Positions 1-64,000 of a stretch of DNA of 64,000 nucleotides are shown in pieces. The position numbers and the translations under genes were made by a program. The notes under the pieces are model-generated. The model was not told where the DNA came from. It searched no databases and worked only from the letters and a program-made list of their open reading frames with translations. The stretch is from Thalassia testudinum. Its lineage: Eukaryota > Streptophyta > Magnoliopsida > Alismatales > Hydrocharitaceae. Location of the stretch: contig JAZHRO010000063.1 in NCBI GenBank assembly GCA_037157565.1, forward strand, positions 150,028,501-150,092,500, written 5' to 3'. Positions within the stretch are counted from its first letter, which is position 1, and every line of letters begins with the position of its first letter.

Positions 1-32
1 ACGAAACCACCGCCACTACACTCGCCGTGGTC

Positions 33-603
33 TGATGATGCTTCATAAACGCCAGTTTTTCATCATTCTTATGCATTAAAACAAACCTAGCTCTTATGAT
101 TTTGCTCTACAAACGGGTTTCTGGGTTGCATTTAGGCATCAATTAGGTTAGGCATGCATTGCATTTTTATTGTGTTTTTGATGTGTTTTTGTGAGTGTTA
201 GGGATAAACAGTTATTAGATCCCTAAAGCCTTACACTCTGGAAGGCAACTGGTGAAAGAGGAGCTCAAACTAGCTGGAACTCAGCTTGATCCAGCTCACC
301 ATAGTTGGAATCCAGCTCACTTGAACTAGGGTTAGCTCATCCTAGCTCCATTCAACTCGTCTCAGCTAAATGGTAGCTTAAGAGAGCTCATCTTAGTTCA
401 CTTTAGCTAAAGTTAGCTCAGATCCAACTCAACTTAGCTGATTCTCACTCATCTCAGCTCCTATCAATTCATTGGGAGCTCTAGCTAGCTCAACTGAGTT
501 GACTGGAGTTCACATCAGCTCAGGACCAGCTACATCCAACTCCACTCAACTCCAGCTATTCATTTTAGCTTAGGAAACTCAAGTCCAACTCTTAGGGACT
601 TAG
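33..603 (+). repeat. LTR fragment, U3 half (GyE LTR family), plus orientation
   Basis: This stretch matches the reverse complement of about 61695-62278, the U3 half of the GyE LTR. Shared features are the start (TGATG... then a cataaacgcc core), the gtgtttttgtgagtgt block near 185, and the AGCT-rich array from about 260 to 600. It stops abruptly at 603, where a second LTR piece begins in the opposite orientation. It is diverged from GyE but clearly the same family. Bases 1-32 show nothing I recognise. Confidence 0.8.
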
Positions 604-1230
604 TGATGTGAAAAATCACATGATTTGTAATTAGGGTTTTTAAAGTCGCTGTAACACGTGAATTCACATACGCTTTTAAATTTATATTTCTAGATAGGGG
701 AGTATCTAGGGTCGCCCAAGGAGGCAAGTTTGCAATTCAAATCTCTTGCTTTAAAGGGAAACTCAATCTTTCTTTTTAGTATTTTAAATATATAATTTTT
801 TTTGTTTTGAAATATGAGGGAAAAATGCGAATTGTGACGAAAAAGTAACTAACACCTATAATTACTAAGCTAAAACTTAAGAAATAAATATGACCCCTCC
901 CTAAGCTCACTATAGGCAAGTGAAGGCCTAGAGTAATTAGGAAGTGGAAGTGAAACAAGTGCTAGAATAAAGACAAGCAATTGACATAAGAAATTAAAAA
1001 GAAGGCTAATTAATTTAGCAAAATTTGTGTTCTTTTACAAAGACATGTAGAGGAATGCTTCTACTAGAAATGGAGAATATAAAAGCAATAAAAGAAACAT
1101 AAATCCTCTTGCAAAATCTGGTGAAGAAGGGAGTCTTCTTGCTCCAAGCCTAGCTTCTTCTTGGCTTGAAAAGAGGGTCTCCTTCTCCTCCTTCCTTAAA
1201 AGCTCCTCCAAGATGGATGCTCTCCACCTC
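604..1230 (-). repeat. LTR fragment, R/U5 half (GyE LTR family), minus orientation
   Basis: Directly alignable to 48987-49615 and 60004-60633, starting with the same TGATG terminus and the gatttgtaattagggttttt block. It therefore holds the 3' (U5) end of a minus-strand LTR. It contains the remnant of the LTR open reading frame discussed at 49418 and 60435 (here 1035-1343, minus strand, with the hydrophobic C-terminus still open). Homology ends at about 1230, where GyA leader sequence begins. About 1 kb of middle LTR is missing between this piece and the 33-603 piece. Confidence 0.8.
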
Positions 1231-1261
1231 AAGCAAATTGGATTTTGGTGAAATTGATCCC

Positions 1262-2878
1262 ATGGCTGACCAACAGCCTCCTCTGCCTTGGATCCACAAA
1301 AGGAATTCAGAAGGCAGCTGGAAGGATTTTTATGATCCTTCAAATTATGGGGAACGTCTCGGCATCCAGATTCAAGCCAGAGATGTAGAAATCAAGCCCC
1401 AGGTGTTAAGCTTGATCAAACATTATCATGGGCTTGGCTCCGAAGACCCGTTTCAGCACTTGGAGGACTTGACCACTTTGGTCTAGACCACCAAGGCACG
1501 AAATGTGAACGAGGAGCAAATGATCTTGAGGCTCTTCCCCCACTCTCTGAGGGATAAGGTCACTCATTGTATAGGACAATAAGAAGACCAATTGCAACTT
1601 GGAATGAGTTGAAATCGACCTTTCTGAAGAAATTCTTCCCAGTCGGACGTACTAATGCCTTGAGACGGGCAATCACTACCTTTACCCAGCGGCTGGGGGA
1701 GCAGTTTCATGTGGCCTAGGAGCGATTCTAGGACCTATTGCAGAGGTGTCCACACCACGAGGTGCCAAAATGGCAACTCGTGCAGATCTTCTATCATGGG
1801 TTGACTGGGCAACTCAGAAATCAGGTGGATGCTTCTTGCAGAGGCAATTTCCACAACAAAGACGCAGATAGTGCACACGATTTGTTTGAGGAAATGAGAG
1901 AGAATTCAATCAATCATGCCTCCATGGATACTTTTAACCGGTCCCATCAGTCCAGATCAAATGTCAATGAAGTCCATGATTCTCATTCATTTGATATGGA
2001 ATTGATTTGTAACAAACTTGACAAGGTGGACTTGGTTGCTAAGAGAATGGAAGAGTGGATGGCTGGAAATTCTATGAATAACTCTCGATCCACTCAATCC
2101 CAAAATTCGGGATTCCATTTTTCGTGAGCTCCTTATGGATGGGAGTTCGTGTATCAACTCGATGCGGCTCAACTTGTGAGTCAGCATTATTCAGAACCCC
2201 ACAGGTTCCAAACTAGGGCCTTTGATTCTAGTTTTTCTGATCCTTCCCTTTCTTTCTTTCCATCCTCACCCTATGAGGATGTTTGTGCTGTACAGGAGAA
2301 CGTTAGATCCAACCCCTACTCGAATGCTTATAATCTAGGTTGGGGAAACCACCCTAACTTCTCCTGGAAAAACTTGAGGCAACAGACCCAATTTCGATTC
2401 GGTAACTATGCTCTGCAACGACCAATGGGTCAGGGTCATGTGTATACTCAGTTGGCCCCAAATCAGGTCAATTAGCCAGCTTGGAATGCCCGTCAACCCG
2501 TAGGGCAGGCTGATTTGAACTGGCAAATGGGAGAGATGCAAGGATCCATGCTCCAGCTCATGTAGCAAATGAAAACTTTGCTAGAAAACTTGTAGATTGG
2601 GTTCATTGCTAACTCTCGTCAACCCGGATCTCTACCATCCCAACATGTACCCAACCGGAAAAATATTCTGAATCCAGGCAACCAAGCCCATGGGTATGGA
2701 AATCAGAGGGACCCACATGCACATGCTCAGGTGGTTGAGTAGGGTCCCTCCTCTTCTTCTTCTTCTTCTTCTGCACATCAACAATTCCTGGCTAATCAAG
2801 CCCCTCCAATCTTTCTTAACCCTCCCTAAGACCCAAACTCTTATGCATCTACAAATTCTGTCACCTTGAGGAGTGGTA
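1262..2878 (+). pseudogene. gag: GyA gag (capsid/nucleocapsid), degenerate
   Basis: Begins with ATG at 1262 (MADQQPP...). It has the Athila Gag signature region DFYDPSNYGER followed by a retrotransposon Gag core (LSLIKHYHGLGSEDPFQHLEDL), as in GyE. The core continues in shifted frames as far as the cysteine-poor C-terminal part rich in Gln, Asn and Pro. The first stop is a TAG at 1484 where GyE has Gln. A frameshift lies near 1565-1580 and further stops follow at Gln-like positions around 2473, 2563 and 2593. A Ser run (about 2750-2770) comes from a TTC microsatellite. No zinc knuckle is seen, as in the other Athila-like copies here. Confidence 0.75.
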
Positions 2879-3780
2879 AGCAAACTCAGGATCCAGAACC
2901 ACACTATTCTGATCTACCGAATCCTGAAGAACCTGAGGGGAGAGAGGAGAATTCTGGAGAAGAAATCAAGGCTCAGGAACCTGATTCCAAATATCTGACT
3001 CATGTTCCTTTTCCTGAAGCCTTGATCAAATCAAAGAAGTCTATTGATAGTAATGCAGAGCTTCTAAATATCTTTAAGAATGTTGAGATCAATATCTCGC
3101 TCTTCGATGCTATCAAGCATATACCAGCTTACGCAAGATTTTTAAAGGATTTATGTACACAAAAGCGTAAGTCGAGAGAATCTATTTTGAGGAAGGTGGT
3201 CCTCTTCGAGCAAGCTAGTTCTGTTATCCTGCACCACCTCCCTTAGAAAAAGAGAGATCCAGATGCTCCATTGATTTCTTGTGTCATCGGAGATCACACG
3301 TTTGATAGAGCACTTATGGATTTGGGTGCATCCAACAACCTAATTTCGACTTCTCTTTACGAGAAGTTTGGATTAGGTGAACTTCGGCAGACTTCAGTAA
3401 CACTACAGTTAGCGGACCGTTCGATCTCAAATCCGTGAGGCATTATTGAAGATGTTATAGTTAAGGTCAAGGATTTCTATTTTCCTGTAGATTTCCTTGT
3501 CCTTGACATGGATGTACCAGAAAATCTGAGGAACACGCCCATCATTCTGGGGCATCCGTTCTTGGCTACCACTAAGGCCAACATTAACTGTGAAAGCGGT
3601 AGCATGGAAATTGCCTTTGGGGATCAATGAATGAAATTGGATATTTTTAAGGTGGTTAATAAATTCGAGGATTGTGGATTTATTGAGGAACTTGAGGAGG
3701 ATAATGTAAACATTGAAACTTATTTAATGGTTTCTTCAATTGAAAGTTCCTCCTTTGATGATGAATTGGACTCGTAACCC
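2879..3780 (+). pseudogene. pol: GyA aspartic protease region, degenerate
   Basis: The pre-protease segment (NISLFDAIKHIPAYARFLKD and CTQKRKS) is shared with GyC, GyD and GyE. The retropepsin active site DLGAS lies at 3319-3333, followed by the conserved ADRS and ILGHPFLAT motifs of the protease fold. A TAG follows at 3244, a TGA at 3436 and a TGA near 3627, the last two probably from CGA. The role in an intact element is cleavage of the Gag-Pol polyprotein in the virus-like particle. The downstream acidic linker leads into reverse transcriptase. Confidence 0.8.
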
Positions 3781-3867
3781 TCTATTGTAGACCTGCCATC
3801 TTCTAAAGAGGTTATTGATTTTGTTCACTCACAACCTCTTCCTCTTGATGAGTCTTCAACATCCTCC

Positions 3868-4452
3868 TTACTGTCAATCATCAACCCGCTCCAGCTTAAA
3901 CTGAAACCATTGCCTGAGAATTTGAAATATCAATTTTCAGGACCTCAGAAGAAGCTCCCTATGATTATCAGTGCTAAATTAACAAAGGAGAAAGAGATTA
4001 AATTGATCAAGGTCCTGAAGGAACACAAGGAGGCAATTGGTTGGACCATTCATGACCTTAGGGGGATCGAGCCATCTTACTGTAATCATAGAATATTCTT
4101 GGAAGATGGATCCTGCCCTTCTCACCAGATGTAGAGGAGATTAAATCCAAATATGCGAGAAGTGGTCAAAAAGGAAACCATTAAGTGGCTTGATGCAGGA
4201 ATTATTTATCCAATCTTTGATAGTCCCTGTGTAAGTCTCATGCAGATTGTTCCCAAGAAAGTCGAGATTACCGTTGTGACTAACGAGAGAGGAGAATCTG
4301 TCACAACTCGTTCAACTTCCTCTTGGAGGGTGTGTGTTAATTATAGGAAGCTGAACACAGCCACGAAAAAGGATCATTTTCTCCTACCTTTCATTGATCA
4401 AATCTTGGAAAGATTAGTTGGGCAGAAGTACTTCTGTTTTCTTGATGGCTAC
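3868..4452 (+). pseudogene. pol: GyA reverse transcriptase, N-terminal part
   Basis: Carries the Athila reverse-transcriptase N-terminus: LKYQFSG, then the AIGWTIHDLRGI and IKWLDAGIIYPI motifs, the VPKK motif, and SWRVCVNYRKLN of the fingers. The frame ends at 4452 inside the FLDGY motif because solo LTR S1 was inserted there. A TAG at 4132 interrupts the frame. The second part resumes at 6612 after the five-base duplication GCTAC, and the two parts are in the same reading frame once the insert and one duplication are ignored. Confidence 0.85.
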
Positions 4453-4469
4453 TGATTGCGCAGCAATCA
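4453..4469 (+). other. S1 LTR-edge hairpin
   Basis: The first 17 bases form a perfect inverted repeat: TGATTGC, loop gca, GCAATCA. The same geometry (7-bp stem, 3-base loop) occurs at the LTR start of GyB and GyD with different stem sequences. Confidence 0.8.
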
Positions 4470-4900
4470 TAGGTCTTAATTGGCCTAGATTAAGTTAGGA
4501 CTTAGCATAAGTTAGGGTTATTCATGTATGCATACGCATTATCTGCATCTTTACTGCTTTCCTTTAGCTATGCATAAAATAATGTTATAATGTGCTGATT
4601 AAGTGCATTATGTCGATTGCAGGGAATAAGCTGATCAGGAGCTAGATCTGAAGCTGGATCAGGAATAACGGGAGTTGTAGTAGAGCTGGAGCAGAAGGCC
4701 TAGTTTAGATGTAGGAATAATAATGTAAGGGGGTTAAAGGTTTTCTATTCTATTAAGTAGAAATAAAGCAGTAAAATGTGAAGAGCTTAGGTCCATCCTA
4801 GCCCTAGGATAGCCTAGAGACTTCCCCAAGCCTTAGCCACCCTTAGATTAGGTCACAACACCCTAGGAAGCCCTAAAACCCTAGTTCCAACCCTTCTCTG

Positions 4901-5129
4901 GACATCCAGATAAGTTTTAAGACGTCCAGGACCCTTAGCCAACTCCCGCACACTTCAAACCCACTTCTGCAGTGTTATTGGATGTCCAAACACTTTGTCA
5001 GACGTCTAATTTCTGTAGAATACCCAAAACAAAACCTGAAATCCTTCCTGACTCTGATTGGACATCCAGACAACAAGTCTAGACTTTTGATTTTTGAGTA
5101 TAAGACGTCTGATTCTATAATTAGACGTC
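4901..5129 (+). promoter_or_regulatory. S1 array of paired GACGTC-like hexamers, 20-bp spacing
   Basis: Hexamers start at 4901 (gacatc) and 4921 (gacgtc), at 4981 (gatgtc) and 5001 (gacgtc), and at 5104 and 5124 (both gacgtc). Each pair is exactly 20 bp apart. A fourth, decayed pair may start at 5061 (gacatc) with a poor partner at about 5081. The array lies about 700-920 bp upstream of the TATA box, so in U3. GACGTC is the palindromic C-box core bound by plant bZIP factors (established knowledge). Use as an enhancer here is inference. Confidence 0.65.
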
Positions 5130-5590
5130 TGATACTACTCTCCAATTCCTGTTTTGAGATTTAAGCCTTGATCTTGGATCTCTAGGTCCCTAAACCCAAT
5201 TCCAACCCCATAGGAACCTAAATTAAGGTGCCCTAATCCTAGTACATCACCTCTAAACCTCCCTAAGGACCTAATTAGGTCCTCACTAAACCTAATTGAC
5301 TTGGATCTTAGTCAATTCCATCAGCCTATTCAATTGGACTCATTGAGTCCAATTGAGCCCTGATCTCAGCACACACTGTCCAAGTGGACTCAGTGAGAGT
5401 CCAATTGACCTAGACCTGACTTAATTGAGTTGTTTTACTCTCAATTAAGTTTCCACACATCCAATTAAACTTGTATTAAGTTTAATTGCACTTTACCTTA
5501 GTGAATTAGGGTTTATAACCCTAATTTGAGACTACCTTGACCTAAACCCACTAGAACCCAACCTAATCAACCTAGCCACCTAAGTTTCGA

Positions 5591-5622
5591 CCCACACACA
5601 CCCACACACACCCACACACACC
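5591..5622. repeat. Microsatellite (CCCACACACA)n
   Basis: Three 10-bp units of a CA-rich repeat inside solo LTR S1, upstream of its TATA box. Probably replication slippage. Confidence 0.9.
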
Positions 5623-5824
5623 ATCCACACGAAAATATCTAGCCTAGAGTTCTCTAGAACTCTCTACCAAGTGTGGTTGCCTTGGTTGAGCCATTCAATT
5701 TTTAGATCCACATTTAGTGGATCTAAAAACCACCATCAACCCTCTCTCTCTCACTCTCCCACGAGCTCCCACCATAGGCCTCTCTAGAGAATTCCATAAT
5801 TCTCTAGCGAGCTTCCCTTAGGTC

Positions 5825-5833
5825 TATAAAAAG
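5825..5833 (+). promoter_or_regulatory. S1 TATA box
   Basis: TATAAAAAG in a pyrimidine-rich context, about 1370 bp into the LTR and followed by a C/A-rich stretch typical of a plant LTR transcription start. Confidence 0.6.
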
Positions 5834-6611
5834 ACCCCTTGGGTGGCCATTTGCACCCATTCACTCCCTTGGCAATTGCTCTCCATTGGTGCCATTCACG
5901 CCACCTCCACTTAGCCACTCACTTCACCTCCACGAGCTCACTACCACCACCATGGAGGACACCATGCCGGGATGCTAGATCAACCCTACTTCTCTCCAAG
6001 GGTCGGCCTAAGCTACATTGGCCGCCCCTCATTCTCCTCTCGACCACTCCAAGGCCATCAGGGACCACCCCTGAATGCCCTCTATTCTTCTAGCTCTAGA
6101 TCATGCTCTTCATAATCTTTATTGCTTTCATTTACTGCTTAGTAGAGTAGTCTTACTTCTCCCCCAATGATGCATGCGAAATCCCCCCGCTGATTCTTGT
6201 ATGCAATTGTTTTCTGGTAGTTAGATTTAATTTTAGATTTAATTTTAAGCATTCATGTATAAGCTTTCCTCTAGATTTCCTTGTGCAACAACTCTCCCAC
6301 GATGAATGAAATTTCATTTTATATATATATATCTCTTATGTGTTTGAAATCACCTTGAGCTAAATGATTATCATATTTACGTGATTTAAGTGCCTGTTCT
6401 TTAATCGCCTATATATTACGCACCAGCATGTCATTTAAATAAAGTAGAGCGGCTTTAAGATCGATTTCAAAAACAAAAATAACGCCTCCCAGAGACGAAC
6501 AACCGAGACTCAAAGTCTCATTATTTTCAAAATAATATCTTTGTTGGATCGTATTTCGCAACTATACTACGACGCTTTTATCAAAAATGCGATCTACGAT
6601 TTCTCCCAATA

Positions 6612-7102
6612 GCTACTTGAGATACAACCAAGTTCCTATCCATCCCGAAGATTAGGAAAAAACTACTTTCACCTGTCCCTATGGAACCCTTGCTTTCCGT
6701 AGGATGCCTTTTGGTTTATGCAATGCACCTACGACTTTTCAAAGGTGTATGTTAGCCATTTTCTCTGACACGGTGGGAGAGTTTATAGAAGTCTTCATGG
6801 ATGATTTCTTTGTTTTTGGAGAATCGTTTGACTCTTGTTTGGCTAATCTGGAAATGATTCTTAAGTGATGTATCAAAACAAGATTGGTCCTTAGCTGGAA
6901 AAAGAGTCATTTCATGACACAAGAAGGCATCATCTTGGGTCATGTAATCTCTGAATGGGGAATTGAAGTGGATAAAGCTAAGGTTGATGCTATCTCTAAA
7001 CTTCCTCCTCCCACATCTGTTAAACAAATTCGATCATTTCTTGGTCATGTGAGATTCTACAGAAGATTCATCAAGGATTTCTTGAAGGTTGCTCATCCCT
7101 GA
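6612..7102 (+). pseudogene. pol: GyA reverse transcriptase, C-terminal part
   Basis: Continues the domain broken by S1. It contains FTCPYGTLAFRRMPFGLCNAP and the catalytic F-M-D-D motif at 6794-6805 (the Athila form of Y-x-D-D). The thumb region follows (FLGHVRFYRRFIKDF). Stops include a TAG just after the junction (6652), where relatives have Gln, and a TGA at 6865, where relatives have Arg. Both fit C-to-T decay. A frameshift near 7100 separates it from RNase H. Confidence 0.85.
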
Positions 7103-7640
7103 GCAATCTTCTCGCCAAAGACATGCCATTTGTTTTCGACGAATCATGCCATAAGGCATTTGATTTCTTGAAAATGACAGTCACTTGTGCTCCAGTGTTG
7201 CAACCACCAATTTGGACAGCCCCTTTTGAGATCATGACCGACGCTTCTGATTACGCGGTTGGGGCTGTCTTGGGTCAGAAAATAGATAGGAAGTCCTCTA
7301 TCATCTACTACGCTAGTAAAACTCTATATGAAGCTCAAAGGATTACACTATTACTGAAAAAGAATTACTAGCCGTAGTATTTGCTTTGGAAAAATTCAGG
7401 GCTTATCTCTTGGGGTCTCATGTTATCATCTATATCGACCACTCAGCCTTGAGATATCTCTTGGCTAAAAAGGATGCCAAACCCCGGTTTATTCATTGGA
7501 TTCTTCTGCTTCAAGAATTTAATCTTGAAATCAAGGATAAAAGTGGGGCACAGGATGTGGTGGCGAATCATTTGTCGAGACTCCTAAGTGATTCTTCTCG
7601 TCCGGACATCCCAATTGCTGACACTTTTTCAGTCGAAGCT
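7103..7640 (+). pseudogene. pol: GyA RNase H domain, degenerate
   Basis: FEIMTDASDYAVGAVLGQ gives the first catalytic Asp region of a Gypsy RNase H. YYASKTL and the ALEKFRAYLLGSHV and IYIDHSALRYLL motifs follow in a second frame (7386 onward), so there is one frameshift near 7340-7385. The segment ends with the connection region VVANHLSRL that leads to integrase. In a live element this activity removes RNA from the RNA:DNA hybrid and generates the polypurine primer. Confidence 0.8.
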
Positions 7641-8960
7641 ATCCTTGCAGTTTTAGGTGTCCAAACCTCGTGGTTTGCTGACATTGTTAACTATTTGGCC
7701 ATTGGTCAAATCCCCCAGGATTGGACCAAGCAACAATGGGACAGACTGAAATTTGAGGCCAAATACTACTTCTGGGAGGACCTTGAACTGTACCGCATCG
7801 GCTCTGATCAGATTATTCACCGATGTGTTCCGGAGAATGAATTCAACAGTATACTCGAGTTCTGCCATGCATCTGCGTGTGGTGGACATTTCTCCGGGAA
7901 AAAGACGGCTGCAAAAATTTTGCAATCTGGCTTCTACTGGCCATCTTTATTTAAGGATGCCCAGGATTTCTCAAGGTCATGTTCTCGATGTCAGGCACTT
8001 GGGAGAATAACCAAGAGAGATATGATACCCCTAAACCCAATTCTTCCTATCTAAATCTTCGATGTTTGGGGCATTGATTTCATGGGACCCTTTCTCCCTT
8101 CATTTGGACATCAGTACATTCTTGTTGCTATTGATTATGTGTCCAAATGGATTGAGGTGATTCCCAGCTGAACCAATGACCACAAGGTGGTCATCAATTT
8201 TGTCAAGAAAAATATCTTTAGTAGGTTCGGGATTCTGAGGGCCATCATCAGTGACGGTGGCACTCATTTTACTAATGCCTAATTCTGAAATTTGTTGGCC
8301 AAATACAGGGTTAATCACCGAATTTCAACACCTTACCATCTCTAGACGAATGGACAAGCCGAGATCTCTAATCGGGAGATCAAGAATATTTTGTAGAAAA
8401 CGGTTAGGCCTGATCGCAAGGACTGGACTCAAAAGCTTGAGGATGCTCTTTGGGCCTACCCTACGGTGTATAAAATGCCCATCGACATGTCTCCATTTCG
8501 TTTGGTGTATGGAAAGGCAAGTCATCTACTCGTAGAGATTGAACATAGGGCATTCTGGGTGATCAAGCAATGAAATTTATATATGAACTTAGCTGGGAAG
8601 ACTAGGAAACTCCAACTATCTGAGTTGGAAGAGCTTAGAAATGATGCATATGAGAATGCCAAGATCTATAAGGCTCGGACTAAAGCTCTATATGATCAAT
8701 TGATTTCCCGCAAGAGCTTTGAGCTGAACCAGAAGGTCTGGTTATTCGATTCTCGACTTAAGCTCTTTCCTGGAAAACGTAGATCTAAATGGAATGGCCC
8801 ATTCATTATGACTAGATTTTTCCAAATGGAGTCGTTCAGATCTCTGACCCAAAGATGGGTAACACATTTAAAGTCAACGGTCAACGTCTGAAGCCTGTTA
8901 TTGACCGTACTTTTCCAGAACCAGTCTCAGACACAGTTGCTCTAGCCATATTGTGACTTC
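7641..8960 (+). pseudogene. pol: GyA integrase, degenerate
   Basis: The HHCC zinc-binding N-domain lies at about 7855-8000 (CHASACGGHF and CSRCQ). The core follows with the Asp of WGIDFMGPF (about 8070) and the Asp of IISDGGTHF (about 8250), then SNREIKNIL with the catalytic Glu. The C-terminal domain is recognisable to about 8960 ([24 protein letters not shown]). At least seven stops interrupt it. Most fit CAG to TAG, CAA to TAA or CGA to TGA at positions where GyE keeps Gln or Arg. No chromodomain follows. Confidence 0.85.
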
Positions 8961-10324
8961 TTTGGCTGGACTTCGCATAACTGACGTCATTAAACTCAGC
9001 AGTTGTACATATGACACAAAGCTGACTCGAGCTTCATATTCAGGTGATATCTTTCATAATCTACCCTTTCTTTCATGTCTCTTTCTCAATGTGGACATTG
9101 CATCAGCTAGGCATGGGGGGTGGATTCATTTTTGAATCATTTTGTCAGCTTTGTGAAATTCTTGTAAATTGTATTTCTCTTCTTATTTATACATAAAAAA
9201 AATTTGAATTAGGAAGGAATATTTGGACATTAGGTCTTTTTAATCTTATGAAATATTACATTAGGATCTAAACACAAAGACCCTTCAGGTCTTTGGACTT
9301 AATCGGCCCGTGTATCCACGAAAATGTGGATTTATTTTTCGAGTCCTTGCCATCTTAATTCTATTGTAATTTGAGTAAATAAGTTTGGGTGATAAGTATA
9401 CGACTTATCAATCCACCCTCTGATTTGAGGGAACTTTGAGTCTTAAGCATCTACGTACTTTCTTTTCACTGACTTGTTGATCGGCGGTTTTAACAGAAAT
9501 TGGGAAGCTAATGAACCTTCTAGGGTGATATGGTTGGCAAGTTATCATGGGTAATAGCCCATAAGTAGGTTGTCCAGAGCCCAATCACCAGACCATTCTC
9601 TTCTTGCTGCCTTTAGGTAAATCTTAGACCAGGGAAGCCACCTACTTAAAAAAAAAAAAGAGAAAAAGAAAGTCAAAAAGAAAAGAAAAAAAAGAAAAGA
9701 AAAAGAAAACAAAAGAAATAAGCCACACTTCGCCGCACGAGTATGGCTGGCAAGTTGTCAGTGGTAACAGCTCATCGACCGGTTGTCCAGAACCCAGCTC
9801 AAGAAATGCACTTAAAATTCCCAAAACACTGGAAGAAGCGGAGAAGTAGAATAAATCGGGGAGATATACATTGGATTCACCCTTGTGTTGACCCCATAAA
9901 AATAAAAGTAGGGAGAAAGCTACCGGTTGTAGAGATACACCTTTAGGCAGAACTCTCTTTTTAAGGTCACCTAGAGGTATAGAAACCTGAAGTCCATTCT
10001 AATTGCCGATCAACGAGTCTGTCACATTCACAATAAGATGCTTAGAACTTAAGGTTCTCATCAAATCTTGGGTGAGTTGAATGGCCATAGAAAGCCACTC
10101 TTAAACCCTAAACTCAAAAATCAAGAAGATTAGAAAAGAAAAAAAAGAGAAAAAGAAATTTTTCTTTGAATAAGGAGAGAGCTTGAGGCGGTCTGCATTT
10201 TTGCAAATACCCGGGCACTGTTGTGTCTTTGAAAGTTCAGATCCTAAGTAAACATTTTCTTAATGATTGAAAATAACTTATGCTCAAATAATCCAACCTA
10301 ATTCTTTTATAAATAGCATATAGT
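8961..10324 (+). other. GyA 3' untranslated region (no gene)
   Basis: No conserved coding sequence lies between integrase and the polypurine tract, and no env-like gene is visible. It holds the post-pol purine motif (9091-9121), an A/G-rich low-complexity block (9647-9720), and two copies of a roughly 58-bp unit (about 9529-9585 and 9741-9799, sharing GGCAAGTT and GGTTGTCCAGA). These look like decayed relatives of the stem-loop units in GyB and GyD. Confidence 0.65.
9091..9121 (+). other. GyA post-pol motif: GGACATTGCA ... GGCATGGGGGGT
   Basis: The same two blocks, about 10 bases apart, occur after integrase in GyB (12832), GyD (45484) and GyE (52502, minus). The G-run resembles a polypurine tract but lies more than 1 kb before the true tract at the LTR. 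Confidence 0.7.
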
Positions 10325-10359
10325 TTTTGCTAGGGACTAGCAAAAGATAGGCATGGGAT
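10325..10359 (+). other. GyA pre-LTR hairpin and polypurine tract
   Basis: TTTTGCTA (10325-10332), loop gggac, TAGCAAAA (10338-10345): a perfect 8-bp stem. It is followed at once by the purine-rich tract gataggcatggga that should prime plus-strand DNA. The same hairpin precedes the tract in GyD and GyE. The tract is shortened (ATGGGAT instead of ATGGGGGT). Confidence 0.75.
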
Positions 10360-11017
10360 TACATAAAATGTCTATTTATGCATGTTCTTAAGCATAGAAA
10401 TGCATTACATACTATAAATATTGCATAGCATGCATCATCTTACATTTAGATTAGTTGAATAAAATGGTGGTTAATTGTCTCCTTTTATGATCAGGGACAG
10501 GGCAACTTTTTATCGGGGCCTCGGATCGAAGATCTAACCATACAGATCTGATCAAGGTGACGATTGGAGTTCAATGACTCTAAGATCGCCCTAATCAGAC
10601 ATCTGTAGCATCAGATAGAGACTGAGGAATCTTAGAAGATCAAGGGCCAAGATGGTGTGAATCCGCACTTCAGATGATAAATCCAACCACACGGATGGAT
10701 TCGGATCGACGGTCGCAGCCTAACAATGCGAAAATTGACTCAATCCGACACCCGTGGCACCATCTACATCACCCAGAAGATGGACGACCAAGATGGCACC
10801 ACATGGCACCATCTCGGTCGCCCAACCGGTCGCCTTTAACCTTTGAAGCTTCTAGCACCCTTGCCTCTTTGCCGTTGGATCAAGATCTAACGGCTGAGAG
10901 TGGATCCCAACCGGCGCTTGAAGACTCTTAAGGACAACTTGAAGACGCAACCTTGATTGTTGGATCTCAATCCAATGATCCAGATCATGCGATCAAGAGA
11001 TGCTCCACCTGCCCATC

Positions 11018-11073
11018 CACGCATGTAGCGCAGTGATAGAGTGCTCGTTCGCAGTTGAGCATGGGTCTGAGCC
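11018..11073 (+). other. tRNA-like module in GyA LTR (A-box and B-box)
   Basis: TAGCGCAGTGATAGAG (from 11025) resembles the A-box and D-arm of a tRNA, and GGTCTGAGCC (11064-11073) resembles a B-box (GGTTCGANYCC) with two changes. Spacing is close to that of a tRNA. No acceptor stem closes it, so it is not a working tRNA gene. The same module is present in GyC and S2. Confidence 0.5.
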
Positions 11074-11340
11074 GCGAGGAGCAGGAGTTGAGGCGCAAGT
11101 GAGCGGCCGCACTTGACTGCGCGATGAGGATCATACAGCCACATGCGCTCAATCCAAACCATGTGTCATCGCACGCTCGCATGTAACGCGGGATCGCATG
11201 CGCTAGGCACGTGTTGAGGCACTGCAATTATCAATCCTCAGCCGTTTGATCATAAGATCAAACGGCCGAGATTTGATGAACGTGGGCGGTGCGGGAGATG
11301 AGTGGGCGGAAGGCACGGTGCACGTCGCCCACGACCTGGG

Positions 11341-11370
11341 CTTTAGTGATGCTTAATTCCGTCACTAAAG
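11341..11370 (+). other. GyA LTR stem-loop near promoter
   Basis: CTTTAGTGA (11341-11349) pairs perfectly with TCACTAAAG (11362-11370), just upstream of an A/T-rich promoter-like stretch (11376). S2 has the same stem with C-G in place of T-A (see 47084). Confidence 0.65.
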
Positions 11371-12086
11371 GCCCCTTATTTAATATTTTGAAATTGTAAA
11401 GACCAAATTGCCCTTACTCCTTGCAACTTTAAAAGGAGACCCCCTCCATACGAAATTCTCATCCCTTCTCTTCTCTCCCTCTCCAAAGCTCAAGAGAAAC
11501 TTGTCCCACACTCAGGATGCTCCTCGAGAGATAAAGTCAAAATTTTGCCCTCATTTCGGAAGTGGATCTCGCGACGACGATGACGTGCTACCCCGTTTTC
11601 ATTCCTCCTGCCTCGACCTCCTTCTTCCTACTCCGTTCTCTGTCTTCTAGGCATTATCTCGTCTGGCTCATCCTCCAAGCGGTCTTCGAGGAGGATAACT
11701 TCTCTCTCCCTTTCCTTTTTTCAGCTTTCTAGAGTAGAATTTTCCTGCTTTCTAGTGTGATAGATTTCTCGCTTTCTAGTGTGATTTTTCTCTGGTTTTA
11801 TTGTATAAACATTTTGAAATATTAAGTGTATGTTTTCTCTCTCTCTCTCTCATTTATTCTGATTGTTAATATTGCTTCATAATAATTATGTCGCTTCGCT
11901 TTTCAAAAAAAACCCTAAAAAAATATAATTGCGAATATAGATCGACGTAGTCACCCTGAGTTCGACCCGGTATTTCCATTCCGGTATAAATTTTATTTGT
12001 TGAATAGGAGTTCTTTGCTTTCAAACTACGACAACAGGTTTTTTTCAAAACCAAATACAATAGCGTAGTAACCCGTAGCTTCAACA

Positions 12087-12559
12087 AACCTTAAAGTAGC
12101 CACACCTCATTTAGAGCCTTTCAAAATCCAATCCCAACCTCGACCCACCATCGGAATAAATTTCTACTCTGACTCACCTCTCTCTGATCCAGTTGGATAT
12201 GATTCACCTCCATCTTTTGATTGGGAATTGGACATTGATCAAACCGTTAATCACATCTTATCCTTCTCGAATCCTACCAGTAGGGTTCCTACATTTTTCA
12301 CATATCCATTATCTTTTGAGTGCCCCTACTCTGATCAAGCTGAACTGATTCAGCCAAACCTGCGCTTCGTATTTCCACATCTTTTTGAGCCACAAAGTAT
12401 CTGGTGGGCTCCACACCTATTGATTCACATCCATCAACCCACCAGACTGACTAGGTTTGGTCTGAATCATCAGCTTGTTGATCTGAATAAGCACCTGGTT
12501 GGACCAACCAGGCTACTCATCAAGGTGCTTGTTCTACAAAATTCCTCTGATTTGACCAC
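12087..12559 (+). other. Unassigned segment between GyA LTR and GyB 3' end
   Basis: A 114-codon frame (12228-12572) continues upstream in the same open frame with an acidic, Ser/Pro-rich sequence (FYSDSPLSDPVGYDSPPSF). This composition resembles the linkers between protease and reverse transcriptase in Athila-like elements, but I cannot match it to any of the copies here. It may be a divergent part of GyB. No function can be assigned. Confidence 0.3.
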
Positions 12560-12831
12560 CCCTTCTCCTTGACCACCTTCTACTCGGTTGAAGGCATTGA
12601 ATTTCGCGCTTAATAGAAGGCAACCCGTTATTCTAAAAACCCAAGACCCTTCTGACCATCTTTTGAGCTACACTTTTATTGCACTTAAGAGTTCAACTTT
12701 AGAACAATCGACTCCACCTTTGATACTTGTATCAAAGCTTGAAATCATCCGCAATAGTCATCCCGGCCCGTTCACCCTTTTATCCTATTCTAAACCTTGA
12801 ACCAAGCTGAATTTGTACCCACCTGGTTTAC

Positions 12832-12867
12832 AATGAGGACATTGCAAAACTTAGTCATGAGGGGGTG
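12832..12867 (+). other. GyB post-pol motif
   Basis: Reads AATGAGGACATTGCA and, after a short gap, TCATGAGGGGGTG, matching the motif in GyA, GyD and GyE. Confidence 0.75.
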
Positions 12868-13575
12868 TTAAAGTGTAAACAAATGGAAAATCGATTCTTT
12901 GAGGGGTTCTCACAAAAAAAATACATATAAAAAATGGAAAAAGGGGAGAAAAATTTTGAAGAATTCATTGCAAATCTTTCTTGAGGAGGAAAAGAGAAGG
13001 AAATGCAAAATGTCAAAAGGAGCAAAATAAAAAAAAATGATAGTCATAGCAACTGATTATGGGATTTACTTAAGTTCTAGACCAAATCAAAACGAGGATT
13101 AAGTCCTGAAGTGCTAGAGACAAGGAGATTAGTATGAGTGCTAATCTTAGGCCACTTGGACCTATTTCAGGGTTTAAACACTCAAGTATTCGTAAGATCC
13201 GGATTAGTCTTCAAGAGGTTTAGGAAAGTGCGAGGCTGATGTAGTAGGTATAATGCTTAGGGATTATTTGGCCTGTTGCCTCCCCTTTAGTTTGCGGGAC
13301 TTGGTAACCTAAGCATCCAAAATCCACACACTAGTTTAGTTTAGTGCACTTAATAAAGAAATCATGCCAAAAGTGTTTTGTTATGAAAAGTTGTCTCAAA
13401 GATCTAGCTTAGGAGCAGCTCAACAACACAAGTTGATTGGACTAGTTCCCAATGTGGAGTGGTGGGAAATTTCCTTCGAAGATGTGTAATATCATATCGT
13501 CTCCTCGGTGCTTGTCTCCTAGGATATCTAAATATCCTACTAGGGGCATCTAAGCACCTTACGCTGGTTCAGGTG

Positions 13576-13724
13576 CCATGGGCGAGATTATTCAGAAATG
13601 TCGATCTCTAGGGCCTGAATTTAGCTACAGAATGCCATGGGCGACACTATCTCGAAGTGTCGAATGCCAGGAGTTCTAGGGATCACAATGGGCGGTGCTA
13701 TCTTGAAGCATCGAAAGCTAGGGA
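13576..13724 (+). repeat. GyB array of three stem-loop units
   Basis: Units start at 13576 (CCATGG), 13635 (CCATGG) and 13686 (CAATGG), with periods of 59 and 51 bp. Each reads (C)ATGGGCG ... TATC ... GAA ... TCGA ... AGG. In unit 2, CGACACT (13642-13648) pairs perfectly with AGTGTCG (13656-13662). In unit 3, GGTGCT pairs with AGCATC. Unit 1 is weaker. GyD has the same three units at the same spacing. Confidence 0.75.
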
Positions 13725-14153
13725 CCCTTCGAGGATTGATGGTGGGGACAAGGAATCCGATACAGATCATGTTTAGGGCCAATTTGAGGCTGGATCTAGG
13801 GAAATATAAAAGGAAAAGAGAGAAAACTCTCAAAATAAAAAATCCTTCTCTATCTCTCCTTATCAAAATGCACTGGCAAATTGAACCTAGACACAATATG
13901 CCTACGCACGAGTGCTTTAACCACTAGGGTCAACAAACCTCTAGGCAACTTTTGCGGGCCTTAGAAACCTTCGCAGCAGACCCAGGCTGAAGCTGATCAG
14001 GTCTGGATCTTGGCTGGTACTTGAGTACCTCTAGGCCTATTATTGGCATACTGATCTGATTTCTAGAGGGGCACAAATTAGGCATCTGAACACCAAAAGC
14101 ATGGCCAAGAGATCAAGTTCTTTACATGAGAATTTGCTGGAGACTAGAAAAAG

Positions 14154-14168
14154 TTAAGCATGGGGGTA
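14154..14168 (+). other. GyB polypurine tract
   Basis: TTAAGCATGGGGGTA directly before the LTR start TG at 14169. The hairpin seen upstream of this tract in GyA, GyD and GyE is decayed here (tttgctggagactagaaaaa). Confidence 0.85.
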
Positions 14169-15202
14169 TGATGGTAACACCATCATTAGCCATAACTAAC
14201 TTGAATTTTGAAATCAAGTGACAAATGCTCCTGAATAATTTCCTGAAGACAATATTTCCACGCAAATCCATTTTGAGAAGAAAACATTAAAACATGGTTA
14301 AATCTGCAGTTTTGACATCACATCATAATTGCAGAGTAACCATGGGATTTCCCAAAGGTTAATTGAATATCAAATGAGCATTAAAGTCTAATAAGTGAGT
14401 CCACATAGACAGAAATGGGGATTCACGCGTTTCGAGAACCAAAACAACACATAAAAACCTAATTTCAGACCTGCTTAAATTAAAGAGGTTTTGGTCAGGG
14501 TAAAATTCATCTAAACCTCCTAAAATTCATATAAAAATATTCTACGAGGTTTAGTACCCTTGGTTTGGGCATCTAAACCCATTTTGACCTTGGACAGAGC
14601 TTCAGATGAGATTTTACCCTAATTTGGGTTTATGTGCAAATTTCCTAGTCAAACATGGTCAAAACTGAAATCCAACTTTACCATTAGATTCCTTGGGTTC
14701 AAATTAGGCTAAGGCCAAAGTTTGGCCCAATTAGAGTCCATCTTGACCTAGTTTGCATTTCAGTCCCTAAAACCTCTATTTCTCTCACTTAAAACCTTAA
14801 CTTTCGAAATTCCTTGCAAATTGGTCCCCAACTTGTTTATCTTCTTCGCAGAAACGCCCTTGCTGCCATTTCTCTGTCCTCCTTTTGAACACAGGCCCAA
14901 CACCCAAACCGTGAATCTTTGGAAGAGGATTTCTCCTCCAACTCAAGATCAAACCGTTCCAAACTTGGAGGAATTGATCATGAGTTGATTCCCTTCCAAC
15001 TGCACCAAGTCTTGTGCCCTAATTTGGAGTGAGGAGCTTCCACCAAACTTACGAAATTGACGGGTTTAGGTTTCCAAAATCATGAATCGTACTCTCAAAT
15101 TGTTCCAATTGAGTTCGCCATTGAGCTTTATTTAAGCTCCATCATGTTCAGCAGTCAAAATTAGCTAGGTCTATGTCAGAATTCCCCTTCTACCCTCCTC
15201 TT
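14169..15202 (+). mobile_element. GyB 3' LTR, first part
   Basis: Starts with a perfect hairpin (14169-14185): TGATGGT, loop aac, ACCATCA. This differs from GyD (TGATGAG, aac, CTCATCA) at paired positions in both arms. The following U3 shares the facctcctaaaattcat-like and gtttgggcat blocks with the GyD LTR. It is cut at 15202 by Co1; 15198-15202 is the CTCTT target site. Confidence 0.8.
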
Positions 15203-15611
15203 TGTTGGTGCTAGAGCACCACGATCATTTGTTTTGATGATAACAAAACACGTGTTATTTAACATTTGCACTTGGAGTCTTAGATTTCAGGTCAATTGCA
15301 AATGTAGACGTGTTTAGACGGAATTCGAGCTCGCATCCAGGATGGATTGGAGGAGCTTGACGGAAAACAGAAGAGATTCGCGAGGAGCAATATATTGAAG
15401 AAGGAGATGAAGAATAGGATAGATTTCCTTCTCTTGTACTCATTGTATTTTTCGTTTCTTTTGTTGCTCTTTATTTTTGTTACTTAAATTTCTGTTAAAG
15501 AGCCTCCAAGTACCCTAACAGTAGTCCTAGGAACACCCACACAACCATAGGATACTTAGGTTTTCTGTAGAAAACTTAGAAAACCAATATAGGGTTCAAA
15601 CAGAGTTTCCA

Positions 15612-16147
15612 GATGTCTAATTCCCAAATCAGACGTCTGATAAAGTATTTTAAGACGTCTGACTGTTGTTTCAGACGTCTGATAACTATTAGGCTGGACT
15701 TAGTGTTCTGTCTGATGAAATCAGACGTCCAGACCTTAGACCAGACATCTTAGGAGACGTCTAATGACTTTGCCAGACGTCCAATTAGTGGACCGTTGGC
15801 TCTCTTGTTGTACAGTCAAGAATATGACCGTTAGAGCCTTATCAGACGTCCTTAGGCCTTTCCAGACGTCTGATAATTGACCGTTTTGCCTCGGCTGACC
15901 CAAAATCTCTTCTCAGAGATTTTCTAGCCATTGCAACGTTTGGAAATCCATTCCCACAGAAAAAGTAGGTTTCCATACGTCCAAACATAGTGCCAGACGT
16001 CCTATATGTCGTCTGATTAACTTGCACAAGAACCCTGTTTAGATCTGATTCAAGTCAAGGAGAGACCCGCCCAAAATCAGACATCTGACCTTGAAATCAG
16101 ACGTCTTAAAGTGAACTTCCAGACGTCTGATGCCAGAATTAGACGTC
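15612..16147 (+). promoter_or_regulatory. Co1 U3 array: eight pairs of GACGTC-like hexamers at 20-bp spacing
   Basis: Hexamer starts: 15612/15632, 15654/15674, 15724/15744, 15756/15776, 15845/15865, 15976/15996, 16080/16100, 16122/16142. Every pair is separated by exactly 20 bp. Neighbouring pairs are linked by 22 bp (twice) or 12 bp (15744-15756), and an extra half-match at 16008 is 12 bp after 15996. Twelve hexamers are exact GACGTC; the others differ by one or two bases. The longest form is the 12-bp palindrome TCAGACGTCTGA. The array ends about 115 bp before the TATA box. An enhancer role through bZIP-type proteins is inference. Confidence 0.85.
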
Positions 16148-16260
16148 TGATAAGCCTGTCAGAGCAATGATTGTTCCTGATTTCGGGCTGATTCTCTTGG
16201 GCTTTGTTTCCAACGGCTATAGAACCTTTCCTAAGCCTTCCAAAGCCTTCCTGAGGCCTC

Positions 16261-16268
16261 TATAAATA
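16261..16268 (+). promoter_or_regulatory. Co1 5' LTR TATA box
   Basis: TATAAATA, embedded in the inverted repeat CCTCTAT-aa-ATAGAGG. The same palindrome surrounds the TATA box in all four Copia LTRs (see 20079, 25670, 29421). Transcription of the element should start a few tens of bases downstream. Confidence 0.85.
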
Positions 16269-16939
16269 GAGGGGAACCTTTGCAACACAAATACACTAAG
16301 AACACTCACCTAGAGAGACTAAGATACACAAGAAACACTTTGTAATACACTTTCCACTCTCTTGTGTCCTAGCTAGCTCTTGCTCTCCAAGCTCAACCTC
16401 CATTCTCTTGAGAGCAACAAGCTGCTGCGCACCCGCTCTCCCGCCGTTGTTCACAAGAGCGACGTTGTGCCGTCGCGTGGCACACGCATCTGCGTCGTCG
16501 ACGCACTCCTTTCGAAGGGAAGCATCCTATTTCCTATAGAAGCTTAGGTTAAATATTACTTTGTTGGCTCTATAGGATTACTTATTTTATCTTTGTTATT
16601 TGGTTGGGTATTCTCTTTGCGAATTCCCGTCTCCTTCGCGAGACAAAATCCTTCTCGCGGAGAGAAGGGGTTGAGGTACGCTACCCTCATCTAAGTAGCG
16701 TGGTTGTATTGAGGTTGAATCACCCTCGTTTAAAGTGATTCGGTTTAGTGGATTTTGATCAACTTGGTTGATCGGAAAATCCTAACTCGAGAGGGTTAGG
16801 TGGTGGTTTTCACCTGGTTTGGGTTTCCACCTAAAAATACTTTGTGCCTTTTGTGTGATTGTTATTTTGTGAAGATTGTTTATTATTTATTTCCACAATT
16901 GTTACGTCACCCCCTCCTGTTAGGGACGAAACCTACATT

Positions 16940-16950
16940 TGGCATCAGAG
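16940..16950 (+). other. Co1 primer binding site (initiator tRNA-Met)
   Basis: TGGCATCAGAG two bases after the 5' LTR. The canonical plant iMet site begins TGGTATCAGAGC, so there is one change. Co2 keeps TGGTATCAGAGC. Confidence 0.85.
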
Positions 16951-16991
16951 TAGGTCTTGTGAGATCGGAGTAACACCCGGCAAGAGATCAA

Positions 16992-18662
16992 ATGGAGGGA
17001 AGCACATCAGCGATCAAAATATCCGAGGGGCAGTCCACCGTCCGACCACCCTACTTTGACGGGAACAACTACAACTACTGGAAGCTGAGGATGAGGATGT
17101 GGCTTCAAGCCACGGACTTCGCTCTATGGGGACATTGCGAAGCCCCATACGAGATCCCGAAGCGACCCGACGCAGGATACTCGCAGCAGTAGATTCGGGA
17201 ACTCTCGCTCAACGCGAAAGCAATGAACGCGTTGTATTGCGCGCTCAGCCCGGAGGAGTTCAACAGAATCTCGCAATGCGCCACCGCATACGAGATTTGG
17301 CACACACTTGAGGTAACTCACGAAGGTACCTCTAAGGTAAAAACTTCTAAAATTAATTTACTTTCTCAAGAATTTGAATCTTTTTCTATGAAACCTAACG
17401 AGTCTTTAAGTGAGATGAACACTAGGTTCACTCTCATTGTAAATAATTTGAAAGCATTAGGGAAGACCTTCATCAAGGGGGAGCTTCAAGGGAAGCTTCT
17501 TCGTTCCCTTGGACCGGAATGGGAACAGAAAGTCACCGCCATCGAGGAGGCGAACAAAGTAGAGGAGCTCAACATGGAAGATCTCCTAGGCAATCTAATG
17601 GCCTACGAGACTAAGTTGAAGCAGAAGAAGAAGGATACACCGGAGCCCAAACTGAAGAAGACTCCCGCCTTTAGAGCCGCGTCGGATAGCGAGGTAAGTT
17701 CCGACGACGAAGACTTTAGAATTTTACTTAAAAAATTTTCCAAGTTTTGTAGGGAATTAAAGAAAGAGAAAAAGGAGAAGAAGGAAAGGCCGAGATGTTG
17801 CTACCACTGCAACGAGAAAGGGCACCTACGACCAGAGTGCCTTCTTCTCAAAAAGGAGAAGAAGAAGGAAAAGGAAAAGAGATCTAAGAAGAAGGCGTTC
17901 CAAGCCACTTGGGACGATTCCAGCTCGGAGGAAGAAGAAGAAGAAAAAGAAGAAACCGCTTGCTTTGGTTTCATGGCCAGAGGAAGCAATAGCGACAGCG
18001 AAAGCGGAAGCGACTCAGACAATGAGGTAAGTTATGATTTACAAGAAGCTTTTAATGAACTATTTGAGCTTAGTAAATATCTAAAAATAGAAAACAAAAG
18101 CATGAAAAAGAATCTTAGCTTTCTTAAATCTGAAAATGATAGGTTAGAAATAAAACTTAAGGATCTAGAAGCTTGTCCTAAAAATGATAACCTATTATTA
18201 GAAAATCATAATCTCATCAATGAAAATAATAAATTGATTGAAGAAAATGATAGTTTAAAGTTAGAAATTTCTGACTTACAGAGTAAGATGCATACTATAG
18301 AAAAAGAAATTGCATTTCTTAGGGAAAATTCTAACAAATTAATCAACAAAGTTGATAATTTCTATAGCCCTAAGGTTGAGAAAGGATCTCCATCAAGGAG
18401 ACCCGCTAACAGATCCGGATCCAAGCCCACTTGGATACCGAAAAAAGAATTAGAATCTTATTTTGTAGGGTTCAGGGATAATTACAACACAAAGGACTGG
18501 ACCTACAAACTCAAAGCTGGTCAACTCAAGTTGGGAGAACCAAGGAGTAGACTAAGGAGGAGAACAAGAAGACCGACGAGATGGCGAACAAACGACGGAC
18601 CCGCCGCACGTCGACCACCAGATTGGAGACCGGCGCCAATGCCCGGGCCTCCAAGCTACTAA
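16992..18662 (+). pseudogene. gag: Co1 Gag (Copia capsid/nucleocapsid), one in-frame stop
   Basis: ATG at 16992 opens MEGSTSAIKI, as in Co2 (MEGSSSAGRI). N-terminal motif FDGNNYNYWKLRM, then the UBN2-type Copia Gag core. A Lys-rich stretch leads to a CCHC zinc knuckle at 17799-17840 (CYHCNEKGHLRPEC). An acidic Ser/Glu region follows. A long leucine-rich coiled coil comes next (about 18060-18350), then an Arg/Pro-rich tail. A TAG at 17190 replaces a Gln codon kept in Co2; from ATG 17223 the frame is open for 479 codons. The end at 18660 (TAA) is early: Co2 continues to FGSFYWPW, and a small deletion in Co1 removes that ending. It would package element RNA into particles. Confidence 0.88.
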
Positions 18663-19017
18663 TGGGAGCCCCATCCGATGTGGGACCATTCGGGCCATTT
18701 TATTGGCCATGGTAGGTGAGGTAAAAATTCTTGACCCTATCTTTGTTTATCAGTAGCATTTAGATAGGGTGAGTTAAAATTTATGAGCTAATTGTCAATT
18801 TTTAAGGGGGAGATATAAGGTAACTAAATTTCCTTTAGAAAGGAAAAAAAAAAGGGGGGAGGCATTACCTTTGTCAAAAGAAATTTATAGAAGAGCATGT
18901 CTTAAGGGGGAGTTATAGGAAATGTAAAATCAATTAAACCTTTTTGATAATGTCAAAAAGGGGGAGGATTTTCTGCATTATTATTTATGGTTTTGTCATC
19001 ATCAAAAAGGGAGAGAT
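18663..19017 (+). other. Co1 3' internal region with ladder of polypurine tracts
   Basis: Five AAGGGGGAG-like tracts start at about 18803, 18846, 18903, 18954 and 19004, that is, every 43-57 bp. The last (AAAAAGGGAGAGA) directly precedes the 3' LTR and is the likely plus-strand primer. Co2 has the same ladder. No protease or later pol sequence is present. Confidence 0.8.
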
Positions 19018-20755
19018 TGTTGGTGCTAGAGCACCACGATCATTTGTTTTGATGATAACAAAACACGTGTTATTTAACATTTGCACTTGGAGTCTTAGAT
19101 TTCAGGTCAATTGCAAATGTAGACGTGTTTAGATGGAATTCGAGCTCGCATCCAGGATGGATTGGAGGAGCTTGACGGAAAACAGAAGAGATTCGCGAGG
19201 AGCGATATATTGAAGACAGAAGGAGATGAAGAATAGGATAGATTTCCTTCTCTTGTACTCATTGTATTTTTCGTTTCTTTTGTTGCTCTTTATTTTTGTT
19301 ACTTAGATTTCTGTTAAAGAGCCTCAAAGTACCCTAACAGTAGTCCTAGGAACACCCGCACAACCCTAGGATACTTAGGTTTTCTGTAGAAAACTTAGAA
19401 AACCAATATAGGGTTCAAATAGAGTTTCTAGACGTCTAATTCCCAAATCAGACGTCTGATAAAGTATTTTAAGACGTCTGACTGTTGTTTCAGACGTTTG
19501 ATAACTATTAGGCTGGACTTAGTGTTCTGTCTGATGAAATCAGACGTCCAGACCTCAGACCAGACGTCTTAGGAGACGTCTGTGACTTTGCTAGACGTCC
19601 AATTAGTGGACCGTTGGCTCTCTTGTTGTACAGTCAAGAATATGACCATTAGAGCCTTATCAGACGTCCTTAGGCCTTTCCAGACGTCTGATAATTGACC
19701 GTTTTGCCTCGGCTGACCCAAAATCTCTTCTCAGAGATTTTCTAGCTGTTGCAACATTTGGAAATCCATTCCCACAGAAAAAGTAGGTTTCCATACGTCC
19801 AAACATAGTGTCAGACGTCCTGTATGTCGTCTGATTGACTTGCACAAGAACCCTGTTTAGATCTGATTCCAGTCAGGGAGAGACCCGCCCAAAATCAGAC
19901 GTCTGACCTTGAAATTAGACGTCTTAAAGTGAACTTCCAGACGTCTGATGCCAGAATTAGACGTCTGATAAGCCTGTCAGAGCAATGATTGTTCCTGATT
20001 TCGGGCTGATTCTCTTGGGCTTTGTTTCCAACAGCTATAGAACCTTTCCTAAGCCTTCCAAAGCCTTCCTGAGGCCTCTATAAATAGAGGGGAACCTTTG
20101 CAACACAAATACACTAAGAACACACACCTAGAGAGACCAAGATACACAAGAAACACTTTGTAATACACTTTCCACTCTCTTGTGTCCTAGCTAGCTCTTG
20201 CTTTCCAAGCTCAACCTCCATTCTCTTGAGAGCAACAAGCTGCTGCGCACCCGCTCTCCTGTCGTTGTTCACGAGAGCGACGTTGCGCCGTCGCATGGCA
20301 CACGCATCCGCGTCGTCGACGCACTCCTTTCGAAGGGAAGCATCCTATTTCCTATAGAAGCTTAGGTTAAATATTACTTTGTTGGCTCTATAGGATTACT
20401 TATTTTATCTTTGTTATTTGGTTGGGTATTTGCTTTGCGAATTCCCGTCTCTTTCGCGAGACAAAATCCTTCTCGTGGAGAGAAGGGGTTGAGGTATGCT
20501 ACCCTCGTCTAAGTAGCGTGGTTGTATTGAGGTTGAATCACCCTCGTTTAAAGTGATTCGGTTTAGTGGATTTTGATCAACTTGGTTGATCGGAAAATCC
20601 TAACTCGAGAGGGTTAGGTGGTGGTTTTCACCCGGTTTGGGTTTCCACCTAAAAATACTTTGTGCCTTTTGTGTGATTGTTATTTTGTGAAGATTGTTTA
20701 TTATTTATTTCCGCAATTGTTACGTCACCCCCTCCTGTTAGGGATGAAACCTACA
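19018..20755 (+). mobile_element. Co1 3' LTR
   Basis: 1738 bp, nearly the same as the 5' LTR, with a 4-bp insertion near 19216 and scattered substitutions. It keeps the paired-hexamer array (about 19430-19970), the TATA palindrome (TATAAATA at 20079-20086) and the CTACA end. It is followed by target duplication CTCTT at 20756-20760. Confidence 0.93.
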
Positions 20756-22394
20756 CTCTTTGTCTATGAACTCCACCGGCTCTGGCAACCTTCTCAACCC
20801 CTCTCTTTAGGACCTCCGATGGACAATTTGGGCATCCTATTTTGATCCTTATCTTCTTCCGCTCCTCGCCATATCTAGTAGGAGCTTCATCCTCCATCAT
20901 CATCACCGCTTCTCATCACCGAAGATTTCATCATTCTCGGCTTCGGTGAAGCAAGCCCTCAAGGATTCCTATCCCTTTCATCACATACTTTAGATCTCTC
21001 TCTCTCTCTTAATCTCTAGGTTAGTCTTAGGTATTTAGGACGTAGATTCGACCACTACATCACCTGCTCCCCCATCATCTTCCCCATGGCCAGCAAGGCT
21101 TCGGTGAGCTCGCTTAACCACATCACGCCACCAAACCTTCCACCCCACCTCCAAGATGCTCCTTGCACCTCACCAGCCAAAATCCCTCTCCTTATTGGCT
21201 CTTCCATCCACTAAAACTCCCTGACAACCAACCCATCTTAACACCTCCACCTCTAGCACTGTCACACCTCCATACGTTTCCCAACGCCACGAGAACCCCC
21301 TCATCATCTTTGTCACCACTCAGCGAAGCTGTTGAACCATCTAATTGGGGCATTAAGCTTGTATTCATGTATCTAGGTCTTCGCTGGACTGCCCTTCTTT
21401 GCTGTCATCGACCACGACATTCCAGCCACCTTCGACCTCATTACCACCTCCAGTAGATGTGGCTTTACACATTGAAGGTTCATGTAGCAGCATTCGAAGT
21501 TCGGAACTCTGTAGTTGCTCAAATTGAGGTCGACGTCCTTTAGCTATAACATGCAAGAACAATGGAAAAGGCAGCACTTTTTATTGCCACCTTGTAAACA
21601 TATAGGCAAGAGGAGATACGTAAATTGATGTTGTGTATAGGCCTCATTGCCTCTTCATCAGGGGTGAGGTCCCTGTACCACACTCTCTCTCACTCCTCAC
21701 CCGTGCCCACATGCACATAGGTCTGGACCCTACCTGGATCCAATTACCCACTTAGAACTCGTCTACTCGATATTGAGAAGAGAACCAAGAGAACTTTAGG
21801 AAAAAGGGGGAGGGTTTTGCTTTGAGATGTGTGCATGGTTGCTCTATACTTAGCATCTCTGAGAGGCTTATTCTTTGTGCTTGGCACCCTTGCGTGTCTA
21901 CTTTGCTAAGGCTCTATGCCTTAGTGGTTAAAGGCATCTGGGGGATATGCACGACGTTTGAGGGTATTGTTGGCTCATTGATCTAATGTGGTAAATGGTT
22001 CAACATATTGTTCGAAAATTTGGCTTGATTGAATAGTTTGAGATATTCGTGATTTGAGCTTAATATGGGGATTTAAGTGGTGATCTAAATCACCATTGTT
22101 TTGCACTCTTCTATCTTTTTACCTCTCTATTTCTGGAGACACATTGGTTTATCATTGTATATATTCTTGAGTAGATTATTGCTTAAATATCTTTAATTAT
22201 GATTCATTGATTGTGCTCATTATTTCTATATTGTGATTAATGTGTGAATTCCACATTTGCTCCCTGTGAATGACCTCCGACTCATTACGTGATTTCAAGT
22301 TTTATAAATTTAAATGTTGTAAAAGCATTTTTCTCGACTATACTATGATGCAACCATCTCTTTCTTCCTAAAACTCAACTCGAACACTCGAACA
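20756..22394 (+). mobile_element. GyB 3' LTR, second part
   Basis: Resumes after Co1 with the duplicated CTCTT. It contains a long C/T-rich, gene-like stretch (20761-21500) with no recognisable product, then A/T-rich R/U5 sequence with a ccctgtgaatgacctc block matching ccctgtgttcgacctc in GyD. The end is placed at 22394, and 22352 is the alternative. The frames at 21163-21456 and 21365-21577 have no recognisable domain and are not called. Confidence 0.65.
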
Positions 22395-23500
22395 CCTCAT
22401 CCAAGGTTTTACTTGCGTAGTCAATCACCACAGGTTTCTTCTCTCGTCTTTGTCCTAGGACTGCTCCAATAGCAAATTTTGATGCATCACACATTATTTC
22501 AAAGTCTTGAGACCAGTCTGGGGGTTGTAAAATAGGTGTAGTCGAGATTGTATCCCTTAGAGTGGTGTAGGCTTTGATGAAATCAGGTGTCAAGTCAAAG
22601 TGCACATCATTAGGTAAAAGGTCAGTCAAGGGCTTGAATATCTTGGAGAAGTCTTTTATGAACCTTCTATAGAAGCCAACGTGTCCTAGGAAAGACCTGA
22701 TTTGTTTGATCGAGCTAAGAGGTGGATGTTTGGAAATCAAGTCAACTTTAGCTCTGTCAACTTCTATGCCCCTATGTGAGATGATGTGACCGAGGATAAT
22801 CCCTTCTTGAATCATAAAATGGCTCTTTTCCCAGCTTAAAACCAAGTTGACCCCAATACATCGTTTCAGGATTTTCTCCAAGTTACTAAGGCAATGGATG
22901 AATGAGCCTCCAAAAATGGAGAAATCATCCAGAACGACCTCTAAGTATTCACCCACCATCTCTGGAAAGATGGCTAACATGCAACGCTGAAAGGTAGCAG
23001 GTGCGTTGCATAACCAGAATGGCATACAACGAAAAGCAAATGTGACAAATGGGCAGGTGAACATGGTCCTCTCTTGATCTTCTTGTGCAATAGCAACCTG
23101 GTTATATCCTAACTATCCATCCAGAGAGCATAAATATTTTCGCCCTACCAATCGTTCAAGAATCTGGTTAATGAATGGCAGGGGGAAATGGTTCTTCTTA
23201 GTAGCTCCATTCAACTTTCTATAATCAATACACACCCGCCATGCGATGGTGGTGCGGGTGGGGATGGATTTGCCTTAGTCATTTGTGACCACGGTGAGCC
23301 CAGCCTTCTTTGATACCACTTAAGTAGGGCTCACCTAGTGGCTGTCAGAAAATGGATAGATGATTTTCACATCAAGCCATTTAATTATCTCTTTTTTAAT
23401 GACCTCTCGCATGTTCGGGTTCAGTTGCCTTTGCATCTAGTGAGAAGGTCGAGCCCTATCTTCCAAATAGGTCTTGTGTGTACAATAGTTAGGGCTAATT
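22395..23500 (-). pseudogene. pol: GyH reverse transcriptase and start of RNase H, fragment
   Basis: On the minus strand. From right to left: the fingers region (stops near 23250-23330), FTCPFVTFAFRCMPFWLCNAP, the palm with V-L-D-D-F at 22924-22932 (Met of F-M-D-D changed to Leu), FLGHVGFYRRFIKDF, then [18 protein letters not shown] and YASKTLDE of RNase H. The sequence stops just after TLDE because GyB abuts it. It is closest to GyC in this window. It is a dead fragment, bounded by GyB on the left and GyC on the right. Confidence 0.85.
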
Positions 23501-24149
23501 CCCCTTAAGTCAGAAATTGTCCACTCAATTGTAACCTGATGTTTAGAAAGAGTTGTAGTCAACCTAAGTTCTTGGTCCCTAGTCAGGTGTGCATTGATAA
23601 TCGCAGGGAAAGTATGATTAGGTCCTTCAAAAACATACTTGAGGTTATTGGGCAGAGGTTTCAGTTTAGGTGCAGGTGGTACAATGTTTGACGAGTAACA
23701 GAAGGGAGGCAGCTAAGTGACATCAATCTCCTTAAATGGGGGTTGCCGGTAGTAATCAGTTCTGCAACCTCCAGAGATTGGGATAAGTCAGGGTAGTATA
23801 AAGCTGGTTGAGTTAGATGATCCTCTAAATAGCTTACTATCAAGCATTCTTCAACTAGGGTTTCCACAGGATTGCACCCCTCGACCCAACCACAATAAAA
23901 AAACTTAGTTGCCTTGAAGATATCCAATTGCATCTTCTTATCTCCAAAGGCAATTTCCATACATCCCATGTCGTAGTCAATGTTAGCCTTGGCTGTAGCC
24001 AAAAAGGGTTTGCCTAGGATGATGGGTGTGTTTTGTAATTGTTCAGGGACTTCTATGTCAAGGACTAAGAAGTCAACTGGAAGTAGAAGTCCTTAATTCG
24101 AACAATTACATCCTCGACTACTCCTTTCGGGGTATTCATAGATTGTCGG
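23501..24149 (-). pseudogene. pol: GyH protease C-terminal part and linker, fragment
   Basis: Minus strand. Contains the PKGVVEDVIVRIKDFY region after the protease active site (the DLGAS part itself is lost beyond 24149). Next come ATAKANIDYDMGCMEIAFGD and the linker to reverse transcriptase (EDHLTQPALYYPD), which matches GyC closely. The break at 24149 is where the GyC LTR begins. The probable target site is GTCGG (24145-24149), and the missing part should lie beyond the window. Confidence 0.8.
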
Positions 24150-25047
24150 TGATGACTCTACATATAATGATGATAATTCTATCAATTAGAGGCATTTTTG
24201 AGGGCACATATGCATTAATGTCATATTATAGTGGGCTTGGGAGCAATGCATGCACATTGTGTATTATCTACATTTAGATTGCTTTAAATCAATGTTTAAT
24301 GACCTTGTGTACGGTGCACATTGAAATAGGTCTTAGATGAGCAATTGGATAGTATGGATGGATCCAAATTGACAAACGGAGTCTAATGAACTCAAAATCA
24401 CCTCAATTCAACCTTTGTAGCTCCCACAACAAGTCCAAGAAGTTTTGACTGAAGATCAGATGATCAACGGTCCTTGTCGCGCCACGTGGCACCCATTTTG
24501 GTCTCCATCATTAGCCAGCAGCGCCCATAGCTTCCTCTCATCACGAGCTCATGAGATCGGGGCCGTTGGATACGAATCCAATGGTCACTGAGGGGCCACA
24601 TCGCTCGTGATCTCGACCTCATGATCTCCATCAAACAGTGGCAACAACACGAGAGGGAAATGCAAAAACACGACATCTTCTCATTTGTAGCATAGCGGTC
24701 CATGCCTCAACCAACACACGGTAGGTATATGTTCAAAACCTCGCAAGGGGCACAATCACAGCGAAGAACGCGCAGCCAAAATTGAGCTGCCCGATCTCCA
24801 TCGAGCGACCCTGATAGTGGCTATGTGGCATCTCTGGAAGCGTACGATTCATCCACATGCGGTTTGAGGCCTACTCTGAGGCTCGATAGTACGCGTGCCC
24901 AAGGCACGATCTTGCGAGCAATCTCAGCCCTCCAAGTGCAATCCAAAGGCCATGATTTCTTTTTGCACGATAAGTGTGATGGGAGTGATGGATAAGCCAT
25001 CTGGACACATCGATGGCTGTTCGATGGCGATCTGCTATGTTGATCCT
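24150..25047 (+). mobile_element. GyC 5' LTR, first part (U3)
   Basis: Starts TGATGACTCTACATATAATG. The first 600 bp align with the reverse complement of S2 (shared cgccacgt, atcaacgg and cgaacggagtc-like blocks) and more weakly with the GyA 3' LTR. It is cut at 25047 by Co2. It contains the tRNA-like module at 24688-24741. The frames 24464-24703 and 24821-25123 are chance or run into Co2. Confidence 0.8.
24688..24741 (+). other. tRNA-like module in GyC LTR (A-box and B-box)
   Basis: TAGCATAGCGG (24688 onward) as A-box and GTTCAAAACCTC (24731 onward) as B-box. The spacing places the B-box near tRNA position 51. It occupies the same relative place in U3 as in GyA and S2. There is no closing acceptor stem. 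Confidence 0.5.
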
Positions 25048-26720
25048 GAAATTCCCTACTAGGAGGGGGTGACGTAATAATTGCGGAAATAAATATAAAC
25101 AATCTCACAAAATAGACAATCACTCAAGTACACAAGTATTTTTAGGTGGAAACCCAAACTGGGTGAAAACCACCACCTAACCCTCTCGAGTTAGGATTTT
25201 CCGATCAACCAAGTTGATCAAAATCCACTAAACGAATCACTTTAAACGAGGGTGATTCAACCTCAAATACAACCATACTACAAGTGCGAGGGTAGCGTTC
25301 CTCAACCCCTTCACTTCACGAGAAGGATTTTGTCCCTCGAAGGAGACGGGAATTTGCAAAGCGAATACCCAATCAAATAACAAAGATAAAAGAACAATAA
25401 TCCTATAGAGCCAACAAAGTAATTTTAAACCTAGCTTCTATAGGAATTAGGAAACTCCTCTTTGAAAGGAGTGCGTCGGCGACGCGGATGCGTGAACAAC
25501 ACGACGGCGCTACGTCGCTCTCGTGAACTACGATGGGAGAGCGGGTGCGCAAAGCTTGATGCTCTGAAGATGAAGAATTAGAGCTTGGGGAGAAAGAGAG
25601 TCTTTTTGGACACAAAAGAGTGTGAAAGTGTGTAACTAGGTGTGTGTTTATGTTGCAAAGGTTCCCCTCTATTTATAGAGGCCTCAGGAAGGCTTAGGAA
25701 AGGTTCCATAGCCGTTGGGTGCAAAGCCAAAGAGAATCAACCCGAAATCAGGAACAATCATTGCACTGACAGGGTTATCAGACGTCTAATTATGGCATCA
25801 GACGTCTGGAAGACCACTTTAAGACGTCTGATTTCAAGGTCAAACGTCTGATTTCATGCGGGTTCCTTCCTGACTTGAATCAAATCTAAACAGGGTTCTT
25901 GTGCAAGTCCATTAGACGACATACAGCACGTCTAGCACTATGTGTGGACGTCTGGAAACCTACTTTTTCGTGGGAATGGATTTGCAACGGCTAGAAAATC
26001 TCTGAGAAGAGATTTTCGGGTCAGTCGAGGCAAAACGGTCAATTATCAGACATCTGGAAGGGCTTAAGGACGTCTGATAAGGCTCTAACAGTCATATCCT
26101 CGAGTGTTTGCTAAGAGAGCCAACGGTCCACTAATTGGACGTCTGGCAAAGACATCAGGCGTCTCCTAAGAAGTCTGGTATAAGGTCTGGACGTCTGATT
26201 TCATCAGACAGAATTAACTTGTCCAGCCTAACTGTTATCAGACGTCTAAATCAACAGTCAGACGTCTTAAAACACTTTATCAGACGTTTGATTTGGGAAT
26301 TAGACGTCTGGAAACTCTGTTTGAACCCTACATTGGTTTTCTAAGTTCTCTACAGAAAACCTAAGTATCCTAGGGTTGTGCCGGTGTTCCTAGGACTACT
26401 GTTAGGGTACTTTGAGGCTCTTTAACATAATTTTCTAAGGAAATAAGGAGCAAGAAAATAAAGATAAAAGTACATGAAAAGGAATAAAATGGAATTCTAT
26501 CCTATTCTTATTGTCCTTCCATCTTCAATCTATCGCTCCTCGCGAATCCCCTCTGTTCTCCATCAAGCTCCTCCAATCCGTCTTGGATGCGAGCTCGAAT
26601 TCCGTTTAATCACGTCTACATTTGCAATTGACCTGAAATCTAAGACTCCAAGTGCAAATGTTAAATAACACGTATTTTGTTATCATCAAAACATATGATC
26701 GTGGTGCTCTAGCACCAACA
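25048..26720 (-). mobile_element. Co2 3' LTR (left copy)
   Basis: 1673 bp. In plus orientation it starts TGAAATTCCC and ends GCACCAACA. TATA box at 25670-25677 (minus). The U3 array of paired hexamers spans 25781-26308 with the same spacing as Co1: 25781/25801/25823/25843, 25927/25947, 26049/26069, 26138/26158, 26170/26190, 26241/26261/26283/26303. Confidence 0.92.
25781..26308 (-). promoter_or_regulatory. Co2 left LTR paired-hexamer array
   Basis: Eight pairs, each exactly 20 bp apart, with the same 22-, 12- and 20-bp linkers as Co1 read in reverse. Several hexamers have decayed by one base (aacgtc at 25843, gacgtt at 26283, ggcgtc at 26158) while the spacing is unchanged. Confidence 0.85.
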
Positions 26721-27040
26721 ATCTCCCCCTTTTTGATGATGACAAAACCATAAATAAAAATGCAAAAAATCCTCCCCCTTTTTGACATTATCAAAAAGGT
26801 TTAATTGATTTCCTATAACTCCCCCTTAAAACATGCTCTTCTATAAATTTCTTTTACCAAAGGTAATGTCCTCCCCCTTTTTTTATAACAACAAGATAGC
26901 TATTATTTTTCTCCCCTTTCTAAAGGAAATTTAGCTACCTTATATCTCCCCCGTAAAAATTGACAATTAGCTTATAATTTTTTTTTGCTCCCCCTATCTA
27001 AATGCTTATGATAAAAGGGTAGGGTAAAGGGTTTTTACCT
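26721..27040 (-). other. Co2 3' internal region with ladder of polypurine tracts
   Basis: On the minus strand, AAGGGGGAG-like tracts appear on the plus strand as CTCCCCCTT-like runs at about 26722, 26771, 26820, 26871 and 26946, mostly 49-51 bp apart. This is the same arrangement as Co1. The tract touching the LTR (26721-26735) is the likely primer. Confidence 0.8.
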
Positions 27041-27043
27041 CAC

Positions 27044-28780
27044 CTACCATGGCCAATAAAATGACCCAAATGGTGGTGGTGGATGCCACATCGGATGGGG
27101 CTCCCATCCGTAGCCTGGAGGCCCGGGCATTGGCGCCGGTCTCCAGTCTGGTGGTCGACGTGCGACGGGTCCATCATTTGTTCGCCATCTCGTCGGTCTT
27201 CTTGTTCTCCTCCTTGGTCTACTCCTTGGTTCTCCCAACTTGAGTTGACTAGCTTTGAGCTTGTAGGTCCAGTCCTTTGTGTTGTAGTCATCCCTGAAAC
27301 CTACAAAACAAGATTCCAAATTTTTCTTCGGTATCCAAGTGAGCTTGGATCCGGATCTGTTAGCGGGTCTCCTTGACAGAGATCCTTTCTCAACCTTAGG
27401 GCTATAAAAATTATCTACTTTATTGATTAATTTGTTGGAGTTTTCCCTAAGACATGCGATTTCTTTTTATGTAATATCCATCTTAGTCTTTAAATCAGAA
27501 ATTTCTATTTTTAGACTAACATTTTCCTCAATCAATTTATTATTTTCATTGATGAGGTTATGATTTTCTAATAATAGGTTATCATTTTTAGGACAAGCTT
27601 CTAGATTCTTATGTTTTATTTCTAACCTATCATTTTCAGATTTAAGAAAGCTAAGATTCTTTTTCATACTTTTATTTTCTCTCTTAACTGCTTTACTAAC
27701 TTCAAAAAGTTCATTAAAATCTTCTTGTAAGTCGTAACTTACCTCGTTGTCTGGGTTGCTTTTGCTTTCGCTGTCTCTTCCTCTGGCCATGAAACCGAAG
27801 CAAGCGGTTTCTTCTTCTACAGACTTTTCTTCTTCTTCTTCCTCTGAGCTGGAATCGTCCCAAGTGGTTTGGAACGCCTTCTTCTTAGATCTCTTTTCCT
27901 TTTCCTTCTTCTTCTCCTTTTTGAGAAGAGGGCACTCTGGTCGTAGGTGCCCTTTCTCGTTGCAGTGGTAGCAACATCTCGGGCTTTCCTTCTTCTCCTT
28001 TTTCTCTTTCTTTAATTCCCTACAAAACTTGGAAAATTTTTAAAGTAAAATTCTAAAGTCTTCATCGTCGGAACTTACCTCGCTATCCGACGCAGCTCTG
28101 AAGGTGAGAGTCTTCTTCGGTTTAGGCTCTGGTGTATCCTTCTTCTTCTGCTTCAACTTAGTCTCGTAGGCCATTAGATTGCCTAGGAGATCTTCCATGT
28201 TGAGCTCCTCCACTTCGTTTGCCACCTCGATGGCGGTGACTTTCTGTTCCCATTCCGGTCCAAGGGAATGAAGAAGCTTCCCTTGAAGCTCCCCCTTGAT
28301 GAAAGTCTTCCCTAAAGCTTTCAAGTTATTTACAATGAGAGTGAACCTAGTGTTCATCTCACTTAAAGATTCGTTAGATTTCATTGAAAAAGATTCAAAT
28401 TCTTGAGAAAGTAAATTAATTTTAGAGGTTTTTACCTTAGAGGTACCTTCGTGAGTTACCTCAAGTGTGTGCCAAATCTCGTATGCGGTGGCACATTGCG
28501 AGATTCTGTTGAACTCCTCCGAGCTGAGCGCGTAGTAGAGGGCGTTCATGGTCTTTGCGTTCAAAGAGAGTTCACGAATTTGTTGTTGCAAGTAGCCTCC
28601 CACAGGTTTTTCTGGGATCTCTAATGGTGTCTCGCACCTGGCCCAAATTGTGAAGTCATTGGCTTGAAGCCAAGTCTTCATCCGCAGCTTCCAGTAGGGG
28701 TAGTTGCTCCCGTCGAAGAATGGCAGACGAATCGTAGACTTGCCCTCGAAAATCCTACCCGCGGAACTGCTCCCCTCCAT
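27044..28780 (-). pseudogene. gag: Co2 Gag, degenerate
   Basis: ATG at 28780 (minus) opens MEGSSSAGRI. The UBN2-type core is intact to a stop at 28040-28042 (TAA where Co1 has Lys). The CCHC zinc knuckle follows near 27960 (CYHCNEKGHLRPEC), then an acidic region, the leucine-rich coiled coil (27467-27790) and a second stop near 27467. The tail (27044-27319) is Arg/Pro-rich and ends FGSFYWPW, the natural C-terminus that Co1 has lost. A stretch with Trp and Pro at the very end is unusual for a Gag. Confidence 0.85.
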
Positions 28781-28816
28781 AGATCTTCTTGCTTGGTTGT
28801 TATGCCGAAACAGCAA

Positions 28817-28833
28817 GACCTGCTCTGATACCA
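28817..28833 (-). other. Co2 primer binding site (initiator tRNA-Met)
   Basis: On the minus strand TGGTATCAGAGCAGGTC, two bases after the 5' LTR end. The first 12 bases match the canonical iMet site. Confidence 0.9.
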
Positions 28834-28835
28834 AC

Positions 28836-30480
28836 TGAAATTCCCTACTAGGAGGGGGTGACGTAATAATTGCGGAAATAAATATAAACAATCTCACAAA
28901 AGAGACAATCACACAAGTACACAAGTATTTTTAGGTGGAAACCCAAACCGGGTGAAAATCACCACCTAACCCTCTCGAGTTAGGATTTTCCGATCAACCA
29001 AGTTGATCAAAATCCACTAAACGAATCACTTTAAACGAGGGTGATCCAACCTCAAACCCCTTCTCTTCACGAGAAGGATTTTGTCCCTCGAAGGAGACGG
29101 GAATTCGCAAAGCGAATACCCAACCAAATAACAAAGATAAAAGAACAATAATCCTATAGAGCCAACAAAGTAATTTTAAGCCTAGCTTTTATAGGAATTA
29201 GGAGACTCCCCTTTGAAAGGAGTGCGTTGGCGATGCGGATGCGTGAACAACACGACGGCGCTACGTCGCTCTCGTGAACTACGGTGGGAGAGCGGGTGCG
29301 CAAAGCTTGATGCTCTCAAGATGAAGAATTAGAGCTTGGAGAGAAAGAGAGTCATTTTGGACACAAAAGAGTGTGAAAGTGTGTAACTAGGTGTGTGTTT
29401 GTGTTGCAAAGGTTCCCCTCTATTTATAGAGGCCCTAGGAAGGCTTTGGAAGGCTTAGGAAAGGTTCCATAGCCGTTGGGTGCAAAGCCCAAGAGAATCA
29501 ACCTGAAATTAGGAACAATCATTGCACTGAAAGGGTTATCAGATGTCTAATTATGGCATCAGACATCTGGAAGACCACTTTAAGACGTCTGATTTCAAGG
29601 TCAGACGTCTGATTTCGTGCGGGTTCCTTCCTGACTTGAATAAGATCTAAACAGGGTTCTTGTGCAAGTCCATTAGACGACATACAGGACGTCTGGCACT
29701 ATGTGCGGACGTCTGGAAACCTACTTTTTCGTGGGAATGGATTTGCAACGGTTAGAAAATCTCTGAGAAGAGATTTTCGGGTCAGTCAAGGCAAAATGGT
29801 CAATTATCTGACGTCTGGAAGGGCTTAAGGACGTCTGATAAGGCTCTAACGGTCATATCCTCAAGTGTTTGCTAAGAGAGCCAACGGTCCACTAATTGGA
29901 CGTCTGGCAAAGACATCAGACGTCTCCTAAGACATCTGGTATAAGGTTTGGACGTCTGATTTCATCAGACAGAATTAACTTGTTCGGCATAACTGTTATC
30001 AGACGTCTGAATCAACAGTCAGACGTCTTAAAACACTTTATCAAACGTCTGATTTGGGAATTAGACGTCTGGAAACTCTGTTTGAACCCTACATTGTTTT
30101 CTAAGTTCTCTACAGAAAACCTAAGTATCGTAGGGTTGTGCTGGTGTTCCTAGGACTACTGTTAGGGTACTTTGAGGCTCTTTAACATAATTTTCTAAGG
30201 AAATAAATAGCAAGAAAATAAAGACAAAAGTACATGAAAAGGAATAAAATGGAATTCTATCCTATTCTTCTTGTCCTTCAATCTTCAATCTATCGCTCCT
30301 CGCGAATCCCCTCTATTCTCCATCAAGCTCCTCCAATCCGTCCTGGATGCGAGCTCGAATTCCATTTAATCACGTCTACATTTGCAATTGACCTGAAATC
30401 TAAGACTCCAAGTGCAAATGTTAAATAACACGTGTTTTGTTATCATCAAAACAAATGATCGTGGTGCTCTAGCACCAACA
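28836..30480 (-). mobile_element. Co2 5' LTR (right copy)
   Basis: 1645 bp, in plus orientation TGAAATTCCC to GCACCAACA. TATA box 29421-29428 (minus). The paired-hexamer array lies at about 29540-30075 with the same spacing. It lacks the ATACAACC... segment present at about 25266 in the left copy. Confidence 0.92.
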
Positions 30481-30485
30481 GATCC

Positions 30486-31154
30486 AACAGTTTGTAGTTC
30501 TCCTCGTGGGCACTAGCTGTTAATGTGCAGTGATAGCATGTGTGTGATCTACCTACAGCAATGCTTGTACTGATGACTTTGCTGTCGCTATTGATGCAAT
30601 GCTCTCTTTCTTCGACTATAAAGAGGCCTATGGACCTCCATTGCAAGGACATCTCTTCCTATCTTCTTCCAAGCAAGTCCCCTACCTCCATAGAGCTTCG
30701 AAGCAAGGTCCTAGAGCTATCGAGCCACCGATGGAAGCCCCTCCATCGTCGTACTGCTTCACCTCTCCATTTTGCTTGTGTTCTTTAGTTGATGTTCATG
30801 TTGTTTTAAGCATTCCTCTAGCATTATAGTTGTGAATTGATTTTTCCATTGCACTAGATTAGCTTTCATTATTATCATTGTTGCTCTTAATTATGTTCCA
30901 TTTATGCTAGAACTATCATTATCATGGATCTCTCACTCACTCACTCACTCACTCACTCTCTCTTTCTTTTGTTTTCCAGCCTTTCTGCTTGCAAGCAAAC
31001 CATCATGCGAAAATAAACTAAGCGAGTACAAAATTCAATTTTCTACCTCCCTGAGATCGACATTCGTACTCATATTTCTCCATATTCTTTTAAAAATGAT
31101 GTCATAAGCATATGCTACAACGAAAAACTTAACCTAACGCATTTTCTGACATCA
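30486..31154 (+). mobile_element. GyC 5' LTR, second part (promoter, R, U5)
   Basis: Resumes after the second GATCC. A TATA box (TATAAAG, 30617-30623) is followed by a C/T-rich leader, then a TCAC microsatellite (30931-30958). It ends at CA, 31154 (gacatca), five bases before the primer site. Frames such as 30540-30788 are not supported as genes. Confidence 0.8.
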
Positions 31155-31159
31155 GTTTT

Positions 31160-31177
31160 TGGCACCGTTGTCGGGGA
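31160..31177 (+). other. GyC primer binding site (tRNA-Asp)
   Basis: TGGCACCGTTGTCGGGGA. It matches the 3' end of plant tRNA-Asp (complement TGGCGCCGTTGCCGGGGA, from memory) with two changes, as is usual for Athila-type elements. Confidence 0.85.
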
Positions 31178-32366
31178 GGCAATGGATCTTTTAGTCACTT
31201 TTATCCTTGCATCGGTACTCACATTCTCTGACTTGCTTTCTTTCTCTCTATTCATTGGTTGCAGGAACTCGGCACCAAGGCGACGGGAGGAGCATGATCC
31301 AAGATGGTAGATTAGAAGTAAAGTGCGATGAAGACTCTTGTGAGTATCACTCCACTCTAGCGTAGCTTCATCTTTGTTTTTGAAAAAAAAAATTGCATTT
31401 AGGATCATGCATGAACCCTAGGATAGTTTGATTATTTGCTTGCTTAAAAAAATCCAAATAAAAATCTAACAATTCAAAAAAAAAATGGCATGGTGAATGA
31501 TTCCTTGACCTACATCTCAAATCCATCATGCAAACAAAAAAATGCACTCTAATATTCTTAAAGAAAAAAAATCTTTCTGGAGTGTTCTTTTCCTTTTGAG
31601 TGGTGTTTGTGAAGCCACCTGTGCTTTGTATTTGGCCACACCACTCCAATTAAAATTAATTCACCAACTAGATCTGCATGAACTTTAGGAGTGAATACAT
31701 TAGGGTTGCTTATTTCTAGGGCCACATTGATCTTAAAGGAAATTGATCATCACCTGTTTTGTGCAAAATCTTGTGCACCTACTTAAACATTGTCTGAAAA
31801 CATTAACAAATTTCAACCGTAAAAGGCACTAAAGCAAGTACAAATCATTAAAAGACATCACATCCTAAAAACCTTGCTTGAAAACCATGATTTGTTGAGT
31901 GCACACACATGCTTAATTGGATTAATTAAGAGGCACAACCCCCAACAATGCCTCATCATATACCTTGAGCACAAGCATTAACCTAGCCCTCAATAAAATT
32001 GAGTAGGTGTTGGCCCTAGGATTCATTGAGTTCGTTTCATGGTATTCTCCTGAATGCATTACGAATTAGTGACGTCTGCTTGCTTGAAAAGGTGCTAAGT
32101 TGGGAGGCCTGATTGTCATAGGACTTAAGCAAGTAGGGGTTTGGCATAATTAGCTGCCCTTGGGACACTCTCCCCTGCTTCGCCTACCCAACTTTTCCAC
32201 CTTCAAGAGTAAGGAAAACACCAAATTCACCATGTGGTTTGAGTATATTTCTAAAACATAGGTTACTTAGGTCTACACTATAGGGCTTAGGTTTGTTTGC
32301 TTGGTTGCACACACACTATTCTTGCATTTATTTCCTTTCGCATCCCTCCCTCTTCTTCTCTAGTGT
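31178..32366 (+). other. GyC untranslated leader (no gene)
   Basis: A/T-rich leader between primer site and gag with several oligo-A runs. No conserved reading frame. It ends in a C/T-rich stretch before ATG at 32367. The frames called here on the minus strand (31115-31649) are A/T-rich noise. Confidence 0.6.
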
Positions 32367-34148
32367 ATGCACGGAAGACGATCACTTCATCTTGAATTGG
32401 TCACCTTAGAAAGAGAGATTAGGGGGAGACTTGATTCTTCAAGGGATAGGACTGAGGAAATGGCCAACCCGAGAGTTGAAGAGATTGAGGACCAACATCA
32501 ACTTGATGTTATGGCTATAATTTAGGGTCAGATCACTGCCAACCTCCAACTCCAACAACAATAGATCCAAACCATCATGTAGGCCATACAGTAACTGTAA
32601 AACCCTTAAGGGCAGAACCCTCAAGGGCAACCCCCACCTAACCCACCACAACCCCTTGAGGGCTAACCAAGGCTTGTCCGTGATTTCTATGATCTGTCTG
32701 CCATCCATGTAGAGCCATATCTTAGGGTCCTTGAAGGGGGAGATGATTTTAAGCTAAAACCTAATGTCCTTAGCTTGATTCAAAGCCATTTCCATGGGAG
32801 CTCAAATGAAGACCCTTTCCAACACCTGGAGGACTTAGATCGGATTGCTTGAATTGTAAAACCAAGGAATATCCATTTGGACATTGTTTTAATTAAGACG
32901 TTCCCTTTCTCCCTAAAAGACAAGTTTCTCATTGGCTTAGAACCTTAGGGAGATCCATCTCCACTTGGGAAGAATTGAGGCCTGCATTCCGTAAGAAGTT
33001 TTTCCCCAAAGGAAATACTAATGCCCTTAGAAGAGCCATCACTACATTTAACCTACAAAGTAAACAGCAATTCCCTGAGGCATGGGAATGATTTAACGAG
33101 TTATTGAGGAAATGGCTGCACCACGAGGTTCCGAGGTGGCAATTGGGCTAGATTTTCTACCATGGTCTAGACAACAACCTTAGAAATTTCGTTGATGCCT
33201 CATGTGGAGGCAATTTTCTGAACAAAGACGAGGTAAGCGCGTTCGAGCTCTTTGAGTCAATGAGTGAGAACTCGCTTAATAATGCCTCCATGACCCAAGT
33301 TAACAAGTCCAGTCAACCTCATGGTGGGATTTATGAGGTGAAAACTAATTCGGGGATGGTTGACATGGACATTATAGCAAAGAAATTGGATCGGGTTGAG
33401 TTGGTGGACAAGAAAATTGATGAGCTATTAACCAATCCCAAACCCCATTGCAGACCTTCTCCCTTGCGAAGGGAGCATACAATGTTAACCTAGTTTAGTA
33501 TATGAATCAAGTGCACCTGGAACGACCCCTGACCATGTTCCAGGGAGGGACCTTTGCTCCCTCAAACCCTGTTATTCTTTCCCCTCCCCTTTGGCACCTT
33601 CTACTTTTGAAGATGCCTATGCCATCCAAGGATACTCTAAGCCTGATCCTTTCTCCAACACTTACAACCATGGATGGCGTAGCCACCCAAATTTTGCCTG
33701 GTCGAACCAAAAACCAAACCAATTCCAGAGCCAACCCAGGCCAAACCCTCCCTCCTATCAGCATGGTCCACCTGCTAGACCACCGTATAACCAGAATAGG
33801 GTGTCTCCTACATGACAAAATCAAATGGACACTCTGATCAAGATGATGGATAATATGAATCAAAAACATCAGGATGAGATGGCTTTAGTGAAGGGACAAT
33901 TGAGCCAGCTGTTGGATAACAAACAACGGGGGTCCCTTCCATCTCAACCACAACTGAACCTGCGGAATGAAATGAACAGAGACCATAATCCTCATGGGTT
34001 CCAACAAAATCAGTGGCAAGCCCATATGATTTTGCAATCCCCACAGACACCCCATGGGTTTGCTGCTTCATCTTCTTCTCAAGGACCTAACCCTAGTTCC
34101 AATGCCTCATCCAATGCGGTTACCTTGAGAAGGGGCACTCAAACCTAG
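32367..34148 (+). pseudogene. gag: GyC gag, degenerate
   Basis: ATG at 32367 (MHGRRSLHLELV). The first 100 codons contain TAG or TAA only at Gln-like places (for example after VMAII, LQLQQQ and QTIM), then VRDFYDLSAIHVEPYL and the Gag core (LSLIQSHFHGSSNEDPFQHLEDL). Frameshifts follow from about 32930. The C-terminal half is readable at 33260-33493 and 33591-34148 (Gln/Asn/Pro-rich, as in GyD and GyE), ending in NAVTLRRGTQT. No zinc knuckle. Confidence 0.75.
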
Positions 34149-34950
34149 GACCCCAATTGGCTGACCCTTCTCGTGACTACACTACCTGAGATAATTGATT
34201 CTGAGGATGAGCAGAAGGAATGCAAGGATCAGGAACCTGACCTAATTCAAACTCAAATCCCATACCTTGACACCTTGGATAAGGTCAAGAAGAAGAGAAA
34301 TGTGGCTGAGAATGAGGAGTTGTTAGAAATTTTCAAACAAGTATAAATCAATATACCCCTCCTTGAAGTAATCAAACATATCCTGGCTTACGTAAAGTTT
34401 CTAAAGGATGTTTGCACGCCCAAGTGTAAGCCAAGAACCCAACACCTATGATGGTAGTGTTATCTGAGCAGGTTAGTTTGGTGATATTGAGTAGCCTCCC
34501 TCCTAAAGGACTGACTCGGTAGTCACAGGTTAGTTTGGTGATACTGGTGATTTGACTTTTGACATAGCGCTCTTGGATTTAGGTGCTTCAATAAACTTGA
34601 TCCTGACTACCCTTTATCACCAATTTGGATTTGAAGAATTAAGGCCTACACCTGTGACTATCCAACTGGCTGACCGATCTGTGAAAACCTTGAAAGGGGT
34701 AGTCGAGGATGTAGTTGTTCGAGTTAAAGACTTCTACTTCCTGGTTGACTTCTTAGTCCTTGACATGGAAGTCCTTGAACAATTGCAAAACACACCCATT
34801 ATCCTAGGTAGACCCTTTTTGGCCATGGCCAAGGCTAACATTGACTGAGACACAGGATGTATGGAAATTTCCTTTGGAGATAAGAAGATGCAACTAGATA
34901 TCTTCAAGGCAAGTAAGTCTTTTGATTGCGGTTGGGTCGAGGCATAAGAT
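34149..34950 (+). pseudogene. pol: GyC aspartic protease region, degenerate
   Basis: Pre-protease segment INIPLLEVIKHILAY near 34348, then a damaged stretch (34440-34550). The active site DLGAS lies at 34576-34590. LADRSVKTLKGVVEDVVVRVKDFY follows, then IILGRPFLAMAKANID. Stop codons after NID (TGA, 34846) and near 34947 (TAA). Confidence 0.8.
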
Positions 34951-35821
34951 CCCATGGAAACCTTGGTTGAAGAATGCTCGACAGTAAGCTGCTTAGAGGA
35001 CCATCTGATTCAACCAGCTTTAGACCACCCTGACCCATCCCAATCTCTAGAGGTTGCGAAACTTTACAGAACTGATTATCACCGGCAACCTCCATTTGAG
35101 GAGATTGATGTCACTCAACTCCCTCCTCTTCCTTACCCATCAAATATTGTACCACCCACACCTGAATTGAAACCTCTACCCAACAACCTGATGTATGTCT
35201 TCCTAGGTCCTGATCATATTTTCCTTGTGATTATCAATGCACACCTGACTAAGGACCAAGAACTTAGGTTGACTACAACTCTTTCTGAATGTCGGGCAGC
35301 AATTGGGTGGATACTTTCTGACCTAAAAGGAATTAGCCCTATCTATTATACACACAAAATCTATTTAGAAGAAGGAGCTCGACCTTCTCACTAAATGCAA
35401 AGGCGACTGAACCCGAACATGCGAGAGGTCATTAAAAAAGAGATAATCAAATGGCTTGATGCAAGAATTATTTACTCGTTTTCCGACAACACCTGGGTGA
35501 GTTCTACTTAAGTGGTACCAAAGAAGGTCGGGCTCACTGTTGCCCAAAATGACCAAGGTGAATCCATCCCCACCCACACCACCACTGCATGGTGGGTATG
35601 TTTTGACTGTAGGAGACTTAATGAAGCTACTAAGAAGGATCATTTCCCCTTTCTATTCATTGACTAGATTCTCAAATGATTTGCAGGGCAAAAATATTTT
35701 TGCTTCCTGGATGGATATTCAGGATATAACCAGGTTGCTATTGCACCTAAGGACCAAGAGAAGACCACGTTCACTTGCCCGTATGGCATGTTTGCATTCT
35801 ATCATATGCCATACGGGTTAT
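34951..35821 (+). pseudogene. pol: GyC reverse transcriptase, N-terminal part, cut by GyD
   Basis: Linker, then YVFLGPDHIFLVIINAHL, AAIGWILSDLKGI, IKWLDA and VPKKVGLTV of the fingers, with frameshifts near 35530 and 35640. QVAIAPKDQEKTTFTCPYGM and FYHMPYGL follow. The domain ends at 35821, before the catalytic F-M-D-D, at the GyD insertion point. Confidence 0.85.
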
Positions 35822-38572
35822 TGATGAGAACCTCATCATGAGCCCTAACTAGTTCATTTTGACTTTAGAAAGTAAACAAAAGCTCTTACATAACCTAAAG
35901 GAAGGCCTAATTCAAGGGAATACTATTCTGGGAAGGAAATAAGAACTTAAGGGTAAAACTGTAATTTTACCATTGTAGTACATAAACGGGATTTCCTAGG
36001 GGCTAAACATAGGTCAGTTGGACTTAATAAGAGGAAAAGTGGGATGGTTCAGTTAGAAAAGTGTTATCGTGAGATTTAAGAATTAAATGACATTCTATAA
36101 CCCTAAAACAAACCCACTCAATTTCAAAAGGTTCTGGTTAGGACGAAAATCAACTAAACCCTCTAAAATTCATGGAAAAATATCCCTTAGGGTTTAGAAC
36201 CTTCAATTTGGCCTTTGGAACCTATTTTGACCTAGATTGGGATCCTAAATCAGTATTTGACCTAATTTGGGTTTTTGTGCAAAATATCCATTCAAACGTA
36301 GTCAAACCTAAAATCCAACTTCACCATTGGATTCCTTATGTTCAAATTAGGTTTTTACCAAAATTTGGGCCTATGGGAAGGTCATCTTGACCAACTTTGC
36401 AAAATAGTCCACCCAATTACATTCTGACCCCTAACTTTTGAAAACCCTTGCACAGACCCCACTATCTTCCTCTTCACTCTTTACATTCAGGTCCCTCCAC
36501 CATTACAACAGAGGAATCCTACTCCAGCGAGGATTTGAGGAGGATTTCTCCCCAAATCCTCAGAGATCTCCCAGATTTGGAAGGAAGATTCTCTGAGGAA
36601 TTCTTCACTGTCTGAACATGATCCTAGGATTCGATTCACACACAATCTCTGACGTGAACACTCGAGAGTATGGGTATCTCACAGATTTCCTACTCCGATG
36701 AAGTTTCCATGCTTGGAGGCTTGCCTTCTAGGCACATGGCCCTCCGCCAGTGCCTATAAAAGTTGCCCCAGATCCTCTTGGCCATCTTAAGCTTGAATTG
36801 GCCTTAGAATTCCCCCAAATTTCTTCATTCCTCGTCTCTGGCCAATTAACCGCAAGCTCCGGTGATTCCTCCTCCCTCCTCTCGTCGCTCTGCCACAATA
36901 CCAGTGGTAGAGTTATCTCTGCCTTGCTCTTTCGCGTCGCGCCGTACCCGCGCGTGCCTCTCCAACCCCTTCCTCGTCGCCGTCATCCTCACCTCAGGGC
37001 CTTATTCCCCGACGAAAGCACATACGCGCCGCCCGTCCCCTCTACGCAGATAAGTTCCTTTGCCTCTACTCTTCATTTTCCCTCACTTAATTTCGTAAAA
37101 CACCCCTCGATAGCCACTGTCCACCTCCGTCTCCCTCATCTCCGGCCGACCACCGGCGAGGCGTTCCCATCACTCCCCCACTCCACACGCCTCGCCACCT
37201 ACCTCATCACCTTCGCCATCACTCATTGATCATCCTCTGCCCCTTTACCAACCACCACACATGCCCTACACCCTCACCTAACACACGCACCTTCACGGCC
37301 ACAGAGTGACCTAGGCACGCACGCCTAGGCCGCCCCACAGCCAACCAACCCCCATTTCACCTTCGCTGTGACATAGCGAAGCTTCCCAAGTTTTTTGACA
37401 GGGCCACGAGGTCATGTGCATGCATTTCAGGTTCGCGCCTTTGCCGCCATAAGTGAAGGCATGAAGCAGCAAGCTCGCGAGCTCCAGGTCATTCTATTCT
37501 TGGTTGAGACACCCCAGGTGCGTGGAACCCTCCTGCAATCCTTTTGCACCTGGAAATCAAGGCCTGCATCGCTTGCAGCTCCTCAATTGGATGGGTGTCT
37601 TCCCTGCGGGTGCAATGAAGCTGGTGGGACACTTTAGTCCCACCTCGAGCGATAAGTCATTTATATTATTTTTGTGTTTCTCTCTTATCGCCTCAAGTAA
37701 AACGGGGTGAGGTCCCTCGCCCACGCCCCTACCTCGTTTGTGACACACACTCATGCGGACCTAGTACCCGACTAGTATACCCTGCACTCCTCACGCACCA
37801 CCCACGTCGGTGCACTTGGACCTGAGCACGCGAAACCCGACCCGATTACCTAGCTCTGGGAGAGTGAACCTAAGAGCGAAATAGAAAGAGATAGATGCGA
37901 GGGAGGGTAGGGGTAGGTTTTGCTCTATGCTATGTAGTGAAAGAAGGAGAGAAGGAAGAAGCAGCTAAGGAAGAAAGAAGAAGGAAGGACTTAGCTACAA
38001 AAGCATAGGTTGAAGAAGGAAGGAAGACTTGAAGGCAAAGGCAGAAGACAAGGAGGCCAAAGCTGAGGAAAGCCAGGTACAGAAGAAGAAAAGGCTTTAG
38101 AAAGAAGAAGGAAGGAGAAGGTGCAGCCAAGCAAAGAATCAAAGGCACAGGAAAGCTAAGGAAACAAGAGAAGAAAAAGAAGATAGAAGAAGAAGAGTGG
38201 CCGTAGAGAAAGAGAAAGAAGAGAGAAGATCAGAAGGCAAAGTCTGAAATCAGTGAAGAAAAGATGAAGAAGAATAGAGAAAGCTTTGGATTGTAGCAGC
38301 AAAGACTTAAGATGTCTGATTTTACTTCAGACGTCCATTTTTTTGAGCTTCTCTATACATTGACCTCATTTTTACTTTATAATTTTGATTGGATTGGTCA
38401 TTGCATTTTATAAAATTGAAAGTTGTGATTCTAGTTTTTAAATACCAATTTGCACCCTGTGTTCGACCTCGGATACCTAGGTTTTTGAGTTATAAATTCT
38501 TATTTGTCTTCGCGGTGATTTCATTTATACTGGAACGAACATCTTTTTAAAATCGATTTCGCCCTGTTAACA
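35822..38572 (+). mobile_element. GyD 5' LTR
   Basis: 2751 bp from TGATGAG to TTAACA. Terminal hairpin 35822-35838 (TGATGAG, aac, CTCATCA). TATA box at 36755. An intact copy of the GyE target site lies near 36530-36560 (gaggatttctcccc). A long G/A-rich stretch spans 37880-38290. One GACGTC-like pair (38311 and 38330) lies near the 3' end. A 159-codon frame after the TATA box (36750-37229) has biased Ser/Pro/Leu composition and no recognised domain. Confidence 0.9.
36755..36762 (+). promoter_or_regulatory. GyD 5' LTR TATA box
   Basis: TATAAAAG, followed by gttgccccagatcc. The same box and context recur in the 3' LTR at 62494-62501. Confidence 0.8.
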
Positions 38573-38575
38573 TTT

Positions 38576-38593
38576 TGGCGCCGTTGCAGGGGA
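38576..38593 (+). other. GyD primer binding site (tRNA-Asp)
   Basis: TGGCGCCGTTGCAGGGGA, one change from the tRNA-Asp complement, starting three bases after the LTR. The best primer site in the window. Confidence 0.9.
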
Positions 38594-39680
38594 GCAACGG
38601 GCACTTTAGAAACTTTGATCACAACCTTTAATTCAATATTGACTTAATCTCTCTCTTTTGCTGTGTTTGTTTAAGGGGAAGAAAAGGAAAGAAAAGCAGC
38701 CACACAACAACCACACCAAGGAACAGGTAAACTTTCATAGCCCTCTCTCTTAATCCCCTCAAAGTCTGAAAAGGAAAAACAAAGAAAAATCAATCTAGGG
38801 CTACCTGTTTCCATATTTAGTAATTCACCGAAGTTGTCTGATTTTCATTTCAACACATTTTGAATTGCACATCCTTAAGGTATCTAGGGCTAAAACCTTC
38901 TTGATTGAGCCCTAGATACCAATTTTGAGGCAACTAAAGTGGACCAAATAGAGCCAACCTAAGGATTTCAGTCTAGGGTTTTAAAGACACATCTTCTCTT
39001 AAGCAAAAAAGCAAAAATTTCAAAAAGAGGTGTGCCTAAGCCTTGTTTGAAGAGATTTATCCAAGAGAAACCCTAAGCAAATCAAGCTCTTAATTCACTT
39101 GAACCCTAAAAGAAACAACCTAAAAGCTCTCAATGGAACAAAGAGGTGAAGTTGATCCTTGGGGTCAACCAACCTTAAAATTAGGTCACTTTTTGCACTC
39201 AAAAGACCTAAAGTTCAAGTGGAACCCTAAGCACCTTGATCTTAATTAAAAAAGGTAGACTTAAGAGGTCAAGGTCCCCATTCTGGTCTACCTGGAATCT
39301 CAGTGACAAGAGAGGTCAGGTGGGAGAAACCCTGTAACTCATGGGGATGCTCTACCAAGTAGGGGTCTTTGCGAAACTCTCCCTTGCTGGCTACCCAGGT
39401 ATTTCTCAGGTGGACGGCCTTTCTGATTAAGGAGTATCATTCGCCCCGAACCTTTATAGTCACCCAACATTTTTAGGGTGTCTCGATTGGGTCCAGCACA
39501 TTATGATCTCATCAAATCCTTCGGTGCATGTTTGGTAGGAGGTCCTTAAAACCATCCTTAAGACCTCCTTTAGAAATTCACTCTCGCCGAGGCCAAGCCT
39601 CGACGCCCCTATTTGTGTAGCAACCCCACCACATAGATCTTTCCTCTAATTCAGAACCAAGTTCTCCTTCTTCTTCCATC
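38594..39680 (+). other. GyD untranslated leader (no gene)
   Basis: About 1.1 kb with no conserved frame. Several ctagggct/ccctaaa-like words recur. It ends in a C/T-rich tract before the gag ATG. Nothing else recognised. Confidence 0.65.
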
Positions 39681-41819
39681 ATGGCACAACCCATTGAAGA
39701 AGAGAATAACCTTGAGCACCAACTTCAGCACCTAACTAATCTCGTCCAAAACTTTGTAAACCCACCATAGTGTCCTATGATGCGAGATCACTATAATCCT
39801 ACTGCGGTGGCAATTGAGCCTCGAGTCCAAATACTGGCTGGAGGTCCTGATTCTGAACTCAAGCCCAATATGATTCATGCCATACCAAAATTCCATGGGC
39901 TTAACTCCGAGGATCCATTCAGGCACATTAAGCGGCTCAAACATCTAGCCCAGACCTTTGGGTCAAATGCGCAAAACCAGGATATTATACTCATGAAGAT
40001 GTTTTCTTTCTCCCTCTTGGACAAGGCTGCTCATTGGTATGAAACTCAGACTCATCCGATCAACACATGGGATGAACTTCAGTCCGAATTTTTGAAGAAG
40101 TTCTTCCCCGTTGGCCGGACAAATGCCTTGCACCACCAGATCACTCATTTCACTCAAAAATTGGGAGAACCTCTTCATAAGGCATGGGATCGATTCTTAG
40201 ATCTCATGCGAAAGTGCCCCCATCACGGAGTTCCTAAATGGGAACAAGTCTAGTCTTTTTACCAGGGACTCTGTGAAGACATTTGATTATTCATCAATGC
40301 AACCTGTGGAGGAAACATCATGGGTCAACATGAGGACACGATGTGGGAGATTCTTAAAAATATGTGCGAGAGCTCCATTAATAATGACTCCATGGGCTTA
40401 TTCGACCGAACGAATGCTCGCGTATCGATGAATCTTAAGGGAGCACATGAGATGCAGGACCTGTCCACATCCGTCAACTTGGAATTGATGGCCAGTCGGT
40501 TGGACAAGGTCTCTATCATAAAGAAGAAGGTGGATGAGTTGACTCAGCATCTGCAGCGAGCCACCTCTATGTAGAACTCTTTTGCACGGCCACCTCTTGC
40601 GAGGGAAACTGTGCAGAACAATTATCACTAATCTTCTCAGGGGATGGACTCGTATCTACCACCGTCTGACTCTCGAACCGGAGGGACCTTCGATCCACTC
40701 TATTCTAGTTGGGGGAACTCTGAACCCTTGTATTCTGACTTTCCTAAGTCTCCTCAGACCTGCGAGGACCTCAACGCCATCCAGAATTACCCATTCTTCA
40801 ATACCTACAACCTTGGATGGCAAAATCATTCCAACTTTCAGTGGACAGGAAATTCTCAGACTCAAAGACCACCTTATCAACCTCGTCCACAAGCTCCTCA
40901 TCCATATCAGCCGCCTTAGCCTTGGCCTAACCCCACCTATCAATCTGGGCCAAACCAGGATCAAATGACTCTTATCCTTCAAGCACTGGCTAACATTCAG
41001 AAGATGAATGCGGCAATGTAGAAATAGCACAAGGATGAGATCATAGAGGTTCGTAATCAACTCGCCCAGATGGTGAATTCCCACCAATCTGGCACCCTTC
41101 CTTCTCAACCTCTGCCAAACCCAAATAACATGCCAACCCAGATGCACGTTATGAACCCAAATCCAGGCCACACACAAATGATTTATCAGGCCCCTTCTAT
41201 TCCATCACCGGATAGGATGGAAGCTTCGACATCTTATGCGGGACTTTAGCAGCAGCAACCCATCTTACTAAACCCAAACCAAAGCCAAGTAGGATTAAAC
41301 TCCGTAACAACTCATAGTGGTAAAGCAACCCAAGAACCACATCATCCAAACCACTTCAAGACCGGTAGTAACCCAAGCCCTAGGATAGTTATCTAGGATA
41401 CCCCTATCCTAGATCAAGAACCTGGACCTATTCTAGAGGAACCAACCAGGGTTCCATTTCCCGAGGCCTTGACCAAGGGAAAGAGGATAACCAAACCTGT
41501 GGCTCCTGAGGAGGATCTGGTCAAGCTCTTTGAATAGGTCCAGATAAACATCCCCTTGATGGATGAAATCCGCCATGTACTGGCTTACACACGATTTCTG
41601 AAAGACGTATGTACACCCAAGCGTAAGCCACGAACCAAAAGTGGGAGTCTGATCGTACTGTCAGAGCAAGCTAGCTCTGTAATCTTGAGTAAACTCCCAC
41701 CCAAGGCTAAAGACCCAGGTACTTCCCTGATTTCATGTAAAATTGGTGAAACCCAATTTGATAGAGCCTTATTAGACCTAGGTAACTCCATAAACCTAAT
41801 AACCTACATCCCTCCTTGA
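39681..41819 (+). pseudogene. gag: GyD gag-protease, one frame with eleven stops and no frameshift
   Basis: ATG at 39681 (MAQPIEEENN). The Gag core follows (HAIPKFHGLNSEDPFRHI, LDKAAHWYE, FLKKFFPVGRTNALH), then a Gln/Pro-rich region and the pre-protease segment (VQINIPLMDEIRHVLAY). The protease active site is D-L-G-N-S at 41775-41789 (Ala changed to Asn). The frame is constant over 713 codons. Stops are nine TAG (39768, 40251, 40572, 40917, 41019, 41025, 41247, 41394, 41535), one TGA (40284) and one TAA (40629). Nearly all sit where context or relatives suggest Gln or Arg. No zinc knuckle is visible. Confidence 0.88.
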
Positions 41820-42387
41820 GCACCTTGGAGAGTCCGAACTTAAACCAACTGAGGTGACATTGCAGTTAGTCGATCGATCCATCAAGTCACCTAAAGGAAT
41901 ACTCGAGGATGTCATTGTCAGGGTACGGGATTTCTATTTCTCGATGGATTTCATAGTTCTGGATATGGATGCACTTGAGAACCCAAGGGATACACTGATT
42001 ATATTAGGGAGACCTTTTCTGGCCACTGCTAGGGCTAACATAAACTATGAGGAGGGCCAAATAGAATTAAAATTTGGGAATCAAACTCTGAAGATTGACA
42101 TCTTTAAGGCCCAACAAGGGATTAGTTGCGGGGTTATAAAGCAAATATGTGATATCAAAGCCGTGGTTGATGAATCGCATGTTGAGGACAACCTGATTAT
42201 CCTCGATCAACCACCAGAAGATCAAAACACACAAATAGAGGAGTCTGAACCTGATCTAGACACACCCATAACTCTAACCCTTGTCCCTAATACACACCCT
42301 GAACCACTCGCTGCTGCTGATAATCCCTTCCTGGAACTTAAGTCCCTTCTTGATCATCTGAAGTACGTCTTTTTGGGTTCCAATTAG
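41820..42387 (+). pseudogene. pol: GyD protease C-terminal part and linker
   Basis: After a frameshift at about 41815-41850 the protease fold continues (TLQLVDRSIKSPKGILEDV, IILGRPFLATARANINY) into an acidic linker and LKYVFLGSN. It ends in a TAG at 42385, probably from CAG (Gln-Thr follows in relatives). Confidence 0.8.
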
Positions 42388-43480
42388 ACGTTTCCTGTGA
42401 TTATCAACTCCCAACTCACACTTGACCAGGAATCCTATCTGATTACTATTCTCCAGCAACATCGTAGAGCCATTGGATGGACTCTCGATGACTTGACTGG
42501 CATAAGCCCCTCTTATTGCACACATCAAATCTACATTGAAGAGGATGCACGACCTTCGCGAGAGATGTAGAGATGTTTAAACCCTAATCTGTAGGAGGTC
42601 GTGAAAAAGGAGATCATTAAGTGGTTAGATGTAAGGATCATCTACTCGATCTCCGACAGTCACTGGGTGAGTCCAATCCAGGTTGTGCCTAAGAAGGTCG
42701 GACTCACCATCATCATGACTAAAATAGGAGAGGTCATACCGACCCAAATAGCTAACTCATGGAGAGTCTACATTGATTACAGAAGACTCAATTCCTCCAC
42801 GAAGGACCATTTCCCACTACCATTTATTTATCAGATCCTCGAGACTAGCAGGAAATAGGTTTTTCTGCTTTCTTGACAGGTACTCAAGTTATAACCAAGT
42901 GGCAATCCATCTATAGGACCAAGAAAAGACCACATTCACCTGCCCCTTTAGGATGTACGCATTCCGAAGGATGCCGTTCGCTCTCTACAATGCACCTACG
43001 ACTTTTCAGCGGTGCATGCTTGACATATTCTCAGATATGGTAGGTGATTATCTGGAAGTCTTGATGGATGACTTTTCAATTTTTGGAGCATCATTTGACG
43101 ATTGCCTCTAGCACTTGGTCCAAATACTCAGGCGGTGCATCGATGTGAATATGGTTCTTTCCTGGGAAAAGAGCCATTTCATGGTGCCTGAGGGAATCAT
43201 CCTGGGACATCTGATTTCGGAGAAAGGCATCCAAGTCGATCGAGCCAAGGTTAACTTGACTTCCAAACTCCCTATGCCTAGCTCGATCAGGGACATTCGA
43301 TCTTTTCTGGGGCACGTCGATTTTTACCATCGATTTATCCCTGATTTTTCAAAAATCGTGCGCCCCCTAACTACTCTTCTCTCCAAGGATGTGCCTTTTG
43401 AAATCTCCAAGGAATGCACTCAAGCATTTGAGATCCTTCATGACCGAATTACCCAAGCCCCGATCCTACAGTCCCCTGAT
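42388..43480 (+). pseudogene. pol: GyD reverse transcriptase, degenerate
   Basis: RRAIGWTLDDLTGI, IKWLDVRIIYSI, VPKKVGLTI and SWRVYIDYRRLN of the fingers, with a small deletion around 42800 and a frameshift near 42850. The palm motif L-M-D-D lies at 43061-43072 and FLGHVDFYHRFIPDF follows. The open frame 43115-43546 covers thumb and the start of RNase H. Stops near 42568, 42592 and 43109 are TAG. Not functional. Confidence 0.85.
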
Positions 43481-43860
43481 TGGTCTCAACCTTTTGAGAT
43501 TATGTGCGATGCATCTAACTTCGCTGCAGGAGTGGTTTTGGGGTAGAAAATTGACGGGAAACCCGTGGTCATTTACTACGCTAGCAAAACACTAGACGAG
43601 GCTCAGGGTAACTACACGGTTACTGAGAAAGAGCTGTTGGCTGTAGTATTTGCCCTAGAAAAATTTAGATCATACCTCCTGGGTTCCCATGTTATCATCT
43701 ACTCGGATCAACAGCTGTGAGGCATCTGATTGCTAAGGAGGACACGAAACCTCGATTAATCTGATGGATCTTGCTGCTGCAAGAATTTGACCTCGAGATT
43801 TATGACAAAGCTGGAAAATAGAACATGGTGGCTGATCACTTGTCCCATCTTCCTTCTGAG
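43481..43860 (+). pseudogene. pol: GyD RNase H domain, degenerate
   Basis: FEIMCDASNFAAGVVLG, then a TAG at 43544 where relatives have Gln. [30 protein letters not shown] and [12 protein letters not shown] follow. A frameshift near 43710 and a TGA in the RLIRW region (43761) end the readable part. Confidence 0.8.
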
Positions 43861-45189
43861 ATCATTGACCCTTTCGGACCCATCACGGAACATTTTCCTG
43901 ATGAGCACCTCTTGACTATTGATACAGGGCTTCCATGGTTTGCTAACATAGTAAACTACTTGGCATCACATCAGATCTCGTCTGATTGGTCGAAGGCCAA
44001 GAAGGACAAATTGCCTTCCGATGCCAAGTATTATCTTTGGGAAGACCCATATCTATTCCGCATTGGTGCTGATCAAATTATTCGACGATGTGTCGCGGAA
44101 GCAGAAATCAAAGACATTTCTGCCATGACCAGGCATGCGGTGGACATTTCTTAGGACACAAAACCGCATCAAAAGTTTTCCAGTGTGGCTTTTACTAGCC
44201 CACAATTTTCAAGGATGCATACAATCACTGTAAGGCATGTACCCGTTGCCAGACCTTGGGCAACATGAGCCATTGAGACATGATGCCTTTACAGCCGATT
44301 TTGGTATGCGAGATTTTTGACATTTGGGGGATTGATTTTATGGGACCCTTTCCTATCTCTGACGGCTTCGAATACATCTTACTCGTTGTTGCCTAGGTGT
44401 CCAAGTTGATCGAAGCCATTCCGACCTGAACCAATGATCACAAAGTTGTTATCAAATTCATTAATCGAAACATCTTCTCAAGGTTTGGGATTCTGCGAGC
44501 AATAATTTCCGATGGAGGGACTCATTTCACAAATGCGCAGTTCAAGTCACTGATGACCAAATACAGGGTGTCGCACCGAATCTCTACTCCTTACCACCCC
44601 CAAACTAATGGTCTAGCTATGCTATCAAACCAGGAGATCAAGAAAATCCTCCAGGTTACTGTTTGACCTGACAGGAAGGATTGGTCATCCCGACTTCCGG
44701 AAGCATTGTGGGCTTATAGGACCGCCCACAAGACCCAATTAGGTATGTCTCCCTTTAGATTGGTGTATGGGAAGGCATGTCACCTCCCCGTCGAATTGGA
44801 GCATAAAGCCTAATGGGCAGTACGGAATTGCAACTTAGATCTTTCTAATGTTGGAACCCATAGAAAGCTTCAAATGAGCGAGATCGATGAATTATGCCAC
44901 GACGTGTATGAGAACTTGCAAATTTACAAAGAGCGGGTTAAAGCTTTTCACAACAAGCACATTTCTAGAAAGATCTTTCATCCTGGTCAAAAGGTTCTAC
45001 TCTTTGATGCCCAACTCAAATTATTCCCAGGAAAGCTACAATCTAAGTGGATCGGACCCTACCTAGTTTGACAAATCTTTGGAAATGGAGCCGTTGAGAT
45101 CAGTCCATTCAGCCATGATTCCGAACCCTTCATCGTGAACTATCAGAGACTCAAACTGTTCATTGACATGACCAATACAGATTTGGCTG
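43861..45189 (+). pseudogene. pol: GyD integrase, degenerate
   Basis: Connection region, then the zinc-binding domain (44120-44265, with a frameshift splitting the two His from CKACTRCQ). The core has Asp at 44334 (WGIDFMGPF), Asp at 44511 (ISDGGTHF) and Glu at 44634 (SNQEIKKIL). The C-terminal domain runs to about 45180 (YKERVKAFHNKHI, FPGKLQSKWIGPY). Several stops, mainly TAG and TGA. The TGA in the IPTxTNDHK motif is shared with GyA, probably independent CGA decay. Confidence 0.85.
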
Positions 45190-45483
45190 AGTCATCCATT
45201 ATCCTCCATTCTCCCTGAGTTCATTGCACTCAGTCGATGGCGTAAAACTCAGCGCTTAACGGGAGGCAACCCATCATTCTTTGAAAAACCTGAAACCTTT
45301 CCTAACATTTCTATGCTGAATTCATACTACACTTTAGGGTTCATCCATTAGAACAATCGACTCCACCTCAGGTACCCATATTTGAGTCTAGAAATCATTC
45401 GCAATAGTCACCTTGACCCGTTCGCCCACCCAACACCTGTCCTAATGAATGAACTAAGCTGAATTCAAACCCACCTAATTTAC

Positions 45484-45518
45484 AATGGGGACATTGCAAA
45501 TCGTAGGCATGGGGGGGT
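45484..45518 (+). other. GyD post-pol motif
   Basis: AATGGGGACATTGCA then GGCATGGGGGGGTATG. The most complete copy of the motif. Confidence 0.8.
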
Positions 45519-46266
45519 ATGAAAGTGCAAAATGTTATGAAAACTCATATCAAGAGAAGGTTTCAACAAAAAAATCACATGTCATAAAAAACACAAAAAA
45601 ATTGAAAAATCATGAAAAAAGAACAAAAAACTGAGGGGGGAGTGAAAATTTTTGGACTATACAAAACATGCGGAGGAAAAGAGCAAAGTGCCAAAAAGGA
45701 GCACAAAATGAAAAAATTGAAATAGTCATTAGTAAAAGATTAAGGGATTAACTGAAGTTATAGACCACATCAAGAAAAAAAAAGAAAAAAAATGAAAAAA
45801 AGTGCTAAGGAGACACAAAAAGAGATTAGTAGGAATGCTGACTTTAGGCCTTTTGGGCTAGACTCTTAGGCTTAAAAGTTCAAGTATCTGCTAAGATCTG
45901 TATATTCCTCAAGAGGTTGGGGAAAATGCGAAGCTTAAGTATTAGGTCTAAGGCATAGTGAGTATTCGACTTCGTTAACTGACCTTCGATTTGCAGGACT
46001 CGGTAACCTAAGCACCTCAATCCACACATAGTCTGGTTTAGTGTGCATAACTATTAAAATCACGCAAAAGCATTTTAATGTTCTAAAAAAGTTGTCTAGA
46101 TTAGGAGCGGCCGATCAACACAAGTTGATTTGGACGAGTTCTCGGAGCGAAGAGGTGAGAAATTCCCCTTGAAGATGCATAACAACATATCGTCTCCTCT
46201 ATTCTTGTCTCTTAGGATATTTACATATCCTACCGGGGGCATGTAAGCACTCTGCTGGTTCAGATA

Positions 46267-46414
46267 CCATGGGTGGCATTATCACGAAATGTTGATTGCC
46301 AAGGTCTAGATTTGGCCACAGAACGCCATGGGCGGGATTATATCTAAATCTCAAAAGCCAGGGTTCTGGGGGTTGCCATGGGCGATGCTATCACGAAGTA
46401 TCGATTGCCAGGGA
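46267..46414 (+). repeat. GyD array of three stem-loop units
   Basis: CCATGGG starts at 46267, 46326 and 46377, so the periods are 59 and 51 bp, identical to GyB. In unit 3, GATGCT pairs with AGTATC around tatcacga. Unit 1 keeps a partial stem. Unit 2 has lost most of its pairing (tatctaaatctc). Confidence 0.75.
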
Positions 46415-47083
46415 CCTTTGAGGATTGATGATGGGGACGAGGAATCCGATACAGACCGTGTTGAGAAGCCAATCTGAAGCTAGAAATAAAAAGAAATGAG
46501 AGAGAAAACTCTCTGACGTGTCGTTGTGCGTGTGTTTAAGGAGTGTCGTTATAGTCGCACTTGCAACGTTGGTTTTAAAATAAGTAAATGGAGGTGAGTC
46601 CGAGTGTCGGTCTCAAGGAGGCATGAAAATCGAATTTTTGCTTACTACCTGTTGTCACGGAAAGTGCAGAGTTTTGCTTGTGAAAGATGCAATTTTGAAA
46701 AGCGAGAGAGAGATAGAGAGAGAGAGAGTTTAGGGTTAGAAAGTTCATTGTTTGATCATGCAACTTGAATGGAAATTAAAGTGACAATTGAACGAAAAAT
46801 AACTTCATTAATCATGCACTTGTAGTTCATAGCTTACAACATTAAATACATGCTTCAAACAAAAGTAATGGAAAGCTTAAAAGAGAGAGAGAGGGTGGAG
46901 AGCGACGAGGCAACCACGGCGGTGGAGGAGGCTCCGTCGGCGGCTCGTTGTCTCCGGCGATTACAAGAGGTCCTAAAGCTAACTAAGAGAGTGGTGGAGT
47001 AGTTGCAAGGGGAGTGAATGCCTTGAATGAGTGGTTGGAGGGGGTTTAAATAGGGTTAAGGGCTTCCTAAAAGAAGAAGGGGC

Positions 47084-47110
47084 TTTAGCGATGTCCAGAG
47101 CATCGCTAAA
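47084..47110 (-). other. S2 stem-loop near promoter
   Basis: TTTAGCGATG (47084-47093) pairs perfectly with CATCGCTAAA (47101-47110), loop of 7. This is the counterpart of 11341-11370 in GyA, with a C-G pair replacing T-A. Confidence 0.65.
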
Positions 47111-47419
47111 ACCACTCCCGAAAGTGTCGGTGAAGCCCTCCAACCGCTGGTCAGCCGCTCGCCTCGTTTCTTCTCCTCGTGCGATCCGCGGCTGTTGAAC
47201 GAGAGCCGTCCGATCGAAGATCGGACAGCTGAGAATCCTCCTCGGTTGCGCTGGGATTGCGCCTCGGGTGCGCGTATGCGCGGGCGTCATCGCCCGGCGT
47301 GCGCGCACGCGTGGGCGTACGTGAGCTGCAGTTGCGCCGCGTGGCGAGATCTCGGCCGCCCACTGCTGATCGGGTGGCCCAATTTCACCGCGCGCGTCCC
47401 CCATCTTCAATTTCGACTC

Positions 47420-47483
47420 CGCAGGGCTCGAACCCGCGTCGCGTGCATGCGGGCGTGCGTGCTAACCGTTGCGCCACGCCCGC
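47420..47483 (-). other. tRNA-like module in S2 (A-box and B-box)
   Basis: On the minus strand, GCGGGCG then TGGCGCAACGGTTAGC (A-box, 47461-47476) and GGTTCGAGCCC (perfect B-box, 47424-47434). If the first G is tRNA position 1, the A-box is at 8 and the B-box at about 50. The T-stem pairs (GCGGG with CCTGC), but no 3' acceptor strand complements GCGGGCG. It is therefore a tRNA-derived remnant or SINE-like head, not a tRNA gene. Confidence 0.65.
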
Positions 47484-47916
47484 AGTTTGTCGCGACGACT
47501 GCAGGCAGGAGCGTGAGTCTCAGCCGTTCGATCGGAGATCGACGGCCAAGATTTGATCTCAGCTAGATAAAGGCGCGGCGCGCAGTGGAACGGGGGCTGA
47601 CGTGGCGCAATATGGGCCGTTGATCTCCAGATCAACAGTCAGAACTTCTTGGGCCCATTGTAGGAGCTCCGAATGTCAGATTTGGCCGATCTTGAGTCCG
47701 TTGGACTCCGTTCGTTGTTTTGAATCCATCTGTGTGGTCTGATTGCTCATCTGAGGCCTGCTTTGATAAATGCTTACACAAGTGGCCGTTAATACAGTTT
47801 ATAAGCAATCTTGGTAAATGATGCATGCAATGCTCCCATTCTACTTATGTTGTGCCTTTTATTCTAAAGATCGGCCATATTCAACATAATTATCACCCCC
47901 TTGTGTAGTGTTATCA

Positions 47917-48259
47917 CTCTCCAAACAAATAAATCCTTTGTCTCTCTCTTACAGAAATGCACTGCAAACTCAACCAAGGCTAAAAATGTCTCAAGCACGG
48001 GTGCTTTAATCGTGGAGTCCAACAAACTCTAGGATAGTTTCTGCAGGCCTTAGAAACCTTTGCGGAGGAGTGAGGCTAAAGCGGGTCAGGTCCAGATTTT
48101 GGTTGGTACTTGAGTACCTCTAGGACTAGTGTCGGCATTCTAACCTAATCACAAAAGAAAAAGAAAAAGCACTTATCCCAACTGAAACTCATGGTCTAGA
48201 ACAGATGTTAAAACCTTAAAATTTTGCTAAGGGACTAGCAAAATCTAGGCATGGGGGTA
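47917..48259 (+). other. GyD 3' untranslated region, second part, with hairpin and polypurine tract
   Basis: Resumes after S2 and aligns with GyB 13850-14168. It ends with hairpin TTTTGCTA (48222-48229), loop aggg-ac, TAGCAAAA (48236-48243), and the polypurine tract TCTAGGCATGGGGGTA (48244-48259) touching the 3' LTR. Confidence 0.85.
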
Positions 48260-48986
48260 AGATGAGAACCTCATCATGAGCCTTAACTAGCTCATTTTGA
48301 CCAGAGAAAGTAAACAAAAGCTCCTACAAAACCTAAAGGAAGGCCTAACTCAAGGGATTACTGTTTTGGGAAGGAAACAAGAACTTAAGGGTAAAACTGT
48401 AATTTTACCATTGCAGTGCATCAATGGGATTTCTCAGGGGCTAAACATAGGTCAATTGGACTTAATAAGAGGAAAAGTGAGATGGTTCAGTCAGAAAAGG
48501 GTTATTATGACATTTAAGAATTAAATGACATTCTCTAACCCTAAAACAAATCCACTCAATTTCACAATGTTCTGGTCAAGATGAAAATCAACTAAACCCT
48601 CTAAAATTCATGGGAAAATATCCCCTAGGGTTTAGAACCTTCAATTTGACTTTTGGAACCTATTTTGACCTAGATAGGGGTCCTAGCTCAGTATTTAGCC
48701 CAATTTGGGTTTTTATGCAAAATGTCTAGTCAAACGTGGTCAAACCTAAAATCCAACTTCACCATTGGATATCTTAGATCCAAATTAGGTTTGTAGCAAA
48801 ATTTGGGCCTAGGAGAAGGTCATCTTGACCTACTTTGCAAAATAGTCCACCCAATTACATTCTGGCTCCTAACTTTTGAAAACCCTTGCATGGACCCCCC
48901 TATCTTCCTTGCCACAATTTGCATTCAGGTTCGTCTGCCATTACAGTGGGGGAATTTCACTCCAGCGAGGATTTGAGGAGAATTTC
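48260..48986 (+). mobile_element. GyD 3' LTR, first part
   Basis: Aligns with 35822-36551. The first base has changed (AGATGAG instead of TGATGAG), which would weaken integrase recognition but keeps six of seven stem pairs. It is cut at 48986 by GyE. 48982-48986 is the target copy ATTTC. Confidence 0.9.
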
Positions 48987-49417
48987 TGATGTGAAGTTTG
49001 GCGTGATTTGTAATTAGGGTTTTTAATGTCGTTGTAACATGTGAATTCGCATACGCTTTTAAATTTATATTCCTAGATAGGGGAGTATCTAGGGTTGTCC
49101 AAGGAGGCAGATTTGCAGTTTAACTCTCTTGCTTAGAAAACAAATCTCAACTTTCTTTTTGGTATTTTAAATATATAATTTTTTTTTGTTTTCAAATAAT
49201 AAGAGCAAAATGCAAATTGTGACTGAAAAGTGATAACACCTAAAATTGCTAAGATAAAACTTAAGAGATGAAAATGCCCACTACCTAATCTCACTCTATG
49301 CAAGTGGAGGCCTAGAGTAATTAGGGAGTGGAAGTAGAACAAATGCTAGAACAAAAGTAACAATTGCAACAAGAAATTAAAAAGAAGGCAATTTACTTAA
49401 GTAGAATTTATGTTCTC

Positions 49418-49762
49418 TTACAAAGACAAGAAGAGGAATGCTTCTACTAGAAATGTAAAATATAAAAGCAATAGAAGAAACACAAATCCTTTTGTAGAAT
49501 CTGGTGAAGAAGGGAGTCTTCTTTCTCCAAGCTGAGCTGCTCCTTGGCTTGAAAAGAGCATCTCCTTCTCCTCTTTTAAAAGCTCCCCCAAGGTGGATGC
49601 TCTCCACCTCAAGTCCTTCCTAGGGTGGGCGTGCACCACCCTCAAGTTATCCTCCAAGGTGGCGTGGACCACCTTCAAGACCTCCTCCAAAGGTCTTCCT
49701 TGGCTGTCTCCTCCTTTGGCTGGCGTGGGCACAAGAGAGAAGGGAAGAGGGGAAGGCACCAA
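49418..49762 (-). CDS. Small open frame inside GyE 3' LTR, function unknown
   Basis: 114 codons, starting MVPSPLPFSLV. The middle holds three 11-residue repeats (LKVVHATLEDN, LRVVHAHPRKD, LRWRASTLGEL) encoded by the 33-bp repeats. The C-terminus has a hydrophobic stretch (FVFLLLLLYFTFLVEAF) that could span a membrane. The same frame is open in the 5' LTR (60435-60782, 115 codons), and its C-terminal half is open in the older LTR piece at 1035-1343. Persistence in three copies is suggestive. Chance openness in a G/A-rich LTR is the alternative. I do not recognise the product. Confidence 0.3.
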   Translation of the reverse strand: MVPSPLPFSLVPTPAKGGDSQGRPLEEVLKVVHATLEDNLRVVHAHPRKDLRWRASTLGELLKEEKEMLFSSQGAAQLGERRLPSSPDSTKGFVFLLLLLYFTFLVEAFLFLSL

Positions 49763-50339
49763 AGGGACATAATATTCCCTTAATCTTCTTCTTCTTCTCT
49801 CTTGGGCGGGGGATCTAGGTAGAGTATGAGAGGAAATTTTCTAGCCAAGGATGGTTTGAATGGTGGTGGGTTGTGGTCTTTTTATAGGGTAGGATGAGTG
49901 GTTAAGGTGACTCTTGAAATGGAGGGCTATGATGGGAAGATAGAGGTGGTTAGGTGATCCTAGGGCTAAGGATAGTTGGCACCACCTAAGGGGTGTAAGG
50001 GGGGTAGTTATGGGTGGCCAAGGGACACCTAAAAGTGGCACCAACCATGGAGAGGTGCCATGGGTTGGCGCCAATTCTAGGATTCTAGAAGGGGGGATTA
50101 TGTGGATGGTGGAGATGGGTTTAAGGGAAGATGTGTGGTGGAGATGAAGAGGGTTTTGGGGGGAAAAAGTGGCGCCAATAAGGAGGTAGTTAGGGTGGTT
50201 TTGGTGGCACTTTACGGTGTCTTTTGGAGGTAGTGGGTAGGCTAGGTTGGCGCCAAGGTGAGGTGGAAGTATGGTTAGCTTATGTGGAGCTTAGGTGGAG
50301 CTAGTTGGTGGAGTTATTACGTAGGGTTTTTAGGTGGTA

Positions 50340-51010
50340 AAAGCCAAGGGAGCTGGATCATAGCTAAGATAAGCTAAGCTAAGTTAAGCTATGCTAAGCT
50401 AGCTTAGATATTAGTGGAGTAGAGGAGGAGGTGTTTGAGCTAGGGCCTGGAGGGAGGAGCTAGATCTGAACAATCTTGAGCTGAAATGGAGCTAGCAGCT
50501 ACTGACGAGGTCAACATGGGGCTACTCTAGTTGGCTTATCTTGCTAGTTCTTTACTAGCTACTAAGCCAAGCTAAAGTGAGCTGGCTTCTGTTGAATGGA
50601 GCTGAGGTGAGCTGGGTCTGGTGCTCCTGGGGAGGATCGAGCTGGTTGAGATAGCTAAGGTAGCTTAGCTCAACCAAGTTGAGCTAAGCAAAGTCCCCGG
50701 GAGCTGGACTTGAGCTTCCTGAGCTGAGATGAATTCTTGTTCAGCTGGCTGGAGTTGAGTGGAGCTAGATGTAGTTGGATCTGAGCTGGGGTGAACTCCA
50801 GTCAACTCAGCTGAGCTAGCTAGAGGACCCTGTGGACTAGTGGGAGCTGAGATGAGCTAGACTCAACTATGTTGAGCTGGATCTGAGCTGATCTGAGCTA
50901 GGGTGAGATAAGATGATCTCTCTTGAGCTGCCATTCTACGAAGATTAGCTGAATGGAGCTAGGATGAGCTAATCCTAGTCCAAGTGAGCTAGGTTCCAGC
51001 TGTGGTGAGT
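50340..51010 (-). repeat. GyE left LTR AGCT-rich array
   Basis: Dense AGCT words (GAGCT, TAGCT, AAGCT) at irregular 5-25 bp spacing. The matching part of the right LTR has about 40 in 680 bp. Confidence 0.85.
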
Positions 51011-51264
51011 TGGATCAAGCTGAGTTCCAACTAGTCTGAGCTCCTCCTTCTCTATTTGTCTTCTTGAGTGTTAGGGTTTTAGGGATCTGTATATCTGTTC
51101 ATCCCTAACACTCACAAAAACACATTAAAATGGCAAGAAAAAATGCAACGTGTGCCTATCCTAGTTAATGCCTATATGTAGCCCAAAAACCCATTTGTGG
51201 AGAAAAATCCTAAGAGCTAGGTTTGCTTTAATGCATAAGAATGATGATAAACTGGCATTTATCA

Positions 51265-51302
51265 CACCTCCATACTTATCTTTTGCTAGTCTCTTAGCAA
51301 AA
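51265..51302 (-). other. GyE polypurine tract and upstream hairpin
   Basis: Plus strand 51281-51302 is ttttgctag-tctc-ttagcaaaa; on the minus strand TTTTGCTA, loop agagac, TAGCAAAA. It is followed (minus) by AGATAAGTATGGAGGTG, the tract touching the LTR. Same design as GyA and GyD. Confidence 0.85.
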
Positions 51303-52693
51303 TTTAATTTTTTGGAAAATAGAATTTTTGGGAAATCTAATTTTTTCGACTTTTGAGGAGAAAAAGATTAAGGGACCTTAGTTGATCTAAACGCAGGAGG
51401 CACGAGATTTGTTAAGGATAAACATCGGGATTTGTTTTTGGATCCAACCATTAGACAAAATGGGATAATATATCCTCCAGAAAAAATTCACAAATTAACC
51501 CGTTGTTAATTCAGATGACTTGAAATTTTTGTTTTTAGGATTTTTCTGGCTCATGAATCTGACTCGCAACTTGCAAAATCCTTTAAAACCTTGTGTCTGT
51601 GCTTGTGAAAAGCCAACATTTATAGGGGCATGTTAATTAATTAATTAATTAATTTCTCTCTCTCCCCTATGCTTATTTTTAGCTTAGTCTTACAACAGAT
51701 GTGTTGGGATCATCATTCCCATTACCAATCCTCGAGGGGGCTCTGGCACCAGTACTTCGGGATAGCATTATCCATGACACCACCCAGGAGCTCACAACCC
51801 CAAAACACAATGCGCTGTAAAAGGGTGCTCCAAGCAAACTCAAGCTCTTGCTCCGACACTATTGGTAGAGCACTGTCCAAGACACTTGAGCTACTAAAAT
51901 GTGCTTTAATGCTCCATCTACAGGTATGAAATATAGATATGGAGCAATGCCGAGGCAGTAACATGTTGACATCGTGTCCTCAAAGGAGGCTTTTTCCTCC
52001 TTCTCGACGGGGGGAACTCAAACCAATGATCTGCTTCAGACTTTTACTAAGTCCAAACAAGGGGGTTTTTCTAATTTTTAGTTGTTTTTAAGTATTGGCT
52101 TGTGTGTGAAAATTGACACAAGAAGTTCCTCAAGACATGCATGTTTTTGAATCAGAAACTAAGTCAAATACTTTCCACATTACAAAATAGGATCAAGTCA
52201 CCTGAACTATCATGAGTTCAGGTGAAATTTTAGAGAAGAATATCTGATCTAGTCTAAAAATAGACCCTGAAATTCCAATGATCAGATCCACATCCTCATC
52301 CGTAGTTTGTTAAAGATTAAATCCCATTGTACTAAAAGTGACTTTTTCAACCTTAGTCTCGATTTCAAATTTCTTCCTCAAAAAGTTTTCAACATTTACA
52401 TATATATATATTTTGGGTATGCAAGCAGGAAAATAAACTAAAGAAAAATGCATGTTTTTAGGTTTTGAAAATCCTAAATCGATTGTCAAATTTTAAAAAA
52501 CACCCCCCCATGCTTAAGATATGCAATGTCCCCATGCATTAGGAGGGAAAAGGGATCACCTTAGTGAAGGGCGGTCGATTTTAGGATGGTCAAAACCTGA
52601 AAGAAGAAGGAAAAAGGAAAGCAGGAAAAGAAATGATGGGTTACCTCCCATCCAGTACTATCTTTTACTCCATTCAGTCAGGTGTAGTGTGCA
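51303..52693 (-). other. GyE 3' untranslated region (no gene)
   Basis: 1.4 kb without conserved coding sequence and no env-like gene. It contains one copy of the stem-loop-type unit (minus strand, about 51730-51775, sharing TATCCCGAAGTA with the GyD units) and the post-pol motif at 52502-52536. Frames 51669-51929 and 51722-51964 overlap the unit and are not supported. TTAA and TA microsatellites lie at 51633-51654 and 52398-52412. Confidence 0.65.
52502..52536 (-). other. GyE post-pol motif
   Basis: On the minus strand ATGGGGACATTGCA, then AAGCATGGGGGGGT. Confidence 0.8.
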
Positions 52694-53815
52694 TTAGTGA
52701 TCAAAGGTGGCTGGCTTAGTGAAATCAAAAGATTCAGATGGAAGATTCAACGTATGATCAAAATAGGGCTTTAAACGTTGGCCGTTGACTTGAAATGTCG
52801 TATTAGTTTTTGGATCAAAAAGATCAACAACGCTGTATGGATAAGTTTTATGGACAATAAAGGGACCGGTCCATTTAGATTTTAATTTGCCAGGAAAAAG
52901 ATGTAATCTAGCATCAAAAAGCCAAACACGTTGATTAACGTCAAAGTGTTTCCAAACAATGTATTTATCATGAAATTTCTTTGATCGATCTTTATAAATC
53001 CTCACATTTTCATAGGAAAACTTACATAATTCTTCCAATTCAGTTAATTGTAATTTTCTATGGATTTCGACGTCAAATAAATCCATGTTGAGTTATTTTA
53101 TTTCCCAAAAAGCCTTATGTTCTAGTTCTACTGGGAGATGGCATGCCTTCCCAAAAATCAGACGGAAGGGAGACATGATGAGCGGAGTTTTGAAAGCAGT
53201 ACGGTAGGCCCATAAAGCGTCGTCCAATTTGGTGGACCAATCTTTACGATCGGGCCTAACCATCTTTTGTAAAATATTTTTAATTTCCCGATTAGAAACT
53301 TTAGCTTGGCCATTTGTTTGGGGGTGATAAGGTGTGAAAATTTTATGATTAACCCCATATTTAGAAAAAAGGTGACAAAATTGTGAGCGAGTGAAATGTG
53401 AACCTCTGTCACTGATAATGGCTTTTGGTATGCCGAATCTTGAGAAAATATTTTTCTTAAGAAATTCAACAACCACAAGGTGATCACTAGTGCAGGTGGG
53501 TATTGCTTCTATCCACTTGGAAACATAGTCGACTGCGACTGGTATATATAAATATCCACCAGAGTTGATGAACGGTCCCATGAAGTCGATGCCCTAAACA
53601 TAAAAAATTTCAACCCGTAAAATAGGATTAAGGGGCATCATATCCTTTCGAGTCATGTTGCTGATGCTCTGGCAACGCACACAGGATCGAACAAAGTTAT
53701 GAGCATCTTTGTGCAAGCTGGGCCAATAGAATCCCGCATTAAGGATTTTAGCTGCAGTTTTCTTGCTCGAAAAATGTCCGCCACAGGCCATTGAGTGACA
53801 ATGTGTCAAAATATC
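52694..53815 (-). pseudogene. pol: GyE integrase, nearly intact
   Basis: Zinc-binding domain 53594-53809 (HCHSMACGGHF, CVRCQ). The core 53093-53581 has [16 protein letters not shown] and SNREIKNIL carrying the D-D-E triad. C-terminal domain 52694-53086 (YKDRSKKFHDKYI, FPGKLKSKWTGPF, QRLKPYF). Only two or three stops (near 53091 and 53592, the first where relatives have Cys) break an otherwise single frame. No chromodomain. Its role is insertion of element cDNA into the genome. Confidence 0.9.
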
Positions 53816-54445
53816 ATGGATTTCAGAATCGGGTACACATCATCGAATGACCTGATCGGCACAAATGCGGAAAAGGTCAGGCTCCTCCCAAAAATAATAT
53901 TTAATATCAGCAAAGAACTTATCCTATTTTGTTTTTGGCCAATCAGCGGGGATTCGTTTTGTTGCTAAATAGTTTGCGATGGGTGCAAACCAAGGGAGGG
54001 TTGTAGTAGCTAAAATGCTTTCATCGGGGAACTGATCAGGTGGGGTCATTATGTCATTCGTCATAAGACGAGAGAGATGGTCAACCACTACATTATGTGA
54101 TCCCACCTTATCCTTGATTTCCATGTCAAATTTATGGAGCAGCAGAATCCAATGGATAAGGCGGGGTTTCGCATCTTTCTTTGTCAGCAAATATTTAATT
54201 GCTAAGTGGTTGGTATATACAGTGACATGTGACCCTAAAAGATAAGATCTAAATTTTTCTAAGGCAAATATAATGGCAAGAAGTTCCTTTTCAGTAACCG
54301 TGTAATTCCATTGTGCATCATCAAGAGTTTTGCTAGCATAATAGATCACAACGGGCTTCTTGCTAATTCTTTGCCCTAGAACGGCCCCAATAGCAAAATC
54401 TGAGGCATCTATCATTAATTCAAATGGACTATTCCAATTAGGTCC
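53816..54445 (-). pseudogene. pol: GyE RNase H and connection, nearly intact
   Basis: [44 protein letters not shown] and [15 protein letters not shown], then the connection [17 protein letters not shown]. The stop at 53924 (TAG on the minus strand) and another near 53850 interrupt the link to integrase. Confidence 0.88.
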
Positions 54446-55480
54446 CTATAAAATTGGTGCCTTAGTAACCTCTTTCTTCAACCTCAGAAAACTCTCCAGG
54501 CACTTACCATTAAAATCAAATGGCTGGACTTTAGTGAGTAGCTGACTTAAGGGCTTGGAGATTTGGGAAAAATTTTGTATAAATCGACGGTAGAAACCCA
54601 CATGACCCAAAAAGGATTTGATCTGTTTGACTGTAGTAGGCGGTGGGAGCCTAGATATAGCATCTATTTTTGCTTTATCTATCGTGATTCCTTGTTTTGA
54701 AATAACATGGCCCAAGACAATACCTTCCTGGACCATGAAATGACTTTCTTCCCAACTGAGGACCAGATTGACTTCTATGCATTTTTGGAGAGTTCTTTCA
54801 AGGTTTTTGAGACAATGGTCAAAAGAATCTCCAAAAATAGAGAAGTCATCCATAAAGTCTTCTAAGCATTCACCTACCAGGTCTAAAAATATTGCAAGCA
54901 TACACCTTTGAAAAGTCGCAAGGGCGTTGCAAAGACCGAATGGCATCCTTCGGAAAGCAAAGGTTCCGAAGGGGTAGGTGAAAGTTGTTTTGTCTTAGTT
55001 CTCAGGATGAGCTGCTACTTGATTATAGCTGGAATAACCGTCCAGAAAATAGTAAAAATCCCTTCCGGCTAATCGCTCCAAGATTTAATAAATAAGGAGC
55101 GGGAAATGGTCCTTCTTGGTGGTGGTGTTTAATTTTCTGTAATCAACACACACGCACCAATAAGAGGCTGTTCGAGTGGCTACATTCTCCCCATTATCAT
55201 TAGTGACAATTGTTAGTCCAGCCTTTTTGGGCACAACCTGTGTTGTACTAACCTAGGTGCTGTCAGAAATGGGGTAGATGATATCAGCATCCAGCCACTT
55301 AATAATCTCCTTTTCTACTACCTCCTTCATAATAGGGTTCAAGCGCCTTTGTGATTGGTGGGAGGGGCGAGAATCGTCCTCTAAATATATACAATGTGTA
55401 CAATAGGACGGATGAATACCCTTAAGATTAGAAAGGGTCCAGCCAATAGCTTGTCGATATTTACTCAAAACCTGGAGAAG
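54446..55480 (-). pseudogene. pol: GyE reverse transcriptase, nearly intact
   Basis: Fingers: AIGWTLSNLKGI, IKWLDADIIYPI, VPKKAGLTIVTND, VCVDYRKLN. Palm: MPFGLCNALATFQRCML and catalytic F-M-D-D at 54845-54856. Thumb: FLGHVGFYRRFIQNF. Stops at about 55253, 55085, 54998 and 54446, and a small deletion around 55085. Relatives have Gln at several of these. It would copy the RNA genome primed by tRNA-Asp. Confidence 0.88.
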
Positions 55481-56418
55481 TTTATGCTCTTGTGCCCCGG
55501 TAAGTCTAGAATTTATAATCAGGGGCAAGGTCTGATTAGGACCCAAGAAGACATATTTAAGGGTGTCGGGCAAAGGTGTTAATTCCAATTGTGGGCCCGA
55601 CTTCGAAAGAATTTCTACTTTGTGGGTTAGTGGTGAGATGAGAGTGAAAGGGTCACCTGGAGGGTTAACTGAATGTGTGGTTAGGGTGGAAGGGTGAGAA
55701 GAGGTGGATTGTTTAGGAATCGTATTGATGGCAAAACAGGAACCTAAATGGGAAATCTGCAAAGTTTCCTCCACGATGTTTTCCATTTTTGAATCCGAAT
55801 CATCAAAGAAATTTGGTTCTTGGAACTTCCTAGAAGCTTGAAAAATTTCTAGGGTTATAGATTCACCACCACACATGATCTTCATTTTTCCAGAATCACA
55901 ATCGATATTTGCACAGGCGGTGGCTAAGAATGGTCTTCCAAGAATTATGGGGGCAAACTTTAGTGCTTCTGGTACCTCTATGTCCAGGACTGAAAAGTCT
56001 ACTACAAATATACAATTTTGACCTGGACAAGGACATCCTCAACAATTCCCCTTGGTTTAATTGTAGATCGGTCGGCTAATTGAAGAGTAACATCAACAGG
56101 CTTTAATTCACCGATCTTAAATTCCTTAAAACCAATTGTGGGGATAAGATTAATTGAGGCACCAAGATCCAACAAAGTGCGATCAAAAGAGGTATCATTA
56201 ATGATAACTTGAATTAGGGGGGTGTCGGGATCTTTTTTCTTGAGAGGCAGTCGACTCTGCACAATTGAGCTGACTGTCTCAAAAAGGGTCACCTTTCCTA
56301 AATTTTGGGGCTGCCTTTTAGGAGTACACAAATCTTTTAGGAATTTTGTATAGGCAGGGATGTATTTTATGGCATCTAGGAGAGGGATATTAATTTCAAC
56401 TTGCCCAAATAAATCCAT
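55481..56418 (-). pseudogene. pol: GyE aspartic protease and linker, one frameshift
   Basis: Pre-protease segment NIPLLDAIKYIPAYTKFLKD. Active site DLGAS at 56155-56169. ADRSTIKPRGIVEDV follows, then a frameshift near 56010 and IILGRPFLATACANID. Acidic linker follows (55650-55850). Confidence 0.85.
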
Positions 56419-58306
56419 TAATTCCTTCTCAGTGGGCTCGGATTTCTTCTTTTTCTTATTTGTTGAAGAGTGGAGGGCTTGTGGAAATGGAGCAAGGTTT
56501 CCCTGTTTTGCAATAATTGGTTCCAGAACAATATGAGAGGGAGATGGGGAAGAGTTAATCTATGTTTCATTAAAATGGGTTTCTTTAACAGGCAGAGGAT
56601 TGTGAGTGGTTTTCCCATTCCTCAAAGTAACTGCATTTGCAGTCTGGTTGTTTCTAGGATGAGGACGGGAAGCCTGACTATTATTGAAACTCGGTGGATG
56701 CTGAGGTGCTGGTTGAATGGGTTGACTGGGATATCCACCTTGAAACTGATTCCTTTGATTATTTGGGTTGGGCATGGGTTGGGAAGGTAAATTCCCAATA
56801 GGTCGATGATCAGAAGTAACCTTAACTTGGTGTTGCAAGTTGGTAATCATGGGGGTTACTTCCGTCATTTGAGTCTGCATTCCTTGCAGAGTTTTCATGA
56901 CCTGATTGTTAATATCATCCTGGGATGGTCCAGGTTGATACACAGGTTGCCCATAATTCCCAAAATAGTTTTGTTTGGGAAAAGGAATCGGGTTCGGGTT
57001 TTTCCAAGAGTGATTCGGGTTAGTCCTCCAGTTTTGATTGAGAGTGTTGGAGAGGTTTCTAAATTGCTCTTGGAGGGCATAAATATTTTCCGTGGTAGGA
57101 TCAAAAATATTTTGATCAAAATTCCCAGTCAAATCCTGTAGGAAATCAGTCGAAAATTGCTGACCAGCAGACGTAGCATCAATGTTGTGCAGATTTTCTC
57201 TTTGGAGAGGTTGTGGAGGGTTAGTGTGTGAGAGTTAACATGTGGAGCTTGTTTATTTGTGAGCTTTTCTTCCATTTTCTTTTGGTGAATTTGCATCTAG
57301 TCCAGTCATTGAGCTAACATATATAGATCATCTTGAGTGACTGGAACAGAGGTGGATTTGGAGTCAATTTCATGGACTCCGTGTCTGGGTTTTGTGTTCT
57401 ACCAAAAGTGTCCATTGAAGTCATATTAAATGAGTTTGCACTCATTTCTTCAAAGAGGAGATAGACACTTTCAACATCCTTGTTAAGGAAATTGCCCCCA
57501 CATGAGGCATCCACAAATCATTTCAATTGATCTTCTAATCCATGATAGAAGACCTGCACTAACTGCCATTGTGGAATTTCATGGTGGGGACAACTTCTTA
57601 GAAGTTCTTGAAATCTTTCCCAGGCTTCGTGGAGGGGTTCACCAATTTTTTGTTGAAAGGTCATTTTGGATCTTCTTAATGCATTAGTTCGACCGATCAG
57701 AAATTTTTTTTTGAGAAAAGCGCTTTTTAGTTGGGGCCAGGTGGTAATAGGGTGCCCAACTTTTCTAAACCAACGAGATGCTTTGTCTTTAAGAAAAAGA
57801 GGAAAAAGTCTCATTAACCACATGTCTTCCTGCACATTACGGGAATGAGTGGTTTGAGTGAGGATAGTTAATTCCTCGAGATGACAAAAAGGGTCCTCTC
57901 TTGGAAGACCATGAAAATGTTTGATAAGGTTTAGAACGGCTGGTTTGATCTCAAAATCCCCTTGTGGTATGACCACCCCAGGTCTTTCCTCATAATTCGA
58001 AGGATCACGGAAATCCTTAAGAGGAACAACAGGTTGTTGGCGGGGCAATGAATTTTGCCCTTGGTTAGCTAGGTTCGTGATAGTCCTAGCCAAATCTTCT
58101 TGATTTTGTTGCAGTCGAACCAAATGGTCGACCATCAAGGCAAAGGGGTTTGGATTTTGAGTTAGAATTGGAGAGCCACCTAGCCCTGCTGGAATTTTTG
58201 GTTGCTTCAAATTAGGGAGGTGAGGCAAGGTGAAGTCAGCTTGTGGGTCGACTGACGGGTTAGAAGTGGAAGATGAATTTTTTTGTCAGCTTCCTGGGTT
58301 TTCCAT
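56419..58306 (-). pseudogene. gag: GyE gag, degenerate
   Basis: Likely ATG at 58304-58306 (MENPGS) with a TGA at codon 7 that fits CGA decay, then an open frame to 57518. The core has LKDFRDPSNYEERPG, LNLIKHFHGLPREDPFCHL and FLIGRTNALRRSK. A TGA (57518) and a frameshift (about 57350) follow. The Asn/Gln/Pro-rich C-terminal half is open at 56560-57132 and ends near NAVTLRNGKTTHNP. The final part before protease is broken by one TAG (56557). No zinc knuckle. It would form the virus-like particle. Confidence 0.82.
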
Positions 58307-59980
58307 TTTTTTAGAAGAAGAGGGAGAAGAAAACAATTATTTTCTGCTACGGGGGGCGAAATCAGATGGTCCCTCAAGGTGTAGTTTTTGGGATCGTTGC
58401 CCGTGCATGCACTATTTTGGAGGAATTGGAGGGGAGGAGAAGAGAAAGAGATGAGAGAAAGTGTGCAAATCAAACAACCAAAGCTAGACCTAGCTTAAGT
58501 GTGACTCCCTAAAATTAAACCTATGACTTGGTCTATGTAGGAAATAAGTAATCAATAGTGAATACCCGTTCTGTCAACAAATCTAGCTAAGTTGCTTAAG
58601 GGGAGGTTTGGGCCCAAACATTTCCCAGGGAAAACCCTAGGTGCTTGTACAAACCCACGCCTGGTTGTTTGACATGGCCCCTTATCCTGAACACCAGATA
58701 TAGATGACAGAATTGGTATTAACTAAAGAAAACTTAAGACCTATACAGCAAGCCTAAGTTGATGAAGCCTTAGGGGTCAAGTTGCTATGGATTTTAGTTA
58801 GGTCTAGGATACTGTAGTGCACACGGAATGTGGATGGCGTTAATTTGGGTTATTGCCCTATTATTACAATTTTTTTGTGTGTGTGCAGGAATTGGAAAGT
58901 GGTTCCAATGCAAATCAAGTTGTCACACAATTTTTGTATTTTTGTCTTTTTGGATTTAATTTAATTGAATGTGGTTTAGGGTTTTTCTTTTTAAATGTTC
59001 AAACAAGTTTGAAACTTCCACAATCAAAGGAAAAACAAGTTGTATTAGTGATGGTGTATTTCCTTTATGTTGTGGGACTAAAAAGCAAGAAAGAAACCCT
59101 AATTGGATTTGAACCCTAATATAGAAAATTACTACCAATGAGTTCCTTTCACTCTTTTTGAATAAGTAATGGTCCAAACAATGAAACCAACACAACTATC
59201 TGATGTAAAATCAAACAAGGATTCCAGAAAAGATTTTTGTAAGATTTTAAGAATTTTTTTGATAATTGTTTTGAATTTTTTTTGTATTGATGTCGAAGTC
59301 AAGAAATGATACCCATGGGTATTTGGACTTTTCAGTATTACTACTGACCTTAGAAAATTTTGTTGATTTTATATGATGTGTAGAATTTCACAAGGATTCC
59401 AGAAACTAAATTTCACAAAAATTGAGCAAGTATAAAAATTCTAAAAATTCACGGACAGTAGCAAAATAAGAAGATTAGAGGGTGTGACCTCTTTGTAGTC
59501 CATGAATTTTTAAAACTTAAATACAAGGCCAATTGATCTGAAAATTGGAACAGATGTTCCTAACTTGATTTGGAATCATTGTATGAAATTTTATAATTTT
59601 AGAAGGCCTGCGGTGTTGGGAATTTATTTTTCAAGTCTGGATAGAAATCTGGACCTGAAAAAATAGAACGCCAATACTTGAAATGGAGTGGTGTTAATGA
59701 ACATTCAAGCAAACAATGAATTTTAATGGACACCACTCCACTTAATTTAGATGTTTGGGATACTGAAAGCCAAGTTTAATATTTTTTTGATAGTTATAAT
59801 TAACTATGTGACCAGAAAATGGAACCAACCTGAAAATCCATGGGAGGAAAAGGAACTTTGAGCTTTCGCTTCCAAATTCCCGCTTTCCCGCTGTAGTTCC
59901 TTCACACACTAGAGAAAAGAAAGAGAAGGGGATGAGATCCACTTTAAGCAAGAGGAAAAATGATTAAGTAAAGCTGTGCC
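58307..59980 (-). other. GyE untranslated leader (no gene)
   Basis: 1.67 kb, A/T-rich, between primer site and gag. The frames called here (58853-59119, 58956-59195) overlap on opposite strands and have no domain. Nothing else recognised. Confidence 0.65.
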
Positions 59981-59998
59981 TCCCCAGCAACGGTGCCA
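59981..59998 (-). other. GyE primer binding site (tRNA-Asp)
   Basis: Minus strand TGGCACCGTTGCTGGGGA, two changes from the tRNA-Asp complement, five bases from the LTR end at 60004. Confidence 0.88.
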
Positions 59999-60003
59999 AA
60001 AAG

Positions 60004-62278
60004 TGATGCGAAGTTTGGCGTGATTTGTAATTAGGGTTTTTAATGTCACTGTAACACGCAAATTCGCATACGCTTTTAAATTTATATTCCTAGATAGGGG
60101 AGTATCTAGGGTTGTCCAAGAAGGCAGATTTGCAATTTAACTCTCTTGCTTAGAAAATAAATCTCGACTTTCTTTTTGGTATTTTAAATATATAATTTTT
60201 TTTTATTTTGAAATAATAAGGGCAAAGTGTGAATTGTGACAGAAAAGTGCTAACACCTAAAATTGCTAAGCTAAAACTTAAGAGATGAAAATGTCCACTA
60301 CCTAAGCTCACTCTAGGCAAGTGGAGGCCTAGAGTAATTAGGGAGTGGAAGTAGAACAAGTGCTAGAACAAAAGTAACAATTGCAACAAGAAATTAAAAA
60401 GAAGGCAATTTACCTAAGCAGAATTTGTGTTCCCTTACAAAGACAAGGGGTGGAATGCTTCTACTAGAAATGTAAAATATAAAAGAAATAGAAGAAACAC
60501 AAACCCTCTTATAGAGTCTAGTGAAGAAGGGAGGATTCTTGCTCCAAGCTGAGCTGCTCCTTGGCTTGAAAAGAGGGTCTCCTTCTCCTTCCTTAAAAGC
60601 TCCTCCAAGGTGGAAGCTCTCCACCTCAAGTCCTTCCTCCTAGGGTGGGCGTGCACCACCCTCAAGCTCTCCTCCAAGGTGGCGTAGACCACCTTCAAGA
60701 CCTCCTCCAAAGGTTTTCCTTGCTTGGCTCCTCCTTTGGTTGGCGTGGGCACAAGAGAGAAGGGAAGAGGAGAAGGCACCAAAGGGACAGAATATCCCCT
60801 TAATCTTCTTCTTCTTCTTCTTCTTCTCTCTTGTGCATGGGCTCTAGGTAGAGTATGAGAGGAAATTTGCTAGCCAAGGATGGTTTGAATGGTGGTGGGT
60901 AGTGGTCTTTTTATTGGGTAGGATGAGGGGTTAAGGTGACTCTTGAAATGGAGGGCTAAGATGGGAAGATGGAGGTGGTTAGGTGATCTTAGGGCTAAGG
61001 ATAGTTGGCACCACCTAAGGGGTGTAAGGGGGGTAGTTATGTGTGGTCAAGGGACACCTAAAAGTGGCACCAACCATGGAGAGGTGCCATGGGTTGGCAC
61101 CAACTTCTTTGCTTCTAGAAGGGGTGATTATGTGGATGGTGGAGATGGGTTTAAGGGAAGATGTGTGGTGGAGATGAAGGGGGTTTTGGAGGGAAAAAGT
61201 GGCGCCAATAAGGAGGTAGTTAGGTTGGTTTTGGCGGCACTTTATGGTGTCTTTTGGAGGTAGTGGGTAGGCTAGGTTGGCGCCAAGGTGAGGTGGAAGT
61301 AGGGTTAGCTTATGTGGAGCTTAGGTGGATCTAGTTGGTGGAGTTGTTAGGTAGGGTTTTTAGGTGGTAAAAGCCAAGGGAGTTGGAGCATAGCTAAGCT
61401 AAGCTAGGCTAAGCTAGCTTAGCTAATAGTGGAGTAGAGGAGGAAGTGTTGGTGCTATGGCATGGAGGGAGGAGCTGGATCTGAAGAATCTAGAGTTGAG
61501 ATGGAGTTGGCAGCTACTGATGAGGTCAACATGGGGCTACTCTAGCTGGCTTAGCTTGCTAGTTCTTTGCTAGCTACTAAGCCAAGCTAAAGTGAGCTGG
61601 CTTCTATTGAATGGAGCTGAGGTGAGCTGGGTTTGGTGCTCCTGGGGAGGATCGAGCTAGTTGAGATAGCTAAGGTAGCTTAGCTCAACCAAGTTGAGCT
61701 AAGCTGAGTCCCCAAGAGCTAGACTTGAGCTTCCTGAGCTGAGATGAATTCTTCTTCAGCTGGCTGGAGTTGAGTGGAGTTGGATGTAGCTGGATCTGAG
61801 CTGGGGTGAACTCCAATCAACTCAACTGAGCTAGCTAGAGCTCCCTGTGGACTAGTAGGAGCTGAGATGGACTAGACTCAACTAATTTGAGCTTGATCTG
61901 AGCTGACTCGAGCTAGGTGAGATAAGATGAGCTCTATTGAGCTGCCATTTAGTTGAGATTAGCTGAATGGAGATAGGATGAGCTCACCCTAGTCCAAGTG
62001 AGCTAGGTTCCAGCTGTGGTGAGCTAGATCAAGATGACTTCCAACTAGTTTGAGGTACTCCTTCACCATTTGCCTTCTTGAGTGCTAGGACTTTAGGGAT
62101 CTGTATATCTATTCATCCCTGACACTCACAAAAACACATTAAAATGGAAAGAAAAAATGCAATGCATGCCTATCCTAGTTAATGCCTAAATGCAGCCCAA
62201 AAACCTGTTTGTGGAGAAAAATCCTAAGAGCTAGGTTTGTTTTAATGCGTAAGAATGATGATAAACCGACGTTTATCA
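60004..62278 (-). mobile_element. GyE 5' LTR (right copy)
   Basis: TGATGCGAAG to TTTATCA. Hairpin at 62259-62278 with the same 7-bp stem as the left copy but a different loop. AGCT array about 61390-62050. One intact TTGGCGCCAA at 61277-61286. Three 33-bp repeats at 60602-60713. Confidence 0.95.
60435..60782 (-). CDS. Small open frame inside GyE 5' LTR, function unknown
   Basis: 115 codons, starting MVPSPLPFSLV. It is the counterpart of 49418-49762 with several substitutions that keep the frame and the hydrophobic C-terminus. It lies in the transcribed part of the LTR only if transcription starts upstream of 60782, which I cannot show. Confidence 0.3.
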   Translation of the reverse strand: MVPSPLPFSLVPTPTKGGAKQGKPLEEVLKVVYATLEESLRVVHAHPRRKDLRWRASTLEELLRKEKETLFSSQGAAQLGARILPSSLDSIRGFVFLLFLLYFTFLVEAFHPLSL

Positions 62279-64000
62279 ATTTCTCCCCGAATCCTCAGAG
62301 ATCTCCTCCTAGATTTGGAAGGAAGATTCTCTAAGGAATTCTCCACCGTCAGAACATGATCCCAGGATTTGATTTGCACCCAATCTCTCGTGTGAACGCT
62401 CGAGAGATATGGGTATCTCATGGATTTCCTACTCTGGCGAAGTTGCCATGCTTGGAAGCTTGCCTTCCAAGCACATGGCCCTCCACCAATGCCTATAAAA
62501 GTTGCCCCAGATCCTCCCAGCCATCTTAAGCTTGAATTGGCCTGAGAATTCCCCCAAATTTCTTCCTTCCTTGTCTCCGACCAACTGCCCACAAGCTCCG
62601 GCGATCCCTCCTCCCTCCTCTTGTCGCTCTGCCACAATACCAGTGGCAGAGTTATCTCTGCCTTACTCTTCCATGTCGTGCCATACTCGCGTGTGCCTCT
62701 CCGACCCCTTCCTCGTCGTCGTCATCCTCACCTCAGGGCCTTCTTCCCCGATGACGGCACATAGGCGCCGCTCGTCCCCTCCACCTCCCCTTCCTCTAGC
62801 TACACGCAGATAAGTTCCTTTCCCTCTACTCTTCATTTTCCCTCATTCAATTTCACAAAACACCCCTCGATAGCCGCTATCCACCTCTATCTCCCTCATC
62901 TCTAATTGACCACCAGCGAGGCACTCCCGTCACTCCCCCACTCCACATGCCTCGCCACCTACCCCGTCACCTTCGCCATCACTCACTGATCATCCTCTGC
63001 CCCTTTACCAACCACCACACATGCCCTACACCCTCACCCGACACATGCACCTTCACGGCCATAGAGCGACCTAGGCATGCATGCCTAGGCTGCCCCGCAG
63101 CTAATCAACCCTGTCTAACCTTCACCGTGACACGGCGAAGCTTCCCAAGTTGTTTGACAGGGCCGTGAGGCTGTGTGCGTGCATTTCAGTTTCGCACCTC
63201 TGCCACCATCAGCGAAGGTGTGAAATAGCAAGCTCGCGAGCTCCAAGTCATTCCCTTCTAGGTTGAGATGCCCTAGGTGCGCGGAACCCTCCTGCAAACC
63301 TTCTGCACCTGACAATCAAAGCCTGCATCGCCTGCAGCTCCTCAATTGGATGGGTGTCTTCCCTGTAGGTGAGAAGAAGTAGGTGAGACACCTTAGTCCC
63401 ACCTTGGAAACTCAGGTGAGTGATTAGTCATTTATATTATTTTTGTGTTACTCTCTTATCGCCTCAAGCAATATGGGGTGAGGTCCCTCGCCCATGCCCC
63501 TGCCTCGTCCGTGACACACACTCACGGGGACCTGGTACCTGACCCGTATACCCTGCACTCCTCGCGCACCACCCACGTCGGTGTGCCTGGACCCAGGCAC
63601 ATGAAACCTGACCCGATTACCGAGCTCTGGGAGAGCGAACCTAAGAGCGAAATAGAAAGAGAGAGATGCGGGGGAAAGTAGGGGTAGGTTTTGCTCTGTG
63701 CTGTGTAGGGAAAGAAGGAGAGAAGGAAGAAGTAGCTAAGGAAGAAAGAAGAAGGAAGGACTTAGCTGCAGAAGTAGAGGTTGAAGATGGAAGGAAGACT
63801 TGAAGGCAAAGGTAGAAGACAAGGAGGCCAAAGCTGAGGAAAGCCAAGTACTGAAGAAGAAGAGCCTGAAGAAAGAATAAGGAAAGAGAAGGTGCGGCCA
63901 AGTAGAGAATCAAAGGCAGAGGAAAGCTAAGGAAATAAGAGAAGAAAAAGAAGAAAGAAGATAGAAGAAGAGTGGCCGTAGAGAAAGAGAAAGAAAGAGC
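62279..64000 (+). mobile_element. GyD 3' LTR, second part (runs off window)
   Basis: Resumes after GyE with ATTTC and aligns with the GyD 5' LTR from about 36536 onward: TATA box 62494-62501, the C-rich 62600-63400 stretch, and the G/A-rich 63660-64000 stretch. The remaining 0.3 kb or so, including the GACGTC-like pair and the CA end, lies beyond the window. No gene is supported here. Confidence 0.9.

Follow-up and report, generated by a model that had tools for sequence, protein, structure and literature searches.

Copia elements and a solo LTR in the window

The window, a 64,000-nucleotide stretch of the Thalassia testudinum genome, contains two Copia elements, Co1 and Co2, that lie on opposite strands, and a solo LTR with little similarity to theirs. 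Their main features are as follows.

4453..6611, plus strand: solo LTR, 2,159 bp, TG...TA, inside Ty3-type reverse-transcriptase sequence, TSD GCTAC
15203-20755, plus strand: Co1, whole element, with the TSD CTCTT flanking both sides
15203..16937, plus strand: 5′ LTR of Co1, a gag-only Sirevirus-like element, from the LTR alignment; ends TGTTGG...CCTACA
16260..16269, plus strand: TATA box, CTATAAATAG, with TATA at 16261
16907..16919, plus strand: C-rich stretch TCACCCCCTCCTG near the 3′ end of the Co1 5′ LTR, resembling the Sirevirus polyC integrase signal
17193..18662, plus strand: Co1 gag ORF, 489 aa, with a Retrotran_gag_2 domain and a CCHC knuckle
18805..19015, plus strand: Co1 polypurine tracts (PPTs), AGGGGGAG at 18805, 18905, and 18959, and a terminal AGGGAGAG at 19008, followed by AT/TG
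19018..20755, plus strand: Co1 3′ LTR, with the palindrome array repeated at 19431-19965
30480-25047, minus strand: Co2, whole element, TSD GGATC
25047..26720, minus strand: Co2 3′ LTR (alignment row Co2_5)
28836..30480, minus strand: Co2 5′ LTR (alignment row Co2_3), followed by GTTGG and TATCAGAGC

In both elements, LTRs about 1.65 to 1.74 kb long enclose an internal region of some 2.1 kb. The single long plus-strand frame in the internal region of Co1 is gag, the next longest frames being 89 and 83 aa, and neither the ORF listing nor the Pfam scan of this 2.1-kb region revealed a pol gene of the Sirevirus lineage. The CCHC knuckle of the Co1 gag has the form CX2CX4HX4C at ORF residue 203, and the only signs of a coiled coil are leucine-rich sequence and a subthreshold match to TSC22. 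The Pfam scan of the Co2 internal region covered 28043-28930. The gag-matching stretch of Co2 (27044-28930) is divided, within one frame, into three stop-to-stop ORFs that adjoin one another, indicating a gag interrupted by stops, unlike the uninterrupted Co1 gag at 17193-18662. Gag searches found no relatives among viral contigs or prokaryote genome contigs. A further gag search gave 73 hits, the best at 78% and from a metagenome; neither these nor the best 120 of 2,559 matches of a Ty3 search included a near-identical sequence of a named plant.

The published Sirevirus account, in the parts that treat these features, describes a PPT octamer AGGGGGAG that begins 10 bp before the 3′ LTR and is followed by AT/TG, additional PPT copies clustered ahead of the 3′ LTR, a 5′ LTR/PBS junction of CA/ATTGG TATCAGAGC, an integrase signal rich in polyC some 21 bp away from the end of the LTR, an inverted repeat around the junction of PPT and 3′ LTR, and a large gag with a CCHC knuckle and a coiled coil downstream (PMC2829016). 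We found most of the Sirevirus cis features in Co1 and Co2, namely the PPT cluster, AT/TG, the PBS (altered in Co1), polyC, and the TATA box. The terminal PPT of Co1 is one change away from AGGGGGAG, and that of Co2 reads AGGGGGAG, AT, and TG at 26730, with further copies ahead of the 3′ LTR at 26995, 26878, 26826, and 26779; one extra copy lies within each gag (17476 in Co1 and 28296 in Co2). The Co2 junction, CA/GTTGG TATCAGAGC, differs from the Sirevirus form at the first intervening base, and the Co1 junction, CA/TTTGG CATCAGAGT, has three differences more. Each of the four LTRs has CACCCCC close to its end (16908, 20726, 25071, and 28860), a likeness to the published description that was judged by eye. 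By these features, Co1 and Co2 are gag-only, nonautonomous, Sirevirus-like Copia elements; we call them only "Sirevirus-like" because pol is absent and the placement rests on the cis features and gag.

Geometry of the palindrome pairs

The upstream part of the Co1 5′ LTR, from 409 to 939 bp after the LTR start, carries 16 copies of a palindromic site with the core CAGACGTCTG, which the flanking bases lengthen to the 14-bp palindrome ATCAGACGTCTGAT at the best sites. The base at −1 is A in all 16 sites, and that at +6 is T or C. The array lies upstream of the TATA box, whose TATA starts 119 bp past the start of the last hexamer. The sites form the following pairs, given with their 14-bp footprints (−4 to +9 relative to each hexamer) and with no strand assigned.

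15608..15641: pair 1, hexamers at 15612/15632
15650..15683: pair 2, hexamers at 15654/15674, forming a 20-22-20 quartet with pair 1
15720..15753: pair 3, hexamers at 15724/15744
15752..15785: pair 4, hexamers at 15756/15776, 12 bp beyond pair 3
15841..15874: pair 5, hexamers at 15845/15865
15972..16005: pair 6, hexamers at 15976/15996, TACGTC in Co1 versus GACGTC in Co2
16076..16109: pair 7, hexamers at 16080/16100
16118..16151: pair 8, hexamers at 16122/16142

All eight 20-bp pairs that the initial annotation had reported for this LTR are present, as are the 20-22-20 quartets at both ends of the array. The annotation also stated that every GACGTC-like site is paired. Of the 17 hexamers that differ from GACGTC at no more than one position (15600 to 16160), 16 are; GTCGTC at 16008 has no partner 20 bp away. 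A 12-bp link in the middle of the array also exists, although as a single instance (15744 to 15756). Twelve of the 16 paired hexamers are exact GACGTC, the others being GATGTC (15612), GACATC (15744 and 16080), and TACGTC (15976).

The LTRs of Co2 likewise retain all eight pairs at 20 bp, as had been claimed, with bases decayed in several of them. Across the four aligned LTRs of Co1 and Co2, the spacing is exactly 20 bp in 31 of the 32 pair instances. The exception is pair 4 of the Co1 3′ LTR, which has a spacing of 19 bp (19575/19594) owing to a 1-bp deletion, the only alignment gap within a pair. The distances between adjoining Co1 pairs, on the other hand, vary from 12 to 111 bp (12, 22, 22, 50, 69, 84, and 111 bp). 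The proposal of a fixed pair spacing was thus borne out, with a single length inside pairs, free lengths between them, and the same 20 bp recurring in another LTR (see below). When 16 sites were placed at random in 531 bp, a calculation that ignores a possible origin by duplication, the mean number of pairs at 20 bp was 0.44, and eight or more occurred in none of 20,000 draws. The eight-base spacer interiors of the eight Co1 pairs are 27% identical to one another, against 25.5% expected from the U3 composition. The array as a whole showed no clear helical phasing at 10.5 bp (mean vector length of 0.33 for the 16 sites); a purely descriptive scan of periods peaked at 0.74 at 10.15 bp.

We found the same pair unit in the solo LTR, and a weaker candidate near the end of a Ty3 LTR (again with no strand assigned).

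4897..4930: solo-LTR pair, 4901/4921 (GACATC and GACGTC), 20 bp
4977..5010: solo-LTR pair, 4981/5001 (GATGTC and GACGTC), 20 bp
5057..5091: possible decayed solo-LTR pair, 5061/5082 (GACATC and GACTTT), 21 bp
5100..5133: solo-LTR pair, 5104/5124 (GACGTC and GACGTC), 20 bp
38307..38339: possible single pair, weak, 38311/38330, 19 bp, near the end of a Ty3 LTR

For seven sites in the 224-bp span of the solo LTR, three pairs at 20 bp have a P of 0.0004, or 0.011 when any spacing from 8 to 60 bp is allowed. When the solo LTR was compared with the Co1 LTR (blastn, word size 7, E up to 1), 16 of the 19 matches overlapped sites in both LTRs, and the best of them spans a whole pair (32 bp, 91% identity; 16121-16152 around pair 8 of Co1 against 5103-5134 of the solo LTR). 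The other three matches lie off the sites in one or both LTRs (E values of 0.011, 0.47, and 0.47); the first of these, 35 bp long, overlaps a solo-LTR site, whereas its Co1 side falls in the stretch that separates pair 5 from pair 6. The similarity between the two LTRs is therefore mostly one of pair units, yet is not strictly confined to them. Against the whole window (blastn, E of 1e-3), the solo LTR gave five matches besides itself, all of them to pair units of the four Co1 and Co2 LTRs.

The solo LTR lacks the Sirevirus marks that were looked for, a TGTTGG start and a four-C run in the last 100 bp, and about 700 bp separate its sites from its TATA-like sequence downstream, versus 119 bp in Co1. 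It may nevertheless be a very divergent Sirevirus LTR. Its first sites at 4901, 4981, and 5061 are exactly 80 bp apart, suggesting an 80-bp unit above the 20-bp pairing.

Elsewhere in the window, with the four Copia LTRs set aside, no pair spacing is as common as 20 bp at any of the five thresholds tried. At threshold 8 there are seven such pairs, compared with a mean of 0.66; only three of these seven are strong, all in the solo LTR. The pair at 38311/38330 has a P of 0.008 for any pair at 19 to 21 bp among 13 sites and was chosen post hoc. It lies about 240 bp before a PBS-like TTTGGCGCCGTTGC (about 38570-38590) in a Ty3 element whose gag ORF is at 39771. The carriers in the sample are two elements, Co1 and Co2, and one solo LTR.

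No strict pair pattern was found in the viral contigs. Pairs of AGACGTCT at free spacing occur there in at least 120 stretches and, judged by this number, are probably chance matches. One contig, IMGVR_UViG_3300050009_000063 (1-1200), has units resembling GAGACGTCTC/GAAACGTCTC, with a period of about 21 bp, in two dense arrays flanking a stretch of about 300 bp without units; no link to the plant elements was shown. The met box of Escherichia coli MetJ is AGACGTCT, and a MetJ met box was rejected as a reading of the sites, since Co1 and Co2 are plant elements.

Base changes at the sites and candidate roles

We sorted the differences between Co1 and Co2 in the region 15600-16260 into those fixed between both LTRs of Co1 and both LTRs of Co2, which predate insertion, and those private, which arose after it, counting ungapped columns and excluding 23 gapped ones. 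The 8-mer RGACGTCY, which was tested first, covers 128 columns with 1 fixed and 14 private changes, against 40 fixed and 36 private changes in the other 512 columns (P of 0.0019 for fixed changes and 0.0012 for fixed versus private); when CpG columns were left out, the P values were 0.013 and 0.058. The sole fixed difference in the 8-mers is the TACGTC/GACGTC of pair 6. The contrast, weaker for the 8-mer, was stronger for the 14-bp footprints from −4 to +9, an extent picked after viewing the position-by-position profile: the 221 footprint columns contain 2 fixed and 24 private changes, and the remaining 419 contain 39 and 26 (Fisher P of 5e-6 for fixed changes and 4e-6 for fixed versus private). 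None of 660 other circular shifts of the footprints contained as few fixed changes.

The initial annotation had proposed testing whether base changes spare the hexamers. Changes that predate insertion did spare the sites, affecting 1 of their 128 columns and 40 of the 512 others, whereas the sites have decayed since. The stretch depleted of fixed changes spans 14 bp, longer than the hexamer that it took as the unit. By raw counts, private changes hit a larger share of the site columns than of the surroundings. In the footprints, 18 of 23 single private changes have the C-to-T or G-to-A form that methylated silent copies should show, and elsewhere 18 of 26 do; methylation-type decay adds private changes at the sites and so favors the fixed-versus-private ratio. 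The footprint pattern is as expected if selection acted while the Co1 and Co2 lineages were active, with the two elements being a small sample. Its further test, for a depletion of indels inside pairs, did not reach significance: the four fixed indels all fall outside pairs, which has a chance of about 1 in 5 as reckoned by hand, and one of the two private indels is inside a pair.

These observations bear differently on several explanations. The array may have arisen by tandem duplications of an ancestral pair, its spacing persisting without any function since indels are rare. The orientation bias common to all 16 sites (an invariant A at −1, with T or C at +6), the 42-bp period in both quartets, and the nonsignificant indel depletion are in line with such a history. 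Against it, the spacer interiors are at background identity, yet equal in length in all eight Co1 pairs, the lineage-level changes avoid the 14-bp footprints, and the dissimilar solo LTR has the identical 20-bp spacing; we consider a history by duplication improbable. Another explanation places the function in RNA, with the palindromes pairing in U3-containing transcripts to form hairpins that would serve as a small-RNA source or in another RNA role, and with the 20 bp reflecting loop geometry. The 561-nt array folds far below its shuffles (z of −10.6, none of 100 shuffles as low), as do several pairs folded singly (z below −4 in four of the eight Co1 pairs and −2.3 in a fifth; −1.7, −2.7, and −5.9 in the solo LTR), and small-RNA hotspots at maize Sirevirus palindrome clusters are mentioned in passages of two papers that cite Bousios 2016 (PMC5311732, PMC10760457). 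However, any two palindromes fold together, so that a strong fold may follow from the sites alone, and hairpin formation does not require exact spacing. Pairs 3, 4, and 6 fold like shuffles (z of +0.85, −0.87, and +0.44) though they are still at 20 bp, and stems are hardly more complementary within a pair than between different pairs (10.2 versus 10.0 of 14, permutation fraction of 0.38, for 11 pairs, eight from Co1 and three from the solo LTR), nor are the flanks clearly so (inner, 1.3 versus 1.0 of 3, fraction of 0.22; outer, 1.8 versus 2.3 of 5, fraction of 0.98). An RNA role as the explanation of the spacing thus seems rather unlikely to us, although DNA-binding and RNA roles may coexist.

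Among the DNA-binding explanations, the initial annotation had suggested plant bZIP C-box sites in pairs, with a spacing also seen in as-1-type elements; the bZIP would be of the TGA or HY5 type. The four arrays do contain many ACGT motifs (14, 16, 13, and 13), and 20 bp is about two helical turns. TGACG is the core of TGA/as-1 sites, yet three of the four arrays lack it and the other has a single copy, which disfavors the as-1/TGA version. All 16 Co1 sites have A at −1, and the as-1-like 12-bp link occurs once. We regard paired TGA- or HY5-type sites as unlikely. The outer bases of ATCAGACGTCTGAT are also not known to be a bZIP preference. The sites may still be bZIP C-boxes in a broader sense.

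The explanation that we prefer, with a probability of roughly 0.6, is that the array is a variant of the Sirevirus repeated-motif (RM) array in a Sirevirus-like Copia element, and that its palindrome pairs are candidate sites for a dimeric host factor controlling LTR transcription. It draws on four direct observations: how the pairs are spaced, the Sirevirus-like anatomy of the elements, the scarcity of pre-insertion changes within the footprints, and the pair unit in an LTR with little other similarity. A host DNA-binding protein would bind each 14-bp palindrome as a dimer, the two sites of a pair would be occupied together, about two helical turns apart and thus roughly on one face, and occupancy of the pair would activate or gate LTR transcription. 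Where there was a "repeated motif, function unclear," the pair geometry, the depleted 14-bp stretch, and the second carrier LTR now give a protein screen something definite to aim at.

We also consider, more tentatively and at less than even odds, that this two-palindrome 20-bp module has been adopted by separate LTR families of one genome, whether by convergence or by module transfer. The families concerned would be the Sirevirus-like Copia elements, the solo-LTR family, and perhaps a third, Ty3, element. If true, a single host protein complex that bridges two dimers would read the module, which would serve these families as a common cis-regulatory currency. The findings also prompt one to ask whether distinct element families within a genome hold promoter modules in common or exchange them.

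Comparison with known systems

In as-1/ocs elements, which are bound by TGA bZIPs, two ACGT-type sites stand at a short fixed spacing. The Co1 array resembles them in having two ACGT-type sites per unit but differs in its spacing (20 bp versus 12) and in the absence of TGACG from three of the four arrays. Protein-read arrays of short motifs in the noncoding DNA of mobile elements are known from the VANDAL/VANC anti-silencing system. Co1 has another motif, belongs to another type of element, and does not share the encoded factor, its only long frame being gag.

The closest resemblance is to the RM boxes of Sireviruses. Sirevirus LTRs are already known to carry palindromic RM arrays ahead of the TATA box; the relevant parts of that description report many palindromes, at least eight per element, mostly in the upper LTR half and upstream of a conserved TATA, and state that RMs are absent from classic retrotransposons (Bousios et al. 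2010, PMC2829016). The Co1 array, with 16 palindromes in the upper LTR half upstream of its TATA box, is of the same kind. The nearest RM in those parts is that of Usier, GTCGGACGTCCGAC, whose center GGACGTCC is of the RGACGTCY type, as in Co1 and Co2 (PMC2829016). The Co1 array starts 409 bp from the LTR start, which fits the published arrays, starting at 200 to 400 bp, well enough. The core differs from what is reported (PMC2829016, in part). Twelve of the 13 published RMs have a CGG-CCG core, the exception being Tnd-1, whereas the Co1 core CAGACGTCTG is CAG-CTG without CGG-CCG; CGG occurs once and CCG four times in the 561-bp Co1 array. The RM cluster bounds a CpG island in Sireviruses. In Co1, the observed/expected CpG ratio is 0.76 in the array, where the GC content is 43.5%, 0.78 in the whole LTR, and 0.53 in the window, so that the array is no richer in CpG than its LTR.

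Relative to the RM descriptions found, the new features are the strict 20-bp pairing and its sharing by a dissimilar LTR, neither of which appears in the main-text parts of the Sirevirus RM description (PMC2829016). Likewise, the titles and abstract beginnings of the open-licence papers among the matches listed contained no description of the ATCAGACGTCTGAT palindrome with 20-bp pairing. A further relative in arrangement is the maize Sirevirus palindrome CACCGGACNNNGTCCGGTG, which also forms clusters in the LTRs, as in Co1 and Co2, but differs from the Co1 palindrome; in the passages concerned, it is treated as an RNA structure or small-RNA source, with no mention of paired spacing (PMC10760457, PMC5311732). 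According to one of these passages, CACCGGACNNNGTCCGGTG is also found in structured regions of maize Helitrons, which provides a precedent for the sharing of a palindrome across element types (PMC10760457).
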